Shown one piece after another: positions 1 through 64,000 of a stretch of DNA of 64,000 nucleotides. A program made the position numbers and the translations under genes. Position 1 is the stretch's first letter. Each line of letters begins with the position of its first letter. Below the pieces are notes generated by a model. That model saw nothing but the letters and a program-made list of their open reading frames with translations, made no database searches and had not been told where the DNA came from. The DNA comes from Mycobacteriales bacterium (GTDB lineage Bacteria; Actinomycetota; Actinomycetes; JAFAQI01; DASSKL01): NCBI GenBank assembly GCA_035690485.1, contig DASSKL010000066.1, forward strand, positions 1-64,000, given 5' to 3'.

Positions 1-1980
1 CGCCCGGGCGATGCCTTCCAGCACCGAGTCGACGGCCTCGAGGTGGCTCGGGTTCGACGACAGCGACACGGCGACCTGCTCGCCGTCCGGCGCGGTGTAG
101 GTGCCCTCGGCGCCGAGGTGGTACTTCACGTCGCCGGAACCATGCGCGGTGCGCGGGTCCAGGTTGCCCTCGAACTCGCGGAAGATCTGGCCGTAGGACT
201 TGCCGACGATGTTGGCGAGCACGTTGAGCCGGCCGCGGTGCGACATGCCGACGACGACCTCGTCCATGTCGTCGTGAGCGGCCGCGGTGAGTACGGCGTC
301 GAGCAGCGGGATCAGCGTCTCGCCCCCCTCGAGGCTGAAGCGCTTCTGCCCGATGTACTTGGTCTGCAGGAACGTCTCGAACGCCTCGGCCTGGTTCAGC
401 TTGGCGAGGATGTGCAGCTGCTCGGCCCGGTCGGGCTTCTCGTGCGGACGCTCGACGTGCTGCTGGATCCAGAGCCGCTGGTCGGGGTCCTGGATGTGCA
501 TGTACTCGATGCCGACCGTGCGGCAGTAGGAGTCGCGCAGCACGCCGAGGATGTCGCGCAGCTTCATCACCCGCTTGTCGGGGGCGCCGCCCGGGAAGCC
601 GCCGGCGGGGAACTCGCGGTCGAGGTCCCACAGCGTCAGGCCGTGGGTGACCACGTCGAGGTCCGGGTGCTTGCGCAGCTCGAACTCGAGCGGGTTGGTG
701 TCGGCCATCAGGTGCCCGCGCACCCGGAACGCGTGGATCAGCTCGATGACGCGAGCCGGCTTCCCGACCTGGTCCTCGTGGTCGAGCGAGACGTCGGGCG
801 CCCAGCGCACCGGGTCATAAGGGATCCTCATCGCCCGGAAGACCTCGTCGTAGAAGTCGTTGTCGCCGAGCAGCAGCTGGTGCATCACGCGCAGGAAGTC
901 GCCCGACTCGGCGCCCTGGATGATGCGGTGGTCGTAGGTGCTGGTGAGCGTCAGCACCTTGCTGACCGCGAGGTCGGCGAGCGTCTCCTCCGACGCGCCT
1001 TGGTACTCCGCGGGGTACTCCAGCGCGCCGACTCCGACGATCGTGCCCTGCCCGGCCATCAGCCGCGGCACCGAGTGGACGGTGCCGATCGTGCCCGGGT
1101 TGGTCAGGCTGATCGTCGTGCCGGCGAAGTCGTCGGGCGTGAGCGCGTTGTTGCGGGCCTTGCGGATGATGTCCTCGTAGGCCGACCAGAACTGCGCGAA
1201 GTCCATGGTCTCGGCGCCCTTGATGGCCGGCACGAGCAGCTGCCGGCTGCCGTCGTCGCGCTGCTGGTCGATGGCGAGGCCGAGGTTGACGTGGGCGGGC
1301 TCGACCATCGCGGGCTTGCCGCCGACCTCGGCGAAGCTGCGGTTCATCGCCGGCATCACGTCGAGTGCGCGCACCAGCGCGTAGCCGATGAGGTGGGTCA
1401 GGCTCACCTTGCCGCCGCGGCCGCGGCGCAGGTGGTTGTTGATGACCGTGCGGTTGTCGATCAGCAGCTTGGCGGGGATCGACCGCACGCTGGTCGCGGT
1501 CGGGACGCCGAGGCTGGCCTCCATGTTGGTGACCACGCGGGCGGCGTAGCCACGCAACGGCGTGGTGTGCTCGTCCGCCTGCGGCGCGGGCGCCGCCGAT
1601 CCGGAGGCAGGGGCCGAGGCGGGTTTCGGTGCCTCGCCCGGCTGCTGCGCCGCGGGCTGCGGTGCCGGTGCCGCCGGCGTGACCGGCGCGGGTGCGGCAG
1701 CGGCAGGCGCGGGTGCGGGTGCGGGTGTGGCCGGCGTGGCAGCCGGTGTGGCCGTCGGCGGCGCCGGCCGGGGCACGGCCCCGTTGCCGGTGTCGCTCAC
1801 CGGCGAGCCGGCCGGGTTGTCGGCCATCCGGGGCTGGTAGTCGGCGAAGAAGTCCCACCAGGCCCGGTCGACGGAGTCGGGGTCGCGGAGGTACTGCTGG
1901 TACATCTCGTAGACGAGCCACTCGTTGGGTCCGAACGACGCCAGCGGGTCGGACTCCGGTTGGGACTGCTGCGCTGACAC
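1..1980 (-). CDS. kgd: Multifunctional 2-oxoglutarate decarboxylase/dehydrogenase E1 (Kgd), 5' part
   Basis: TCA-cycle enzyme acting on 2-oxoglutarate with thiamine diphosphate; actinobacterial Kgd carries an E2-like succinyltransferase domain fused before the E1 domain. The gene runs off the left edge, so about 660 codons are present. The N-terminus has the family motif [17 protein letters not shown] Pro/Ala-rich linker follows (about residues 60-115), then an acyltransferase domain with the catalytic stretch [15 protein letters not shown] near residue 350. The start of the E1 region has [12 protein letters not shown]. The GTG start at 1980 has AGGAGG 11 nt upstream. It lies 77 bp downstream of mftF on the same strand, probably with its own control. 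The C-terminal E1 half is outside the window. Confidence 0.95.
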
Positions 1981-2057
1981 GGCGCGGTTCGCCTCCTGCG
2001 CGGGCTTCGATGACGGTCCGGTAAGACCTCTGTTTGCAGCCTACGCGGCAGGCAACG

Positions 2058-3449
2058 TCAGCCGTGGATCTCGGATTCCTCCGCCGGGCGCCATGACGGC
2101 AGCAGCGGATCGAGCGTCCTTTCGCGGGCGCAACCGGCCCAGACGCCGGCGCAGTACGCCGCGTCGTCGAGCAGCGACGCCGCGGTCCAGCGCACCGGGT
2201 CCAGGGCCGGCCGCCGGTCGAGCCACTGCAGCAGCGCCGGCACCGTCACGGCGGCGGCGAGCGCCGTGCGGATCCGCCTCGACCGGACCGCGGCCGCGCC
2301 GGCAACCGGCAGCCAGGTGCGGGTGGTCGCCGCCGCGAGCAGCCGGCCGGCGCCGAGCGTGCCGCGGCCGGCCAGCCGGACCGACACGGCGTACGGCGAG
2401 GCGGTGCGGCCTTCCAGCCGATGCGCCAACCGCGCGGCGGCGACCCCCGTCACGACGCCGGCGAGCACCGGGCGGCGGGCGAGCAGCAACGACCAGGCGG
2501 CGACGCTCCACGCGTTGAGCGACACGGCCGGCAGCCGGCCCGGATGGCGAGCGGCGAGCGGTGCGGCCGACGTGCCGTAGTCGAACCGGCGGTGCAGCAG
2601 CGGGACCGGCCGGGTGCGGTGCCGGTGCGCGACCCGCGACGCCGGCTCGTACCTCACGCGGCCGCCGCCTGCGGCCAGCCGCCAGACGAGGTCGACGTCC
2701 TCGCCCACCGGCATCGACTCGTCGAACCGCAGCGGGCAGTCGCGCCGCACGACGAGCGCCGCCGCCGGCACGTAGGGCACCCGGGAGCCTTGCCGTACGC
2801 CGGCCGCGCGGTCCCCGAGGTCGAGCGGCGACCGGGCGGCCTCGAAGGCCGCCAGCCAACCGTCGCCCGGCGCGTCGATGATCCGTGGGGCGACGGCGTG
2901 CACGTCGGGGTCGGCGAGGTGGGCGAGCAGCGGGGCCAACCACCCCGGTGCGGGGCGGCAGTCGGAGTCGACGAACGCGACGTACGCCGTGGTGCACGCG
3001 TCCCAACCCGCGTTGCGCGCGGCCGCCGGGCCGCCGGGCCGCTCCCGCCGCAGCAGGGCGGCGCCGTGCTCGGCCGCCAGCCGCCGCACCGGTGCGGCGT
3101 CGACCGAACCGTCGTCGACGACCAGGACCGGCACCTCGCCGCCGAGCGCGGCCAGGCAGGCGGCCAGGTCGTCGGCCCGGTCGCGCACCGGGACGACGAC
3201 CGTGACGTCGGCCACGACCACGGCCGGAGGCACGGGATGGGCGAGGCCTGCGTCGACGAGGCGGCCCGCCAGCGCCCGCTCCGCCGGCGACGCGGGGCGG
3301 CCTCCGGTCCGCCAGCGGCCGACGGCCGCGGCTCCGCCCTCGGACAGGCGCACCAGGCGCAGCGGGGACCCGCCGAGCAGCGTGCGCCCCGCGTCGTAGA
3401 CCGCGGTGTCGCGATCGAGTGCCACCCCGAACGTCTCGGGGAACGTCAC
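2058..3449 (-). CDS. mftF: Mycofactocin glycosyltransferase MftF
   Basis: Family 2 glycosyltransferase of 463 aa; known MftF enzymes add glucose units to premycofactocin. The GT-A core begins near residue 80 (VTVVVPVRDR), with the nucleotide-sugar motif VVDDGS and a metal-binding DSD in VAFVDSDCRP. The C-terminal third is more hydrophobic, consistent with membrane association. The start is the GTG at 3449, whose GTGA overlaps the mftE stop; a longer in-frame extension exists upstream but lies inside mftE. It is the last gene of the operon. Family and context both support the call. Confidence 0.93.
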   Translation of the reverse strand: MTFPETFGVALDRDTAVYDAGRTLLGGSPLRLVRLSEGGAAAVGRWRTGGRPASPAERALAGRLVDAGLAHPVPPAVVVADVTVVVPVRDRADDLAACLAALGGEVPVLVVDDGSVDAAPVRRLAAEHGAALLRRERPGGPAAARNAGWDACTTAYVAFVDSDCRPAPGWLAPLLAHLADPDVHAVAPRIIDAPGDGWLAAFEAARSPLDLGDRAAGVRQGSRVPYVPAAALVVRRDCPLRFDESMPVGEDVDLVWRLAAGGGRVRYEPASRVAHRHRTRPVPLLHRRFDYGTSAAPLAARHPGRLPAVSLNAWSVAAWSLLLARRPVLAGVVTGVAAARLAHRLEGRTASPYAVSVRLAGRGTLGAGRLLAAATTRTWLPVAGAAAVRSRRIRTALAAAVTVPALLQWLDRRPALDPVRWTAASLLDDAAYCAGVWAGCARERTLDPLLPSWRPAEESEIHG

Positions 3450-4126
3450 GCCGCGACCCACGCGCGTACGTCGGCGATCAGGTCCGACGCCAGCCGGTCC
3501 AGCAGCGCGACGCCCTCGGCCGCGTGCGCACCGGTGGGGTCGCCGAGGACCCCCGTCGCGGACACCGAGCGGACGCCGCCTGCCCGGAGGCGGCCCAGCA
3601 GGTCGGCGAGCGGCTCGGTGTTGCCCGCGCTCGCCCGGTCGAGGTGCACGAGGGCCGGTGCGAGCGCCAGCATCAGGGAGGTCTCCGCCCGTCCGGCGTG
3701 GCTGTCGGTCGGCCCGCCGTGCCGCGGCGACCAGCACCGCACCGGCCGGCTCTCGCCGGTCAGCCGGGCCGCCGCCCGAGAGACGGTCTCGGTGTTGCCG
3801 CCGTGGCCGTTGACCAGCACGGTGCGTGCGAACGTCGCCGACGCCGAACGCACCAGCTCGACCAGCAGCAGCTCCAGCGCCTCGGAGCCGATCGACAGGG
3901 TGCCCGGAAAGGTCTGGTGCTCCCCGCTCGCGCCGTAGGCCACCGCGGGGGCGACGACGCAGCCCGGCTCGGCGGCGGCCAGCCGCTCCGCGAGTGCGAC
4001 CGCGATCCTGGTATCGGTGTCGAGCGGCAGGTGCGGGCCGTGCTGCTCCAGCGAGCCGAGCGGCACGACCAGCGTGGGCCGGCCCGCCACCTCCGGCCAG
4101 GTGAGGTCCGCGAGCCCGCTGCTCAA
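3446..4126 (-). CDS. mftE: Mycofactocin precursor peptidase MftE (creatininase family)
   Basis: Metal-dependent amidohydrolase of about 226 aa. MftE is known to cut the modified MftA C-terminus and release the Val-Tyr-derived product. Creatininase motifs are visible: GSLEQHGPHLPLDTDT (E, H and D ligands), LVNGHGGN, and HAGRAETS with the conserved Glu. The start is uncertain: TTG at 4126 gives a full-length protein beginning SSGLADLTWPE. An ATG at 4137 overlapping the etfB stop is out of frame. It is coupled to mftF by a 4-bp overlap and sits 7 bp after etfB. Confidence 0.93.
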   Translation of the reverse strand: MSSGLADLTWPEVAGRPTLVVPLGSLEQHGPHLPLDTDTRIAVALAERLAAAEPGCVVAPAVAYGASGEHQTFPGTLSIGSEALELLLVELVRSASATFARTVLVNGHGGNTETVSRAAARLTGESRPVRCWSPRHGGPTDSHAGRAETSLMLALAPALVHLDRASAGNTEPLADLLGRLRAGGVRSVSATGVLGDPTGAHAAEGVALLDRLASDLIADVRAWVAA

Positions 4127-4133
4127 CGCCGGG

Positions 4134-4961
4134 TCATGTCAGGTAGCCGGTGTCACGCAGGAACCGCACCAGCTCGTCGGCGGCCTCCTCCGGTCCCGCG
4201 GTCACCAGCCGGGGCGGCGTGCGCTCGCTGAGCGCGCCGGTCAGCACGAGCAGCCGTTCCCGCGCCGGCAGCGCCGGGTCGGGACCGGGCAGGGACCGGG
4301 CGCGGGGGCGGAACGGCCTGACGTGCCCGGCCGGCTCACGGCGTACGGCGGAGGGCGCCGGCGTCACGGCGATGTCGGCGGCGCGCGTGTCGACGAGCGC
4401 CGGCAGCGGGGCCCGCCGCAGCCGTGCCGTGGCGGACTCGACGGACAGCACCGCGGGAGCCGGCACCCGCAGCCGCTCCCGCCGGGCGCCGTCGAGGCGG
4501 CGCTCGGCGGTGAGGACGCCGTCGCCGGCCGGTTCGAGGTAGACCAGCCCGAGCGCCTGCGCGGCGTCGACCTGCGCGGCGAGGAACGCCGGCACCGACC
4601 CGCTGCCCCGATCCAGGCTGTGGTCGCCGCAGAGCCAGACCTCGCCGTCGGGGACGGCCGCCGCGAGCGCCGCCGCGACCGAGTCACTTGCCGCGTCGAC
4701 CGGCAGGTCGGCCCGCACCGCGCGGCTCGCGCCGGCGGCGAGCGCGGTGCGCAGCACGCCGGCCGCCGCCGCCGGCCCGGCCGTCACCGCGACGACGTCG
4801 CGCCCCCAGTGCTCGCCCAGGCGCAGCGCCCACTCGAGCGCCGCCCGGTCGGCGTCGGACATGCCGGTGGCGTGCGGCTCGGCCGAGACGTCGCCGGTCA
4901 GCGGGTCCACCCGCACCCGCAGCGCGACGTGCTTCAGGCACGCGACGACGGTGCCGGCCAT
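4134..4961 (-). CDS. Electron transfer flavoprotein beta subunit (EtfB/FixA-like), mycofactocin-associated
   Basis: EtfB/FixA-like subunit of 275 aa, inferred partner of the EtfA-like protein at 6551-7480. The N-terminus VVACLKHV and the repeated nucleotide-binding-fold segments are family-like. The usual QAIDGDTGQV-type motif is diverged to CGDHSLDRGSGSVP. The ATG at 4961 overlaps the ferredoxin stop (TGATG), which decides the start against a longer upstream extension. Its place between mft genes suggests that it takes electrons from a mycofactocin-linked oxidoreductase. The electron donor, and whether the pair bifurcates electrons as FixAB does, cannot be read from sequence. Confidence 0.85.
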   Translation of the reverse strand: MAGTVVACLKHVALRVRVDPLTGDVSAEPHATGMSDADRAALEWALRLGEHWGRDVVAVTAGPAAAAGVLRTALAAGASRAVRADLPVDAASDSVAAALAAAVPDGEVWLCGDHSLDRGSGSVPAFLAAQVDAAQALGLVYLEPAGDGVLTAERRLDGARRERLRVPAPAVLSVESATARLRRAPLPALVDTRAADIAVTPAPSAVRREPAGHVRPFRPRARSLPGPDPALPARERLLVLTGALSERTPPRLVTAGPEEAADELVRFLRDTGYLT

Positions 4962-5257
4962 CACGACCTGCGCAGGACGACGCCGTGGCCGCCCTCCGGG
5001 TAGGTCCAGGTCAGCGCGCCCGCCTCGTCGCAGACCAGGTAGCAGGTGCCGCACTCGAAGCACTGCTCGTAGTTGAACAGCACGCCGCCGTCGGAGGTCG
5101 GCACGAAGAGGTTGGCGGGGCAGGCGGTGACGCAGGCCTTCGTCGTACAGCTGCGGCAGACGTCGGAGTCGACGGTGATGTGCGCGGTCGGCGCGACCCG
5201 GAAGTCGACCGTCGCCATGCGGTCCTCGAAGCTGGGCCCGCCCCAGCGCCGGCTCAT
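4961..5257 (-). CDS. FixX-like ferredoxin with eight cluster cysteines
   Basis: Small 98-aa ferredoxin matching the FixX family, including the C-terminal YPEGGHGVVLRR. Cysteines at 34, 37, 42 and 46 (CRSCTTKACVTACP) and 66, 69, 72 and 76 (CFECGTCYLVC) give enough ligands for two 4Fe-4S clusters. Many FixX proteins lack the first CxxC. The ATG at 5257 overlaps the stop of the FixC-like gene (ATGA). In FixCX pairs this subunit corresponds to the iron-sulfur domain of ETF:quinone oxidoreductase, so it should work with the protein encoded just upstream at the membrane. Confidence 0.92.
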   Translation of the reverse strand: MSRRWGGPSFEDRMATVDFRVAPTAHITVDSDVCRSCTTKACVTACPANLFVPTSDGGVLFNYEQCFECGTCYLVCDEAGALTWTYPEGGHGVVLRRS

Positions 5258-6558
5258 CCGTAGCTCCTCAGCATGGTCAGGCTGTCGCGGGCGAGGTCGC
5301 GCACGCGCACCGGCGACCGGCGGACCGCGTCGAGCGCCACGCGCGCCAGCCCTCGCTTGCGGCTCGGGTTCTCCACGGTGAAGATGCCCTCCGCGACGTC
5401 GCAGGTGAGCTGCGGGTAGAGGCGTTGCACCCGGTCGGACAGCAGCAGGTCGGGAGCCCGCCGCAGCTTCCTGTGATCCTGTAGCACGAAGCTGCGCTCC
5501 AGCCGCCTCCGGTAGCCGGCCAGCCCGGCCGCGGACGTGTCACCGGCTGCCAGCGCCTCGACCGCCGTCTGCGCCGCCGCCAGGCCCGACCCGATCGCGA
5601 AGTTGACGCCTTCGAGCCAGAGCCCGGCGGCCAGGCACAACCCGGCGGCGTCGCCCGTGACGAGCAGGCCGTCGCCGGCCAGCTCGGCCATCACGCGGTA
5701 GCCGCCCTCGGGGATCAGGTGTGCGGAGTACTCGACGAGCTCGCCGCCCTCGACGTAGGGCGCGATCGCGGGGTGCTGCTTCATGCCCGCAATGACCTGC
5801 TCGGGCCGCAGGCCGGAGCGGGCCAGACCGGTGACCGACAGGACGACCCCGACGGCGATGCTCTCGAGGTTCGTGTAGAGGAAGCCGCCGCCGGCGATGC
5901 CCTGCGTGCAGCCGAGCATCTCGATGTCGAGGCCCTCGAGGTCGCGCAGCCCGAACCGGCGGTCGATCTCGTCGCGGCCCAGGTGCAGCACCTCCTTGGC
6001 CCCGAGGGTGATGTGCTCGGCCGAGAAGTGCGGGTAGAGGCCGGCCTCCTTCGCGAGGAACGAGTTGACGCCGTCGGCCGCGATCACCAGGCCGGCCTCG
6101 ATGTCGCCGTCGGGGCGGTCGGTGCGTACGCCGACCACCCGGCCGTCGCCACCGCGCAGCAGCCCGGTGGCCGTGGTCGCGCAGACGAGCGTCGCGCCGG
6201 CCTCCTCGGCCTTGCCGGCCAGCCACCCGTCGAAGTCGGCCCGGAAGGCGGTCGCCCCGTTGTACGGGGCCCGGGACCAGGCTCCGTTGCGGAAGTCGAT
6301 GGTCAGCGCCTGGTCGTCGGTGGTGACCATCGTCGAGCGGCGGGTGATCCAGCGCTGGACCGGTGCCTCGTCGAACCACCCCGGCAGCACCTGGTCGAGG
6401 ATGCGGCCGTAGATGACGCCGCCGTACATGTTCTTCGAGCCGGGGAACGGGCCGCGTTCCAGCAGGCAGACCGAGAGGCCGGCCCGCGCGGCGACGAGGG
6501 CCGCGGTCGCCCCGGCCGGGCCGGCGCCCACGATGACCACGTCGAACCGTTCAGCCAC
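5254..6558 (-). CDS. FixC-like ETF:quinone oxidoreductase flavoprotein
   Basis: FAD-dependent oxidoreductase of 434 aa. The Rossmann motif VVIVGAGPAGATAA is at the N-terminus, followed by the acidic end of the second strand (LLERG). The family signature GSKNMYGGVIYGRILDQVLP and the second FAD motif GLLVTGDAAGLCL are present. FixC lacks its own iron-sulfur domain; the adjacent FixX-like gene supplies it. The expected role is electron transfer from the EtfAB pair to menaquinone. It overlaps etfA by 8 bp and fixX by 4 bp. Confidence 0.9.
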   Translation of the reverse strand: MAERFDVVIVGAGPAGATAALVAARAGLSVCLLERGPFPGSKNMYGGVIYGRILDQVLPGWFDEAPVQRWITRRSTMVTTDDQALTIDFRNGAWSRAPYNGATAFRADFDGWLAGKAEEAGATLVCATTATGLLRGGDGRVVGVRTDRPDGDIEAGLVIAADGVNSFLAKEAGLYPHFSAEHITLGAKEVLHLGRDEIDRRFGLRDLEGLDIEMLGCTQGIAGGGFLYTNLESIAVGVVLSVTGLARSGLRPEQVIAGMKQHPAIAPYVEGGELVEYSAHLIPEGGYRVMAELAGDGLLVTGDAAGLCLAAGLWLEGVNFAIGSGLAAAQTAVEALAAGDTSAAGLAGYRRRLERSFVLQDHRKLRRAPDLLLSDRVQRLYPQLTCDVAEGIFTVENPSRKRGLARVALDAVRRSPVRVRDLARDSLTMLRSYG

Positions 6559-7480
6559 GGCCGGCCTCCTCGGGACGGGCGACGTCCAGCCGCGCCGCGA
6601 GCGCTCGCAGCAGTGCGGGCGCGTCGGTGACCAGCGCCAGGTCGGCCAGCGCCATCATCGGGCAGCTCGGGTCGACGTTGACCGCCACCACGTGCTGGGG
6701 GTGGCCGATGCCGGACGTGTGCTGCACCGCGCCGGAGATGCCGAGCGCGATGTAGAGGTCGGGATCGACGGCGACCCCCGTCGTGCCGATCTGCCGCTCG
6801 AAGGGCACCCAGCCGGCGTCGGCGACCACCCGGGTGGCGCCCATCGAGGCACCGAGCGCCGTTGCCACGTCGGCCAGCAGCGGGAAGTCGTCCTCGTGCA
6901 GGCCCGCGCCGCCGGCCACGATCCGCGGCGCCTCGGCGAGGTCCATCGTCGCCGGGTCGGGCGGCAGCACCTCGACCACGTCGGCGTCGCGCCCGGTCGC
7001 CCGCGCCATCTTCAGCGCGCGCGGCTTGGCGGGTTTGGCGGGTGCCGCCTCCACGCCCCGCACGCCCGGCTGCAGCGTCGCGACGACCGGTTCGTCGATG
7101 CCGACGTCGACGGTGGCCAGGCCGCCGTGCCGGGCGAGCAGCGCGCGGTCGGCGCGGACCTGCAGCGCGCCGGCCAGCAGCGGGCGGCCGAGTGCCGCGG
7201 CGAGCCGGGGGGCGAGGTCGCGGCCGTCCGGGGACGCGGGCAGCAGCACGACGCGTTCCGGCGCCAGCCGGGGCGCGAGCGCGGTCGCCCACGCGGCCGG
7301 TGCGTAGCCACCCGCCTCCCAGGTCCAGACCTCGGCGGCGCCGGCCAGATCGCGGGCCGCCTCGCGGGTGCCGTCACCGACGAGCAACGCGCGGCCGCCG
7401 GCCTCCGCCACCGCCTCGTCGCCACCCAGGGGCAGGGTCCCGCCGCGCACGGGCACCACGGCGATCAGCGTCGCCGTCAC
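6551..7480 (-). CDS. Electron transfer flavoprotein alpha subunit (EtfA/FixB-like), mycofactocin-associated
   Basis: EtfA-like protein of 309 aa. The C-terminal FAD-binding domain is well conserved: MGATRVVADAGWVPFERQIG, then GTTG, DLYIALGISGAVQH and VAVNVDPSCPM. The N-terminal half is Ala-rich and more diverged. The GTG at 7480 overlaps the stop of the preceding oxidoreductase gene (GTGA). Its pairing with the EtfB-like gene is inferred from operon membership, although fixC and fixX lie between them. Mycofactocin-associated Etf subunits are, to my memory, a recognised subgroup; I could not check the model. Confidence 0.9.
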   Translation of the reverse strand: MTATLIAVVPVRGGTLPLGGDEAVAEAGGRALLVGDGTREAARDLAGAAEVWTWEAGGYAPAAWATALAPRLAPERVVLLPASPDGRDLAPRLAAALGRPLLAGALQVRADRALLARHGGLATVDVGIDEPVVATLQPGVRGVEAAPAKPAKPRALKMARATGRDADVVEVLPPDPATMDLAEAPRIVAGGAGLHEDDFPLLADVATALGASMGATRVVADAGWVPFERQIGTTGVAVDPDLYIALGISGAVQHTSGIGHPQHVVAVNVDPSCPMMALADLALVTDAPALLRALAARLDVARPEEAGRG

Positions 7481-9435
7481 AGCGTCGCCCCGATCCGGTC
7501 GCCGTCGATGACCGCGGCGTGGGCGCGGCGCGGCGCGACGCAGTCGCCGACCCGGTGCACCTCGAGGCCGGGCTCGTCGCGCAGCTCGCGGTAGAGGGCG
7601 TCGTCGGCGCGCTGCGGCGTCGCGAGCACGACCCAGTCGCAGCGGCGTAGCTCCTGCCGCCCGGTCGGGTGGTGCAGCAGCGCGAGCCCTTCCGGCGACA
7701 CCCCGGTGACGACGAGGTCGGTGGCCTGCCGGATGCCCTTGGCGGCGGCGCGGACGTTCCAGTTCTCCATGTCGAGCGTGATGCCGAGGTCCTGCCCGAC
7801 GACCATGCCCGGGGTGACGACCTCGACGGCGCAGCCGCGGTCGGCCAAGAGCTCGGCGACGCTCGTCGCGTGGTGGAAGCCGAGCTCGTCGACCACGACG
7901 ACGTGGCCCCCGGGCACGGCGGTGCCGTCGAGGACCTCGCGCACGTGCGCCACCCGCGGCGCGCCCGGTTCGTCACTCATCCAGTAGGGCCGCTCCGGCG
8001 TCGCGCCGGTCGCGATGACGACGACGTCGGGGGCGGCGGCGCGGATGGCGGTCGCGTCGACCCGCTGCCGGTAGCGGATGCGTACGCCGAGGCGGCCGCA
8101 CTCGGTCACCTGGTTGCGCACGATGTCGCCGAACTCAGCCCGGTTGGGCACGGTCGCCGCGAGCCGGGCCTGCCCGCCGGCGGTGTCCTCCTGCTCGCGG
8201 ACCTCGACCTCGTGGCCGCGCTGGGCCGCGGAGATCGCCGCCTGCAGGCCGGCCGGCCCGGCGCCGACGACCAGCACCCGCCGACGGCGGGGTGCTGCCG
8301 GTGGCTGCTCCGGCACCAGATCCTCCCTGCCGGTGCGGGGGTTCTCGATGCAACCGAGCCACCGGTTCAGGCCCATGCGGCCGACGCACTCCTGGTTGCA
8401 CGACAGGCACAGCCGGATGTCGTCCGTGTGCCCGCTGCGCGCCTTCGCGGCGAAGTCGGCGTCGGCGATCTGGCCGCGAACCACGCCGACGAGGTCGCAG
8501 TGCCCCTCGACCAGCGCGCGCTCGGCCTGGATCGGGTCCTTGAACCGGCCCACGCCCACGACCGGCAGCTGCACCGCCTTGCGGATCGCCGACGGGATGA
8601 ACATCGCGTAGCCCGGAGGGATGTGCATCGAGGCCTCGATCATGTAGAGGGTCGCGGTGGCGACCCCGATCGAGGTGTTGATGTAGTCCACCTTGCCGGT
8701 GGCCTCGACGATGCGCGCCACCTCGACGGCCTCGTCGATCGTCGTGCCGCCCTCGATCAGCTCGTCGCCGCAGAGCCGCACGCCGAGGGCCAGGGACGGC
8801 CCGATCGCCTCGCGCACCGCGTCGATGATCTCGACCAGGATCCGGGTGCGGTGCTCGAGCGCTCCGCCGTACGCGTCGGTGCGGGTGTTGGTCGCCGCGG
8901 ACAGGAACTGCCGCACGATCGAGGAGTGCGAGCACTGCAACTCGATGCCGTCGAAGCCGCCGGCGCGGCAGTGCTCGGCGACCAGCGCGTAGCCGGCGAC
9001 GATCTCGCGGATCTCCCCGTGGTCGACCTCCTTCGGCACCTCGCGGAAGAGCGGGTCGGGCACGGGGGAGGGGGCCCAGACCGGCAGCCGGGAGTACATG
9101 CCGGTGCCCTGGCCGCCGTTGTGGTTGATCTGCGCGAAGATCGGCGTGCCGTGCCGGTGCACGGCGTCGGTGATGGCCCGGTAGCCGGGGATCACCGACT
9201 CGTGGAAGCCGTGGATCAGCTTCTCGTAGGGCCAGTCGGTCGGGTGGGTCGAGTGCTCCTCGGTGACGATCAGCCCGACGCCGCCGGCGGCGCGCGCGCC
9301 GTAGTAGGCCGCGTGCTGCGGGCTCGGGTGCCCGTCCTCGGCGTAGATCGTCAGGTGCGCCGAGAACACGATGCGGTTGGGCACCACGACGGGTCCGAGC
9401 CGCAGCGGCGTGAACAGGTAGCGGTAGCGGCTCAT
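7477..9435 (-). CDS. Mycofactocin-associated FadH/OYE-family oxidoreductase (first copy)
   Basis: 652-aa protein with the layout of 2,4-dienoyl-CoA reductase: an N-terminal FMN TIM barrel, a 4Fe-4S site, then FAD and NAD(P) domains. The barrel carries QFLSAATNTRTDAYGGALEHRTR. The cluster motif is CLSCNQEC plus a Cys 11 residues on (near residues 343-362). The FAD motif VLVVGAGPAGLQAA is near residue 383. The ATG at 9435 overlaps the previous gene's stop (ATGA), so the much longer open frame upstream is not used. This type of flavoenzyme is a known neighbour of mycofactocin genes, but its substrate is unknown. It shares domain order with the product of 9432-11348. Confidence 0.9.
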   Translation of the reverse strand: MSRYRYLFTPLRLGPVVVPNRIVFSAHLTIYAEDGHPSPQHAAYYGARAAGGVGLIVTEEHSTHPTDWPYEKLIHGFHESVIPGYRAITDAVHRHGTPIFAQINHNGGQGTGMYSRLPVWAPSPVPDPLFREVPKEVDHGEIREIVAGYALVAEHCRAGGFDGIELQCSHSSIVRQFLSAATNTRTDAYGGALEHRTRILVEIIDAVREAIGPSLALGVRLCGDELIEGGTTIDEAVEVARIVEATGKVDYINTSIGVATATLYMIEASMHIPPGYAMFIPSAIRKAVQLPVVGVGRFKDPIQAERALVEGHCDLVGVVRGQIADADFAAKARSGHTDDIRLCLSCNQECVGRMGLNRWLGCIENPRTGREDLVPEQPPAAPRRRRVLVVGAGPAGLQAAISAAQRGHEVEVREQEDTAGGQARLAATVPNRAEFGDIVRNQVTECGRLGVRIRYRQRVDATAIRAAAPDVVVIATGATPERPYWMSDEPGAPRVAHVREVLDGTAVPGGHVVVVDELGFHHATSVAELLADRGCAVEVVTPGMVVGQDLGITLDMENWNVRAAAKGIRQATDLVVTGVSPEGLALLHHPTGRQELRRCDWVVLATPQRADDALYRELRDEPGLEVHRVGDCVAPRRAHAAVIDGDRIGATL

Positions 9436-11348
9436 GGCGCGAGTCCCAGCGCCAGCCGCCGGCCTTCCAGCACGGCCTCGTAGACCGATCGGGGCGACAC
9501 CGCATCGCCGGCCCGGGGCTGTGACTCGTCGGCCTGCCACAGCGTGTCGTCGGGCCGCCGGTAGCCCGCGTCGACGACCACGGCGGCCTTCACGTCTCGC
9601 GGCTCCCCGGTGAACGTGTCGGTGACCGTCGCGGTCGCCGCGTCGACGCGTCGGAGCACCGACCGCTTCTCCAGCGCCACGCCGGCCTGGTGCAGCCGGG
9701 TGTGCGCGACCGCCAGGTCGCCGGTGCGCGACAGCTGCTGCCCGACGATGAGGTCGGGGGTGAGGAAGGAGACCTCTTTGCCTTGCGCGGCAAGGAGTTC
9801 GGCGACGCTGATGCCGATCGGGCCGCCGATCGGGTCCCACACGGCCACCGGCCCGTCGGGGACTTCGGCCCCCGCGAGGAGGTCGTCGGCGTCCACGACG
9901 GTTGCGTCGTCGGCCGCCTCGTAGCGCCGCGCGCCGGGCCGGCTGCCGGTGCACAGGAGCACCGGCCCGCCGTGCGCGGCGACGCTCTCAGCGGTCGCCT
10001 CGGTGCCCGTGTCGATGCGTACGCCGATCCGCCGGCACTCCGCGTCGAGCCAGTCGGCCAGGGCGGCGAGCCGCTCGCGCCCGGCGCCCGCGGCCGCGGC
10101 CCGCAGCATCCCCCCGGTGCGGGCGGCGCGCTCGACGAGGTGAACGGTATGGCCGGCGAGCGCCGCGACCCGGGCGGCTTCGAGCCCGGCCGGGCCGGCC
10201 CCGACCACGAGCACCTCGGCCGGCGCGGCGGTCGCGACGCCGACAGGGGGGTCCTCCCACTCGTGGCCGCTCGACGGCTCGCCGACGCAGGAGACGATCG
10301 GGTTGCGGGCGTCGCGCACCTGGCAGGCCTGGTTGCAGAGGATGCAGGGCCGCACCTGCTCGGGGATGCCGGCGGTGATCTTCGCGCCGAGGTCGGGGTC
10401 GGCGATCTGCGCCCGGGTCATCTCGACGAGGTCGGCATGCTCGAGTGCCTGCTCCGCCATCGCCGGGTCGACGATCGAGCCCTGGGCGACGACCGGCAGG
10501 TCCGCTGGCAGCGCCGCGCGCAGCGCGTGCGCGAGCGGCAGGTTGAACCCCGGCGGCACGTGCCCGTCGGGCCGCGTGGCCCACGCCGTGTAGATCGAGC
10601 CGCGCACCGCGACCACGTAGTCGAGGTGCTCCGCGAGCGACCTGGCGATCTCGACCGACATCTCCGGCGTGATGCCGGCCCACGGGGCGAGCTCGTCGCA
10701 GGACAGCCGCAGCCCGACCACGGCGTCGCCCGCGGCGGCGCGCACGGCGGCCAAGACCTCGCGGGCGAAGCGTTGCCGGTCCTCGCCGTAGGCGTCTGCG
10801 CGCAGGTTCGTCAGGCCCGACAGGAACTGCCGCACCAGGCTGAACTGCCCCGCGTTGACCTCGACCCCGTCGCAGCCGGCGGCCACGGCCAGCCGGGTCG
10901 CGTGCGCGAACCCCTCGACGACCGCCGCGACGTCGTCGTGCTCCATCTCCTTCGGCGTCTCGCGGGTTGCCACGTCGGGGACCGGGGACGGCGCCCACAG
11001 CGGCGCCTGACTGTGGGCCGACGAGCCCTGCCCGCCCGCGTGCCCGAGGGCGGCGACGACTAGGACGCCGTCGTCGTGGCAGGTGCGCGCGACCGCGGCC
11101 CAGCCCTCAGCGCAGTCGGTTGCCAGGGGCGCACGCTCGTAGGGCCAGTCGGACGGGTGTACCGAGGCCGTCTCGGTGACGATGACGCCCGCGCCGCCGA
11201 CCGCGCGGCGCCGGTAGTAGGAGACGTGCCGGTCGGAGATCTCGCGGCGGCGCGCGAGGTTGGTCTCGTGCGGCCCGAACATCAGCCGGTTGCGGGCATC
11301 GCGGGTGGCGCCGTGACGGCCGAGCGTCACGGGCGAGGTCAAGGTCAC
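9432..11348 (-). CDS. Mycofactocin-associated FadH/OYE-family oxidoreductase (second, more diverged copy)
   Basis: 638-aa FMN/4Fe-4S/FAD oxidoreductase of the same architecture as its downstream neighbour. It has a TIM barrel with VRQFLSGLTNLRADAYG, a cluster motif CILCNQAC plus a Cys 11 residues later (about 333-352), and the FAD motif VLVVGAGPAGLEAA near 378. The usual YGGSLENR segment of the barrel is shortened to YGEDRQR, which marks it as a distinct subtype. The GTG at 11348 overlaps the mftC stop (GTGA). It occupies the place where mftD normally sits. Substrate and redox partner are unknown; the etf/fix genes downstream are the obvious candidates. Confidence 0.88.
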   Translation of the reverse strand: MTLTSPVTLGRHGATRDARNRLMFGPHETNLARRREISDRHVSYYRRRAVGGAGVIVTETASVHPSDWPYERAPLATDCAEGWAAVARTCHDDGVLVVAALGHAGGQGSSAHSQAPLWAPSPVPDVATRETPKEMEHDDVAAVVEGFAHATRLAVAAGCDGVEVNAGQFSLVRQFLSGLTNLRADAYGEDRQRFAREVLAAVRAAAGDAVVGLRLSCDELAPWAGITPEMSVEIARSLAEHLDYVVAVRGSIYTAWATRPDGHVPPGFNLPLAHALRAALPADLPVVAQGSIVDPAMAEQALEHADLVEMTRAQIADPDLGAKITAGIPEQVRPCILCNQACQVRDARNPIVSCVGEPSSGHEWEDPPVGVATAAPAEVLVVGAGPAGLEAARVAALAGHTVHLVERAARTGGMLRAAAAGAGRERLAALADWLDAECRRIGVRIDTGTEATAESVAAHGGPVLLCTGSRPGARRYEAADDATVVDADDLLAGAEVPDGPVAVWDPIGGPIGISVAELLAAQGKEVSFLTPDLIVGQQLSRTGDLAVAHTRLHQAGVALEKRSVLRRVDAATATVTDTFTGEPRDVKAAVVVDAGYRRPDDTLWQADESQPRAGDAVSPRSVYEAVLEGRRLALGLAP

Positions 11349-12457
11349 GGCCGGCGGCGGGAGATGGTCACCGGCACCGGGCGGGAGTGGCCCGGCCCGG
11401 AGACGGGGACCGCGTCCGCGCTCACGCCGGCGAGGGCGGCCTCGCCGTGGCCGTGGACGCACTCCGGGTCGGGGCCGTCGAGCGGCAGGCCGGTGAAGAA
11501 CTTCGCCGCCATGCAGCCGCCCTGGCAGGCGTCGTAGGAGCCGCAGGACGCGCAGGCGCCGGCGCTGGCCGGCTGGCGCAGCTCGGTGAACAGCTCCGAC
11601 TCGCGCCAGACCCGCGGGAAGCCGCCGTGCTCGCGCACGTTGCCGGCGCGGAACTGCTCGTGCAGCACGAACGGGCAGGCGTAGACGTCGCCGACGGGGT
11701 CGATCAGGCACACCACCCGGCCGGCGCCGCACAGGTTGAGGCCCGGGAGCGCCTCGCCGTAGGCCGACAGGTGGAAGAACGAGTCGCCGGTCAGCGTGTC
11801 GGGGTGGCCGAGCAGCCAGTCGTAGATCTGCCGCTGTTGGGCGGCGGTCGGGTGCAGGTCGGCCCAGCTGTCGGCGCCGCGGCCCGAGGGGCGCAGCCGG
11901 GTGATGCGCAGCTGCGCGCCGTAGGAGTCGGCGATCGCCCGGAAGCCGTCGAGCTGGTCGACGTTGTGCCGCGTCATCACCACGCTGATCTTGAACGGGC
12001 CGAAGCCCGCGGCCGCGAGGTTGTCCATCGCCCGCCGCGCGGTCGCGAACGATCCGTCGCCGCGGACCGCGTCGTTGGTGACTGCGTCGGCGCCGTCGAT
12101 GCTGATCTGCACGTCGAGGTAGTCGGTGTCGGCGAGCCGGCGGGCCTCCGCCGGGCCGATCCGCACCCCGTTGGTCGAGAACTTCACGCCGACCTTGCGC
12201 GCGACCGCGTGGTCGACGAGGTCGTAGAAGTCGGGTCGCACGGTCGGCTCGCCGCCGCCGATGTTGACGTAGAAGACCTGCATTGCGGCGAGGTCGTCGA
12301 TGACCCGCAGGCACTCGGCGGTCGTCAGCTCGCGCGGGTCGCGCCGGCCGGACGACGACAGGCAGTGCACGCAGGCGAGGTTGCAGGCGTAGGTGAGCTC
12401 CCAGGTGAGGCAGATGGGGGCGTCGAGGCCGCGCTTGAACTGCTCGGTCAGCGGCAC
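11345..12457 (-). CDS. mftC: Mycofactocin radical SAM maturase MftC
   Basis: Radical SAM/SPASM enzyme of 370 aa. MftC is known to oxidatively decarboxylate the C-terminal Tyr of MftA and crosslink it to the penultimate Val. The SAM-cluster motif is C25-x3-C29-x2-C32 (YACNLACVHC), followed by GGEPTVR. The SPASM region has CGAGRVVC, DVYACPF and CASCGSYDACQGGC. I chose the GTG at 12457, 13 nt after the mftB stop; in-frame upstream codons would lie inside mftB. MftC acts with MftB, encoded just before it. Confidence 0.96.
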   Translation of the reverse strand: MPLTEQFKRGLDAPICLTWELTYACNLACVHCLSSSGRRDPRELTTAECLRVIDDLAAMQVFYVNIGGGEPTVRPDFYDLVDHAVARKVGVKFSTNGVRIGPAEARRLADTDYLDVQISIDGADAVTNDAVRGDGSFATARRAMDNLAAAGFGPFKISVVMTRHNVDQLDGFRAIADSYGAQLRITRLRPSGRGADSWADLHPTAAQQRQIYDWLLGHPDTLTGDSFFHLSAYGEALPGLNLCGAGRVVCLIDPVGDVYACPFVLHEQFRAGNVREHGGFPRVWRESELFTELRQPASAGACASCGSYDACQGGCMAAKFFTGLPLDGPDPECVHGHGEAALAGVSADAVPVSGPGHSRPVPVTISRRRP

Positions 12458-12470
12458 GGCGGCAGTCGTC

Positions 12471-12764
12471 TCAGGCGGCAACGATGACCTCCGAGTCGAC
12501 CAGCGCGGCGAGCGCGCGCTCGTAGGCGGGCCACTGCGACTCCGGTACGCCGACCGCGACCAGCGCCTCGCGCGCGGTCGCCCGCTCGCCGAGCGCACGC
12601 ACGGCGGCCACCATGGTCGGGGTCTTGAGGAACGTGAGCCGGCGGTTGCCGTAGTGGTAGGCGAGGGCGCCGAACGGCTCCGGTCGCAGCGCGACCTGCG
12701 GGTTGAGCCGCCACGCGCGGTCGGCGTCGAACGGCGTCACGGCAGAGGTCAGTAGACGCCGCAC
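12471..12764 (-). CDS. mftB: Mycofactocin peptide chaperone MftB (RRE protein)
   Basis: Small protein of 97 aa, or 89 aa if the in-frame GTG at 12740 is used. MftB binds the MftA precursor and presents it to MftC. The conserved stretch AWRLNPQVALRPEPFGAL, followed by YHYGNRRLTFLKTPT, matches the MftB family. The longer start at GTG 12764 overlaps the mftA 3' end by 16 bp; the shorter start begins 8 nt after the mftA stop. Neither has a strong Shine-Dalgarno, so translational coupling to mftA is likely. Confidence 0.93.
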   Translation of the reverse strand: MRRLLTSAVTPFDADRAWRLNPQVALRPEPFGALAYHYGNRRLTFLKTPTMVAAVRALGERATAREALVAVGVPESQWPAYERALAALVDSEVIVAA

Positions 12765-12868
12765 ATGCCGTCGATCGAGACCTCTTCGACGAGCAGGTCC
12801 TCGACCACGGAGTCGTCGACCCCGTCGGGCACGTCGGCCTCGGTGACGGCGGCGGGTGCCTCGGCCAC
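12749..12868 (-). CDS. mftA: Mycofactocin precursor peptide MftA
   Basis: 39-residue ribosomal peptide ending in the diagnostic IDGMCGVY. The terminal Val-Tyr pair is the part known to be converted into premycofactocin. The body is acidic (VVEDLLVEEVS). The GTG start at 12868 has GGAGG with 8-nt spacing. It is first in the operon and overlaps or adjoins mftB. A -10-like TAGAGT on the minus strand (12916-12911) would give a short leader of about 35 nt. No mftR regulator gene is adjacent. Confidence 0.95.
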   Translation of the reverse strand: MAEAPAAVTEADVPDGVDDSVVEDLLVEEVSIDGMCGVY

Positions 12869-12961
12869 GGCTGGGTCCTCCCCGGTGTCGAAGTGCCGGT
12901 CGATGGCGTCACTCTAGCCAGCGCGCGCGGGCCCTCCGCAGTCGCCCTCTACCCTGCGGCC
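12869..12961. promoter_or_regulatory. Divergent promoter region between mftA and the carbonic anhydrase gene
   Basis: This 93-bp interval must hold the mft promoter and the carbonic anhydrase promoter. Minus strand: -10 candidate TAGAGT at 12916-12911, then a short leader with GGGGAGG before the mftA GTG. Plus strand: -10 candidate TACCCT at 12950-12955, ending 6 nt before the GTG at 12962, which is the spacing of a leaderless transcript. No clear operator palindrome is seen. Confidence 0.5.
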
Positions 12962-13462
12962 GTGACCAGTGAGCAGACATTTTCCGACATCCTGGCGGCC
13001 AACGAGACCTACGCGGCGGGCTTCGAGCTGCGTGGCCTGAGCGGCAAGGCGGCCAAGCGGCTGGCCGTGCTGACGTGCATGGACTCCCGCATCGACCCGC
13101 TCGGCATGCTCGGCCTGCAGCCCGGCGACGCCAAGCTGCTCCGCAACGCGGGCGCCAGGGTTACCGACGACGTGCTGCGGACGCTCGCGCTCGCGGCGTA
13201 CCTCCTCGACGTCGACCGCGTGATGGTCGTCGCGCACACCAACTGCGCGATGGCCAGCGGCACCGAGGACCAGATCCACGAGCGGATCGCCGCGGCGGGC
13301 GGGCCCGACACCCGCAGCCTACGGCTGCTCACGACGACCGACCAGGAGACGGCGCTGCGTCGCGACGTGCAGCGGCTGCGTTCCTGGCCCTACCTGTCGC
13401 GGGTCACGGTCGGCGGCTTCGTCTACGACGTGGACACCGGCCGCGTGCGCACGGTGTGCTGA
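12962..13462 (+). CDS. Beta-class carbonic anhydrase
   Basis: 166-aa enzyme interconverting CO2 and bicarbonate. Zinc ligands are C39 (with D41 and R43 in TCMDSRID), H92 and C95 (AHTNC). Size and motif spacing fit the short actinobacterial beta-CA group typified by Rv1284. I took the GTG at 12962 rather than the upstream in-frame codon because a TACCCT -10 box ends 6 nt before it, and the upstream segment is within the shared promoter. It converges with the secreted hydrolase gene. A link to mycofactocin is not evident. Confidence 0.9.
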   Translation: MTSEQTFSDILAANETYAAGFELRGLSGKAAKRLAVLTCMDSRIDPLGMLGLQPGDAKLLRNAGARVTDDVLRTLALAAYLLDVDRVMVVAHTNCAMASGTEDQIHERIAAAGGPDTRSLRLLTTTDQETALRRDVQRLRSWPYLSRVTVGGFVYDVDTGRVRTVC

Positions 13463-13466
13463 GCGG

Positions 13467-15797
13467 TCAGAGGCCGCTCGTGCCGTTCCAGCCCCACGAG
13501 AAGTAGGGCGGGCCACCGCACGGCAGGGTGACCGCGCCGCCGACGGCGAGGAAGTCGGCCTTCTGCTGCTGCCCGCAGGTGGCGCGCCGGGGCGCCTCGT
13601 GCGGATCCTCGCCGGACCGGTTGGGGATGTCGGCCGCGGGCGGCGGCTCGGTGCCGTGGTGGCCGGCGCTCGGCACGTTGCCCGCCGGCCCGCTGTCGAA
13701 GAGCACGATCGCAGAGCCCGGCCACGGTGTCGACGGGTCGAGCGCGGCGATGTCCCAGAACGGGTCGTGGTAGGGCGCGTAGCGCTGCGACACCAGCGGC
13801 GGGTAGGCGCCGCGGGCGCCGATCGTGCGCGCCTCGGTCTCCGCCGTGATGTTGGCGACCTGGTGGTCGCCGTAGGCCACCTGCAGCAGCACCTGGTGCG
13901 TCGGCGTGTCCGGCAGCCCGCCGGTCATGTGGGTCGCGTAGCCATCCGGGTCGGAGCGGTCCCACAACGTCTGGATCAGGTCGAGGATGAGCATCCGCTG
14001 CGACTGGTCCGGGTAGGCGTTGTCCAGGATCTGCGAGTAGCCGATCTGGTCGATGGCGCTGGTGGGGTCGGTCGGGTCGACCTTCGTCGGGTCGTACGCC
14101 GTCAGCGGCTGGGTGGCGACGTAGTCGCTGGAGCGCGGCAGCAGGATCGAGTAGTCCATGCCGGGCACCCCGAGCACGCAGCGGCGTACGTCCACCGACA
14201 CCGCGCAGACCGTGCCGCCGTAGATGCCGCCCTGGCTGTTGCCGTCGTAGAACGCCTGGCGGGTGTCGACGAACGTCTTGCCGCCCGGCCACTGGAACGC
14301 CGGGTTCGCCGCGAACCCCTGTGGGTGCACCATCAGCCGTGCCAGGTAGAGGAACGCGAGCTCGCCTTCCTGCACGCGGTCTGTCAGCAGCGGGAAGCGC
14401 GACAGGTCGTTGAGAGCGATGACCGCGTTGGGGATGTCGAACGACGCCATGCCGAACCAGTCGGTCGCGCAGTAGAGCATCCCGTGCTCGTCGGCCATCG
14501 TCTCCTGCGGGTCGGAGTTGACCTCGCCCGCGCTGCCGAACAGCCCGTGGCCGTACTCGACCGGCCGCAGCAGCTGATGGTCCTCGTAGGCAGTCCGCCC
14601 GACGTTGCAGATGAAGTTGGCGCTGTAGGTCTGTCCCGGCGTCTGCGTCGGTGTCGCGTCGGGGTTGCTGGGGTCCAGGGCGAACTGGGACGGTTCAGGG
14701 CAGGTGTCGAAGGTGCCCTGGGTGACCGTGTCGCACTTCACCGGCGGTTCGCAGGAGGCGGCGAGGTAGCACGGCACCGTGAAGTGGCCGGTGATCCGCC
14801 GCGCGATCTTCGGGTCCTGCGCGCGGCTGAGGTCGGTGACGGAGTCGACCGTGAAGGCGGGCGCGTGCCCCTCCACCTTGCCGTCGGCCAGCTTGGTGTC
14901 GCCGAGCTGGGCGAACGCGTCGTCGCGCATCGCGAGCAGCCGGCCGGTCACGTTCCTGGTGCTCGCGGTCGTGAAGTCCCAGGCCAGGTAGAGGTCGTGA
15001 CGGTCGACGCCGGCCTTGGCCAGCGTCGTGAACAGGTGCTCCATGTGCGCCCGCCGCGGGTCGCTCGCCGGTGCGGTGCCGTCGCGGTAGGAGGCGAACG
15101 CCGCCGGTGCCTCGGCGACGGTGCCGTCGTCGGTGACCAGGTGGCGCAGGGCGACGACGTAGCGGTGGCCGTCGGCGAGGTTCTCCGCGGGATGGATCAT
15201 CAGGTCCTGCCGCACCGACCCGACGGTGCCGGCGGGTAGCGCACCGTCCTCCTGGGTGTACTGGTCGATCTCGACCCATACCGGCCAGCGCCGTCCGGTC
15301 TCCTCGTCGAGGAGTACGACGCCGAGGTCCGGCTCCGCGTTCATCGCCAGGTCGGTCACCGGTGGCAGGCCGGAGGGGACGAGGTCGCTGTTCTTCGTCA
15401 TGCCGGGCACGACGGTGAGGATCTGCGCGCCGGCGCTGAAGCCGTCGCTGCGGTTCCACTCCTGCGGCTCGATCGGCTTTCCGGCGACGTTGCGCGGCAT
15501 GCCGAGCAGCGGCAGGTCGAGCCGTCGCCCGGTGGCGCTGGTCGGGTCCGGCCGGGTGAACCAGTCGTTGGGGTAGGGGAGCAGGCACTGCGCGGTGTCC
15601 AGCGGGTCGCAGCCCTGCAGGTTCGTCGGGTCGCCGCCATGGCCGGCCCAGCCGTCTCGTGGCGGGGCCACCCAGGGACCGTGGCCTCCGCTCCTGCCGT
15701 GACCTCCGTCTCGCCCGTGGCTGCCCGAGGACGCGACGGCGGGAGTCGCCACCGCGACCGCGATTGCGAGCAGGGACAGGACCAGCCGTCGAATCAT
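13467..15797 (-). CDS. Secreted alpha/beta-hydrolase-like protein
   Basis: Large exported protein (776 aa from this start). The signal peptide is MIRRLVLSLLAIAVAVATPAVAS, which decides the ATG at 15797; an in-frame ATG at 15875 would add 26 residues before it. The mature N-terminus is Gly/His-rich. The C-terminal half has a nucleophile-elbow-like DGNSQGGIYGG, a possible catalytic Asp near VLLQVAYGDHQV and a late His in AGHHGTEPP. The many paired cysteines fit an extracellular enzyme. I cannot name the substrate. It is divergent from the alcohol dehydrogenase gene. Confidence 0.75.
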   Translation of the reverse strand: MIRRLVLSLLAIAVAVATPAVASSGSHGRDGGHGRSGGHGPWVAPPRDGWAGHGGDPTNLQGCDPLDTAQCLLPYPNDWFTRPDPTSATGRRLDLPLLGMPRNVAGKPIEPQEWNRSDGFSAGAQILTVVPGMTKNSDLVPSGLPPVTDLAMNAEPDLGVVLLDEETGRRWPVWVEIDQYTQEDGALPAGTVGSVRQDLMIHPAENLADGHRYVVALRHLVTDDGTVAEAPAAFASYRDGTAPASDPRRAHMEHLFTTLAKAGVDRHDLYLAWDFTTASTRNVTGRLLAMRDDAFAQLGDTKLADGKVEGHAPAFTVDSVTDLSRAQDPKIARRITGHFTVPCYLAASCEPPVKCDTVTQGTFDTCPEPSQFALDPSNPDATPTQTPGQTYSANFICNVGRTAYEDHQLLRPVEYGHGLFGSAGEVNSDPQETMADEHGMLYCATDWFGMASFDIPNAVIALNDLSRFPLLTDRVQEGELAFLYLARLMVHPQGFAANPAFQWPGGKTFVDTRQAFYDGNSQGGIYGGTVCAVSVDVRRCVLGVPGMDYSILLPRSSDYVATQPLTAYDPTKVDPTDPTSAIDQIGYSQILDNAYPDQSQRMLILDLIQTLWDRSDPDGYATHMTGGLPDTPTHQVLLQVAYGDHQVANITAETEARTIGARGAYPPLVSQRYAPYHDPFWDIAALDPSTPWPGSAIVLFDSGPAGNVPSAGHHGTEPPPAADIPNRSGEDPHEAPRRATCGQQQKADFLAVGGAVTLPCGGPPYFSWGWNGTSGL

Positions 15798-15963
15798 GGG
15801 CGGCGACTTCGCCGCACCGACCGGATGTTCCTGCCCGCGGGGCGTGGCGGCAGGGGCGGCCGTCCGATCTGACATACGCGTCAGACCCGCCCTTTCGCAC
15901 GCTCACGTGCGGTGATAGGACCATGCCATCCGTTTCGGCAACCGAGGTCGATGGAGGCATCTG

Positions 15964-17076
15964 GTGAAGACGAGGGCAGCCGTGCTCAGGGGCACGGAGC
16001 GCGACTGGGACGTCGTCGAGATGGAGCTCGATCCCCCGAAGGCGGGCGAGGTGCTCCTGCGCTTCGTCGCGTCCGGCATGTGCCACTCCGACGAGCACCT
16101 TCGTACCGGCGACCTGCCGCCCTTCAAGTTCCCGATCGTCGGTGGTCACGAGGGCGCCGGCATCGTCGAAGAGGTCGGTCCGGGCGTCACCCGGCTGGCG
16201 AAGGGCGACCACGTCGTCACGTCGTTCCTGCCCTCGTGCGGGCACTGCCGCTGGTGCGCGACGGGCCACTCGAACCTGTGCGACCTGGGCGCCAACCTGC
16301 TCGCCGGCTGCCTGCCCGACGGCACCTACCGCTTCCACCTCGACGGCGAGGACGTCGGCGCGATGTGCATGCTGGGCACGTTCTCCAACCACGCGGTGGT
16401 CTCGGAGAACTCCGCCGTGAAGATCGCCGAGGACATGCCGCTCGACAAGGCCTGCCTCATCGGCTGCGGCGTGCCGACCGGTTTCGGCTCGGCGGTCAAG
16501 ACCGGCGGCGTCGAGGTCGGCGACACCGTCGTCATCTACGGCATCGGCGGCATCGGCATCAACTCGGTGCAGGGCGCGGCCCTCGCCGGTGCGCGCAACA
16601 TCATCGCCGTCGACCCGGTGGCCTTCAAGCGGGAGAAGGCCGAGGAGCTCGGCGCCACCCACTCCGCCAGCAGCGCCGAGGAGGCCGCCGCCATCGCGCT
16701 CGACGTCACCCAGGGTGTTGGCGCCGACAAGGCGATCGTGACCGCGGGTGTCGTCAACTCCGAGATCGTGCTCAACGCGTTCAACACGATCCGCAAGGCC
16801 GGCACGGTCGTCGTCACCGGCCTGGCCAACATGGAGCACAACCTCGAGATCCCGTCGTCGTTCCTCACCCTGTTCGAGAAGACGGTGAAGGGCTCGCTCT
16901 TCGGGTCCAGTGACCCGTTCGCCGACATCCCGAAGATGGTCGAGCTCTACCGGTCCGGTGACCTCAAGCTCGACGAGCTGATCACCAAGACCTACACGCT
17001 CGACCAGATCAACGAGGGCTACCAGGACATGCTCGACGGCAAGAACATCCGCGGCGTGATCCTGCACGACAGCTGA
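15964..17076 (+). CDS. Zinc-containing NDMA-type alcohol dehydrogenase (Rxyl_3153-like, mycofactocin-associated)
   Basis: Medium-chain dehydrogenase of 370 aa. Catalytic zinc ligands C40 and H62 (GGHEGAG), structural zinc cysteines 92, 95, 98 and 106 (PSCGHCRWCATGHSNLC), and the nucleotide motif YGIGGIGI are present. By recall it resembles the family around M. tuberculosis Rv3086 and Rxyl_3153, found only in mycofactocin-encoding species and thought to hold NAD tightly and need an external acceptor. The GTG start at 15964 has GGAGG about 8 nt upstream. The mft operon 3 kb away supports mycofactocin as its electron acceptor; this is inference. It is 4 bp from the MoxR-VWA gene. Confidence 0.88.
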   Translation: MKTRAAVLRGTERDWDVVEMELDPPKAGEVLLRFVASGMCHSDEHLRTGDLPPFKFPIVGGHEGAGIVEEVGPGVTRLAKGDHVVTSFLPSCGHCRWCATGHSNLCDLGANLLAGCLPDGTYRFHLDGEDVGAMCMLGTFSNHAVVSENSAVKIAEDMPLDKACLIGCGVPTGFGSAVKTGGVEVGDTVVIYGIGGIGINSVQGAALAGARNIIAVDPVAFKREKAEELGATHSASSAEEAAAIALDVTQGVGADKAIVTAGVVNSEIVLNAFNTIRKAGTVVVTGLANMEHNLEIPSSFLTLFEKTVKGSLFGSSDPFADIPKMVELYRSGDLKLDELITKTYTLDQINEGYQDMLDGKNIRGVILHDS

Positions 17077-17080
17077 GCTG

Positions 17081-18895
17081 TTGACCGTTCCCGTCGTCGG
17101 CCTCCGGCGTGAGCGCGAGGTCCTCACCGTCGCGCTCACGCAGGGCCGTCACCTCGTCATCGAGGGCCCGCCCGGCACCGGCAAGTCCACGCTCCTGCGC
17201 GAGATCGCCCGCGAGACCAGCCGCGAGGTCGTGTTCGTCGAGGGCAACGCCGAGCTGACCCCGGCCCGCCTGGTGGGCCAGCACGACCCCTCGCTGGTGC
17301 TGCACGAGGGCTACCGCCCGGAGGGGTTCGTCGACGGGCCGCTGCTCGTCGCGATGCGCTCCGGCGCACTGCTGTACGTCGAGGAGCTCAACCGCATCCC
17401 GGAGGAGACCCTCAACGTCCTGATCACCGTGCTCGCCGAAGGCGAGATCACGGTGCCGCGGCTGGGGCTCGTGCGCGCCCAGCCGCAGTTCCGGCTGATC
17501 GCGGCGATGAACCCGTTCGACGCGGTCGGCACGGCCCGGGTCAGCCAGGCGGTCTCGGACCGGATGTGCCGCGTGGTCCTCGGCTACCAGGACGCGGCGG
17601 CCGAGCGGCAGATCGTGCGCGCCGTGACCGCGCTCGACGGCCCGGTGAGCGACGACGCGGTCGAGCTCGGGGTCGGGGTCGCGCGGGCCACCCGCGAGCA
17701 CCGCGACCTGCGGCACGGTTCGTCGGTGCGCGGGGCGATCGACATGGTGCTGCTGCTGACCGGGCTGCAGCGCCTGCGCGGCGAGCGCGACCTGGTGCGC
17801 GAAACCGCGCTGGATTCGGCGTACGCCGCCTTCTCCGGCCGCGTGCGCGTCCAGGACGGCGTCGACCGCACCGCCGAGTCGGTGATCGAGGAGATCGTCG
17901 ACGCGCAGTGGCCGGGCGAGCCGGGGGAGCGCAACCCGGGAAAAGCCCAGAGCCCGCCTGACGCGGCGGGCGGCAGGAGGCGGCCCGCGGGCCGCGACGA
18001 CCGGTCCCCGGGCGGCAAGGGACGCACCCAGAGCCGTGACACCCTCGCGCGGCGGCACGCGGCCTTCGAGGCGGTGTCACCCGAGGTCGGGGCGCTCGAC
18101 GCCGACGCTTTCGAGGCGTTGATGCGCGAGGACCCCGACGCCGCTGCGGAGATGCTCTGCGACCTGTCGACCGCGACCGACCGGGAGCTGCAGGCCGCGG
18201 CTCGGCGGCTCGCGGCCCGCGTCTTCGTGCAGATCGGGCGGGGCGTGCAGCACCGGGCGCGTGGCACCCGGCGGCTGGCGCCGGCGAAGCGCAGCGACGG
18301 CGACCTCGATCTGGATCGCACGTTCGACCGCTGGTCGGGTCACTGGCCGCCGCCGAGCGACGAGCTGGTCACCCGGCACTGGACGGCGTCCCGGCGGGCG
18401 GTCTGCCTGCTGGTGGACGCCAGCGGTTCCATGGGCGGCCGGCCGGTGTCCGTGGCGGCCGTTGCGGCAGCGGCCGTGCTGCTGGCCGCGGAGGCGCATC
18501 TGGCGACGAGCGTGCTCGCGTTCTCCGGCGGGGTCGCGACGATCCAGCCCGGAGCTGCCGCGCGCCCGGCCGAGGACGTGGTGACCGAGCTGGTCGCCCT
18601 GCGCGGGCACGGGGTCACCGACCTCGCGGCGGCGTTGCGGGCGGCCGGCGCACAGCTTGCCGGCATGAACGCCGACGAGCGCGTCGTCGTCCTCCTCAGC
18701 GACTGCCTGTCCACCTCGGGCGACGACCCGGTGACCGCGCTCGCCGGCATCGACCGGCTGCACGTGCTGTGCACCGGCGTGACCGAGGAGTCGCACGCGG
18801 CGGCTGCGGCCCTCGCGCGGCGCACCGGTGGCACCTGGCGGCCGGTCGAGCGCCTCGCCGAGGTGCCACCGGCGCTGACTGCCATGTTGGGCTGA
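17081..18895 (+). CDS. MoxR-type AAA+ ATPase fused to a von Willebrand factor A domain
   Basis: 604-aa fusion, start TTG at 17081 just after the dehydrogenase stop. Residues about 1-280 are a MoxR/magnesium-chelatase-type AAA+ module: Walker A EGPPGTGKST, Walker B LLYVEELNR, sensor IAAMNPFD. A polar linker follows (about 285-330). The C-terminal VWA domain carries the MIDAS motif VDASGSMGG near residue 445. MoxR-VWA pairs are normally two proteins that mature or insert metal into oxidoreductases. Here one chain sits in a likely operon with a zinc dehydrogenase, which suggests it services that enzyme. Confidence 0.88.
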   Translation: MTVPVVGLRREREVLTVALTQGRHLVIEGPPGTGKSTLLREIARETSREVVFVEGNAELTPARLVGQHDPSLVLHEGYRPEGFVDGPLLVAMRSGALLYVEELNRIPEETLNVLITVLAEGEITVPRLGLVRAQPQFRLIAAMNPFDAVGTARVSQAVSDRMCRVVLGYQDAAAERQIVRAVTALDGPVSDDAVELGVGVARATREHRDLRHGSSVRGAIDMVLLLTGLQRLRGERDLVRETALDSAYAAFSGRVRVQDGVDRTAESVIEEIVDAQWPGEPGERNPGKAQSPPDAAGGRRRPAGRDDRSPGGKGRTQSRDTLARRHAAFEAVSPEVGALDADAFEALMREDPDAAAEMLCDLSTATDRELQAAARRLAARVFVQIGRGVQHRARGTRRLAPAKRSDGDLDLDRTFDRWSGHWPPPSDELVTRHWTASRRAVCLLVDASGSMGGRPVSVAAVAAAAVLLAAEAHLATSVLAFSGGVATIQPGAAARPAEDVVTELVALRGHGVTDLAAALRAAGAQLAGMNADERVVVLLSDCLSTSGDDPVTALAGIDRLHVLCTGVTEESHAAAAALARRTGGTWRPVERLAEVPPALTAMLG

Positions 18896-18898
18896 CTC

Positions 18899-18947
18899 CA
18901 GACCGGCAAAGGAGCTCCCGGCGATGGGCGGGAGCCCCAGCGGTCTG
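18899..18947 (+). terminator. Two-tier hairpin after the MoxR-VWA gene
   Basis: The outer stem CAGACCG/CGGTCTG (18899-18905 with 18941-18947) encloses a 7-bp inner stem GCTCCCG/CGGGAGC (18914-18920 with 18929-18935). It starts 4 nt after the stop codon. No U-run follows, which is common for actinobacterial terminators. Confidence 0.55.
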
Positions 18948-19020
18948 TCCTTCGACGGCTGCCGCGCTTACCGCGTCGGCGGCTCGATGGTCAGGCGGCG
19001 GCGTGCGGCGTCGCGGGCTG

Positions 19021-19312
19021 TTCGACGGTCTCCCGTCACGGATCCTGATCCTCACCACGTACGACGCCGACGAGTACCTGCACGACGCCATCCGTGCAGG
19101 CGCCGCCGGATTCCTGCTCAAGGACACGCGGCGCGACGACCTCACGCATGCGATCCGCACGGTCGCTGCCGGCGACGCGCTGCTGCACCCCGCGCTCACC
19201 CGGCGGCTGCACGAGCCGCACCCATGCCGTCGTCATGGCCTACGAACGCGGGCTCGTCGTACCCGGCCAGATCGACGTCACGTCCGCCGGGGACGCCGAG
19301 CCGGGCCGCTGA
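19021..19312 (+). pseudogene. Remnant of a NarL/FixJ-type response regulator
   Basis: The translation at 19021-19215 reads as the second half of a receiver domain (RILILTTYDADEYLHDAI, then GAAGFLLKDTRRDDL and the DALLHPALTRRL linker) with no N-terminal half or start. In a different frame, 19222-19312 encodes the end of a LuxR-type HTH (THAVVMAYERGLVVPG) and stops with TGA. Most of the HTH and the phospho-acceptor half are missing, so this is an internally deleted, frameshifted relic. The flanking 18948-19020 and 19313-19448 show nothing else recognisable. Confidence 0.7.
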
Positions 19313-19448
19313 CGGACGAGGGACGGGTCTGCCCATGCGGGAGAAGCTCACGTCCACCGGGAAGTGGTGGGGGATCCGCACGGCACGGCGTACGCAGGTG
19401 GATGATGTCCGCCGCTGGACTTCTGACGTGCGACACGGGGAGGCAGAG

Positions 19449-19898
19449 GTGGGCCGGTCAGCCGCCGAGACGTTGCGGGCGTACCTGTCGGGACAGCGAG
19501 CCGGTGTGGACGATGCACTGGGGTTCGTCGCCGCCGACGCCGTGTTCGACGTGGGTCGTGGTCGCTACGAGGGAACGCCGGAGATCCGGGCCTTCGTCGA
19601 GCGGCTCCTCGCAGTGCACTCGGTCACGTCGGTCGTCGAGCTGCGTGCCGTCTCCGACCAGGAGGCGGTGGCCTTGTTGGAGCAACGGGACGACGACCTC
19701 GGCCCACTCGGCATCGACAGCATCCGGCTCGACGTCCGAGTCGAGACGACGGACGACGGGCTGATCAAGACGTTCACCGCTCGTCCCACGCCGGAGTCGA
19801 TGGCGGCGTTGAGCGCGGCGCGGAACGCCGGCCGTAGCTCCGAAGGCCTTGATCTGGCCGAACGGGCCGGGACGTTGCCGCCCCACCCGCCCGGCTGA
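19449..19898 (+). CDS. SnoaL/NTF2-like protein
   Basis: 149-aa protein with the small alpha+beta cone pattern of SnoaL-like proteins: an N-terminal helix (ETLRAYLSGQ), ADAVFDVGRGRYEGTPEIRAFVERLL, and a later beta segment. The function is unknown; the fold serves as small-molecule enzymes or binding proteins. The GTG at 19449 is preceded by GGGAGG and is preferred over an ATG at 19335 lying in weakly coding sequence. It converges with the ABC transporter gene. Confidence 0.6.
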   Translation: MGRSAAETLRAYLSGQRAGVDDALGFVAADAVFDVGRGRYEGTPEIRAFVERLLAVHSVTSVVELRAVSDQEAVALLEQRDDDLGPLGIDSIRLDVRVETTDDGLIKTFTARPTPESMAALSAARNAGRSSEGLDLAERAGTLPPHPPG

Positions 19899-19933
19899 GC
19901 GACTACCGGCTCGGGCCCCAGGCGCGACTGCGC

Positions 19934-22900
19934 CTATCGAGGGGTGCGGCCGGCCGGCACCTTCTTCTCAGCCGTCGTGACGTCACCGTTGTTCGCAGGC
20001 TTGCGCCGACCAGTGGTGGACGCCGCCGCGTCGCCGCTCGTGCGGTCGGCACTCGACCCGCTGCCGGTCGCCTCCGCCCTGGTCGCCGCACGGCTCGGCG
20101 CGTTCCTGCGGGTGCCCGTGCCGCGAGGTGCGCCCTTGCGAGTCCCGTTCGCCTTCGCGCGCCCGCCGACGTCGGAGCGGGCGATCGCCGTGTCGTCGGT
20201 GCCCAGGTAGGAGGAGATCACCAGCGGGTGGTCGAGCACCTCTTCCGGCGTACCCGTTGCGATGACCTCACCGAGGTGCATGCAGACCATGCGGTCCGAG
20301 ATCGACGACACCAACGGGATGTCGTGCTCGATGATCGCCATCGCCGCGCCGGTCGCCTCACGCACTCGCAGCAGCACCTGCGCCAGTGACTCCACCTCGC
20401 GCTGCGCGATGCCGCTGGACGGTTCGTCGAGCAGCAGGACGCTCGGCGCGTGCGCCATCACCGCGCCCAGCTCGACGATGCGCCGCGTGCCGGTCGACAG
20501 CTCCGAGACGAACGCGTCGCGGTAGCGCTCCAGCCCCATCAGCTCGAGCAGCTCGCTGACGCACCAGGCGACCTCGGTCTCCGAGCTCTCCACGGCCCCG
20601 AGCCGCAACGTGCAGGCGAGAGGCTCGCGCACGTCGACGTGCCGCTCCAGCGCGGTGGCCAGCACCTCGGTGACCGTCATCGACGGGAACAGCCGGGCGT
20701 CCTGGAACGTGCGCCCGAGCCCACGCACCGACCGTTCCGCGGCGCCGACCGCGGTGAGGTCGCGACCGTCGAGCCGGATCCGCCCGGCATCGGGCGTGAC
20801 GAAGCCGGAGCAGACGTCGAAGAGCGTGGTCTTGCCGGCCCCGTTGGACCCGATGATGCCGAGGATCGAGCCGTCGTCGACCGACAGCGTGACGTCGCGC
20901 AGGGCGTGCACCCCGCCGAAGCTTCGCGTGATGCCCGTGACCTGCAGCCGCGGGACGCGTTCGGCGTCGGGGGCCGCCCCGGGCGCCGCGACGGCGGGCC
21001 CGGTGCTGCCGCGACCGAGGAAGACCGCCCGCAGCAGGTCGTCGCGCCGGGTCAGGTCCGCGGCCGCCCCGGCGAACCGCACGGTGCCCTTCTCCATGAA
21101 CACGGCCTCGTCGGCGAGCGTCGTCGCGACGTTGACCGACTGCTCGACGAGCACGACCGTCGTGCCGGCGGAGTTGATCCGGCGTACGACGCCGGTGAGC
21201 TCCGCCACGATCGACGGCGCCAGTCCGAGCGACAGCTCGTCGATCATCAGCAGCCGGGGCTTGCACATCAGCGCCTGCGCCAGCGCCAGCATCTGCTGCT
21301 GCCCGCCGGACAGCTGGCCGGCCAGCACGTCGGGGCGCTCGGCGAGCATCGGGAAGATCGCGTAGACCTCGTCGAGTGCGGCGGCGACCTGCCGTTCGTC
21401 GCGGCGGTAGAGCCAGGCCGCGAGCCGCAGGTTGTCACGCACCGACAGCCCGCCGAAGACGCCGCGACCTCCGGGCATCATCACCAGGCCCTGGCGCACC
21501 CGCTGGGCGGCGTCCATCTGGGTGATGTCGACGCCGTCGAAGAACACGCGGCCGTCGCTTGCGGGCAGCAGGCCGCAGACGACCCGCAGCAGCGACGACT
21601 TGCCGGCGCCGTTGGTGCCGAGCAGCGCGAGCATGCTGCCGTCGGGCACGTTGACGTTGACCTCGTGCAGGACCGGGTTGCGGCCGTAGGCCGCACCGAC
21701 ACCACTCACCGACAGCAGGCCGTCGCCGGTGACGGCCGTCGTCGGCTCGCGCGGGTAGGCGCCGGTGGCGGCCCGCTCGTCGAGGTGCTCGGCCAGGCTC
21801 GGCACCGAAAGCCCCTTGCGGCGGGCCAACCAGCGCAGCGCGGCGTCGCGGCCATCGAACAGGAGCTGCCCGAGCCCGCCGGGGATGACGAGCAGCAGCA
21901 CCAGCAGCCCGGCGCCGGTCGCGAAGAGCTGCAGCGCGCCGGTCAGGAAGTACTGCACCCCTTGCACGTAGACCGCGCCGAGCAGTGCGCCCGGAAGTGA
22001 CGACGCACCGCCGATGACGACCATCGTGAAGACGACCAGGCTGCTCTCCGGGCTGAAGCCGGAGAACGGCACGCCGCGCAGCCCGACGACGTAGAGCCCG
22101 CCCGCGACCCCGGCGAGCGCACCGGACAGCGCGAAGGCGGTCAGCTTCGCGCGCATGGGCTCGATGCCGTAGGACTCCGCCCCTCGCTCGTTGTCGCGCA
22201 CGGCGACCACGACGCGCCCGGCGCGGCTGTGCCGGAAGTTGCGGGCGAGCCACACGGTGAACGCCGTGACGGCCAGGCACAGGTAGTAGAAGGGCAGCGG
22301 GGAGTTCAGGTCGAAGCGCTCGAGCAGCGTCGGCCGGGTGAAGCTCGACGGCGTGAGCGCCGGGAAGTAGGCCGAGTTGAGCAGGTAGGTCGACACCGGT
22401 ACGCCGAACGCCAGCGTCGTCACCGCGAGGAACAGCCCGCGGATGCGCAGGGCGGGGATGCCGACGAGCGCCGCCGTGATCGCGCCGACCGCGGCCGACG
22501 CGAGCAGCGCCAGGAACAGGTCGGCGTGGGCGTGCACCAGGAGGCTCGCGGTCGTCGCAGCCCCCACACCGACGAACGCGAACTGGCCGAGGCTGATCTG
22601 GCCGGACCAGCCGGTCAGCACGACCAGCGACACGGCGATGACGCCGTAGATGGCGACGTAGGCGAGCAAGGTCACGTGCGAGACCGACAGCGCCTGCGGT
22701 ACGCCGATGAGCACGGCGGCCAGCACGATCCAGGCGGTGCCGCGGGTGACGCGCACGGCGCGGAGCCGGGCGAGCACCTCGGGCACCGGCCGCACCTCGC
22801 GCACGGCGACGTGGTCGCCGAGCCCGCTGTCGTCGCTGCGCGACAGGCGCCGGCGCTGCAGCAGCAGCGCGAGCAGGACGACCACGAACAGGCCGACGTC

Positions 22901-23830
22901 GACGTAGGACGACCGGGGGTAGTTCCAGAACATGCCCTGCTGGAAGACGCCGATGCCCAGCGACGCGAGCACCGCGACCGGCAGGCTCTCCATGCGCGCG
23001 ATGACGGCCGCGGTGAGGGGGGCCAGCAGCTCCAACGGGCCGCCCGGCTGGCCCACCTGGGGCCCGAGGATCGGCGCCGACAGCATGGCACCGATGCCGG
23101 ACAGCCCGGCGGCCACGACCCAGGCCAGCAGTGACAGCCGGCGCACCGGGATGCCGAGCAGCAGCGCACGGTCGGACGACTCGGCCGCGGCGCGCACCGC
23201 GATGCCGGTGTCGCTGCGCCGGAAGAACCACGCCAACCCGGCGAGCACCACCGGCACCGTCACCAGCGCGATCACGTGGTCGCCGTTGTAGACGATCGGC
23301 CCGACCGTGAACGTCACCGGCAGCCCGGAGTGGAACGTCGTCAGCGGCTTGAGCTGCGTGAAGAACGTCGGCAGCGCGATCTGACCCGACCCGACGACCT
23401 CCGCGACGCCGATCGTGGCCACCGTCAGGATCAGCCGGGGCGCGGTGAAGAACCGGCGTACGACGACCTCGTGCACCACCACACCGGTCAGCAGCGCGGC
23501 GAGGAACCCGAGCGGGAGCGCGAGCCCGTAGGGCAGCCCGACGCCTGCGACCAGGATCACCGCAACGGCCGCGGCGAGGCCGCCGAACTCCGCCTGCGCG
23601 AAGTTGATGACCCGGCTGGCGCGGTAGATGAGCACGAGGCCCATCGCCGTGAGCGCCGTCAGCGAGCCGAGCACGACGCCGAGCAGCACCAGTCCGAACG
23701 GCAGCCCGTTGGGCAGTGCCGCGTCGGCGATCCGCCACGCGACAACGGTGCCGAGGGCGTAGCCGGCCCAGCGGGCCTCGCGCCGGGCAAGCAGGGGCTG
23801 CGCCCGGGCGAGCAGCGTGTCGATGGTCAC
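19934..23830 (-). CDS. Four-domain fused branched-chain-amino-acid-type ABC importer (LivH-LivM-LivF-LivG)
   Basis: Single 1298-aa polypeptide containing all membrane and motor parts of a Liv-type importer. About residues 1-335 are a LivH-like permease; 360-690 a LivM-like permease with SGQISLGQFAFVGVGA; 705-940 a LivF-like ATPase (Walker A GTNGAGKSS, LSGGQQQ, LLMIDE); 960-1220 a LivG-like ATPase (Walker A GSNGAGKTT, degenerate signature LSTGTRR, LLLDEPSSG). The last 80 residues are a basic, Gly/Ala/Thr-rich, probably disordered tail. The frame is uninterrupted across all junctions. The binding-protein gene lies 7 bp upstream. The substrate is unknown; Liv-type transporters also carry amides, urea and aromatics. 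Confidence 0.93.
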   Translation of the reverse strand: MTIDTLLARAQPLLARREARWAGYALGTVVAWRIADAALPNGLPFGLVLLGVVLGSLTALTAMGLVLIYRASRVINFAQAEFGGLAAAVAVILVAGVGLPYGLALPLGFLAALLTGVVVHEVVVRRFFTAPRLILTVATIGVAEVVGSGQIALPTFFTQLKPLTTFHSGLPVTFTVGPIVYNGDHVIALVTVPVVLAGLAWFFRRSDTGIAVRAAAESSDRALLLGIPVRRLSLLAWVVAAGLSGIGAMLSAPILGPQVGQPGGPLELLAPLTAAVIARMESLPVAVLASLGIGVFQQGMFWNYPRSSYVDVGLFVVVLLALLLQRRRLSRSDDSGLGDHVAVREVRPVPEVLARLRAVRVTRGTAWIVLAAVLIGVPQALSVSHVTLLAYVAIYGVIAVSLVVLTGWSGQISLGQFAFVGVGAATTASLLVHAHADLFLALLASAAVGAITAALVGIPALRIRGLFLAVTTLAFGVPVSTYLLNSAYFPALTPSSFTRPTLLERFDLNSPLPFYYLCLAVTAFTVWLARNFRHSRAGRVVVAVRDNERGAESYGIEPMRAKLTAFALSGALAGVAGGLYVVGLRGVPFSGFSPESSLVVFTMVVIGGASSLPGALLGAVYVQGVQYFLTGALQLFATGAGLLVLLLVIPGGLGQLLFDGRDAALRWLARRKGLSVPSLAEHLDERAATGAYPREPTTAVTGDGLLSVSGVGAAYGRNPVLHEVNVNVPDGSMLALLGTNGAGKSSLLRVVCGLLPASDGRVFFDGVDITQMDAAQRVRQGLVMMPGGRGVFGGLSVRDNLRLAAWLYRRDERQVAAALDEVYAIFPMLAERPDVLAGQLSGGQQQMLALAQALMCKPRLLMIDELSLGLAPSIVAELTGVVRRINSAGTTVVLVEQSVNVATTLADEAVFMEKGTVRFAGAAADLTRRDDLLRAVFLGRGSTGPAVAAPGAAPDAERVPRLQVTGITRSFGGVHALRDVTLSVDDGSILGIIGSNGAGKTTLFDVCSGFVTPDAGRIRLDGRDLTAVGAAERSVRGLGRTFQDARLFPSMTVTEVLATALERHVDVREPLACTLRLGAVESSETEVAWCVSELLELMGLERYRDAFVSELSTGTRRIVELGAVMAHAPSVLLLDEPSSGIAQREVESLAQVLLRVREATGAAMAIIEHDIPLVSSISDRMVCMHLGEVIATGTPEEVLDHPLVISSYLGTDDTAIARSDVGGRAKANGTRKGAPRGTGTRRNAPSRAATRAEATGSGSSADRTSGDAAASTTGRRKPANNGDVTTAEKKVPAGRTPR

Positions 23831-23837
23831 CGGCGCG

Positions 23838-25613
23838 TCACTTGCCGAAGCAGCCCAGCTGCTGCCCCGGTCCGCCCCAACCCTGCGCCGAGGAGAGCAG
23901 GAACTCCTGTCCGCCGGCGCAGTTGCGGTAGCCGCCCTTCTGGCCGTCGAACTTGCTGGTCATGTTCGGGTCGTACCAACCGATCTGCACCTCGGTCGCG
24001 GGACTGTACTTGTTGTTGCCGTAGGTCCAGCGGCCCATGAACGAGTCGGCCGACGGCGGCAGGCTGAACATGCCCCGGGCGAACGCCGCCGGGGTGAGAT
24101 CGGGTCCCGCCGCCTGCAGCGCGTTCATGATGTAGAGCACGGTGGCGTAGGCGACCGCGTAGTACTGCTCCCGCGGCTCGGCGCCGCCGCTCGCGAGCTT
24201 GAAGACCTTGTAGGCCTCGGTCTGCTTCAAGTCGGGGGATGCTCCGCCCATGGCGATCAGGCCGCCCCACTTGCCGCTGGCGGGTTGCCGCGCCTGCGGG
24301 TCGCCCCAGTAGGTGGATATCCACTCGGGGTTGTACTGCTGGCTCTGCGCGGCGTTCTCGAGGAAGATCGGCACCAGGGGGTCGCAGTAGCACAGGACCG
24401 TCGTCACGCCGGCCGACCGCATCTGCGCGACGATGTTGGTCGCCTGCGCCTGGTACTGCACGACGTTGATGGAGTACGACGCCTCCTTGGGCGTCACGCC
24501 GCAGGCGCCGACGCCCTTCTTGATGTCGTTGGCGATCGAGATGTACTGCGGGTTGTCGGGGTGGATCAGCCCGAAGACCCGCTTCTTCACCTGCATGGTC
24601 TTGTCGGGCGCGTAGATCGCGTTCATGCCGGCGAGCCGCTGGCAGGTCGCGTTGATGAACCAGTTGGCCGCCATGGTGCCGGTGGCGCTCGCGGACCACC
24701 AGTAGGGCGCGTACTGCTGGTAGTAGGACTGCGGGTAACCGAGCGGACCGATCGCGATCACGTGCTGCTGGGCCAGCGCCCGCCAGTAGGGGTCTGAGCC
24801 CTTCAGCGCGAACGTCGCGTCGGCGAAGGCCCCGAGCGACTTGGCGGTCGCCGCGTCGGCCTGCGCCAGGTCGGCGCCCTGGCCCTGGTCCTCGGTGATG
24901 TAGTCGCCCTGCCCCTGGAACGACTTCAGGACGACCTGGCGACCGTAGAGCTCGTACTGCTTGTTGAAGTAGGAGATGTAGGTGTTCATGTCGGCGATGA
25001 AGACGGGGTCCGGCGCCGGTGCCGACGACCCTGCCGCGGCGTTGACGGCGGCGTCCTCCTGCGAGTTGCCGAGGCGGAAGGACAGCGTGATGGTCTTCGC
25101 GGTGACGCCGGGTGCGGTCGCGCCGCCGTTGCTGCCGGTGTACTTCGGCACGCAGTTGGGCGCGTAGGCCGACCACGTCACCTGGCGCACGCCGGGCCCG
25201 CACTTCACCCCGCTGCGGGCGAGGCCGCTGGCGGCCGTCGTGGCGCCCGGCCGGCTGCTGCCGCCCTGCGACCCGCTCGACAGGCCGGCGCCGGAAGCGG
25301 CCGCGCCGCCGCCGCTGCCGCCCGACCCTGTCGCGCTGCCGCTCGCGGTGTTCTGCAGCCCGCCCGCCTGCCCGGTGCCGGCGCCCGAGCCGAGGGAGGA
25401 GCCGGTCGTGCCCTGCAACCCGTTGTTCAGCCCGAGCGCCTGGCTGCCGTTGTCGTTGGGCGTCTTCGTCGGCACCGTGACGACCACGAGCACCAGTGCG
25501 ATCGCCGCGACGAGCAGGGCGAAGTAGCGACGTGCCACCCGGGCCACGTAGGCCCGGACGGCGGCCTCCACGTCGGAGTCAGCGACCGACGGGCGGTGCG
25601 GGGCAGACGGCAT
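23838..25613 (-). CDS. Liv-type substrate-binding protein, N-terminally membrane-anchored
   Basis: 591-aa extracytoplasmic binding protein of the branched-chain-amino-acid/type I fold (APGVTAKTITLSF, ATGTMAANWFINA, GLIHPDNPQY). It has no lipobox. Instead a transmembrane segment YFALLVAAIALVLVVVTVPT lies at about residues 30-50 after a short cytoplasmic N-terminus. A Gly/Ser-rich linker of roughly 80 residues then precedes the ligand domain. This suggests a permanent tether beside the fused permease/ATPase encoded 7 bp downstream. The ATG at 25613 is the only good start. Confidence 0.88.
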   Translation of the reverse strand: MPSAPHRPSVADSDVEAAVRAYVARVARRYFALLVAAIALVLVVVTVPTKTPNDNGSQALGLNNGLQGTTGSSLGSGAGTGQAGGLQNTASGSATGSGGSGGGAAASGAGLSSGSQGGSSRPGATTAASGLARSGVKCGPGVRQVTWSAYAPNCVPKYTGSNGGATAPGVTAKTITLSFRLGNSQEDAAVNAAAGSSAPAPDPVFIADMNTYISYFNKQYELYGRQVVLKSFQGQGDYITEDQGQGADLAQADAATAKSLGAFADATFALKGSDPYWRALAQQHVIAIGPLGYPQSYYQQYAPYWWSASATGTMAANWFINATCQRLAGMNAIYAPDKTMQVKKRVFGLIHPDNPQYISIANDIKKGVGACGVTPKEASYSINVVQYQAQATNIVAQMRSAGVTTVLCYCDPLVPIFLENAAQSQQYNPEWISTYWGDPQARQPASGKWGGLIAMGGASPDLKQTEAYKVFKLASGGAEPREQYYAVAYATVLYIMNALQAAGPDLTPAAFARGMFSLPPSADSFMGRWTYGNNKYSPATEVQIGWYDPNMTSKFDGQKGGYRNCAGGQEFLLSSAQGWGGPGQQLGCFGK

Positions 25614-25671
25614 GGGCGGACCCTTCCGTGAGCCGTGCCGGTCCTGCGGCGCGGCGAAAATGGGTCATGCG

Positions 25672-25690
25672 AGTCATATATTTTGTGACT
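25672..25690. promoter_or_regulatory. AT-rich inverted repeat upstream of the ABC transporter operon
   Basis: AGTCA and TGACT arms flank a 9-nt AT-rich centre in an otherwise very GC-rich 220-bp gap (25614-25833) upstream of the binding-protein start. It could be an operator or part of the operon promoter. The arms are only 5 bp, so this is tentative. The rest of the gap shows nothing clear. Confidence 0.3.
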
Positions 25691-25833
25691 ATCGCGGGAC
25701 TCGGACGCCGGATCAATGCAGGTTGACCCGGTTGGTCGGAAGTGTCCAGAGACGTTGGCCGCGGCCGGTCCGCTCGGCGGTGGTGCCGCGGTGCGGGCGG
25801 CGCGCACGCCGCTTGCCGGCGCTCAGCCGGGGA

Positions 25834-27072
25834 TCAGCCGAAGCTCAGCTCCGCGGTGGCGGCAAAGGGCTCGCTGGCCTGCTTGTTGCCGTCGAGATTC
25901 AGCTGCCCGTCGCCGTTGCTGTCGTTGAAGACCACCACGAGGGCGCAGTCGGCGGCGCCGCTGGTGACGCTGAGCGACACCGTGTTGTCGGAGACGGTGA
26001 CCGCCTGGGTGCGGGCGCCGCCGCCGAACGTCGCGGCACCGGTGTCGGTGCTGCCCAGCCCGTCGGCCCGGCCGTCGTTGTTGGCGTCGGTGAAGGTGTC
26101 GGCGTAGGGGTCGCCGGTCTGGGCGCCGTTGTGCACCGAGCCGCACGGCAGCAGCGCGGCCTGCGTCGGGCCGGCCGCTCCCGGTGAGACGTAGACGCTG
26201 ACCGGGATCGACTGGCCCGTGGCCGCGTGGGCGTCTCCCCCCGGCCGCACGATGTAGGTCTGGTCCTGGCCGAAGACCGACGTGGCGAGGTTGAAGTCGC
26301 GGATGTTGGCCTCGAGGTCGCGGGCCAGGAACGCCGCCATCTGGCCCCGCAGCACCGGCGCGCCGGGGTCGTAGACATAGGGGTTGGTCGTGCTGACGCC
26401 GCCCGTGATCCCGGCGGACGCGATCGCGTTGATGTTGGCCTGGTGCACGTCGCTGTCGTCGTCGTCGAAGTAGTCGTTGGTCGTCGCGTAGCCGCGCCGG
26501 CCGTCGCTGCGGCTGAGCTGCGTGTCGATGTAGGTCTGCGCGCTGTTGATGAACGTCGCCATCTGGTCGCGGTAGACGACGTCGCCCGGCCGGAAGTGCG
26601 TCGAGTCGAAGCCCTTGACGACGCCCGCGTTGGCCAGGCTGTTGATGGCCGACTTGATCGTCGTCCACGGGCACGACGCGTCGCTCGGCGCGCAGTTCGG
26701 CATCGAGTCGACGTCGGTGAACCCGTGCGACCGGTCGTCGGTCGGCGCGACACCCATGCCGTCGAGGAAGTTCCAGATGTAGACGGCCATCTGCATGCGC
26801 AGCACCGACTGCTCGGGCGCGTAGTGCGTCGCGTCGACGCCCGTGGTGATCGCGTAGTCCCAGATGCAGTTGATCTGGCGCTGGAACGGGCTGGTGCCGA
26901 TGTCGGTGAAGTCCGCGGCGAGCACCCGGCTGCCCGGGCAGGCGTTGGCCTGGTCGTCGATGATCGAGACCTGCACGCCCGCCGTGTGCGCCAGGGCCGG
27001 GCCGGTCCCGGCGAGCAGCGTCCCCAGGACTGTCGCGGCTACCAGGGACAGGCGGGACAGCGGCGCGCGCAC
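25834..27072 (-). CDS. Secreted protein with three SLH repeats
   Basis: 412-aa exported protein. The GTG at 27072 is preceded by AAGGAG (8-nt spacing) and begins a signal peptide ending GPALAH; this start is preferred to the longer frame. Three S-layer-homology repeats follow (ADFTDIGTSPF, HGFTDVDSMP and YFDDDDSDVH blocks, each ending in a QMA-type helix). The C-terminal beta-rich part has DANNDGRADG and DSNGDGQLNLDG, resembling calcium-binding DxNxDG loops. SLH domains usually attach proteins to cell-wall polymers. Its role is unknown. Confidence 0.85.
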   Translation of the reverse strand: MRAPLSRLSLVAATVLGTLLAGTGPALAHTAGVQVSIIDDQANACPGSRVLAADFTDIGTSPFQRQINCIWDYAITTGVDATHYAPEQSVLRMQMAVYIWNFLDGMGVAPTDDRSHGFTDVDSMPNCAPSDASCPWTTIKSAINSLANAGVVKGFDSTHFRPGDVVYRDQMATFINSAQTYIDTQLSRSDGRRGYATTNDYFDDDDSDVHQANINAIASAGITGGVSTTNPYVYDPGAPVLRGQMAAFLARDLEANIRDFNLATSVFGQDQTYIVRPGGDAHAATGQSIPVSVYVSPGAAGPTQAALLPCGSVHNGAQTGDPYADTFTDANNDGRADGLGSTDTGAATFGGGARTQAVTVSDNTVSLSVTSGAADCALVVVFNDSNGDGQLNLDGNKQASEPFAATAELSFG

Positions 27073-27173
27073 GGTCGGCTCCTTCGGCCTACGACGGATC
27101 GGACCCGAGCCTACGAAGCCCCGGCGGGGATGTCCGCTACCCACGCGGATGGGCCACGTGCTAGGAACCTGAC

Positions 27174-28202
27174 ATGCGCATCAGCATGCCGCTGGCCTAC
27201 GCCGGCAACTTCACCCAAGCGGTCGACCAGGTCGTCGAGCTCGAGAAGGCGGGGCTCGACGTGGTGTGGGTCGCCGAGGCCTACGGCTTCGACGCCGCGA
27301 CGCTGGCCGGTTACGTCGCCGCGCGCACCGAGCGGGTGCAGATCGGCTTCGGCATCCTGCCGATCTACTCCCGCACCCCCGCGCTGCTCGCCCAGACGGC
27401 GGCCGGGCTCGACTACGTCTCCGGCGGGCGCGCGATCCTGGGCCTCGGCGCGTCGGGCCCGCAGGTCATCGAGGGCTGGCACGGGCTGCCCTACGACCGC
27501 CCGCTGGCCCGCACCCGGGAGATCGTCGACATCTGCCGGCAGGTCTGGCGCCGCGAGCGCCTCACCAACGACGGCATCTACCGCATCCCGCTGCCGGAGG
27601 GGCAGGGCACCGGCCTCGGGAAGCCGCTGAAGATGATCACCCATCCGGTGCGCGAGCACATCCCGGTCTTCGTGGCCTCGCTCGGCCCGAAGAACGTCGA
27701 GATGACGGCCGAGGTCGCCGACGGCTGGCTGCCGATCCTCTACATCCCCGAGAAGGCGGCCGGCGTCTGGGGCGACTCCCTCGCCAAGGGCGCGGCCAAC
27801 CGCGACAGCAGCCTTGCCCCGCTGGAGATCGTCGCCGGCGGCATGCTCGCCATCGGCGACGACGTCGAGGGCATCCGCGACTTCTCCCGCCCGATGGTCG
27901 CGCTGTACGTCGGTGGCATGGGCGCCAAGGGCCGCAACTTCTACAACGACCTGGCCCGCCGCTACGGGTTCGAGGCCGAGGCCGAGGAGATCCAGGACCT
28001 CTACCTGTCGGGCAAGAAGGACGAGGCCGCCGCGAAGGTGCCCGCGGACTTCCTCGAGAAGACCAACCTCGTCGGCTCCGAGGGCTACGTGAAGGAGCGG
28101 GTCGCGGCCTACAAGGAGGCCGGCGTCACGATGCTCCAGGTCAACCCGGTCGGGCCCGACCCCGTCCGGATGATCGCCCAGCTCAAGGAGTGGGTCTCCT
28201 AG
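27174..28202 (+). CDS. LLM-class (probably F420-dependent) oxidoreductase, Rv3520c-like
   Basis: 342-aa TIM-barrel flavin/F420 oxidoreductase of the luciferase-like superfamily. Recognisable stretches are DVVWVAEAYGFDAAT, GILPIYSRTPALLAQTAAGLD and ILGLGASGPQVIEGWHG. It resembles the actinobacterial group around M. tuberculosis Rv3520c, so F420 use is inferred from family. The substrate is unknown. The stop overlaps the start of the SDR gene (TAGTG), so the two are translated together. A close paralogue lies at 54955-55989. Confidence 0.9.
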   Translation: MRISMPLAYAGNFTQAVDQVVELEKAGLDVVWVAEAYGFDAATLAGYVAARTERVQIGFGILPIYSRTPALLAQTAAGLDYVSGGRAILGLGASGPQVIEGWHGLPYDRPLARTREIVDICRQVWRRERLTNDGIYRIPLPEGQGTGLGKPLKMITHPVREHIPVFVASLGPKNVEMTAEVADGWLPILYIPEKAAGVWGDSLAKGAANRDSSLAPLEIVAGGMLAIGDDVEGIRDFSRPMVALYVGGMGAKGRNFYNDLARRYGFEAEAEEIQDLYLSGKKDEAAAKVPADFLEKTNLVGSEGYVKERVAAYKEAGVTMLQVNPVGPDPVRMIAQLKEWVS

Positions 28203-28978
28203 TGCCCTTGTCGTCGCTGTCCCGCAGCATCGCGGGACGGGTCGCCCTGGTCACCGGCGCGGCCAGCGGCATGGGCCGGGCCACCGCGCGGTTGTTCGCC
28301 GACGAGGGAGCCCGGCTGGCGCTTGTCGACCGCAGCGCGGACCAGCTGGCCGAGGTGGCCGACGAGATCCTGGCCGCCGGCGGCGAGGTCCACACGTGGG
28401 CGGTCGACGTCAGCGAGCCGGCCGCGATCGAGACGACGGTCGCCGAAGTGGGCGAGCGGTTCGGCGGGCTCGACATCCTCGTCAACAACGCCGGCGTCTC
28501 GCTGCCGGCGCCCATCGACGGCGAGGGCTACGAGCAGGCCTGGGTGGCGACGTTCGCGGTCAACCTCACCGCGCACGCGCGGTTCATCCGGGCCGCGCTG
28601 CCCCAGCTGGTCCGCAACGCCGACGGGCGCGTCGTCAACATCGCCTCGACGGAGGGCCTGGGCGCGACGGCCTACATCTCGCCCTACACGGCGTCGAAGC
28701 ACGGGGTCATTGGGCTGACGCGAAGCCTGGCCGTCGAGCTCGGTGCGCGCGGCGTCACTGTCAACTGCGTCTGCCCCGGGCCGATCCGCACCGGCATGAC
28801 CGCCGGCATCCCGGACGACGCGAAGGCCAAGTTCGCCCGGCGGCGGGTGCCGCTGCGCAGGTACGGCGACCCCGAGGAAGTCGCCCACGCGACGCTCGGC
28901 CTGGTGTTGCCGGCGGCGTCGTACATCAACGGTGCCGTTCTCGTCGTCGACGGCGGGATGACCGCCCAGAACACCTGA
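28202..28978 (+). CDS. Short-chain dehydrogenase/reductase (SDR)
   Basis: 258-aa classical SDR: cofactor motif TGAASGMG, NNAG motif, catalytic Ser in NIASTEG and the YTASKHG active-site Tyr/Lys. The C-terminal GGMTAQ ending is typical of the FabG-like group. The GTG at 28202 shares one base with the stop of the LLM gene. It lacks the cofactor-loop insertion seen in mycofactocin-dependent SDRs. It probably acts in the same pathway as the LLM oxidoreductase on a secondary alcohol or ketone. Confidence 0.9.
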   Translation: MPLSSLSRSIAGRVALVTGAASGMGRATARLFADEGARLALVDRSADQLAEVADEILAAGGEVHTWAVDVSEPAAIETTVAEVGERFGGLDILVNNAGVSLPAPIDGEGYEQAWVATFAVNLTAHARFIRAALPQLVRNADGRVVNIASTEGLGATAYISPYTASKHGVIGLTRSLAVELGARGVTVNCVCPGPIRTGMTAGIPDDAKAKFARRRVPLRRYGDPEEVAHATLGLVLPAASYINGAVLVVDGGMTAQNT

Positions 28979-28981
28979 GGC

Positions 28982-29695
28982 CTACGCCTGCGGCGAGCCC
29001 CAGAGGTCATCGGCCGCGGGGCGCGGCGCGGCACCCGGGTGGACGTCGCGCAGCCGGTAGTAGCTCAGGGTCAGCGCGAGCGCGGTGAAGGGCGCGAGCA
29101 GCGTGCCCGAGATGATCGTCGACAGGAAGTCGCGCGCCCACGGCGCGAGGGCGAACAGGATCACGCCGATGATGAAGCCCACCACGATGTAGACGACCAT
29201 CGTCAGCACGAGCACACCGAACATCGCCCAACCGTGCCCCCGGACCAGGTCGGTGCTGCGGCGGAAGGCCTCGGTGACCCCGCGGCCCTCCAGCACGATC
29301 ACCGGCACGATCAGCGCGAGGAACGTGATCAGCACGAGCCCCGGCACGATCAGCAGCAGCAGGCCGATCGCGACCGCGATGCCCGCGAGGATCGAGGCGC
29401 CGGCGACGGTCCCGACGCGTGGCCGGGCCGCCTGCACGGTCTCGGCCATCGACAGGTCGACCCGGCCGTCGCGGACGTCCTCGACCGCCTTGACGAGGGT
29501 GGCCTGCAGGACGAAGACGCTGAGCACCGACACGATGAAGGCCAGGAAGGCCCCGAAGGCGCCGAGCAGGCCGATGAGCACCGCCTCCAGCGCGGCGGCC
29601 ACCAGGTAGATCACGAACGCGATCGGCAGCAGGTGAGCCGCGTGGCGCCGGTACATCGCCCACGACTCGGAGATGACGCCTTGCAGTGGGTTCAT
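28982..29695 (-). CDS. Integral membrane protein resembling the glycerophosphodiesterase membrane domain
   Basis: 237-aa polytopic protein with about five or six hydrophobic segments, including LLPIAFVIYLVAAALEAV and ILAGIAVAIGLLLLIVPG. The VPGLVLITFLALIVPVIVLE loop is typical of the GPDPase membrane-domain family. No catalytic motif is visible. The ATG at 29695 was chosen from the start of the amphipathic MNPLQGVISESWAMYRRH segment. It converges with the SDR gene, 3 bp apart. Confidence 0.75.
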   Translation of the reverse strand: MNPLQGVISESWAMYRRHAAHLLPIAFVIYLVAAALEAVLIGLLGAFGAFLAFIVSVLSVFVLQATLVKAVEDVRDGRVDLSMAETVQAARPRVGTVAGASILAGIAVAIGLLLLIVPGLVLITFLALIVPVIVLEGRGVTEAFRRSTDLVRGHGWAMFGVLVLTMVVYIVVGFIIGVILFALAPWARDFLSTIISGTLLAPFTALALTLSYYRLRDVHPGAAPRPAADDLWGSPQA

Positions 29696-29803
29696 GATCG
29701 TCACGGTACACGCCGAACTCAGGTGATCCGGGCCGGCGAAACGCGGGGCAGTCCTGGAGTCTGCGGCCTGCCGGCGCGGGCGCGCGTGCACGTCGTTCGT
29801 GCG

Positions 29804-29838
29804 CGAAGGCCCGCGCACCCGTGGTGCGCGGGCCTTCG
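29804..29838. terminator. 15-bp perfect hairpin, bidirectional terminator
   Basis: Arms CGAAGGCCCGCGCAC and GTGCGCGGGCCTTCG pair perfectly around a 5-nt loop. It lies 16 bp downstream of the DUF6131-like gene, on the side away from its start. No U-run follows. Confidence 0.65.
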
Positions 29839-29854
29839 TCGGTCCCTCGGCGAA

Positions 29855-30010
29855 CTACCAGTAGTGCCGGCGTCCGCCGACCGCCCGACCCATGGCACCC
29901 ATCACCCACAACGCCGCGCCGACGGCGGCGAGAATGAGCCCGATGACCCACAGGGCATAAATTCCTAGGACGAACCCGACAATGAGCAGAATCACGCCCA
30001 GAAGAAGCAC
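29855..30010 (-). CDS. Small hydrophobic protein, DUF6131-like
   Basis: 51-aa protein made of two hydrophobic stretches (LLLGVILLIVGFVLGIYALW and VIGLILAAVGAALWVMGAMG) ending GGRRHYW, which matches the DUF6131 small membrane proteins of actinobacteria. The GTG at 30010 has GGAGG 6 nt upstream. The function is unknown. It is read from its own promoter, divergent from the methyltransferase gene. Confidence 0.75.
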   Translation of the reverse strand: MLLLGVILLIVGFVLGIYALWVIGLILAAVGAALWVMGAMGRAVGGRRHYW

Positions 30011-30121
30011 GACGCACCTCCGACGAATTTGCGGTCGGCGCGGGGGTGTCCGACCACTGGTGCGGCTGTATATGCCCTTATTCGGCAAGGGGAATCGCCG
30101 CTCGGCGAACGAAAGGAAGCC

Positions 30122-31237
30122 GTGACAACGAATTCGGACATTTCTGGCAAAGAAACGTCGAGCCACGACCGAAATCTCGACGTCGACCGCGTCAACGCAT
30201 TGGCGCTGCACGTCTGGCGCTTCAAGCAGGGTGAGGTCGTCGCCCTGATGATTCATCTGGGCGACCGGCTCGGTCTCTACCGGGCGATGGACGGTGCCGG
30301 ACCGCTGACTGCCGCCGCCCTCGCCGAGAGCACCGGCCTGCAGCCGCGCTGGCTGCTGGAGTGGCTGCGTTCCCAGGCCGCCGCCGGGCTGCTGGACACC
30401 GACGACGGAGAGACGTTCACTCTCTCGCCGGAGGCAGCCGCGGTGCTCGCCGACGAGGACGGCAGCCTGTGGTTCGCCGCGGGCGCCTTCCAGGGCGGGG
30501 TGGCGCCGCCGGACATCGTCGACCGGTTGGCCGACGCGTTCCGCACCGGCGTCGGTCTGAGCTACGACGACCTCGGCCCTTCGGCGGCGCACCACGTCGA
30601 GCGGATGCTCGGTCCCTGGGCGCGCCAGGCGCTGGTCCCCGTGATCCTCCCGGCGCTCGGCGGCGTGTCGGCCGCGCTCGAGAAGGGAGCACGAGTCGCG
30701 GACGTCGGCTGCGGCTCCGGCGTCGCACTGATCGCCATGGCCACGGCGTTCCCCGCCTCGCGGTTCGAGGGCTACGACCCGTCGCGCCACGCTGTCGAGC
30801 GGGCCCGGGCACAGGTCGCTGCGGCCGGTCTCGACAACGTCGAGGTGCACGCCGCGCCCGCCGAGCAGCTGCCGTCGGAACCGGCGTACGACCTCGTCCT
30901 CACCTTCGACTGCCTGCACGACATGCCGCACCCGCAGGCCGCGATCACCGCGATCCGCCGGGCGCTGAAGGACGACGGCGTCTGGCTCATCAAGGACATC
31001 CGTGCCAAGCAGCGCTGGCAGGACAACCTGCGCAACCCGTTGCTCGCGATGATGTACGGCACATCGGTCGCGACCTGCATGTCGTCGGCGCTGTCGGAGC
31101 CGGGCGGTGCGGGGCTCGGCACGTTGGGCTTCCCGACCGAGCTGGCCGAGCGCATGGTCCGCGACGCCGGGTTCACGCGGTTCGTCGTGCACGACTTCGA
31201 CGACCCGGCCAACCTCTACTACGAGGTGCGTCCGTAG
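30122..31237 (+). CDS. SAM-dependent methyltransferase with winged-helix N-terminal domain
   Basis: 371-aa protein. About residues 15-110 form a helical/winged-helix dimerisation domain (LGLYRAMDGAGPLTAAALAE, ending in FTLSPEAA). The class I methyltransferase fold follows: SAM motif VADVGCGSG near residue 195, acidic loop FEGYDPS, and LTFDCLHDMPHP. This layout is shared with O-methyltransferases and many uncharacterised actinobacterial proteins. The GTG at 30122 has AAAGGAAG in front. The substrate is unknown. Confidence 0.85.
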   Translation: MTTNSDISGKETSSHDRNLDVDRVNALALHVWRFKQGEVVALMIHLGDRLGLYRAMDGAGPLTAAALAESTGLQPRWLLEWLRSQAAAGLLDTDDGETFTLSPEAAAVLADEDGSLWFAAGAFQGGVAPPDIVDRLADAFRTGVGLSYDDLGPSAAHHVERMLGPWARQALVPVILPALGGVSAALEKGARVADVGCGSGVALIAMATAFPASRFEGYDPSRHAVERARAQVAAAGLDNVEVHAAPAEQLPSEPAYDLVLTFDCLHDMPHPQAAITAIRRALKDDGVWLIKDIRAKQRWQDNLRNPLLAMMYGTSVATCMSSALSEPGGAGLGTLGFPTELAERMVRDAGFTRFVVHDFDDPANLYYEVRP

Positions 31238-31316
31238 GCCTCTTCGCGGGTACCCACTCCGGCCGTCGGCCCACCAGGATCGCCCTGCGATACTGGTTGC
31301 GGTACGGAGGTGGAGG

Positions 31317-33296
31317 ATGCAGGGATCGGACGATTCCCGGTCCCGGATAGCCGGTGACCTGACCGCGCCCGCGCCGGTGCGACCGGACGGAGGGCCGACC
31401 GCACTGCACCACCTGGGCGACTTCACCGCGACCCCGCGGATGCTCGTCATCACCGCGCTCGCGCTGCCGATCGGTGCGGTCAGTGCCGTGGTGGCCTGGG
31501 CGCTGCTGCGGCTCATCGGCCTCATCACCAACCTGATCTTCTACAACCGCGTCGACACCAAGCTGGTGGCGCCGGGCGCGGGCCACCACTACTGGGCCGT
31601 CGTGCTGCTGGCGCCGGTCTTCGGCGGTCTCGTGGTCGGGCTGATGGCGCGCTACGGCTCGGAGAAGATTCGTGGCCACGGCATGCCGGAGGCGATCGAG
31701 TCGATCCTCACCGGCGGCAGCAAGGTGCAGCCGCGGGTCGCGCTGCTCAAGCCCGTCTCGTCGGCGATCGCGATCGGCACCGGTGGGCCGTTCGGTGCCG
31801 AGGGTCCGATCATCATGACCGGTGGGGCCTTCGGGTCGCTGTTCGCCCAGTTCCTGCGGCTGACCGCGGACGAGCGCAAGACGCTGCTCGTCGCCGGCTC
31901 CGCCGCCGGCATGGCCGCCACCTTCAACGCGCCCCTGGCCTCCGTGCTGCTCGCCGTCGAGCTGCTGCTCTTCGAGTGGCGCCCGCGTAGCTATGTGCCA
32001 GTGGCCGCCGCGGTGTCGGTGGCCACGATCATTCGCGGGCCCATCCTCGGCACCGGCCCGATCTTCAAGGTGCCACTGACCTCCCTTCACCTCACCGGCT
32101 CGGTTTACGGGCTGTGCGTCGTGTCGGGCATCGCCGCCGGCATCCTCGCGCTGATCGCGACCGTGCTCGTCTACGCCGCCGAGGACGGGTTCCGCAAGCT
32201 GCCGATCCACTGGATGTGGTGGCCCGCGATCGGAGGCCTGATCATCGGCGTCGGCGGCCTGATCGTGCCCCAGGCCCTCGGCGTCGGCTACAACGTCATC
32301 GGCCAGGAGCTCAGCGGGCGCATCTCGCTCGGCCTGGTCGGCGGCATCCTCGTCGTCAAGACGCTGATCTGGTCGTTGTCCCTGGGGTCCGGCACCTCCG
32401 GCGGCGTGCTGGCGCCGATGTTCATGATCGGTGGAGCACTGGGCGCGGTCGAGGCCACCGTCTTTCCCGGTGTGGGGCCGGGATTCTGGCCCCTGATCGG
32501 CCTCGCCGGGGTGCTGGGCGGGGTCATGCGTTCGCCGTTCACCGGCGTCATCTTCGCCCTCGAGCTGACCCATCGCATGGACGCGCTGCTGCCGTTGCTG
32601 ATCGGCGCCTCGACGGCGTACGCCGTGTCCGTGCTGGTGCTCAAGCGCTCGGTGCTGACGGAGAAGGTCGCGCGGCGCGGGTTCCACCTGTCCCGCGAGT
32701 ACGACGTCGACCCGCTCGAGATCCTGCTCGTGCGCGAGGTCATGACCTACGACCCGATCACGTTCCGCGACGGGACGCCGCTGCGTCAGGTCATCTCGGT
32801 GTTCCTGCGCGACGGCCGCCCGACGGTCGGTCCGGAGCATCGGCAGCGGCTGTACCCGGTGCTGTCGGCCGACGGCCGGTTCCGCGGCGTCGTAACCCGC
32901 CGGGACATCATGCGCGCGGCGTTCGACGACGTCGACACCGCCGGCGCGATCGACCGGCTCATCATCCAGCCCGTGGTCGTGCATCCCGACGACACCATGC
33001 GCCAGGCGGCCTACGTCATGGCCGAGCGATCCTTCACCCGGCTGCCCGTCGTCGACCGTGACGACCCCGGGAAGCTGATGGGCATGGTCTCGCTCGACCA
33101 GCTGCTGAAGGGCCGGCTGCGCGACCTGCGCGAGGCCCGCGAGCACGAGCGGGTGCTCAGCCTCCGCGCGCTGATCCCGTCCGGCACCGGCCGCTTCTCG
33201 CTGGTCATCGGCCGCGCCCCGCTGGCCGACGAGGCCAGCGGGAAGGACGAGGCAGAGGCCCCGGACGAGGTGGAGGAGCCGCTGCCGCGGTCATGA
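31317..33296 (+). CDS. ClC-family chloride channel/transporter with C-terminal CBS domains
   Basis: 659-aa membrane protein. The ClC helices include GTGGPFGAEGPI (GxEGP filter motif) and SLGSGTSGGVLAPMF (GSGxSGG variant of the first filter motif), then GVMRSPFTGVIFALELT. Two CBS-type regulatory segments occupy about residues 470-610 (VREVMTYDPITFRDGTPL and IIQPVVVHPDDTMRQA). The ATG at 31317 has GGAGG directly upstream. The 3' end overlaps the convergent DUF2231-like gene by 6 bp. Transported ion and coupling are not determinable. Confidence 0.92.
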   Translation: MQGSDDSRSRIAGDLTAPAPVRPDGGPTALHHLGDFTATPRMLVITALALPIGAVSAVVAWALLRLIGLITNLIFYNRVDTKLVAPGAGHHYWAVVLLAPVFGGLVVGLMARYGSEKIRGHGMPEAIESILTGGSKVQPRVALLKPVSSAIAIGTGGPFGAEGPIIMTGGAFGSLFAQFLRLTADERKTLLVAGSAAGMAATFNAPLASVLLAVELLLFEWRPRSYVPVAAAVSVATIIRGPILGTGPIFKVPLTSLHLTGSVYGLCVVSGIAAGILALIATVLVYAAEDGFRKLPIHWMWWPAIGGLIIGVGGLIVPQALGVGYNVIGQELSGRISLGLVGGILVVKTLIWSLSLGSGTSGGVLAPMFMIGGALGAVEATVFPGVGPGFWPLIGLAGVLGGVMRSPFTGVIFALELTHRMDALLPLLIGASTAYAVSVLVLKRSVLTEKVARRGFHLSREYDVDPLEILLVREVMTYDPITFRDGTPLRQVISVFLRDGRPTVGPEHRQRLYPVLSADGRFRGVVTRRDIMRAAFDDVDTAGAIDRLIIQPVVVHPDDTMRQAAYVMAERSFTRLPVVDRDDPGKLMGMVSLDQLLKGRLRDLREAREHERVLSLRALIPSGTGRFSLVIGRAPLADEASGKDEAEAPDEVEEPLPRS

Positions 33297-33914
33297 GGCC
33301 GGATGGATGCCCTCGGCCGGGGGCTCGTCCGGTGCCGGCGCGACGTCCTTGTGCCCGGGGAGCACGTCGTGCTCGTTGCGGTGCCAGACGGGGGAGTCGG
33401 TCGCCGTCTCGACGTTGAAGCCGTAGTCGAAGACCAGCGTGCCGCCCATCGTCGCGCCGGTCGTGACGAGCAGGGCGGTCACCGTCGACAGCACCGCGAC
33501 CCACCAGGCCGCGGCATTCAGGTCGGAGCCGGCCGAGTAGCGCAGCCCGATGTCGGCCAGGGCCAGCAGCGTGACGGTGATCATCGTGATCGCGTGCGCG
33601 TTGATCGTGCGCCGCGCCTGGGTGCCGGGCTCGCTCGAGCGGTGCCAGTCGGCCCAGCCGGTCAGCGCGGCCAGCACGGAGACGATCGCGCCGGCGATGA
33701 ACGCCCACCCACCCGCGTGGTAGAGCTCCCGGGCCAGGGTGGGTGCCTCGTGCCGGGCGGCGAGGCTCGACAGGTCGAAGCCCGCCGCGAGCAGGTACGC
33801 CGTGATCGGCACGTCGGTCAACGGTGGGTGGAACGGCTTGCCGGCCCACCCACGCAGGCCGTGGAACTCACGGCCGCGGATCGTCAACGAAGGAGCGAAC
33901 GAGAACCGGCGCAT
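33291..33914 (-). CDS. DUF2231-like membrane protein
   Basis: 207-aa protein with the DUF2231 signature GKPFHPPLTDVPI near residue 25 and four predicted hydrophobic helices (ITAYLLAAGFDLSSL, WAFIAGAIVSVLAALTGWADW, MITVTLLALADIGLRY, WWVAVLSTVTALLVT). The family is sometimes linked to heme or redox sensing, but the function is unknown. The ATG at 33914 has GGAGG 6 nt upstream. It is divergent from the regulator at 34000; the palindrome at 33931-33960 sits over its likely promoter. Confidence 0.82.
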   Translation of the reverse strand: MRRFSFAPSLTIRGREFHGLRGWAGKPFHPPLTDVPITAYLLAAGFDLSSLAARHEAPTLARELYHAGGWAFIAGAIVSVLAALTGWADWHRSSEPGTQARRTINAHAITMITVTLLALADIGLRYSAGSDLNAAAWWVAVLSTVTALLVTTGATMGGTLVFDYGFNVETATDSPVWHRNEHDVLPGHKDVAPAPDEPPAEGIHPAS

Positions 33915-33930
33915 GGCGGCCTCCAGGCTG

Positions 33931-33960
33931 CCGTAGCAATAATTAGTGCTAGTGATACGG
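33931..33960. promoter_or_regulatory. Nested inverted repeat between the DUF2231-like gene and its divergent regulator
   Basis: Outer arms CCGTA (33931-33935) and TACGG (33956-33960) enclose inner arms AGCA (33935-33938) and TGCT (33947-33950) around an AT-rich centre. It lies upstream of the -10 box TAGACT (33987-33992) of the regulator gene and overlaps the expected promoter of the minus-strand gene. It is a candidate operator for the regulator. Confidence 0.45.
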
Positions 33961-33999
33961 CCCTTCCGGTACGACGTCAAGCCCACTAGACTTGCTGGC

Positions 34000-34680
34000 G
34001 TGTCGTGGTCGGTCGTCGGTGTGCTGGCCGAGCCGACCCGACGGGCGGTCTACGACGCGGTGCGCCAGGCCGCCGAGCCGGTCACCCGCGACGAGATCGC
34101 CGCCGCCCTCGACATGGGGCGCCCGCTGGCGGCGTTCCATCTCGACAAGCTCGCGGAAGCCGGGCTGCTCGCGGTCTCCTACGCGCGGCCGCCGGGCCGT
34201 GGCGGGCGGGGCGCCGGGCGTCCGGCCAAGCGCTATGCGGTCGTCGACGGCGAGGTCTCGATCTCGGTGCCCGCCCGACGTTACGCGCTGGCCGGCCAGA
34301 TCCTCGCCGAGGCAGTGGCCACCGCCCCGGCCCGCGGCGACCCCCGCGCGCACACGCTGGCCGTCGCGCGGGCGCGGGGCGAGCAGCTGGGCAGGGAGTC
34401 GGGGCCGAGCACCGGCCGGTCGCGCCGGCGGGCGCTCGATGCCATGGAGGAGCGGCTCGCGGCACTCGGCTACGAGCCGGCTCGCGACAACGAGCACCTC
34501 GTGCTGCGCAACTGCCCCTTCCACGCGCTCGTCGAGGTTGCTCCCGAGCTGGTCTGCGAGCTCAACCACGCGTTCCTCGAGGGCATGCTCACCGGCGCCG
34601 GGGTCGGCGACCGGCTGGCCGGTGCGCTGGAGCCCGCGGAGCAGCGCTGCTGCGTCTGCATCCATCCGCGCAGCGACTGA
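34000..34680 (+). CDS. HTH transcriptional regulator with C-terminal cysteine cluster
   Basis: 226-aa protein. The N-terminal winged-helix domain (VGVLAEPTRRAVYDAVRQ, then TRDEIAAALDM and FHLDKLAEAGLL) resembles the ArsR-type/COG2345 group that includes SufR-like regulators. The C-terminus has NCPFH, a single Cys in PELVCELNH, and RCCVCIHP, a plausible ligand set for an iron-sulfur cluster. The GTG at 34000 is 7 nt after a TAGACT -10 box, so the transcript is probably leaderless. It likely controls itself and/or the divergent DUF2231-like gene. Confidence 0.82.
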   Translation: MSWSVVGVLAEPTRRAVYDAVRQAAEPVTRDEIAAALDMGRPLAAFHLDKLAEAGLLAVSYARPPGRGGRGAGRPAKRYAVVDGEVSISVPARRYALAGQILAEAVATAPARGDPRAHTLAVARARGEQLGRESGPSTGRSRRRALDAMEERLAALGYEPARDNEHLVLRNCPFHALVEVAPELVCELNHAFLEGMLTGAGVGDRLAGALEPAEQRCCVCIHPRSD

Positions 34681-34686
34681 CCAGGC

Positions 34687-35814
34687 CTATGGCAGGGCGA
34701 GGACGGCGAGCGGGATGGCGGCCATGGCGACCACCACACCGATCTGCGAGTAGCGGCGTGCGGAGGTCGGGCTGTTGACGAGGCGCGCAGCCTGCCACCA
34801 GAGGACGGCCGACAGCGACCCGGTGACGGCGATGTTGGGCCCGATGTCCAGCCCGAGCAGCAGCGCGCGCGGATGGGCGGTCGGGTGTGCGGACAGCAGC
34901 GCCGCGGCCGGCAGGTTGTTGAGCAGCACGGCCGCTGCCGCGCCGGTATAGGCCGTGCCCCAACGGCCGGCGTCGGCGAGCGCGTGCGCCGGCCCGAGCC
35001 AGGTCCGGCCCAAGGTGCCCGCGGCTACGGCGAGGCCGAACAGTCCCGCGACCGTCGTGACGTCGATCGCGCCGGTCAGTCGCCGTCGCGCGTCACGGTT
35101 GGCGGCGAACAGGGCCACCGTCGTACCGGCTCCGATCGCGAGCACCGGAAGGGCAGGATCGGGCGACGCGAGCAACGCCACGGTCACCGCGGCGATGGCC
35201 ACGCTGCTCAGGTAGGGCCGGTGCGGTGGCGGCCGATGGGTCTCTGCTCGCGCGCCCCGGTGACCGCGAAGCAGGACGGCCGTCACTGCGGCGGTCACCA
35301 CGACGGCGACCAGCCATGCGGGCCAGAGTCGTGCGGCGAACTGCGTGCCGGCCAGGTGGTCGCGCTGCAGCACGATGAGGTTGGTCAGGTTGGAGCCCGG
35401 CAGCAGCAGCGAGGCCGAGTTGGCGACGAACACGCAGCCATAGAGGAACGCCTGCTCGCCGGCCTCCTGGCGGCGCGCCAGCAGCACGAGCACCGGGGTC
35501 AGGAAGAGGACGGCGGTGTCGAGGTTGAGCAGCACCGACGTCGCCGCGACCAGCGCCATGCTCGAGGCGTAGCGCAGCCACGGCCGGCCGGGCAGCCGGT
35601 CGAGCGCTGCCGCCATCCCCGTGAAGGCACCGTCCTGCGCCGCCGCGAACCCGACCAGCAGCAACCCGATCACGAGGACGAACGCCGGCCACACCTGGCT
35701 CGCCGCCGTCGAGGCGGACCGCGGTGCCGAAGCGGCCGCGACGATGCTCGCCACGGCGCCGGCGAGGAGCACCATGCGCGGCAGGCCGAGCGCGCGCAGC
35801 TTTCCTGCCGGCAC
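34687..35814 (-). CDS. SLC13/ArsB-type ion permease
   Basis: 375-aa membrane protein with about ten hydrophobic segments. The ion-transporter-superfamily repeats are visible: LLNLDTAVLFLTPVLVLLA and its second-half counterpart VLLNNLPAAALLSAH, plus GSNLTNLIVL and LDIGPNIAVTGSLSA. These resemble the paired N-T/N-x-P motifs of ArsB and SLC13 permeases. The substrate (arsenite, sulfate, dicarboxylate or other) cannot be assigned; no arsenic genes are adjacent. The start GTG at 35814 is tentative. Confidence 0.8.
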   Translation of the reverse strand: MPAGKLRALGLPRMVLLAGAVASIVAAASAPRSASTAASQVWPAFVLVIGLLLVGFAAAQDGAFTGMAAALDRLPGRPWLRYASSMALVAATSVLLNLDTAVLFLTPVLVLLARRQEAGEQAFLYGCVFVANSASLLLPGSNLTNLIVLQRDHLAGTQFAARLWPAWLVAVVVTAAVTAVLLRGHRGARAETHRPPPHRPYLSSVAIAAVTVALLASPDPALPVLAIGAGTTVALFAANRDARRRLTGAIDVTTVAGLFGLAVAAGTLGRTWLGPAHALADAGRWGTAYTGAAAAVLLNNLPAAALLSAHPTAHPRALLLGLDIGPNIAVTGSLSAVLWWQAARLVNSPTSARRYSQIGVVVAMAAIPLAVLALP

Positions 35815-35846
35815 CGGGCCTCCTCGTCGTCGCTACAGTCTCGCGC

Positions 35847-36437
35847 ATGGCGCGCATTCCCCTGGTGGACCCGGACGATCCCGCCGCCGACCCGCAGGCC
35901 GCGGCGATCCTGCACCGGATCCGCGACGCGGTCGGCACGGACCTCAACGTCTACCGGGGCGTCGCGAACCACCCGAAGGTGTTCGCCGCGCTGACGCAGT
36001 TCGGCCCGCCGGTCTACATGGCCAACTCCCTCACGCCGGCGGAGCGCGAGCTCGCCTACCTGACGGCCAGCGTCGTCAACCGCTGTCACTATTGAGTGCC
36101 CACCCACGTGCTGCTCGGTCGAGTGGCAGGCCTGACGGAAGAGAAGCTCGCGCACCTGGGTGACGACCCGCTGCCCGACGGGCTCTACGAGCCGCAGGAG
36201 CGCGCGATCGTCCGTTACGCGCAGGCGTCGACCCGCATGGACCCCATCACCGACGAGCTCTACGCCGAGCTGTCGGCGCACTACCCGGTCGAGAAGATGA
36301 TCGAGATTTGCTTCACCATCGGGCTGTCGAACCTCATCAACCGGTTCCACGCGACGTTCCTGACCGACGTCGACCCGATGACCCAGGACGCCCTCGCGCC
36401 CTCGTGTCCCTTGCCGCTGCCCGAGGCCCGCCGCTAG
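35847..36437 (+). CDS. Carboxymuconolactone decarboxylase/AhpD-like protein, candidate selenoprotein (TGA83 read as Sec)
   Basis: 196-codon frame interrupted only by TGA at 36093-36095. Residues 1-82 end ERELAYLTASVVNRCHY and the same frame continues VPTHVLLGRVAGLTEE for 113 codons. The family active site is CxxCxxxH, so TGA occupies the second Cys: C80-H-Y-TGA83-x3-H87. A hairpin with a GGUC loop begins 13 nt after the TGA. Family members reduce peroxides or act as decarboxylases through this motif. A -10 box TACAGT (35834-35839) ends 7 nt before the ATG, suggesting a leaderless mRNA. Alternatives are a nonsense mutation, a base error, or two products restarted at the GTG directly after TGA. 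Confidence 0.75.
36109..36128 (+). promoter_or_regulatory. Candidate bacterial SECIS element
   Basis: Arms TGCTGCTC (36109-36116) and GAGTGGCA (36121-36128) form an 8-bp stem with two central G-U pairs, closed by the tetraloop GGTC. GGUC is also the apical loop of the E. coli fdhF SECIS. There are 21 nt between the TGA and the loop, within the range seen for bacterial SECIS elements. It lies inside the coding frame, as expected. Confidence 0.6.
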
Positions 36438-36536
36438 GTCCGGCCCCGCCGCGCGCGTGGTGCGGTCAGCTCTCAGGACGATCGTGGACGTCGGAACCGG
36501 CGGTGGACGGGAAGACCGGCGACCGCTTGCCGAATG

Positions 36537-36551
36537 TACCCCCTGGGGGTA
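36537..36551. promoter_or_regulatory. CsoR-type operator, distal copy
   Basis: Perfect 15-mer palindrome TACCCCCTGGGGGTA, typical of CsoR boxes, 47 bp upstream of the csoR start. Copper binding to CsoR would release it and de-repress csoR-copZ-copA. Confidence 0.75.
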
Positions 36552-36573
36552 TGGTTGCCCCGTTGGGAGCAGG

Positions 36574-36588
36574 TACCCACCCGGGGTA
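36574..36588. promoter_or_regulatory. CsoR-type operator, proximal copy
   Basis: TACCCACCCGGGGTA is a near-palindrome of the same G/C-tract type, centred 37 bp (about 3.5 helical turns) from the distal copy and ending 10 nt before the csoR ATG. It would overlap the 5' end of the transcript. Confidence 0.6.
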
Positions 36589-36598
36589 TGGAGGCCAG

Positions 36599-36892
36599 AT
36601 GACGCACGGTACGCCGGGCTACCACGACAGCAAGGACGCGCAGCTCAAGCGGCTGCGGCGCATCGAAGGCCAGATCAGGGGCCTGCAGCGCATGGTCGAG
36701 GAGGAGCACTACTGCATCGACGTGCTCACGCAGGTGAGCGCGGCCACCAAGGCGCTGCAGTCCTTCTCGCTCGGTCTGCTCGACGAGCACCTCGCGCACT
36801 GCGTGATGGAGGCCGCCGCCAAGGGCGGCTCCGAGGCGGACGCCAAGGTGCGCGAGGCCTCCGACGCCATCGCACGCCTCGTCCGCAGCTGA
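36599..36892 (+). CDS. csoR: Copper-sensing repressor CsoR
   Basis: 97-aa all-helical DUF156 protein. The copper ligands C39, H64 and C68 keep the C-x24-H-x3-C spacing of M. tuberculosis CsoR (HYCIDVLTQ and HLAHCVMEA). The conserved RLRRIEGQIRGLQRMVEE segment is present. The ATG at 36599 has GAGG upstream. It is first gene of the copper operon and preceded by two palindromic operators. Confidence 0.93.
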   Translation: MTHGTPGYHDSKDAQLKRLRRIEGQIRGLQRMVEEEHYCIDVLTQVSAATKALQSFSLGLLDEHLAHCVMEAAAKGGSEADAKVREASDAIARLVRS

Positions 36893-36917
36893 CCTACCCA
36901 CGACAAGGAGATCTCCG

Positions 36918-37145
36918 ATGACCACCACCGCGCGCTACACCGTCAGCGGCATGACCTGCGGCCACTGCGTCTCCGCCGTCACCGGTGAGATCACCGCCCT
37001 CCCGGGGGTGCAGTCGGTCGACGTCGACCTCGTCGAGGGCGGCGAGTCGACGGTCGTCGTCACCAGTGCTGCCCCGCTGGCCGAGCAGCAAGTTCGCGAG
37101 GCGGTCGACGAGGCCGGCTACGAGCTGACCGGCAGCCAACCATGA
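36918..37145 (+). CDS. copZ: Copper chaperone CopZ (HMA domain)
   Basis: 75-aa heavy-metal-associated domain with the copper-binding motif GMTCGHC (C14, C17). It delivers Cu(I) to the exporter encoded next. AAGGAG precedes the ATG. Its last codons overlap the copA start (ATGA). It is co-transcribed with csoR. Confidence 0.92.
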
Positions 37146-39382
37146 GCGTCGAGACCGGGCAGCACACGGTCGAGCTGGCCATCGGCGGCATGACCTGCGC
37201 CTCCTGCGCGGCGCGCGTCGAGAAGAAGCTCAACCGCATGGACGGCGTCACCGCCAGTGTCAACTACGCGACGGAGAAGGCCAGGGTCACCTACGCCGAC
37301 GGCGTGCGTCCCCAGGACCTCGTCGCGACGGTCGAGGCCACGGGCTACACGGCCGCGCTGCCGCAGCCCCGCGCCGCGGCGCCCGGTCCAGCGCCGGAGC
37401 AGCCCGACCCGAGCGCGTCGCTGCGCCAGCGGCTGCTGACGACCCTCGTGCTCGCCGTACCGGTCATCGTGCTGGGCATGGTGCCCGCGCTGCAGTTCGA
37501 CTACTGGCAGTGGCTGTCGTTCACGCTGGCCGCGCCGGTCGTGACGTGGGGGGCGTGGCCCTTCCACCGCGCCGCGCTGACCAACCTGCGACACCGCGCG
37601 ACGACGATGGACACCCTCATCTCGCTGGGCGTGCTCGCGGCTTTCGGCTGGTCGGTCTACGCGCTGTTCGTCGGCGGGGCCGGCGAGCGCGGGATGACGA
37701 TGCCGTTCACGCTGGTGCCGTCGCAGGGCGGCGGCGCGGACGAGATCTACCTCGAGGTGGCCGCCGGCGTCACGCTGTTCATCCTGGCCGGGCGCTACTT
37801 CGAGGCGCGGGCCAAGCGCCGGTCCGGTGCCGCGCTGCGTGCGCTGCTCGAGCTCGGAGCCAAGGACGTCGCGGTCCTTCGGGGTGGCGTCGAGCTGCGG
37901 GTGCCGGTCGAGCAGCTCGCGGTCGGTGACGAGTTCGTCGTCCGGCCGGGGGAGAAGGTCGCCAACGACGGCGTCGTCGTCACCGGCACGTCCGCCCTCG
38001 ACGTGTCGATGCTGACCGGCGAGTCGGTGCCCGTGGAGGTCGGTCCCGGCTCTGCCGTGGTCGGCGCCACCGTCAACGCCGGCGGGCGGCTCGTCGTGCG
38101 GGCCACCCGGGTCGGCGGCGACACGCAGCTCGCGCAGATGGCCCGCATGGTCGAGGAGGCGCAGAACGGCAAGGCGCAGGTGCAGCGGCTCGCCGACCGC
38201 ATCTCCGCGGTCTTCGTGCCAGTCGTCATCGTGCTCGCCCTCGGCACCCTCGCCGTCTGGCTCGGCACCGGCCACCCGGTCGAGACGGCGTTCACCGCCG
38301 CCGTCGCGGTGCTGATCATCGCGTGCCCCTGCGCGCTCGGGCTGGCCACCCCGACGGCCCTGATGGTCGGGACCGGCCGCGGCGCGCAGCTCGGCATCCT
38401 CATCAAGGGGCCCGAGGTGCTCGAGTCGACCCGCCGGGTCGACACCGTCGTGCTCGACAAGACCGGCACGGTCACGACCGGCCGGATGGCCGTGCACGCC
38501 GTCGTCGTCGCACCGGAGGTCGAGCGTCGCGAGCTGCTGCGGCTGGCCGGCGCGACCGAGCACGCCTCCGAGCACCCGATCGCCCGAGCGATCGCCACCG
38601 CGGCGCAGGCCGAGGTCGGCGAGCTGCCGGCCGCCGAGGAGTTCGTCAACGTCGAAGGGCTCGGCGTGCAGGCCGTCGTCGACGGCCGGGCGGTGCTGGT
38701 CGGGCGGCCCGCGCTGCTGGCCGACTGGAGCATTGCCCTGCCCGACGACCTGCAGGCCGCACTCGCGGCAGCCGAGGCCGAGGGGCGTACGACGGTTGCC
38801 GTGGCATGGGACGGCGCGGCCCGGGGGATCGTCGTCGTCGCCGACACGGTCAAGCCGACGTCGGCCCAGGCGATCGCAGAGCTGCGGGACCTCGGCCTGC
38901 GCCCGGTCCTGCTCACCGGTGACAACGCCGCGGTCGCCGCGTCGGTCGCCCGCGAGGTCGGCATCGCGGCCGACGACGTGATCGCCGAGGTGCTCCCGGC
39001 CGGCAAGGTCGACGTCGTCAAGCGTCTCCAGGACTCCGGCGCCGTCGTCGCGATGGTCGGCGACGGGGTCAACGACGCCGCTGCGCTGGCGCAGGCCGAC
39101 CTCGGGTTGTCGATGGGCACCGGCACCGACGTCGCGATCGAGGCGAGCGACCTCACGCTCGTGCGCGGGGACCTGCGCACGGCCGTCGACGCGATCCGGC
39201 TGTCCCGCCGGACGCTGCGCACGATCAAGGGCAACCTCTTCTGGGCCTTCGCCTACAACGTCGCGGCCCTGCCGCTGGCCGCGGCGGGCCTGCTCAACCC
39301 GCTGCTCGCGGGAGCAGCGATGGCGTTCAGCTCGGTGTTCGTCGTCAGCAACAGCCTGCGGCTGCGCCGGTTCCGGCCGTGA
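37142..39382 (+). CDS. copA: Copper-exporting P1B-type ATPase CopA
   Basis: 746-aa copper pump. An N-terminal HMA domain (GMTCASC near residue 15) is followed by membrane helices, the actuator motif TGES near 293, the intramembrane CPC motif near 395 ([13 protein letters not shown]), the phosphorylation motif DKTGT near 439, and GDGVNDA near 640. CPC plus the HMA motif point to Cu(I) efflux from the cytoplasm. The ATG overlaps copZ and the stop overlaps the aldolase GTG, so the operon is tightly coupled. Confidence 0.95.
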
Positions 39383-40029
39383 CCGGCGACGACGCGAGGG
39401 TCGCCCTGGTCGAGACCAGCCGCCGGATGGTCCGTGACGGGCTCTGCATCGGTACGTCGGGCAACCTGAGCGTCCGGGCCGGCGACGACATCTACGTCAC
39501 GCCGAGCGGCGTCCAGGTCGACGACCTCGTGCCGGCGGACATCTGCGTCGTCGACCCGGCCGGCGCGGTGCGCAGCGCACCGCGCCGGGTGACCTCCGAG
39601 CTGCCGCTGCACCTGGCGGTCTACGCCGCGAGCGACGTGGCCGGTGCCGTCGTACACACCCACTCCCCCTACGCCACGGCGCTGTCGACGGTGGCGGTCG
39701 AGCTGCCCGCGATCCACTACACGATCAACGCGCTCGGCGGCCCGGTGCGGGTCGCGCCCTACGCGACGTTCGGCACGCCGGAGCTCGCCGGTCACGTGCG
39801 ACGGGCGATCGACGGTCGTTTCGCCGCGATCCTTGCCAACCACGGCACGGTCGCTTATGCCGAATCGCTGGCGGAGGCCTACCGCCGGGCCGAGCTGCTC
39901 GAGTGGCTGGCGACCCTCTACTGGCGGGCCTGCCAGATCGGGGCGCCGGCCATACTCACCGAGGCCCAACTCGGCGCGGTGCGCGAGCAGGCCCGGCGTA
40001 CCGGCTACGGCGACTCGCTGGCGCCGTGA
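39379..40029 (+). CDS. Class II aldolase/adducin-family protein
   Basis: 216-aa protein of the fuculose-phosphate aldolase fold. GTSGNLS, the zinc ligands in [12 protein letters not shown], and the late [25 protein letters not shown] with a further His are present. It may cleave or decarboxylate a phosphorylated sugar or a related compound. The GTG at 39379 overlaps the copA stop (GTGA), so it is translated with the copper operon, though no functional link is obvious. It converges with the SnoaL-like gene. Confidence 0.85.
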
Positions 40030-40030
40030 G

Positions 40031-40549
40031 TCAGCGACCGACGAGGCTCGACCGGCCGTCGGTGCCCCACCACGAGGCCGTCGTCCGGGTGCCTTCCACG
40101 CGTGGGCCGATCTCCTCGTAGAGCCGCCGGTAGCCGGTGTGAGCGATCCGCCACGCGTCGCCCACCCTCACGTAGCGGTCCTCGTAGTAGGAGGCGCCAC
40201 GCACCACGAGTCCCGGCTCCTCCAGCACGACGACGTCCTGCAGTGCCCACGAGCCGGTCGCGCTGCGCCCGTCCTCGCTCAGGCCGATCTCCGGGTGGCC
40301 GACCAGGTGGCTGGTCAGGATCCGCTCGGACCCCATCGAGGTGGTCAGGAACCCGACGATCTCGGCCCGGCCCGTGAGAGTGATCGCCCCTCCGCCGTAC
40401 GACGCGGTGCCGTCCTCGACGAACAGCTCACCCAGCTCGGTGAAGTGCTTCGTGTCGAGCAGCCGGCAGTAGCGGTACTTCAGCTGACGCAGCGCTTCGA
40501 CGTCGACCAGCTGTGCGGCGCTCGGCGTCGTGAAGTGGCGGGCCTCCAT
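40031..40549 (-). CDS. SnoaL-like protein
   Basis: 172-aa protein of the SnoaL/NTF2 fold: EALRQLKYRYCRLLDTKHFTELGELFVEDGTASYGGG at the N-terminus (start and end shown by short blocks KYRYCRLLD and ELFVEDGTASY), then HLVGHPEIGL and a WRIAHTGYRRLYEEI ending. The function is unknown. The ATG at 40549 starts just before the domain; in-frame ATGs further up overlap the divergent CsbD-like gene. Confidence 0.8.
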   Translation of the reverse strand: MEARHFTTPSAAQLVDVEALRQLKYRYCRLLDTKHFTELGELFVEDGTASYGGGAITLTGRAEIVGFLTTSMGSERILTSHLVGHPEIGLSEDGRSATGSWALQDVVVLEEPGLVVRGASYYEDRYVRVGDAWRIAHTGYRRLYEEIGPRVEGTRTTASWWGTDGRSSLVGR

Positions 40550-40613
40550 GGGCAGCGGATCGTAGCCGGGCAGCGAGGTTAGCCGCGCGGCGACGTCCGG
40601 GTAGGAACGGTGC

Positions 40614-40784
40614 ATGGGACTCATGGACAAGGCCAAGAACACCGCAGAGGAAACCGTAGGCAAGGCCAAGGAGACGACGGGCCGGGTGACCGGTGACCGT
40701 TCGATGGAGGCCGAGGGCAAGGTCGACCAGACCAAGGGCGACCTCAAGCAGGCGGGCGAGAAGGTGAAGGACGCCTTCAAGTAA
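40614..40784 (+). CDS. CsbD-family stress protein
   Basis: 56-aa hydrophilic protein: MDKAKNTAEETVGKAKETTG, then MEAEGKVDQTKGDLKQAGEK and VKDAF, which is the CsbD repeat pattern. CsbD-like proteins are induced by general stress in many bacteria; the mechanism is unknown. The ATG at 40614 has AGGA 7 nt upstream; a second ATG three codons in is possible. It is divergent from the SnoaL-like gene. Confidence 0.88.
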   Translation: MGLMDKAKNTAEETVGKAKETTGRVTGDRSMEAEGKVDQTKGDLKQAGEKVKDAFK

Positions 40785-40802
40785 GACGTCCACCGCCCGC
40801 GT

Positions 40803-40985
40803 TCAGCGCAGTGCGGGTGCCTGCACGGCTGCTGCGTCGGCGACTGCTCGGCGCAGCAGCCGCAGCCCGTCCAGGAGCTGCCGGTCGGTGCGCCCGTCGA
40901 GGGAGCGCCCGGTGCGGCGTGCGATCCCGCGCAACTCGGCGGTCAGCTGGGAGGCGGGTGCGTCCGATCTACGAGCACTCGTCAC
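40803..40985 (-). CDS. Small hypothetical protein coupled to the gene upstream
   Basis: 60-aa basic, helix-rich protein (LTAELRGIARRTGRSLDG, then RQLLDGLRLLRRAVADA). No family recognised. The GTG at 40985 overlaps the stop of the 40982-41566 gene as GTGA, the main evidence that it is translated. Confidence 0.5.
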   Translation of the reverse strand: MTSARRSDAPASQLTAELRGIARRTGRSLDGRTDRQLLDGLRLLRRAVADAAAVQAPALR

Positions 40986-41566
40986 GCAATAGGTATCGGC
41001 GCGGCAGTTGCCGCAATTGAGTGTTGTTGCCGGCAACGTTGCCGGGTGAGCGCGATCGCGTCGGCGAGCAGCCGGCGCAGCGCGACGTCGGCGTGCGGGC
41101 CGGCCACCCGGGCGATGTCGAGGACGGCGCCGTGAATCGCGCGCCCACCGGGGCCGTGCAGGTGGCTGCGCAGCAGCCGCCGGCGCCACCAGGTGAGCGG
41201 TCGCGGGTCGGCCGCCCGTCGCTCGCTGACCCGAAGCGCGTGGGTCAGGAAGAACCGGTCGGCCGGCCGTGCACCGTCCAGGGCGCGCCGGCAGCAGAGC
41301 GCGACGATCTCCGCGCCGACGCGCTCGTCCGCCGCGGAGGTACCGATCACCGAAGGGATCATCGGCACCAGCGCCGCGCGGCCGGTGTCGCTGCTGCGGT
41401 CGTTGACCGCCCGCGCCAGCATGCCGAGCGCCGGGTGGGCCGAGCGCGGATGGTCGCTCCATCGTTCGCCGGCCAGCAGCGAGGCGATCTCCATGAAGCA
41501 GCCGCCTTGTTCGGGGCTGGCATGGCGGCCGGGGGACAGGATCGGGATCAACGTCGGCACCGTCAT
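40982..41566 (-). CDS. Conserved actinobacterial-type protein of unknown function
   Basis: 194-aa protein. The N-terminal half carries HASPEQGGCFMEIASLLAGE then RWSDHPRSAHPALGMLAR. I recall this GxCxME-(x)n-AGExWSDHP pattern from uncharacterised actinobacterial proteins. The second half is Arg/Ala-rich and helical. No catalytic motif is clear, although Cys, His and Glu cluster in the conserved part. The ATG at 41566 has GGGAG 6 nt upstream. It is followed by a coupled 60-aa ORF. Confidence 0.65.
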   Translation of the reverse strand: MTVPTLIPILSPGRHASPEQGGCFMEIASLLAGERWSDHPRSAHPALGMLARAVNDRSSDTGRAALVPMIPSVIGTSAADERVGAEIVALCCRRALDGARPADRFFLTHALRVSERRAADPRPLTWWRRRLLRSHLHGPGGRAIHGAVLDIARVAGPHADVALRRLLADAIALTRQRCRQQHSIAATAAPIPIA

Positions 41567-41703
41567 CGGAGACTCCCATCGCGCGCAGCCGACAGAGCAG
41601 GGAGCAGGGGTCCGAGACCCTCGTCGATCCTCCCCCTGGATCCCCGTGTTGGCCATACCCCTTCGCCGTCAGTCACGCGCGACTCCGGGCTCGCGCCGCT
41701 GCG

Positions 41704-42519
41704 TCAGCCCGCGGTCCAGTCGTCGAAATCGGTGGCGCGCTCTCCTGAGCGCAGCCGGCGGTCGATCGGGAAGCGCAGCTCGGTCGCGGCCACCACGAGA
41801 AGCAACGCGATCGGGATGGCGACGCAGCGCAGCTGCCAGCGATGTTGCAGGTAGCCGCCGAGGATGCCGCCCGCGGCGTAGACGCACCAGATGCCAGCGA
41901 CAAGCCCGATCCGCCGTCCGGAGGGCTGTCCCGGCTGGACTCCCACCTCGGCGCGCAGGTAGCTCGGCTGGTTGCGCTGCAACGGTCCCCGGAGCAGGAG
42001 CCCGGCCAGCTCGTCGGACAACTGGGTCAGCATCCCCGACACGTACGTCGTGCGTACCGTGCGGCCGCTGATCTGCTGCAGCGTCGAGGTCTGCAGCCCC
42101 ATGGCGATGACGGCCAGCGCGGCCAGCCCGTAGTACGTCGCGGTGTCTCTGCGCGCCACCTGGCCGTGGGTCGCGGCCAGGCCGCCGAGGACCGCGAAGG
42201 CCACCAGCAGCCCCGCCTCGATGCCGATGACCAGCGCCGACGGCGAGCGCAGCGCCGCTCTGGTGCCGGCCTCCATCAGGATCGTGCCGACGGTGATCGC
42301 GATGACGAACAGGGCGACGGCGAACAGCGCCGGAGCCGCGCGCAGGACGACCCCGCTGCCCAGATAGACGCCTAGCCGGGTGCTGTTGCCGCTCATGTGC
42401 GCGGTGAACAGGTCGAGGGTCATGTAGCCGACCACGTCGACGAACCCCGCAACCCCCGCCAGCGTCACGGCGAGCAGTGCTCGCCGGTGGGGCCGGCCCA
42501 CGCGGCTTGCGTCCGTCAC
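41704..42519 (-). CDS. YoaK/DUF1275-family membrane protein
   Basis: 271-aa protein with six predicted transmembrane helices. The family start AGVAGFVDVVGYMTLDLFTAHMSGN and the internal GLQTSTLQQISGRTVRTTYVSGMLT are the DUF1275 signatures (shown by GFVDVVGY, FTAHMSGN, TTYVSGMLT). The function is unknown. The GTG at 42519 has GGAGG upstream. The preceding gap 41567-41703 shows nothing notable. Confidence 0.85.
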   Translation of the reverse strand: MTDASRVGRPHRRALLAVTLAGVAGFVDVVGYMTLDLFTAHMSGNSTRLGVYLGSGVVLRAAPALFAVALFVIAITVGTILMEAGTRAALRSPSALVIGIEAGLLVAFAVLGGLAATHGQVARRDTATYYGLAALAVIAMGLQTSTLQQISGRTVRTTYVSGMLTQLSDELAGLLLRGPLQRNQPSYLRAEVGVQPGQPSGRRIGLVAGIWCVYAAGGILGGYLQHRWQLRCVAIPIALLLVVAATELRFPIDRRLRSGERATDFDDWTAG

Positions 42520-42613
42520 GGAGTGCCTCCGTCCTCTCCTGCGTACGGCGCGAGGTGCAGCGCGTGCGCCGATGGGCGCCTACCCGCTGCGACGGCGATG
42601 CCACAATCCGGCC

Positions 42614-43813
42614 ATGACGCTGCTCGAGGACGCGCGTGCCCTGCAGGACGACCTGGTGCAGTTCCGGCGGAAGATGCACCGCGAACCGGAGATCGGGCTG
42701 CAGCTGCCGCGCACCCAGGAGCGCGTGCTCGCCGCGCTCGACGGCCTGCCGCTGGAGGTCTCGACCGGCTCGTCGCTGACCTCGGTCACCGCCGTGCTGC
42801 GCGGCTCGGCAGCCGGGCAGGCGCGACGGTCGGTGCTGCTGCGCGGTGACATGGACGCGCTGCCCGTCGTCGAGCGGTCGGGCGTCGACTTTGCAGCCGG
42901 CGGGGAGACCATGCACGCCTGCGGGCACGACCTGCACACGGCGATGCTGGTCGGGGCCGCTCGGTTGCTGTCCGCGCAGCGCGAGTCGTTGGCCGGCGAC
43001 GTGGTCTTCATGTTCCAGCCCGGCGAGGAGGGCTACGACGGCGCGGCCCACATGGTCGGTGAGGGCGTCCTCGACGCCACCGGCCATCGGGTCGATGCCG
43101 CGCTCGCCCTGCACGTGACCAGCGGGCTGCTGCCACGCGGGCTGTTCGCCAGCCGGCCCGGCCCGGTGATGTCGGCGGCCGACGTGCTGCGGGTCACCGT
43201 GCGCGGCGCCGGAGGGCACGGCTCGTCGCCGCACCAGGCGAAGGACCCGATCCCGGCCGCCTGCGAGATGGTGACCGCGCTGCAGACGTTCGTGACCCGC
43301 CGGTTCAACGTCTTCGACCCGGTCGTCATCACGATCGGCGCCTTCCACGCCGGCACCGTGCACAACGTGATCCCCGACGACGCCTGCTTCGAGGCGACGG
43401 TCCGGTCGTTCTCTCGCGACGCGCACGAACGGGTGCTGGCCGAGTCGGTGCGGGTGTGCCAGGGCATCGCCGCCGCGCACGGCCTCGACGTGGAGGCCGT
43501 GGCCGAGGAGCTCTACCCGGTGACCGTCAACGCCGCCGGGTCGGTCGACGACCTGCAGGACGTGATCCGCGAGGTGCACGGCGACAACCGGTTCGTCGAG
43601 CTGCCCAACCCGGTCGCAGGTTCCGAGGACTTCTCCCGCGTGCTCGACGAGGTGCCCGGCGTCATGGCGTTTCTCGGAGCCACCCCCGCCGATCGCGACC
43701 CGGCCACCGCGCCGTACAACCACTCGCCCGAGGCGGCGTTTGACGACGGCGTGCTGGCCGACGGGGTGGCGGTCTACGCGGAGTTCGCCCGCCGCGTGCT
43801 CGGCGCCGGCTGA
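42614..43813 (+). CDS. M20-family amidohydrolase
   Basis: 399-aa metal-dependent aminoacylase/carboxypeptidase-like hydrolase, acting on N-acyl or amide bonds. Metal ligands are visible in LLRGDMDALPV, MHACGHDLHTAML and FMFQPGEEGYDGA, with a late His in YNHSPEAAFDD. The dimerisation domain sits in the middle (GAGGHGSSPHQAKDP). The ATG at 42614 starts the standard N-terminus MTLLEDARALQDDLVQFRR. It converges with the protease gene. The substrate is unknown. Confidence 0.9.
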   Translation: MTLLEDARALQDDLVQFRRKMHREPEIGLQLPRTQERVLAALDGLPLEVSTGSSLTSVTAVLRGSAAGQARRSVLLRGDMDALPVVERSGVDFAAGGETMHACGHDLHTAMLVGAARLLSAQRESLAGDVVFMFQPGEEGYDGAAHMVGEGVLDATGHRVDAALALHVTSGLLPRGLFASRPGPVMSAADVLRVTVRGAGGHGSSPHQAKDPIPAACEMVTALQTFVTRRFNVFDPVVITIGAFHAGTVHNVIPDDACFEATVRSFSRDAHERVLAESVRVCQGIAAAHGLDVEAVAEELYPVTVNAAGSVDDLQDVIREVHGDNRFVELPNPVAGSEDFSRVLDEVPGVMAFLGATPADRDPATAPYNHSPEAAFDDGVLADGVAVYAEFARRVLGAG

Positions 43814-43820
43814 CCGGCCG

Positions 43821-45161
43821 CTACTGGGGCGGGCCGGATCCGAGCCGGACCTGCACGCTGCGCTGCCGGCCCGACCCGTCGACGTAGCCAACGCTGACCA
43901 CGTCACCCGGCCGCTGGGCGAGCATGGCCGCACTCAGCGCGTCGGGGGAGTCGACCGGCTGCCCGTCGACCGCGGTGATGAGGTCGCCGGCGACGATGCC
44001 GGCCGCCTCGGCCGGGCCACCCGAGACGACCCCGGCGACCAGCGCACCGGAGGTCGGCGCGCCGAACCCGTTCTGGTCCCGCGCGGCCTGCACCTCGACG
44101 CCGAGCAGTGCCGTCGGCCCGATGTGCACGGTCGAGGACGCGTTGCCCGAGGAGATCTGGTGGGCGATGCGCAGCGCGTCGTCGATCGGGATCGCGTAGC
44201 CGTCGCCGCCGGTCGCGGAGAAGCGGAACCCGTCGGAGGCTGCGGTGTCCATGCCGATGACCCGTCCCGACTGGTCGACCAGCGGGCCGCCCGAGTCGCC
44301 GGGCACGACGTCGGCGTTGGTCTCGATGAGGCCGGTCAGCTGCTCGGAGGTGCCGTCGGACTCGTTGGAGGCGGTGATCGTCTGGTCGAGCGCGGTGACC
44401 GATCCTCCGGCGTACGACGGTTCGCCGCCGGTCCCCCCGGCGTTGCCGACGGCGACGACCGCCTGGCCGACCCGCACGGCCGACGAGTTGCCCGTGCGCA
44501 CGGTCTGCAGGCCGGACGCGCCGGCGAGCTGCAGGACGGCGACGTCGTGGCTGCGGTCGTAGCCGACGACGGTCGCGGCGTAGGTCTTGCCGTTGCCCAC
44601 GTCGGTTGCGGTGATCTTCGTTGCGCCGGTGATGACGTGGTTGTTGGTGAGGATCTCGCCGCCGGGTGTCAGCACCATGCCGGTGCCGGCTGCCTGGGCC
44701 TGCTGGTAGCCGATCCACGTGTTGATGTCGACGATGCCGGGGGCCACGCGCCGGCCGATGGAGGCGGCGTCGACGGGACCGGTCGTGCTGTTGGTTCCGC
44801 CGGAGCCGGCGTTGGTGCCGCCGGGACCCGCGTTGCCGCCGTATTGCCACCAGTGGTGGAAGCCGAACCCGTTGCCCGGCGCGGGCTGCCCGCTCTGCGC
44901 GGACGGCGAGGAGGCCGTGGGGTGGTGGAGGACCGCAGCGAGCGCCCCGCCGGCGATGCCCGAGACCAGGACGAGCAGGGCCGCGAGCAGCGCGGTGACG
45001 CGGTTCAGCCCGCGGTGGCGGTGCTCGACCGGCGCAGCGAGTGGTTCGCCGGGCGAAGGCGCAGCCGTCGCCTCGCCGTCGGTGGGAGCCGTCGCCGGCT
45101 GAGCCCACCAGGGCAGGTCGCGCTCGTCCACGGGTTCTCCCACTCGCCGTACGCCGGACAT
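43821..45161 (-). CDS. Membrane-anchored HtrA/S1C serine protease with PDZ domain
   Basis: 446-aa protease. The N-terminus is cytoplasmic and Pro-rich; a transmembrane segment VTALLAALLVLVSGIAGGAL lies near residues 55-75, then a Gly/Asn-rich extracytoplasmic linker. The trypsin-like domain has His in ILTNNHVI, Asp in SHDVAVLQL and Ser in VVPGDSGGPLVD. The C-terminal PDZ has GIVAGDLITAVDGQPV. It probably handles misfolded envelope proteins. The ATG at 45161 is used. Confidence 0.92.
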   Translation of the reverse strand: MSGVRRVGEPVDERDLPWWAQPATAPTDGEATAAPSPGEPLAAPVEHRHRGLNRVTALLAALLVLVSGIAGGALAAVLHHPTASSPSAQSGQPAPGNGFGFHHWWQYGGNAGPGGTNAGSGGTNSTTGPVDAASIGRRVAPGIVDINTWIGYQQAQAAGTGMVLTPGGEILTNNHVITGATKITATDVGNGKTYAATVVGYDRSHDVAVLQLAGASGLQTVRTGNSSAVRVGQAVVAVGNAGGTGGEPSYAGGSVTALDQTITASNESDGTSEQLTGLIETNADVVPGDSGGPLVDQSGRVIGMDTAASDGFRFSATGGDGYAIPIDDALRIAHQISSGNASSTVHIGPTALLGVEVQAARDQNGFGAPTSGALVAGVVSGGPAEAAGIVAGDLITAVDGQPVDSPDALSAAMLAQRPGDVVSVGYVDGSGRQRSVQVRLGSGPPQ

Positions 45162-45293
45162 CGTCCACCCGGCACGGTGCCCTGACTGGCTGAACGGAAC
45201 CTGAGGACGGGCTGATCCGTGCCCCGGTTTCTCTCTCGGGGCCGAGGGTTAGGATGCCCTTAGTCATCAGCGTTTGTGGGGAAGGAAGCCCGG

Positions 45294-46196
45294 ATGGGGC
45301 TGGGAACCACGCTCGTGCTCGGGCTGATCGCCGGAGCGACGATCCTGTTCGGGCTGCCGCTGGGCCGGCTGCGCGCTCCCGCGCCGGGGCTGCGCGCGTT
45401 CCTCAACGCGGTGGCCGTCGGGATCCTGCTCTTCCTGGTCTGGGACGTGCTGTCGGCGGCATGGGAGCCGATCGACCAGGCACTGGTCCGGGTGCACGAC
45501 GGGCACGGCGGCGGCGCGACCGCCGCGGGATACGGCGCGATCTTCGCGCTCGGGCTGGCGGTCGGCCTGCTGTCGCTGGTGTTCTACGAGCGCTGGATGT
45601 CCGGGCGCATTCGGCGGGGCGGCACCGGCCCGGCCCGGGGCGCGGCGGTGAAGTTCGGGCCCGGCGCGATGCACGTCGAGGAGCTGCCCGAGACCCGGCC
45701 ACGGGGCATGGCCACCTGGTCGCCCGGCCGGCGCCTGGCCTTGCTGATCGCCGTGGGCATAGGTCTGCACAACTTCGCCGAGGGGCTCGCCATCGGCCAG
45801 TCCGCGGCCAAGTCGGAGATCGCCCTCGCCACGCTCCTCGTCATCGGCTTCGGTCTGCACAACGCCACCGAGGGCTTCGGCATCGTGGCGCCCCTTGCCG
45901 GCGACACGACCGACGACGGTCGCCCCGTGCGGCCTGGCTGGGGCTTCCTGCTCGCGATGGGCGCGATCGGTGGCGGGCCGACATTCCTCGGCACGGTGGT
46001 CGGGCACTCGTTCACGTCCGAGCCGGTCAGCGTCGTCTTCCTGACCCTCGCGGCCGGGTCGATCATCTACGTCGTGACACAACTGCTCGGTGTCGCGGCG
46101 AAGACCCGGCGCGGCGACCTGCTGGCCTACGGTCTGCTGCTGGGCCTGCTGCTCGGCTTCGGCACCGATGCCATCGTTTCCGCAGCGGGTGCCTGA
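45294..46196 (+). CDS. ZIP-family metal transporter
   Basis: 300-aa membrane protein. The ZIP metal-binding helices carry GLHNFAEGLAIGQS and GLHNATEGFGIV, followed by GGGPTFLGTVVG. ZIP proteins usually move Zn, Fe or Mn into the cytoplasm, though some run in the other direction. A His-containing loop (VHDGHGGG) follows the second helix. The ATG at 45294 has AAGGAAG upstream and is preferred to the GTG at 45276. Confidence 0.88.
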   Translation: MGLGTTLVLGLIAGATILFGLPLGRLRAPAPGLRAFLNAVAVGILLFLVWDVLSAAWEPIDQALVRVHDGHGGGATAAGYGAIFALGLAVGLLSLVFYERWMSGRIRRGGTGPARGAAVKFGPGAMHVEELPETRPRGMATWSPGRRLALLIAVGIGLHNFAEGLAIGQSAAKSEIALATLLVIGFGLHNATEGFGIVAPLAGDTTDDGRPVRPGWGFLLAMGAIGGGPTFLGTVVGHSFTSEPVSVVFLTLAAGSIIYVVTQLLGVAAKTRRGDLLAYGLLLGLLLGFGTDAIVSAAGA

Positions 46197-46206
46197 GGGG
46201 GCCTCC

Positions 46207-46431
46207 GTGTTCGAGCGCTACGACCGCGTCGTCCGGTGCAAGGAAGGCCACCGGTTCACCACGATCTGGGTGCCGATGGCGTCGCTCAAGGCGGTCCGGC
46301 TCGGTCGCCGCCGCTGGCAGCGCTGCCCTGTCGGGGGCAACTGGACGACGGTCACCCTCGTCGACGAGAGCACCCTCGACCCGCAGGAGCTGGCGGCCGC
46401 GCGGTCGGTGCACGACTCGCGCATCCCCTGA
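46207..46431 (+). CDS. Small conserved actinobacterial-type protein
   Basis: 74-aa protein with VVRCKEGHRFTTIWVPMAS, then KAVRLGRRRWQRCPVGGNW. The CxxGH...CPVGxxW pattern looks like a small zinc-ribbon-like domain that I recall from uncharacterised actinobacterial proteins. The GTG at 46207 has GAGGGGG in front. It lies 10 bp after the ZIP gene, so it is probably co-transcribed. Confidence 0.75.
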   Translation: MFERYDRVVRCKEGHRFTTIWVPMASLKAVRLGRRRWQRCPVGGNWTTVTLVDESTLDPQELAAARSVHDSRIP

Positions 46432-46438
46432 CCGGGCC

Positions 46439-47167
46439 TCAGGTCGTCGCGCTGCTGCCCCGGCCTCTGGTGCGGGCCGCTTCGGCGGCCGCGATGAAGG
46501 GCGCCAGATCCGGCACGCGTGCGAAGGCCCGTCGCGGGTAGTGCAGCGAGAACACGAACAGCGCCAGGGCGATCGGCCACGAGAACGCCGCGCGCGCCAG
46601 CAGGAACGTGTTGGTCGACTGGGTGGCGAGCAGCCACAGCTGCAGGCCGCCGCCGAGGATGAGGTAGGCAGCCCAGGCGAGAGTCAGCCGCGAGAACACC
46701 TGCCGGTAGGCCGCGTGCGCGCGCACGTAGTCCTGAAACGGGTAGAAGACCCGGGCGATCGCGCCGACCGCCGGCCGGGCGGCGACGACCGAGGCGAGGA
46801 AGGCCAGCCCGATGATGAAGTTGTTGATCACGCCCGGTCCGAAGAAGACCCCGCTCGACTGCGTCAGGGCGCCGGCCGTGCCGCGCAGCGCGACGTAGCC
46901 CGCGGCGATCCAGACGACGACACCCACCCGCTGCCCGCGGAGGCGGCGTAGCGCGATCAACGCCAGCGACCACAGCGTCGCTGCGACGATCGCCGACACG
47001 ACGCCGGCGGTGCTGTTGAGCGCCAGGAACAGCACCAGCGGGATGACCGCGTCGGTCAGTGCCCGCGGGCCGAACTGGCGCACGACGCTGCGCAGGTTGG
47101 GCGGCGGGGGTACGTCGTCGAGCGGCTCGGGTGGCACCCCGGCGACGGCCAGGGACGCATCGACCAT
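46439..47167 (-). CDS. DUF3159/VC0807-like integral membrane protein
   Basis: 242-aa protein with about six hydrophobic segments. DAVIPLVLFLALNSTAGVVSA and FFGPGVINNFIIGLAFLAS are typical of this family of uncharacterised actinobacterial membrane proteins. A Pro-rich N-terminal 25 residues precede the first helix. The function is unknown. It converges with the small gene at 46207. Confidence 0.75.
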   Translation of the reverse strand: MVDASLAVAGVPPEPLDDVPPPPNLRSVVRQFGPRALTDAVIPLVLFLALNSTAGVVSAIVAATLWSLALIALRRLRGQRVGVVVWIAAGYVALRGTAGALTQSSGVFFGPGVINNFIIGLAFLASVVAARPAVGAIARVFYPFQDYVRAHAAYRQVFSRLTLAWAAYLILGGGLQLWLLATQSTNTFLLARAAFSWPIALALFVFSLHYPRRAFARVPDLAPFIAAAEAARTRGRGSSATT

Positions 47168-47232
47168 GTGCCGAGCCTGCCCGATCCGGCCTCCGACGGC
47201 CAGGCAGGTCTACGGGGTGAGCAGCGAACCGC

Positions 47233-47248
47233 TGTGACCCGGATCACC
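47233..47248. promoter_or_regulatory. CRP/FNR-type site upstream of the P450 gene
   Basis: TGTGACCCGGATCACC matches the CRP consensus TGTGA-N6-TCACA at 9 of 10 positions and lies 42 bp before the P450 start. The surrounding 47168-47289 gap holds nothing else clear. Confidence 0.5.
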
Positions 47249-47289
47249 TCCGGCGGCCCGTAACCATCGATGATTGCCGCGCGCACGAG

Positions 47290-48645
47290 GTGGATGATGC
47301 GCCCGTGGTCACCGCAGCCGCTGCACCGCGGCGCTTCCACTTCACGCCGCGCCGCCTGGCCTGGTCGCTGGACCGCACGCGCAGTATCGAGCTGTGGGAC
47401 GAGGTCGGCGCGTTCACCCGCCGCGACGGCGTCAGCCGCTTCCGCTTCGCCGGACAGACCAACTGGGTCGTCACCGACCCGGCCTGGTGCCGGCAGATCC
47501 TGACCGCGCCCTACGAGGTGGTCGCCCGAAGCGGGTCGTTTCGCAAGATCGGCGTGTTCCTCGGCGACAGCCTCATCACCACCGACGGCCCGCCGCACCG
47601 GCTGCGACGCCGGCAGGTGCAGCCGGCGTTCCAGCACCAGCGGCTCGAGACCTATGCCGACAGCATGGTCGCGGCGGCGCAGGCCACCGCGCGGGCCTGG
47701 CGCGACGGGCAGCAGGTGCCGATGGAGCGCGAGATGGCCGCGCTCACGATGGACGCCATCGGCCGGTCCGTCCTCGGCGTCGACGGTCGGGCGACGGCGG
47801 AGGTCATCGGCGGCTCGCTGGAGCGGCTGCTCCGCGCGCTGCCGCTGATGTTCGTGCCGCAGTTCGAGAAGGTCGCCCTGCAGCCGATCCCCGGGCTGCG
47901 GTGGCTGCGAGAGGCCTACGACACCCTCGACTCGGTGGCGCGCGACGCCGCTGCCCGTAGCGAGGCCGAGCTGGTCCAGTCGCTGCGCGAGGCCGCAGCC
48001 GACGTGCCGGAGCTGTCGGACGAGGACGTTCGGGACGAGCTGCTCACCCTGCTGCTCGCCGGCCACGAGACGACCGCGACGACGCTGACCTGGGTCTGGT
48101 GGCTCCTCGACCGCCATCCGCAGGTGGCCGCACGGTTGCGCGCGGAGCTCGGGTCGGTGCTCGGCGACAGAGTTCCGGCGTACGACGACGTCTCCCGCCT
48201 GCCCTACGTGCAGGCGGTCGTGGCGGAGACGCTGCGGCTGCGCCCCGCGGCGTGGATCCTCGAGCGCGAGGTCGTGGGCGACCTGTGGCTCGGGCCCTAC
48301 CACCCGCCGCCCGGCACGGTGCTGCTGCTGCCGATCTACCTGTTGCACCGCGATCCGCGGGTCTGGGACGACCCGATGGTCTTCCGCCCCGAGAGGTGGC
48401 TGGGCGCCGACGGCAGCTACGACGAGACCGCACCCGGCCAGCCGCGCGGTGGCTACCTGCCCTTCGGCGCCGGGGCGCACGTCTGCATCGGCGCGTCGTT
48501 CGCCTGGACCGAGGCGGTGCTGGCGCTCGCCGTGCTGGCGCCGCGGTGGCGGCCCTCGCTCGCCCCCGGCGCCCGGATCGGCATCCGCGCCACGGTCACC
48601 ATGCGCCCTGCGCACGGCATGCCGATGCAGCTGCACGCCGCCTGA
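47290..48645 (+). CDS. Cytochrome P450
   Basis: 451-aa heme monooxygenase. The I-helix oxygen-activation motif LLAGHETTATTLTW, the K-helix ExxR in VAETLRLRP and the heme-thiolate loop PFGAGAHVCIGASF (axial Cys) are all intact. No redox partner is encoded nearby. The substrate and CYP family are unassigned; the sequence resembles fatty-acid/terpene hydroxylase-like bacterial P450s of the CYP4-like type in length. The GTG at 47290 is used. Confidence 0.93.
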   Translation: MDDAPVVTAAAAPRRFHFTPRRLAWSLDRTRSIELWDEVGAFTRRDGVSRFRFAGQTNWVVTDPAWCRQILTAPYEVVARSGSFRKIGVFLGDSLITTDGPPHRLRRRQVQPAFQHQRLETYADSMVAAAQATARAWRDGQQVPMEREMAALTMDAIGRSVLGVDGRATAEVIGGSLERLLRALPLMFVPQFEKVALQPIPGLRWLREAYDTLDSVARDAAARSEAELVQSLREAAADVPELSDEDVRDELLTLLLAGHETTATTLTWVWWLLDRHPQVAARLRAELGSVLGDRVPAYDDVSRLPYVQAVVAETLRLRPAAWILEREVVGDLWLGPYHPPPGTVLLLPIYLLHRDPRVWDDPMVFRPERWLGADGSYDETAPGQPRGGYLPFGAGAHVCIGASFAWTEAVLALAVLAPRWRPSLAPGARIGIRATVTMRPAHGMPMQLHAA

Positions 48646-48742
48646 CCGCCGAAACTTCCCGGCCGGTCGGGACGCGCGCCCATGACGGCGGGACAGCTGC
48701 CGGGCCAGCCTTGCCTCCTGTCCAGGCAGAGAGGTGGGGGAG

Positions 48743-49237
48743 ATGTCCACGATCAGCGAGGTTCGGCAGGGTCCGGTCGCGTCGGTGCGCGGTCTGGCCG
48801 CCAAGGTCGGGGCGGTCGCGGTCGTCGCGGCCGGCGGGCTCGCAACATATGCGGCGTACGGCGATCCGCACGCGAAGTCCGGCCAGGAGTCGGCGGTCCC
48901 GTCGCTCGTGGTGATCGCCGTGGTGGTCGGCCTGATCGTCTACGGCTGGGTCGTCCCCAAGGGGCTGCGGTCGATCCGGTCCGGTGGCCGGCACGCGGCC
49001 CGGTGGGCGCTGGTGCCGGCGGTGGTCGCGCTGCTGGTGAGCGTGGCCTTCTGGAGCGGCCTGCCGGTGGTGATCGGTGCCGGCGCGCTGATGCTGGCCG
49101 CGGAGGGGCGGGCGCAGGCAGCCGGTCGAGGGATCGGTGCCAGGCCGTTCACGATCGCACTGACTCTCGCCGCGCTCGCGGTGGTCGGAAGCATTCTGTT
49201 CACCGTGCTCGGTAACACCGTGATGTCGCACTCCTAG
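48743..49237 (+). CDS. Hypothetical membrane protein
   Basis: 164-aa protein with four or five hydrophobic helices (AVAVVAAGGLATYAAYG, VVIAVVVGLIVYGWVVP, ALVPAVVALLVSVAFWSG, IALTLAALAVVGSILFTVLG). No motif recognised. The ATG at 48743 follows a G-rich Shine-Dalgarno (GGTGGGGGAG). It stands upstream of the two-component genes without overlap. Confidence 0.6.
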   Translation: MSTISEVRQGPVASVRGLAAKVGAVAVVAAGGLATYAAYGDPHAKSGQESAVPSLVVIAVVVGLIVYGWVVPKGLRSIRSGGRHAARWALVPAVVALLVSVAFWSGLPVVIGAGALMLAAEGRAQAAGRGIGARPFTIALTLAALAVVGSILFTVLGNTVMSHS

Positions 49238-49319
49238 AGCGAGTTACGCGCCTGCGGCGAAGCCGAGCGACGCCGCGGCGCGGGTGGGACACTGGCAGCC
49301 AGGACGTCGGGTGGGGGCG

Positions 49320-51344
49320 ATGGCGACGGACACCGCGGTGCGGCACGATCTCGTGCGTCGTACCGCGGTGTCCCTCGTCGTCTTCGCCGTCGTCGCGCTG
49401 GTGGTTCTGGGACTCGTCCTGTCCGCACTCGACGGGCGGGCCGGCGGCGCGGTCGTCGGTGTCGTCGGGCCGCTCGCCTTCACCGCTGTCGGCGGGCTCG
49501 TCGCCGTGCAACGACCCGACAACCGGTTGGGGTGGCTGTTCCTCGTCGGCGCCGTGCTGATGACGGTTCTCGGCGTCGGTGGGGAGTACGCCAAGCGCGC
49601 CCTCGTCGACGCGCCCGGCTCGCTGCCGGCGGGGACCTTCGTCGCGTGGCTCGCCGACTCGATGGCCACTCCGATGGCGGGGGTGCTCGCCGGACTCTTG
49701 CCGCAGCTGTTCCCGACCGGTCGGCCGCTGTCGCGGCGGTGGCGCTTCCTGGTCTGGGCCGCGTGCGGCTACATCCTGCTGGCGTTCGTGGGCAACGCGG
49801 TGGCGGCGCAGAAGCTGGAGAGCGTGCCGCAGATCGACAACCCCTACGCCGTCGCCGCGCTGCAAGGCGCGGTCGGGCCGGTCGTCGGCATCTCGGGGCT
49901 GTGCGGGGTTGTCGCCCTGGTCGGCGGCGTCGTCACGCTGGCGCTGAGGTGGCGCCGGGCGGCCGGCGACGAGCGCCAGCAGCTGAAGTGGTTTCTCGCG
50001 GGCGTCGTCTGGCTGCCGATCCCTCTGGTGCTGCACGGCGTGGTGTCGTCGACGATCGACGACGCGCTGTTCTCGTTCGTGTTCGTGCTGATCCCGGTCG
50101 TGCTCGGCGTCGCGATCCTGCGCTACCGGCTCTACGACCTCGACCTCGCCGTACGGCGCACGGTCGCCTACGCGACCGTCACGGCGCTGGTCGTGGGCCT
50201 CTACCTGGCGGTCGTCGCAACGGCGGCGCTGGCGGTCTCCGGCGCGGTCCCGCTCGGTGCGCACGTCGCCGCCGCGGTGGCTGCGGCAGCGGTGTTCCAG
50301 CCGCTGCGGTCGAGGGTGCATCGAGCGGTCGACCGCGTCTACTACGGCGATCGGGCCCGGCCTTACGAGGCCGTCGGCCGGTTGGCCCGCCGGCTCGAGG
50401 CCGCGGCGGCGCCCGAGACCGTGCTGCCGACGGTGGTCGAGACCGTCGCCGACGCGCTGCGGGTGCCCTACGTCGGTATCGAGCTCGACGACGGCGGTCT
50501 GCGGGTCCTCGCGGCCGAGCACGGCACCCGGTCGCTGGAGCCGGTGAGCTTTCCGATGACCTACCAGAACGACGTGGTCGGCCGGATGCTCGTGTCGCCG
50601 CGTGACGCGCGCGACCCGCTCGGCCCGGCCGACCTGAGGCTCCTGGCCGACCTCGCCCGGCAGGCCGGTGTTGCCGCGGCGGCGGTGCGGACGACGACCG
50701 CGCTGCTGCGCTCACGTTCGGAGCTGGTCGCCGCCCGGGAGGAGGAACGCCGCCGGCTGCGCCGCGACCTGCACGACGGTCTGGGCCCGACGCTGGCCGG
50801 GGTCACCTTGGGGCTGCACGCCGCGCGGGCCAAGCTCGCCGCCGACCCGGAGGAGAGCGAGCGCCTCCTCGCCGCCATCGAGACGGAGGTGGAGGAGGCC
50901 GTCGCCGACGTGCGGCGGCTGGTCTACGGCCTGCGGCCGCCGGCGCTCGACGAGTTCGGCCTGGTGCGCGCCGTCCAGCTGCACGCGGCCCGCTTCGACG
51001 GGACCCAGGGCGGCCTGCGCGTGGTCGTCGACAGCCCGCCCGAGGGTCTGGGCGTGCTGCCCGCCGCCGTCGAGGTCGCGGCCTACCGCATCGCGACGGA
51101 GGCGCTGACGAACGTCGCGCGCCACGCGCAGGCGCAGACCTGCACGGTCCGCCTGTCGCTCAACGGAGCGTTGGAGGTCGAGGTCACCGACGACGGTCGC
51201 GGGTTCGCCGCCGAGCCGGACGTGGGTGTCGGGCTCGCCGCGATGCGCGAGCGCGCGGCCGAGCTCGGCGGCACGCTCAGCCTCGAGCGACCGGAGACGG
51301 GCGCGCGGGTGCGGGCCAGGCTGCCGATCCCGGAGCCACGATGA
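49320..51344 (+). CDS. Membrane sensor histidine kinase (HisKA_3, NarL-partner type)
   Basis: 674-aa kinase. About residues 15-330 hold eight or so transmembrane helices as sensor. A GAF-like segment follows (about 360-460), then the dimerisation/phospho-acceptor helix EEERRRLRRDLHDGLGPTLAG with the His, and the ATPase with EALTNVARHAQ and VTDDGRGFA. It phosphorylates the response regulator whose ATG overlaps its stop (ATGA). The ATG at 49320 was chosen over a GTG 12 codons upstream. The signal is unknown. Confidence 0.9.
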   Translation: MATDTAVRHDLVRRTAVSLVVFAVVALVVLGLVLSALDGRAGGAVVGVVGPLAFTAVGGLVAVQRPDNRLGWLFLVGAVLMTVLGVGGEYAKRALVDAPGSLPAGTFVAWLADSMATPMAGVLAGLLPQLFPTGRPLSRRWRFLVWAACGYILLAFVGNAVAAQKLESVPQIDNPYAVAALQGAVGPVVGISGLCGVVALVGGVVTLALRWRRAAGDERQQLKWFLAGVVWLPIPLVLHGVVSSTIDDALFSFVFVLIPVVLGVAILRYRLYDLDLAVRRTVAYATVTALVVGLYLAVVATAALAVSGAVPLGAHVAAAVAAAAVFQPLRSRVHRAVDRVYYGDRARPYEAVGRLARRLEAAAAPETVLPTVVETVADALRVPYVGIELDDGGLRVLAAEHGTRSLEPVSFPMTYQNDVVGRMLVSPRDARDPLGPADLRLLADLARQAGVAAAAVRTTTALLRSRSELVAAREEERRRLRRDLHDGLGPTLAGVTLGLHAARAKLAADPEESERLLAAIETEVEEAVADVRRLVYGLRPPALDEFGLVRAVQLHAARFDGTQGGLRVVVDSPPEGLGVLPAAVEVAAYRIATEALTNVARHAQAQTCTVRLSLNGALEVEVTDDGRGFAAEPDVGVGLAAMRERAAELGGTLSLERPETGARVRARLPIPEPR

Positions 51345-52000
51345 GCGAGCCGCTGCAGGTGGTGATCGCCGACGACCACCCGGTGTTCCTGAACGGCCTA
51401 CGGGCGCTGCTGTCGACCGACCCGGACATCCAGGTCGTCGGCGAGGCGGTCGACGGGCTGCAGGTCGTCTCGCTGGTCGAGGAGCTGCAGCCGGACGTCG
51501 TCGTCATGGACCTGCACATGCCCGAGCTGGACGGCGTCGCGGCGACCAGGAGCATCACGCAAGACAGCCCGCACGTCGCGGTGCTCGTCCTGACGATGTT
51601 CGACGACGACGACTCGGTCTTCGCGGCGATGCGGGCGGGCGCCCGCGGCTACCTGCTGAAGGGCACCAACCAGGGCGACATCGTGCGCGCCGTGCACCTC
51701 GTGGGCGCGGGTGGGGCGATGTTCGGTCCGCTCGTCGCGCAGCGGGTCATCGAGTTCTTCGCCCGGCCGAGACCGGCCGGGGTGGCGCTCGTGTTCCCGC
51801 AGCTGACCGACCGGGAGCACGAGATCCTCGAGCTGGTCGCCCAGGGGCACGCCAACCCGGCGATCGCCCGGCGGCTGCGGATCAGCGACAAGACCGTGCG
51901 CAACCACCTGTCGAACATCTTCACCAAGCTCGCCGTCGCGGACCGTGCGCAGGCCGTGATCCGGGCGAGGGAGGCCGGCCTCGGGACGCGTCCCATCTGA
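51341..52000 (+). CDS. NarL/FixJ-family response regulator
   Basis: 219-aa regulator. The receiver domain has the phospho-acceptor Asp in VVMDLHMPELDG and IADDHPVFLNGL at the N-terminus. The C-terminal LuxR-type HTH is LTDREHEILELVAQGHANP then ISDKTVRNHLSNIFTKL. It is translated with the kinase through a 4-bp overlap. Its targets are unknown. Confidence 0.93.
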   Translation: MSEPLQVVIADDHPVFLNGLRALLSTDPDIQVVGEAVDGLQVVSLVEELQPDVVVMDLHMPELDGVAATRSITQDSPHVAVLVLTMFDDDDSVFAAMRAGARGYLLKGTNQGDIVRAVHLVGAGGAMFGPLVAQRVIEFFARPRPAGVALVFPQLTDREHEILELVAQGHANPAIARRLRISDKTVRNHLSNIFTKLAVADRAQAVIRAREAGLGTRPI

Positions 52001-52030
52001 GCCCCGGGACCACGCGGGTAGAGTGAGTTC

Positions 52031-52123
52031 CGAAGGGGAGTAGCCCCGTCACCGGCGGTCGACATGCTGGCGCTCGCGCCCGGCCGCCGGGCCTGCACTC
52101 GCTGCAGGTGGGCGAGACCTTCG
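52031..52123 (+). ncRNA. yybP-ykoY manganese riboswitch aptamer
   Basis: Carries the family-defining 5' segment AAGGGGAGTAGC (from 52033) and the 3' segment GGCGAGACCTT. P1 is closed by CGAAGG (52031-52036) with CCTTCG (52118-52123). Internal helices fit the two-legged fold (ACCGGCGG... and CTGCA...TGCAG hairpins). This class senses Mn2+ and controls Mn exporters; the next gene is one. Confidence 0.9.
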
Positions 52124-52161
52124 ACCAGGCCGACCAGGCCGGGCCGAAGGCACCCCGTCCC

Positions 52162-52185
52162 TTCTCCCGGCCGAGACCGGGAGGA
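52162..52185 (+). promoter_or_regulatory. Shine-Dalgarno-sequestering hairpin (riboswitch expression platform)
   Basis: CTCCCGG (52164-52170) pairs with CCGGGAG (52177-52183) around CCGAGA, with two weaker flanking pairs. It buries the GGGAGG Shine-Dalgarno at 52179-52184. A second copy of CGAAGG (52145-52150) could pair with the 3' P1 strand CCTTCG and compete with P1. This suggests control of translation initiation. Confidence 0.6.
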
Positions 52186-52191
52186 ACCCAC

Positions 52192-52230
52192 GTGCGGAGC
52201 GGGCAGCACTGCCGCGGTGCGTCGTGCTGA
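52192..52230 (+). CDS. 12-codon leader ORF overlapping the exporter start
   Basis: GTG at 52192 lies 7 nt after GGGAGG, the best ribosome-binding site in the leader. It encodes VRSGQHCRGASC and stops at TGA 52228-52230, just after the exporter GTG at 52224 in another frame. The exporter itself has no good Shine-Dalgarno, so termination-reinitiation coupling is likely. Confidence 0.45.
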   Translation: MRSGQHCRGASC

Positions 52231-52826
52231 GCGCGGCGGTCGTCGCCACCGTGTTCGGCGTCATCTTCCTCGCCGAGCTTCCCGACAAGAGCCTGTTCGC
52301 CTCGCTGGTGCTCGGCACGCGCTACCGCGGGCTCTACGTCTGGGTCGGCGTGGCCGCGGCCTTCCTCGTGCACGTGGTCATCGCCGTGGCGGCCGGCCAG
52401 GCGCTGACGCTGCTCCCGCAGCAGGTGGTGGAGTCGGTCGTCGCCGCGTTGTTCCTGGCCGGCGCGGCCTACCTGCTGCTCGGCAGCGAGGAGGCCGTGA
52501 CGCGAGAGGGGGTCGAGGAGGGGGAGCGGGCGGCGCGCGTGCCGCCGAGCTTCCTGCGGGTCGCGCTGACGTCGTTCGGCGTGGTGTTCGTCGGCGAGTG
52601 GGGCGACATCACCCAGATCGTCACGGCCAACTACGCCGCCCGTTACGCCGCGCCGTTCTCGGTCGGCCTCGGTGCCGTGCTCGCCCTCTGGGCGGTGACG
52701 GCGCTCGCGGTGACCGCCGGCTCGAAGCTGCTGGACCACGTCTCCGTGACCGTGGTACGCCGGGTGACCGGGGTGATTCTGCTGGGCTTCGCGGCCTACA
52801 GTGCGGTGGCGGCGGCGACCGGCTGA
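52224..52826 (+). CDS. UPF0016/GDT1-family manganese exporter
   Basis: 200-aa membrane protein with six hydrophobic helices in two repeats. Each repeat carries the family's acidic motif: FLAELPDKS in the first, FVGEWGDITQ in the second. UPF0016 members move Mn2+ (and Ca2+) across membranes; a Mn riboswitch directly upstream makes Mn export very likely. The GTG at 52224 is the first in-frame start and overlaps the end of the 12-codon leader ORF. Confidence 0.88.
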   Translation: MLSAAVVATVFGVIFLAELPDKSLFASLVLGTRYRGLYVWVGVAAAFLVHVVIAVAAGQALTLLPQQVVESVVAALFLAGAAYLLLGSEEAVTREGVEEGERAARVPPSFLRVALTSFGVVFVGEWGDITQIVTANYAARYAAPFSVGLGAVLALWAVTALAVTAGSKLLDHVSVTVVRRVTGVILLGFAAYSAVAAATG

Positions 52827-52845
52827 CCGCGCCGAGGAGGGCCGG

Positions 52846-53712
52846 ATGGACTCGTTCGAGGGGCGGCTCGCCGTCGTCACTGGCGGCGGCAGCGGCATGG
52901 GCCGCGAGCTTGTCGTGCAGCTGGCCCGGGAGGGGTGTGCGGTCGCCGCGTGCGACCTCAACCTCGAGGCCCTGCACGAGACGGTGCGGCTCGCGTCCGC
53001 CGAGGCGCCCGCCGGCCTCAAGATCACCGCCCACCGGTGCGACGTCTCCGACCCCGCGGCGGTCGACCGGTTCCGCGACGAGGTGCTGCGCGACCACGCG
53101 ACCGACCACGTCGACCTGCTGTTCAACAACGCCGGCATCGGGGGCGGCGGCAGCTTCGTCACCGCCGACCGCGGCGAGTGGGAGCGCACGTTCGGCGTGT
53201 GCTGGGGTGGCGTCTACAACTGCAGCCGCGCCTTTGTCCCGCTGCTCGTCGCGAGCGACGACGCCTACCTGGTCAACACGAGCAGCGTCAACGGCTTCTG
53301 GGCGCGACTCGCGCCGGGCGTGCCGCACACGGCCTACAGCAGCGCGAAGTTTGCGGTGAAGGGCTTCTCCGAGGCGCTGATCGAGGACTTCCGCGTCAAC
53401 GCCCCGCACGTCAAGGTCGCGGTCGTGATGCCCGGCCACATCGGCACCGACATCGTCGTCAACTCCCGCCGCGCGCACGGCGGCGGCGAGGTCGAGGCCG
53501 ACGTCGAGGCCATCGGCACGATGTTCCGCGACAGCGCGCCGACGTCGGCGGCGCAGGCGGCCACGATCATTCTCGACGGCGTACGTCGCGGCGCCTGGCG
53601 CATCCTGGTCGGCGACGACGCGCACGCGATCGACGAGGCGGTGCGGGCCGATCCGGAGGCGGCGTACGAGCCCGGCGTCAGCCTCGGCACGCTGCGCCTG
53701 CCCGCGTCCTGA
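52846..53712 (+). CDS. Short-chain dehydrogenase/reductase
   Basis: 288-aa classical SDR: TGGGSGMG cofactor motif, NNAGIGG, Ser in VNTSSVNGF, and YSSAKFAVKGFSEAL with the catalytic Tyr and Lys. The acidic residue after beta-2 (CDLNLE) favours NAD(H). The ATG at 52846 has GAGGAGG upstream. It precedes the LldD-like gene by 11 bp, so the two may act in sequence on a hydroxy/keto acid. The substrate is unknown. Confidence 0.88.
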   Translation: MDSFEGRLAVVTGGGSGMGRELVVQLAREGCAVAACDLNLEALHETVRLASAEAPAGLKITAHRCDVSDPAAVDRFRDEVLRDHATDHVDLLFNNAGIGGGGSFVTADRGEWERTFGVCWGGVYNCSRAFVPLLVASDDAYLVNTSSVNGFWARLAPGVPHTAYSSAKFAVKGFSEALIEDFRVNAPHVKVAVVMPGHIGTDIVVNSRRAHGGGEVEADVEAIGTMFRDSAPTSAAQAATIILDGVRRGAWRILVGDDAHAIDEAVRADPEAAYEPGVSLGTLRLPAS

Positions 53713-53723
53713 CCGGAGCTTGC

Positions 53724-54974
53724 ATGGCGAACCCGTTCAGGACCCTGCGGTCGGTCGTCCGGCTGGGTCCGGTCGAGACCGACCCGATCGAGCGGCGGCT
53801 GTCCCGTGCCGCGTCCGTCGCGGACCTGCGGCGCATCGCGAGGCGGCGGCTGCCCGGCGGGGTCTTCGACTACATCGACGGTGCCGCCGAGGACGAGCGC
53901 ACGCTGGCGGCCAACCAGGCGGCGTACGGCGCGGTGACCTACCGGCCACGAGTGCTGCGCGGCATCACCGAGGTCGACCTCTCCACGACGATTCTCGGCA
54001 AGCCGGCTGACTACCCGCTCGCCCTGGCCCCGACCGGCTTCACCCGCATCGCCGATCCCGCCGGGGAGCTCGCCGTCGCCCGGGCCGCTGCGCGCGCCGG
54101 CCTGCCCTACACGCTGTCCACGCTGAGCACCCGGTCGATCGAGGAGGTGCGCGCGGTCAGCGACGGGCGGCTGTGGTTCCAGGTCTACGCCTGGCGCGAT
54201 CGCGGGCTGGTCAAGGAGATGATCGACCGCGCTGCCGGCGCCCGCTACGAGGCGCTCGTGCTGACCGTCGACACCGCGGTGCTCGGCCGGCGTGAGCGCG
54301 ACGTCCGACGCGGCTTCTCGCTGCCACCGGCGATCGGTCTGGGGACGTTCGTCGACGGAGCGCTGCACCCCGGCTGGACCTGGCAGTTCGTGCGCAGCGA
54401 GCCGATCCGCTTCGCCAACGTCGTCGGCCGCGACGTCGGCGACGGCGCCTCGCCGGTGACGCTGTCCGACTACATCAACACGCAGTTCGACCCCGGCCTG
54501 TCCTGGGACGACGTCGACTGGCTGCGCTCGGTGTGGCACGGCCCGGTGCTGGTCAAGGGCATCCAGACCGTCGAGGACGCCAGGATCGCCGCCGACGCCG
54601 GTGTCGACGCGATCGTGCTGTCCAACCACGGCGGCCGGCAGCTCGACGGCGCGCCCGCGACGCTGCCGCTGGTCGCGCCGGTGGCGGACGCGGTCGGCGG
54701 GCGCACGGAGATCATCTGCGACGGCGGCGTACGCCGGGGCAGCGACATCCTCAAGGCGGTGGCCCTCGGCGCCACCGCCTGCATGGCCGGCCGCGCCTAC
54801 CTCTACGGCCTCGGTGCCGCCGGCGAGCGCGGCGTCGATCGGGTGCTCGAGTGGTTCCGGGCGGACCTCGCCCGCACCATGAGCCTGGTCGGCGCGGCAA
54901 GCGTCGCGGACCTGAATCGTTCGTTGGTGGAGGCCGCCTTCGAGCGGGCGGCCTTCAGCTCACCCAGGACTTGA
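53724..54974 (+). CDS. FMN-dependent alpha-hydroxy-acid dehydrogenase (L-lactate dehydrogenase LldD-like)
   Basis: 416-aa FMN TIM-barrel enzyme. Family motifs: FDYIDGAAEDERTL at the N-terminus, ALAPTGFTRI, LTVDTAVLGRRERDVR, VLSNHGGRQLDGAP with the catalytic His near 303, and CDGGVRRGSDILKA. It oxidises an L-2-hydroxy acid such as lactate, passing electrons to quinone or oxygen. MftD belongs to the same superfamily, but this protein keeps lactate-dehydrogenase-type signatures. The ATG at 53724 has GGAG upstream. The 3' end overlaps the convergent LLM gene by 20 bp. Confidence 0.9.
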   Translation: MANPFRTLRSVVRLGPVETDPIERRLSRAASVADLRRIARRRLPGGVFDYIDGAAEDERTLAANQAAYGAVTYRPRVLRGITEVDLSTTILGKPADYPLALAPTGFTRIADPAGELAVARAAARAGLPYTLSTLSTRSIEEVRAVSDGRLWFQVYAWRDRGLVKEMIDRAAGARYEALVLTVDTAVLGRRERDVRRGFSLPPAIGLGTFVDGALHPGWTWQFVRSEPIRFANVVGRDVGDGASPVTLSDYINTQFDPGLSWDDVDWLRSVWHGPVLVKGIQTVEDARIAADAGVDAIVLSNHGGRQLDGAPATLPLVAPVADAVGGRTEIICDGGVRRGSDILKAVALGATACMAGRAYLYGLGAAGERGVDRVLEWFRADLARTMSLVGAASVADLNRSLVEAAFERAAFSSPRT

Positions 54975-55989
54975 CCTTCTCGATCAGCGCCAGCGGGTCA
55001 TCACCGACCGGGTTCACCGTGAGCCGGGTCACGCCGGCGTCCCGGTAGGCCTGGATGCGCTCGCGCACCCGGCCTTCGTCACCGACGAGCGCCGTGGCGG
55101 CGAGGTAGTCGTCGGGCACCAGCGCTTCGGCCTCGGACTTCTGTCCGGACAGGTAGAGGTTCTGGATCCGCTCGGCCTCGTCCTCGTAGCCGTAGCGCCG
55201 GAACACGTTGTTGTAGAAGTTGCGACCCTTGGCGCCCATGCCACCGACGTACAGCGCCGTCATCGGGCGGGCCGCGTCGCGCAGCTTGCGGGCGGTGTCC
55301 TCGTCGCAGATCGACAGCGTGCCGCCCGCGACGATCTGCAGCGGCTCGAGCGAGGAGTCGCGCCGGGCCAGGCCGCGGTCGAGGTCGGCCTTCCAGATGT
55401 CGGCCTTGTCGGGGTGGAAGAACGCCGGCAGCCAGCCGTCGGCGAGCTGGGCGGTCATCTCGACGTTCTTCGGGCCGAGCGAAGCGATGTAGATCGGGAT
55501 GCTGTCGCGCACCGGATGGTTGATGATCTTCAGCGGCTTGCCCAGCCCGGTGCCCTGGCCCTCGGGGAGCGGCAAATGGTAGGCCTCGCCGTCGTAGGCG
55601 ACCCGCTCGCGCTTCCAGACCAGGCGGCAGATGTCGATGACCTCGCGGGTGCGGGTGAGCGGCTTGTCGTAGGGCACGCCGTGCCAGCCTTCGATGACCT
55701 GCGGTCCCGACGTGCCGAGGCCGAGCACGAACCGGCCGCCGGACACCGCGTCGAGACCGGCGGCGGTCATCGCGGTCAGCGTCGGCGTGCGCGAGTAGAT
55801 CGGCAGGATGCCGGACGCGAGCTCGGCGCGCTCGGTGTGCGCGGCGAGGTAGCCGAGGATCGACACGGCGTCGAAGCTGTAGAGCTCGGCCACCCAGATC
55901 ATGTCGATGCCGGCGGCTTCCAGGTCCTTCGCCCTGCGCGCCGCCTGCTTGGGGTCGCCGGTGTAGCCGAGACCGGTGGACAGCTTCAC
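54955..55989 (-). CDS. LLM-class (probably F420-dependent) oxidoreductase, second Rv3520c-like copy
   Basis: 344-aa close paralogue of the product of 27174-28202: DMIWVAELYSFDAVS, GILPIYSRTPTL, GLGTSGPQVIEGWHGVPYDKPLTRTRE (short blocks shared almost residue for residue) and LYVGGMGAKGRNFYNN. The ATG at 55989 is used. F420 is inferred from the family. No SDR is fused to its reading unit here, but an SDR and a hydroxyacid oxidase lie just beyond its 3' end. Confidence 0.9.
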   Translation of the reverse strand: MKLSTGLGYTGDPKQAARRAKDLEAAGIDMIWVAELYSFDAVSILGYLAAHTERAELASGILPIYSRTPTLTAMTAAGLDAVSGGRFVLGLGTSGPQVIEGWHGVPYDKPLTRTREVIDICRLVWKRERVAYDGEAYHLPLPEGQGTGLGKPLKIINHPVRDSIPIYIASLGPKNVEMTAQLADGWLPAFFHPDKADIWKADLDRGLARRDSSLEPLQIVAGGTLSICDEDTARKLRDAARPMTALYVGGMGAKGRNFYNNVFRRYGYEDEAERIQNLYLSGQKSEAEALVPDDYLAATALVGDEGRVRERIQAYRDAGVTRLTVNPVGDDPLALIEKVKSWVS

Positions 55990-56038
55990 GCGCTCCTCCT
56001 GTGACGCGACGGTGCGGGCACTGTACGACGGGACGTGG

Positions 56039-56425
56039 TCAGCGCCGCGACCACAGCTTGCGGCTGTAGAGCGTGAGGTTGTGGAAGATCCACGAGTTGA
56101 CCAGCACGGCGAGCGGGCGCTCGCCGGACTCGTCGACGGCGACCTCGACGTCGTAGTCGCCGATCTTCCCGGCGCGGATGCCGTCGCCGGTCGTCGGTCC
56201 CACCAGGGCGATCTCGGCCGCGATCGCCGGTGTCACCAGCAGCGCCAGAGGCTGCACGATGCCTTCGGGTGTCACCGCGCTGACGCAGGCGATCTCCGCG
56301 TCGCTACCGAGCACTCCGCGCATGACCGCCATCAGCCGGCCGGGTTGGCGCAGCCGCTCGCGCAGCTTCGGCCAGAGCTCTCGCTCGGTCTCGTCGAGCC
56401 CCAGAGCGGAGTGCGCGCCACACAT
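56039..56425 (-). CDS. Hypothetical protein
   Basis: 128-aa protein beginning MCGAHSALGLDETERELW, with an alternating beta-strand pattern (VQPLALLVTPAIAAEIALVG, YDVEVAVDES) and a basic C-terminus. No family recognised. It sits 6 bp after the PPOX-type gene on the same strand, so the two form a likely operon. Confidence 0.6.
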   Translation of the reverse strand: MCGAHSALGLDETERELWPKLRERLRQPGRLMAVMRGVLGSDAEIACVSAVTPEGIVQPLALLVTPAIAAEIALVGPTTGDGIRAGKIGDYDVEVAVDESGERPLAVLVNSWIFHNLTLYSRKLWSRR

Positions 56426-56431
56426 GGCTCG

Positions 56432-56926
56432 TCAGCGGCCGAGCTGTTCCAGTGAAGCGGCGCCCTTGCGGTGGTCCCAGGAGACGACCTTCTCGACCTG
56501 GACGCGGACGGTGACGCGCTGGTGGGCCAGCTTGCGGATGTGCGCCAGCGCCTCCTCCGGCAGTGGCACCGGGCTGTAGCGGGTGAACAGCGTGCACCCT
56601 GCGGCGACCGAGCTCTCGTAGCCGTCGTCGACGTCGGCGTAGCCGCGCAGCAGCACGGCGCGGAACTCCTCCACGCTGTTGCCGCGCTCGACGAGCACGC
56701 TGATCCGCGCGTCGCGACGCAGGTTCGCCACCTTCTGCGACTCACCGTCGGTCCAGAAGGACACCTGCCCGTCGAGGAGCATGTAGCTGAGCGGCACGAC
56801 GTGCGGCCAGCCGTCGGCCCCGCAGGTCGCCACCTGGGCGCGACGGCCCTCGCCGAGGAACGCCGTCACCTCGTCGTCGGACATCGCCAGGGACTGGCGT
56901 ACGGACGGCTGCGCGGTCTCGGTCAC
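56432..56926 (-). CDS. Pyridoxamine-5'-phosphate-oxidase-like flavin/F420 protein
   Basis: 164-aa split beta-barrel protein. GRRAQVATCGADGWPHVVPL is the cofactor-binding start, followed by VSFWTDGESQKVANLRRDAR and ISVLVERG, the usual PPOX-class pattern. Members bind FMN, F420 or heme; which one is not clear. The GTG at 56926 is preferred to the long upstream frame, which overlaps the divergent hydratase gene. Confidence 0.82.
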   Translation of the reverse strand: MTETAQPSVRQSLAMSDDEVTAFLGEGRRAQVATCGADGWPHVVPLSYMLLDGQVSFWTDGESQKVANLRRDARISVLVERGNSVEEFRAVLLRGYADVDDGYESSVAAGCTLFTRYSPVPLPEEALAHIRKLAHQRVTVRVQVEKVVSWDHRKGAASLEQLGR

Positions 56927-57008
56927 CAGGCGATGCTGTCGGACGCCCGCGCTCGAGGCAACAACCGTCTGGGATGCTGGCGGCCGTTGCACCGACGGGA
57001 GGCGTTCC

Positions 57009-57749
57009 GTGACCGGCACTGAAGCGCTCGTGCTCCGTGAGGATGCCGACGGCGTCGCGACCCTCACGCTCAACCGGCCCGACAAGCTCAACGCCTTGAC
57101 CCCGGCCCTGTTCGTCGAGCTGCGTGCGCAGATCGACGCGCTGGCTGCGCAGGCGAGCAGCGTCGGCTGCGTGGTGCTGACCGGTGCCGGTCGCGCGTTC
57201 TGCGCCGGCAACGACCTCGCCGCGATCGCCGCCCGCGAGCAGGCGCCGACACCGCACTACCAGGCGGAGACGATCGACGCACTCGAGTCGCTGCCCCAGC
57301 CGGTGATCGCGAAGGTGCGCGGCTACTGCTTCACCGGTGGCCTGGAGCTCGCCCTCGGCTGCGATCTCGTGGTCGCCGCCGAGTCGGCGGTCTTCGGTGA
57401 CACGCACGGCAAGTGGGGACTGGTGCCCGTGTGGGGCATGTCGGTGCGGCTGCCCGAGCGCGTGGGCCGCGCGACCGCGAAGGACCTGATGTTCACCGGC
57501 CGGCGGGTCGACGGGGTCGAGGCACTGCGGATCGGCCTCGCCGACCGTTGCGTGCCCGACGGCGGGCTCGACGCCGCTGTCGCCGGGCTCGCCGCCGAGA
57601 TCGTCGGCAACAGCTGGGGCACCAGCCGGATCGACAAGCAGCTGCTGGCCGCGAGCGCGCGGATGGAGCGGCGGGAGGCGCTGCTGCACGAGCGCAGCGC
57701 GCCCTTCGGGCTGCCCGACGACATGGCCGAGCGGATGGCCGCCCGTTGA
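57009..57749 (+). CDS. Enoyl-CoA hydratase/isomerase-family protein
   Basis: 246-aa crotonase-fold protein: LTLNRPDKLNAL, oxyanion-hole segments FCAGNDLAAI and VRGYCFTGGLELALGCDLVV, then FGDTHGKWGLVPVWGMSVRLP. The usual Glu pair of hydratases is not evident in the last segment, so the reaction may not be hydration. The GTG at 57009 has GGGAGG upstream. Its likely role is in acyl-CoA breakdown. Confidence 0.88.
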   Translation: MTGTEALVLREDADGVATLTLNRPDKLNALTPALFVELRAQIDALAAQASSVGCVVLTGAGRAFCAGNDLAAIAAREQAPTPHYQAETIDALESLPQPVIAKVRGYCFTGGLELALGCDLVVAAESAVFGDTHGKWGLVPVWGMSVRLPERVGRATAKDLMFTGRRVDGVEALRIGLADRCVPDGGLDAAVAGLAAEIVGNSWGTSRIDKQLLAASARMERREALLHERSAPFGLPDDMAERMAAR

Positions 57750-57789
57750 CAACGCCCGACGGGTCGCTGCACCTGGTAGACAGGCGCGC

Positions 57790-58443
57790 GTGACCATCCA
57801 CGCGGTCGTCTTCGACTACGGCGGCACCCTCACCGAGCCCTACCGCACGGCCTTCCGCCCGGAGTACTACGAGGAGCGCGGGCTCGACATGCTCGCGCTG
57901 CGCGAGGTGCTCGCACCCCTGCTCGGTCACGACGGCGACGCGGCCGACGTCCTCGCCCATCGGTGCGAGCGCGGCGAGGTGGAGCTGTCGGAGATGGTCG
58001 CCGCGCTCGAGGCCCGGGTGCCCGGCGCGGGAGCGCTGTTCGACCCGAAGGACTCGCCGTTCTCCGTGCTGGAGCTGAATCCCGACATGGTCGCCCTGGC
58101 CGGCGACGTACGCCGTGCCGGGCTGAAGGTCGGTGTGCTGTCCAACATCTTCCAGGGCATGGACGGCGGCTACCAGCTGGACCCGGACGAGTGGGACGCG
58201 ATCGTGCTCTCGTGCCGGGTCGGCATGCGCAAGCCCAACCCGGCCGTCTACCGCCACGTGTGCGAGCTCATCGGCGTGGCGCCGCGCGAGGTGCTCTACC
58301 TCGACGACTTCGAGGCGATGTGCGCCGGCGCCTCCGCCGTCGGCATGACCGCGATCCGGGTCCGCGACCACAAGGCCGCGGTCGCCGAGGCGCGCGGGCT
58401 GCTGGGGCTCCCTGCGACTACGGCCGGCGGATCGCTGCGCTGA
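57790..58443 (+). CDS. HAD-superfamily hydrolase
   Basis: 217-aa phosphatase-like protein. Motif I is VFDYGGTLT (nucleophile Asp; the second position is Gly rather than Asp), motif II VGVLSNIF, Lys in GMRKPNPAVY, and motif IV LYLDDFEAMC. The cap fits the HAD-IA type. The substrate is unknown. The GTG at 57790 is 40 bp after the hydratase stop. The 3' end overlaps the convergent anti-sigma gene by 26 bp. Confidence 0.87.
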   Translation: MTIHAVVFDYGGTLTEPYRTAFRPEYYEERGLDMLALREVLAPLLGHDGDAADVLAHRCERGEVELSEMVAALEARVPGAGALFDPKDSPFSVLELNPDMVALAGDVRRAGLKVGVLSNIFQGMDGGYQLDPDEWDAIVLSCRVGMRKPNPAVYRHVCELIGVAPREVLYLDDFEAMCAGASAVGMTAIRVRDHKAAVAEARGLLGLPATTAGGSLR

Positions 58444-58870
58444 TCCGGCGGGCGGCCTGCCAGCCGGCCCAGCCCACCCCGGTCCCGGCCAGCGCGGCCC
58501 CGGTCAGCAGGACTGCCGACAGCACCGGCCGGGCCCCGCTGACCGCCCCGCGCACGGGCACGGCCGCGCGTTCGCGCCAGCCGCGCCGCTCGACCTGGGC
58601 CAGCAGCGTGTCGAGCAGCTCGGGGGGCGGGCCGTCGTCGGGTGCGGGGGCGAACGCCGACTGCATCCGCCGGTGCAGGTCGAGAGACGCCTGGCACGAC
58701 GTACATCTCTTCAGGTGCTGATGTACGGCGCGCCGGCGCAGGCCTCCCAGCCGGCCGTCGGCGTACGCCGGCAGGGTGGCCTGCACCTCGCGGCAGATGC
58801 GGGGCACGTCGTTGCCCGCTCCCGCGGCGCCGGTGTCGGCGACCGTCTCTCCGCGCCGTCGCCACCTCAT
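58418..58870 (-). CDS. Zinc-binding anti-sigma factor
   Basis: 150-aa membrane protein. The cytoplasmic zf-HC2-type domain has ICREVQATLPAYADGRL then HQHLKRCTSC (HxxxCxxC). A single transmembrane segment VLSAVLLTGAALAGTGVGWAG lies near the C-terminus, with almost no external domain. It should hold the sigma factor encoded just upstream; the two genes overlap by 4 bp (ATGA). Confidence 0.85.
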   Translation of the reverse strand: MRWRRRGETVADTGAAGAGNDVPRICREVQATLPAYADGRLGGLRRRAVHQHLKRCTSCQASLDLHRRMQSAFAPAPDDGPPPELLDTLLAQVERRGWRERAAVPVRGAVSGARPVLSAVLLTGAALAGTGVGWAGWQAARRISAAIRRP

Positions 58871-59541
58871 GTCTGTCCCTCCAGCTCGTGCCGCAGCTGC
58901 TCGTGGGCCCGGAAGAGCCGCACCTTGACCGCCGACTCCGTGATGCCCAGGAACGTCGCCACTTCCTTGGTGGACAGGCCCTCCACGTCGCGCAGGACGA
59001 CGACCGACCGCAGGGTCGGCGAGAGCCGGTTGAGCGCCTTCGACAGCTCGGCCCGGTCGTGTGCGGACTCCGCGAGCTCCACCGGGCCGACGGAGGAGTC
59101 GGCCAGCTCCGCGGCCCGCTCGTCCCCGGGGACCGCGAACGCCTCCGCCCCGGCGATCCCGCCGCGTTCACGCCCCTTGCCGCGCCGCTCCAGCAGGTCG
59201 AGGCAGACGTTGACGGTCACGCGGTGCAGCCAGGTCGCGAAGGCCGCGTCGCCGCGGAAGGCGACCATCGCCCGCATCACCTTGACGAACACCTCCTGCG
59301 TCGCGTCGGCCGCGTCGTTCTCGTCACCGACGAGCCGTCGGGCCAGCCGGTAGACGTCGGCGTACGTCGCCCGGATCAGCGCGTCGAGCGCGCCCGGCTC
59401 TCCACGCTGGCAGGCACGCACCAGCTCGCTGTCGACGTGCACCGAGTTGGACCTCCCAGCCGAGGTGTCGGTTACCTGTGTAACCGATTCGGCGGCCGCA
59501 CCGTCGAATCTGTCGAGCGGCACAAGGGTTGCCGCCGACAT
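58867..59541 (-). CDS. ECF RNA polymerase sigma factor
   Basis: Sigma-70-family factor of up to 224 aa. Region 2 is ATYADVYRLARRLVGDENDAADATQEVFVKV (short blocks YRLARRLVGD and ATQEVFVKVM), with TWLHRVTVNVCLD. Region 4 is LSPTLRSVVVLRDVEGLSTKEV then GITESAVKVRLFRA. The ATG at 59541 gives a 35-residue leader; the GTG at 59439 (VHVDSELVRACQRGE) is an equally good start. It is paired with an anti-sigma factor. Its regulon is unknown. Confidence 0.9.
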   Translation of the reverse strand: MSAATLVPLDRFDGAAAESVTQVTDTSAGRSNSVHVDSELVRACQRGEPGALDALIRATYADVYRLARRLVGDENDAADATQEVFVKVMRAMVAFRGDAAFATWLHRVTVNVCLDLLERRGKGRERGGIAGAEAFAVPGDERAAELADSSVGPVELAESAHDRAELSKALNRLSPTLRSVVVLRDVEGLSTKEVATFLGITESAVKVRLFRAHEQLRHELEGQT

Positions 59542-59558
59542 CGGCTCAGGAGGCCGTG

Positions 59559-59831
59559 ATGGACATCGCCGTACTGTTCGGGTTCGCGCTTGCGATGGGC
59601 GTGCTCATGCAGGTCGTCCGTGAGGTCGTGCCCGTGCACATCCCCACGGCGCTCACGCACACCACCGCCGTCGCCCTCGCGATCGGGCTGAGCTACGGGC
59701 TGGACTACTCGCTGTTCGACGGCGCCCGCCAGGGGTGGCTGCAGTGGGTCACCACCGGCCTCGTGCTCGTCGGGCTCGGGGAGTTCCTGCGGCACGCGCT
59801 GGAGACCGTCGCGGGGCGGCGTACCGCCTGA
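59559..59831 (+). CDS. Small hypothetical membrane protein
   Basis: 90-aa protein with three hydrophobic stretches (IAVLFGFALAMGVLMQVVR, ALTHTTAVALAIGLSYGLDY, WVTTGLVLVGLGEFLRHAL). No family recognised. The ATG at 59559 has AGGAGG 6 nt upstream. It is divergent from the sigma factor gene, 17 bp apart, so promoter elements overlap. Confidence 0.65.
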   Translation: MDIAVLFGFALAMGVLMQVVREVVPVHIPTALTHTTAVALAIGLSYGLDYSLFDGARQGWLQWVTTGLVLVGLGEFLRHALETVAGRRTA

Positions 59832-59846
59832 CGTCTTCTGCTGCGA

Positions 59847-59888
59847 CGCGCGGCCGGCGCGGCACTTCGGTGCCCGACCGGCCGCGCG
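59847..59888. terminator. Rho-independent-type terminator between convergent genes
   Basis: 11-bp stem CGCGCGGCCGG/CCGGCCGCGCG with an inner GGCAC-TTCG-GTGCC hairpin in its loop, followed by TTTGT on the plus strand. It lies between the convergent genes ending at 59831 and 59910. Confidence 0.75.
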
Positions 59889-59909
59889 TTTGTCCGCCCG
59901 CGAGGTTTG

Positions 59910-60380
59910 TCAGGTAGCGAGCGTCACGCCGAGAGCCAGCAGGGCCAGGCTGAGCAGCGCGATCAGGCCTCGCAGCGCCCCGGCGCGAGCAGCGCCGGCG
60001 CCGACTCGGGCCGCGAAGCCGGCGTCGCCCGCGGACTCCAGCGATCGGCGGCGCAGCCGGGTCATGCGTCGCGCCTGGGCCATGCCGATCGCTAGCGTTG
60101 CGGCCAAAGCGGCCGCGACCACCACGGTGGCGATGATCGTGCCGCTCCAGGAGCGGCCGTAGAGCAGCGTCGCACCCGTGGCATAGGCCAGTGCGAGCGC
60201 CGCGGTGCCGACGATGCCGTAGGTGCGGCCGAGGCCGCGGAAGAAGTCGACTCGCGCCGCGGGGTCCAGGGTGCGCGTGGCCACGCGAGCGACGAGGGCG
60301 ATGGCGAACAGCCCGCCGACCCAGATGCAGGTCGCGAAGATCAGCGCACCCGTGAGGGCGGCCGTGGAGGTGCCGGACAT
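59910..60380 (-). CDS. Hypothetical membrane protein
   Basis: 156-aa protein with four predicted helices (GALIFATCIWVGGLFAIALV, YGIVGTAALALAYATGATLL, IIATVVVAAALAATLAIGMA, LIALLSLALLALGVTL). No motif recognised. The ATG at 60380 starts just before the first helix. It lies 10 bp after osmC on the same strand, a probable two-gene unit. Confidence 0.65.
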   Translation of the reverse strand: MSGTSTAALTGALIFATCIWVGGLFAIALVARVATRTLDPAARVDFFRGLGRTYGIVGTAALALAYATGATLLYGRSWSGTIIATVVVAAALAATLAIGMAQARRMTRLRRRSLESAGDAGFAARVGAGAARAGALRGLIALLSLALLALGVTLAT

Positions 60381-60390
60381 CGCCGCGGAC

Positions 60391-60828
60391 CTACTCCAGC
60401 GCCGCGTCCACGGTGATCTTCGCGCCGGCGAACAGGCGCGAGATCGGGCACAGCGCCTTCGCGTCATCGACGGCGGCGTCGAAGCCGCCCGCGTCCAGGC
60501 CGGGCACCTTCGCTCTGACGACGAGCGCGGAGGACACGACGGTCGGTTTGCCGTCGACCTCGTCGAGCGTCACGGTCGAGGTGACCACCAGCTGCTCGGG
60601 CTCCGCCTTGCGTTCGCCGAGGCACAGGCTCAGGGCCATCGCGAAGCAGGACGAGTGGGCGGCGGCGGCGAGCTCCTCGGGGCTGGTCTTGCCACCGGGC
60701 GCTTCGGTGCGCGCGGCCCAGGTGACCGGCAGCGGCTCGAACGCACCGCTGTCGGGCCGGATGCTGCCGTTGCCGCGGGCGAGGCTGCCCGTCCAGGTCG
60801 TGGTGGCGCTGCGATCGGCGATCGGCAT
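60391..60828 (-). CDS. osmC: OsmC-family peroxiredoxin
   Basis: 145-aa thiol peroxidase that reduces organic hydroperoxides. The two active-site cysteines are in SPEELAAAAHSSCFAMAL and KALCPISRLF, and the N-terminal W-T-G-S-L pattern is present. The ATG at 60828 is used. It follows aconitase on the same strand with a 26-bp gap, a combination consistent with protecting an oxidation-sensitive iron-sulfur enzyme, though that link is inference. Confidence 0.93.
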   Translation of the reverse strand: MPIADRSATTTWTGSLARGNGSIRPDSGAFEPLPVTWAARTEAPGGKTSPEELAAAAHSSCFAMALSLCLGERKAEPEQLVVTSTVTLDEVDGKPTVVSSALVVRAKVPGLDAGGFDAAVDDAKALCPISRLFAGAKITVDAALE

Positions 60829-60854
60829 GCGGTGTTCCTCCTCGGAGTCGTGGG

Positions 60855-63641
60855 TCAGGACGTGAGCAGCTGGCGCAGGACGTACTGCAAGATCCCGCCG
60901 TGCCGGTAGTACTCGGCCTCGGCGGGAGTGTCGATCCGCACGTCGGCGGTGAACTCCCGGGACTCGCCGGACCCCTCGACCCGCACGGTCACGGTCGTGG
61001 GAACGGTGTCGCTGTCGCGCAGGCCGACGACGGAGTAGGTCTCCTCGCCGGTCAGCCCGAGGCTCTGCGGGGAGTCGCCGGCCCGGAACTGCAGCGGCAG
61101 CACGCCCATGCCGATGAGGTTGGACCGGTGGATGCGCTCGTAGGAGGTCGCGAGAACCGCGCGTGCGCCGAGCAGCAGGGTGCCCTTGGCGGCCCAGTCC
61201 CGCGACGAGCCGGAGCCGTACTCCGCGCCGGCGATGATCAGTAGCGGCACGCCGTCGGACGCGTAGCGCTGCGCCGCGTCGTAGATGCTCATCTGCTCGC
61301 CGTCGGGCAGGTGGCGGGTGACGCCACCCTCGGTCCCGGGCGCGAGCTGGTTGCGCAGCCGGATGTTGGCGAACGTGCCGCGGATCATCACCTCGTGGTT
61401 ACCGCGGCGCGAGCCGTAGGAGTTGAAGTCTCTGCGCTGGACGCCGTGCTCGACGAGGTAGCGGCCGGCCGGCGAGTCGGCCTTGATGGAGCCGGCGGGG
61501 GAGATGTGGTCGGTCGTGACCGAGTCGCCGAGCAGCGCGAGCACGCGGGCTCCGGTGATGTCCTGCAGCGGGTCGGGATCGGTGCGCATGCCGTCGAAGT
61601 ACGGCGGCTGGCGGACGTAGGTCGACTCGTTCTGCCAGGCGAATCGCTCGCCCGTCGGCACGTCGAGGCCGCGCCAGTTGTCGTCACCGGTGAAGACGTC
61701 GGCATAGCCCTTGGTGAACATCTCGGCGCGCAGGTGCTGGTCGATCACCTGCTGCACCTCCGCCGCCGTGGGCCAGATGTCGCGCAGGTAGACCGGCTGC
61801 CCGTCGCTGCCCGTGCCGAGCGGCTCGCCCAGCAGGTCTGCGTGCAGCGATCCGGCGAGCGCGTAGGCGATGACCAGCAGCGGGGACGCCAGGAAGTTCA
61901 TCTTGCACTCGGGGTGGATCCGGCCTTCGAAGTTGCGGTTGCCCGACAGCACCGAGCACACGGTCAGGTCGTGGTCGGTGACCGCCTGGCTGACCTGCGG
62001 GATGAGCGGTCCGGAGTTGCCGATGCAGGTCGTGCACCCGTAGCCGACGAGGTTGAACCCGAGCTTGTCGAGGTACGGCGTCAGCCCGGCCGCGTCGTAG
62101 TAGTCGGTGACCACGCGCGAGCCCGGGGCGAGCGAGGTCTTGACCCACGGCTTCGGCGCCAGGCCGCGCTCGACGGCGTTCTTCGCCAGCAGCCCCGCGC
62201 CGACCATCACCGACGGGTTCGAGGTGTTGGTGCACGACGTGATGGCGGCGATGACGACGTGGCCGTGGTCGACCGTCGTCGTGGTTCCGTCGTCGAGCGT
62301 GATCTCGACGGGCTCGGAGGGCCAGTCGTCGGGCTGGGCCAAGCCGTCCCTGTCGGTCGGCTGGTCGCCGGCGTGGTCGCGGCTGACCGCGACCGGGTCG
62401 CTGGCGGGGAACGACTCCGCCGACGACTCGTCGAGCCCGACCGGCGGTGAGTCGATGCTGCGGCCGGCCAGCAGGGCGCGCACCGCGTGCCGGGCGCGGG
62501 ACAGCGGGATTCGGTCCTGCGGGCGTTTCGGGCCGGCGATCGAGGGTTCGACCGTGGAAAGCTCCAGCTCGAGGGTCTGGCTGTAGGTGGGCTCGTGCGC
62601 CGGGTCGTGCCACAGACCCTGCTCCTTGGCGTAGGCCTCCACCAGCCGGATCTGACGCTCCGGCCGGCCGGTCAGCCGCAGGTAGTCCAGCGTGACCCGG
62701 TCGATCGGGAAGATCGACGCGGTGGAGCCGTACTCCGGGCTCATGTTGCCGAGCGTCGCCCGGTTGGCCAGCGGCACGTTGGCCACACCCGGCCCGTAGA
62801 ACTCGACGAACTTGCCGACCACGCCGGTCCGGCGCAACAGCTCCGCCACGGTCAGCACCAGGTCGGTCGCGGTCGTGCCCTCCCGGAACTCCCCGGTCAG
62901 CTTCAGCCCGACCACCGGCGGGATCAGCATGCTCATTGGCTGGCCGAGCATCGCCGCTTCGGCCTCGATGCCGCCCACGCCCCAGCCGAGCACGCCGAGA
63001 CCGTTGACCATCGGCGTGTGCGAGTCGGTGCCGACCAGGCTGTCCGGGTAGGCGAGCCCGTCGTCGTCGAACACGACCCGCGACAGGTACTCCAGGTTGA
63101 CCTGGTGGCAGATGCCGGTGTCCGGCGGCACGACACGGAAGTTGTCGAACGCCTGCTGCGCCCAGCGCAGCAGCTGGTAGCGCTCCTTGTTGCGGTCGAA
63201 CTCCAGGTCGGCATTGACCCGGAAGGCGTCCGGCCGGCCGAACACGTCGGCGATGACCGAGTGGTCGATGACGAGCTCTGCCGGGATGAGCGGGTTGATC
63301 TTGCGCGGATCGCCGCCCAGGGCGGTCATGGCGTCGCGCATCGCCACCAGGTCGACGACGCACGGGACGCCGGTGAAGTCCTGCAGGAGCACCCGAGCCG
63401 GGCTGAACTGGATCTCGCTGCCGTGCTCCGCCGAGGGGTCCCAGGCGGCCAGCGCCTGCACCTGCTCGGCGGTCACAAGCCGGCCGTCCTCGTGACGGAG
63501 CAGGTTCTCCAGCAGCACCTTCAGTCCGTAGGGCAGCCGGCCGACGCCGTCGATCCGATCCAGCCTGAACACGTCGTACGACGCATCGCCCACGATGATC
63601 CGGTCGCGTGCCCCGAAGCTGTTTGTCACGCTCTGTGCCAT
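60855..63641 (-). CDS. acnA: Aconitate hydratase AcnA
   Basis: 928-aa TCA-cycle enzyme isomerising citrate to isocitrate with a 4Fe-4S cluster. The cluster cysteines are in [13 protein letters not shown] and [14 protein letters not shown]. Other signatures are [36 protein letters not shown] and [20 protein letters not shown]. It includes the long, polar actinobacterial insertion around residues 400-450. The ATG at 63641 is used. With kgd at the left edge it marks an oxidative TCA cycle. Confidence 0.96.
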
Positions 63642-63662
63642 CGTCGGCCTCCTCGCGTCAGA

Positions 63663-64000
63663 TCAGCGCCGCAGCCCTTGGCATACCCAGCCCTCCGGCG
63701 GTTCCTCGGAGGCGATGAAGGCACGGACCTGCGATGCCCTTGACGGCGTCAGCACGGCGTCGGCCTGCGGGTAGAGGATCGTCTCCTCCTTGGGATTGTG
63801 CCGCTGCAGCAGCTCGAACAGTTCGGCGCGGGTAGCCCGCAGCGCATCCGGGTCGACGGTGTCGGCACCGAGCAGTCCCTCGAGCGAGTCCAGCAGTTGC
63901 CACATCTGCGCGTGCTCGCGCACCATGACGAGGATCGGCCCCACCAGCCCCGCGTCGCGCAGCGGGGGGAACAGCAGCTCCTCCTCGGCGTAGATGTGCC
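63663..64000 (-). CDS. Hemerythrin (HHE)-domain protein, partial
   Basis: C-terminal 112 codons of a minus-strand gene that enters from the right edge. HIYAEEELLFPPLRD, VREHAQMWQLLDSLE and LLQRHNPKEETILYPQAD carry the His/Glu ligands of a di-iron hemerythrin-like four-helix bundle. The in-frame ATG at 63944 is not the true start, because the HIYAEEE helix continues upstream. It lies 21 bp upstream of acnA, so it may be co-transcribed; oxygen or iron sensing is inferred. Confidence 0.82.
   Translation of the reverse strand, partial: HIYAEEELLFPPLRDAGLVGPILVMVREHAQMWQLLDSLEGLLGADTVDPDALRATRAELFELLQRHNPKEETILYPQADAVLTPSRASQVRAFIASEEPPEGWVCQGLRR

Follow-up and report, generated by a model that had tools for sequence, protein, structure and literature searches.

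An uncultivated actinobacterium represented by one draft assembly has an RNA switch in front of a metal-exporter gene, and the locus raises the question of which ligand this switch would sense and by which route it would act on the exporter. The exporter and the features upstream of it lie as follows in the window, i.e. the whole stretch of 64,000 nucleotides that was analysed:

52019–52024, plus strand: −10 box TAGAGT (TANNNT), also present at this position ahead of the aptamer in relatives
52030–52125, plus strand: predicted Mn2+ (yybP-ykoY) aptamer of an actinobacterial branch, with covarying helices
52031–52036, plus strand: P1.1 5′ strand, CGAAGG
52118–52123, plus strand: P1.1 3′ strand, CCUUCG, by sequence and fold common to P1 and the anti-P1 hairpin
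52137–52172, plus strand: predicted ON hairpin, 12 pairs, GGCCGGG-CC-GAAGG with CCUUC-U-CCCGGCC
52145–52150, plus strand: repeat CGAAGG, 3′ strand of the predicted anti-P1 hairpin
52162–52170 and 52177–52185, plus strand: arms of the predicted Shine-Dalgarno (SD) hairpin, nine pairs including one U-G, as listed from the fold
52179–52184, plus strand: GGGAGG, SD of the leader ORF
52192–52230, plus strand: predicted leader ORF of 12 codons followed by TGA; peptide MRSGQHCRGASC if the GTG is translated as Met
52216–52219, plus strand: GGUG, a weak SD-like sequence located 4 nt upstream of the exporter GTG
52224–52826, plus strand: GDT1 family divalent cation/proton antiporter, 200 aa (Pfam PF01169, E 4.6e-36)

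The exporter GTG (52224–52226) lies 10 codons ahead of a conserved F, as in most relatives, and by this comparison is at exactly the homologous position. In the relatives, this start is usually located 3–11 nt past an SD. The two GDT1 motifs of the exporter are ELPDKS and EWGDIT, both of which deviate from the form E-x-G-D-(K/R)-(S/T) given in the accessible part of PMC7380456.

For the identity of the aptamer, we examined 112 loci gathered as relatives of the exporter, some of which represent one contig fetched twice (e.g. L002/L031 and L003/L095). GGGAGTAG together with GAGACC(T/C)T, at a spacing of 50–260 nt, was present in 87 of these loci. In an alignment of 21 out of 26 diverse aptamers (A1), from which aptamers longer than 135 nt were omitted, the P1.1 strands GAAGG/CCUUC were unchanged in all 21 sequences while the helices covaried, most clearly P1.2 (C-G to U-A) and the distal hairpin. 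In a second alignment built without the window (A2), 95.6% of the cells were paired and changes on both sides occurred at 13 of 25 pairs; none of the 500 shuffles reached the observed value in any of five measures, and the covariation signal was lost when the pairing partners were slid. GGGGAGUAG and GAGACC were invariant, and together with the CG/UA covariation in P1.2 they correspond to the L1 and P1.1/P1.2 core of the Rfam family RF00080. The window itself has P1, GGAGUA in L1 and GAGACC at 52114–52119. It scored 78.7 bits with covariance model R1, the training set of which included the window sequence, and 69.1 bits in the leave-one-out comparison with model R2, which was derived from A2. 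The aptamer is clearly more than a chance resemblance, and it stands in the leader of a Mn2+ homeostasis gene, as RF00080 members do. The yybP-ykoY core proposed in the sequence-only reading is thus present, and 52030–52125 is almost certainly a yybP-ykoY aptamer. Because the genes that follow matches to our models are mostly Mn2+-type exporters, class and gene context support Mn2+ as the probable ligand.

The standard model does not report this aptamer. RF00080 gave no match in the window at the gathering score, none between 51950 and 52300 at E up to 10, and none in a search of the source genome. Among relatives, sub-threshold matches at the correct place scored 27.1 and 23.9 bits in two of 19 searched with an E limit of 1, and up to 32.4 bits in seven of 14 searched with an E limit of 0.5, the cut-off being 45; the branch is therefore the same family seen from afar. 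Consistently, the available part of PMC3890552 shows that leaders of Corynebacterium glutamicum carried an RF00080 annotation in 2013, so the family was, on that source, already known in the phylum. In 393 sampled genomes of one actinobacterial class, R1 matched 201 (E up to 0.01), while RF00080 reached its cut-off in none and E 0.001 in six; both searches were run with stricter filters. R2 matched 38 of 296 genomes of the phylum (E up to 0.001). By these model comparisons, the switch is a member of a large actinobacterial branch that is missed by the standard Rfam model.

To place the branch in its gene context, we fetched 60 diverse model matches, mostly one per genus. Of the genes that follow them, 45 encode GDT1 (tblastn), five TerC, three MntP, three Na_Ca_ex and one VIT1, i.e. 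57 of the 60 loci precede one of these families; the other three encode a GreA/GreB factor, a PGPGW protein and a protein without a family. The neighbours that are not commonly associated with Mn2+ riboswitches were a PGPGW membrane protein (L172), a GreA/GreB-like factor (L184), a lipoprotein-like protein (L194) and VIT1 (L199). The source genome also has a second predicted Mn2+ riboswitch (L153; G000:C80:7761-7861, minus strand; 43.0 bits with R2) before a TerC gene. Its anti-P1 strand itself bears an SD (GCUGCCGAAGGAG), and therefore P1 formation would free that SD directly.

The sequence-only reading had pointed to the position of the transcript start as decisive, and by comparison with relatives, the aptamer is preceded by a promoter box. 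TANNNT was found at most 28 nt upstream of GGGAGTAG in 89 of 93 deduplicated loci, with 53 occurrences exactly at −20, while thirteen control windows of 20 nt farther upstream contained 0–6 TANNNT each. A scan of the window for a consensus sigma-70 promoter gave none; the TANNNT box came from the comparison. With TAGAGT at 52019–52024, the transcript probably begins at about 52031 and would hold the entire aptamer.

How would ligand binding be passed on to the downstream RNA? The sequence-only reading had proposed that a repeat of the P1 strand could compete for CCTTCG. The repeat at 52145–52150 pairs with the P1 3′ strand at 52118–52123, and this anti-P1 pairing was present within the MFE structure of 128 of 129 GDT1 loci. 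Likewise, the proposed hairpin over GGGAGG was recovered as nine pairs that cover all six of its nucleotides, and the SD was paired upstream in 111 of the 129 loci. In addition to these two hairpins, 52137–52150 is complementary to 52160–52172, a stretch including the SD-hairpin 5′ arm. The resulting ON hairpin is incompatible with both the anti-P1 and the SD hairpin. Taken singly, the energies were −20.0 kcal/mol for the anti-P1 hairpin, −15.6 kcal/mol for the SD hairpin and −21.1 kcal/mol for the ON hairpin. This adds a linking step to the earlier reading: the freed repeat and the SD-hairpin 5′ arm can, on these predicted folds, form a helix.

We compared this pairing in 27 representatives. 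Duplexes between the anti-P1 strand and the SD arm of the same locus had −13.9 kcal/mol versus −11.4 kcal/mol when the partners were swapped, and none of 5,000 permutations was as low. This comparison shows that the two strands coevolve across lineages, although common base composition could contribute. In folds of the growing transcript with P1 free, the anti-P1 and SD hairpins dominated once GGGAGG had emerged. With P1 held, the ON hairpin had a probability of 0.98–1.0 for transcript ends at 52172–52180; at equilibrium beyond 52180 it yielded to the SD hairpin (0.05 at 52188), and in the full-length fold the SD hairpin remained favoured. Therefore, the switch would need to work during transcription. 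In the window, holding the P1 3′ strand unpaired lowered the cost of opening the SD from 11.7 to 7.6 kcal/mol, an effect as large being found in none of 60 shuffles. The effect was mixed in 27 representatives, to which 86 loci were reduced and from which L027 was dropped as no SD was found in it (mean 0.50 versus 0.05 in controls): at most 5 of 60 shuffles were as large in 11 of them, and at least 50 were as large in 9. Because of these mixed results, we set the effect aside as a general proof. In total, we regard the logic of P1, anti-P1, ON and SD hairpins as likely.

According to this logic, at low Mn2+ the P1 3′ strand would pair with its downstream copy at 52145–52150, and the SD hairpin, its 5′ arm unoccupied, could shut over GGGAGG. 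At high Mn2+, P1 would be stabilised and the copy released; the copy and the preceding GGCCGGG would then bind this 5′ arm, and the ON hairpin so formed would keep GGGAGG open as the transcript emerges.

What GGGAGG serves in the window is a separate matter. In the relatives, the same hidden SD sits directly on the exporter; in the window, it lies 39 nt upstream of the exporter start and precedes GTG 52192, which is in a different frame. The best anti-SD energy upstream of this GTG was −10.0 kcal/mol (values of −9.7 kcal/mol or lower were found at 2.3% of random positions). As the sequence-only reading had described, the GTG lies 7 nt after GGGAGG and opens an ORF of 12 codons, the TGA of which (52228–52230) ends past the exporter GTG. 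The same reading held that the exporter has no SD of its own. This is almost correct: a weak SD-like GGUG is present, but at −5.3 kcal/mol it is equalled at 28.7% of 1,500 random window positions, and we rejected it as the SD of the exporter because it is no stronger than background. The cost of opening the exporter start was 12.9 kcal/mol compared with 2.7–11.8 kcal/mol (median 7.2) in 20 relatives, a cost ordinary for the window, where 44% of random positions are at least as high; that of the leader start was 8.7 kcal/mol and inside the range of the relatives. Making the leader region single-stranded hardly changed the opening of the exporter start (10.4 to 9.7 kcal/mol), so this had nearly no effect as an opener. 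Therefore, a ribosome at the leader stop codon would have to melt the exporter start.

Because the leader SD is strong, the exporter GGUG is at background and the exporter start is buried although exactly homologous in position, we favour coupling, i.e. that ribosomes would initiate at GTG 52192, translate 12 codons and terminate at TGA 52228–52230, and that the terminating ribosomes would unfold the RNA around the exporter start before reinitiating on GTG 52224. Exporter translation coupled to the leader is the best reading, and one that we hold with moderate confidence; leader translation and termination-reinitiation are the steps that we infer. The leader peptide MRSGQHCRGASC (52192–52227) contains one His and two Cys, a possible set of metal ligands that may mean nothing.

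The same switch could also be real and the leader ORF incidental, a short duplication having shifted the hidden SD away from an exporter that now starts by itself at GTG 52224 from the weak GGUG, with little regulation left. Of 131 GDT1-like loci, the window alone has a leader ORF with its own regulated SD, and we rejected a conserved leader ORF as a general feature since the other loci lack the arrangement. Moreover, a coupling ORF arose by chance in 18.6% of shuffled spacers and in 9.8% of the real 39-mers of the window, so that the overlap of leader and exporter on its own is not beyond chance. Finally, the spacer 52192–52223 resembles 52224–52256 with a global score of 9, which was reached by 0.6–0.8% of about 23,800 random window stretches (letter-shuffle p 0.003), and therefore the spacer may be a tandem duplication of the exporter start region (first 33 nt). 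Against an incidental leader, the switch is complete: its 12-pair ON hairpin is intact and fits the SD hairpin. In addition, opening the exporter start costs more than in any of the 20 relatives, and GGUG is at the random level. We consider this alternative unlikely.

Less probable still is control at the level of transcription, in which the choice between P1 and anti-P1 would set Rho-dependent or intrinsic termination and leader translation would at most shield the RNA from Rho. Precedents come from yybP-ykoY of Lactococcus lactis and Xanthomonas oryzae, in which, according to the accessible parts of PMC11087558 and PMC6754395, Mn2+ stabilises P1.1, the 3′ strand of which otherwise joins a competing hairpin, as predicted here; L. 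lactis uses antitermination (PMC11087558). The competing hairpin in those RNAs, as far as these sources describe it, is a terminator, whereas control in the window is predicted to be translational. In four loci (L200, L206, L207 and L212), a T-rich run lies between the SD hairpin of the GDT1 leader and the ATG immediately after it, and by eye the hairpin resembles a combined terminator and SD sequesterer. However, a scan of 51900–52300 found no terminator-like site, and neither hairpin of the window is followed by a T-run.

A sequence error, i.e. an indel between 52192 and 52224 that masks an exporter frame running uninterrupted from GTG 52192, would fit the single draft assembly and the lack of a second genome of its family among the relatives searched, but is very improbable: an indel would not put GTG 52224 at precisely the homologous position relative to the conserved F (10 codons), and an exporter read in frame from 52192 would be longer by about 11 residues, which are absent in relatives.

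For the coupled reading, a close tested precedent is ppe2 of Mycobacterium tuberculosis. As described in the accessible part of PMC11260477, a B12 riboswitch there governs the SD of uPPE2, an upstream ORF that is out of frame with ppe2 and overlaps it (AUGA). No obvious SD precedes ppe2 itself; the authors proposed anti-SD and anti-anti-SD strands, and reporters demonstrated termination-reinitiation. By sequence and predicted folds, the window has the same anatomy: a switch-controlled SD, an out-of-frame upstream ORF, a stop that overlaps the start of a gene lacking an SD, and anti- and anti-anti-SD strands. The two systems differ in that ppe2 has a B12-dependent OFF switch and an AUGA overlap, whereas the window has a switch of the Mn2+ class, predicted to be ON, and an exporter start 4 nt before the leader stop. 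Moreover, the upstream ORF is not kept in any other of the 131 loci. In the open-access literature searched, outside which most subscription papers lie, we found no paper that joins a Mn2+ riboswitch with an upstream ORF.

Compared with RF00080 yybP-ykoY RNAs in general, the window shares L1 GGGGAGUAG/GAGACC, P1.1 with P1.2, the GACAU element, the P1.1 3′ strand as the switch strand and Mn2+-type exporter genes (GDT1, TerC and MntP). It differs in that its aptamer is below the Rfam threshold, that the GDT1 relatives tested have the chain of P1, anti-P1, ON helix and SD hairpin, and that in the window the SD is that of the leader ORF.

Streptomyces-type GDT1 leaders (L033-L104 and L113-L137) have a different arrangement, in which GCCGAGGUGUC, the anti-P1 strand, forms a strong SD ahead of an ATG or GTG, and the ORF opened there runs up to TTGA or ATTGAGG at the start of the exporter (e.g. 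L044). Such an ORF after GAGGUG was present in 26 of 46 unique leaders versus 11.0 expected, which is significant; after clustering, the count was 7 of 18 versus 4.1 expected (p 0.083), which is not, and we treat it as a lead only. It is a tentative and rather doubtful extension that, in Actinobacteria, this large Rfam-invisible branch repeatedly switched from hiding the exporter SD to gating a leader ORF, the ribosomes of which would open the exporter. The window, in which the SD of the SD hairpin would drive the leader, may then be one solution; in many Streptomyces, the anti-P1 strand GAGGUG may be the SD of a short ORF, often some 16 codons long, which extends to the exporter start or stops shortly before it.

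In total, the sequence-only reading is partly supported: sequence comparison backs the riboswitch identity, the P1 strand and its copy, the hidden SD, the exporter start and the promoter. We lean towards a Mn2+-activated translational yybP-ykoY riboswitch that would act on the exporter via the leader ORF. If true, this would be a Mn2+ riboswitch that governs a gene through translation of a leader ORF, a metal counterpart of the B12 switch of ppe2. More broadly, the analysis reveals a Mn2+ riboswitch branch that is matched in 201 of 393 genomes of one class, none of which RF00080 reports at its cut-off, and the P1, anti-P1 and anti-SD logic of which is open to simple reporter assays.
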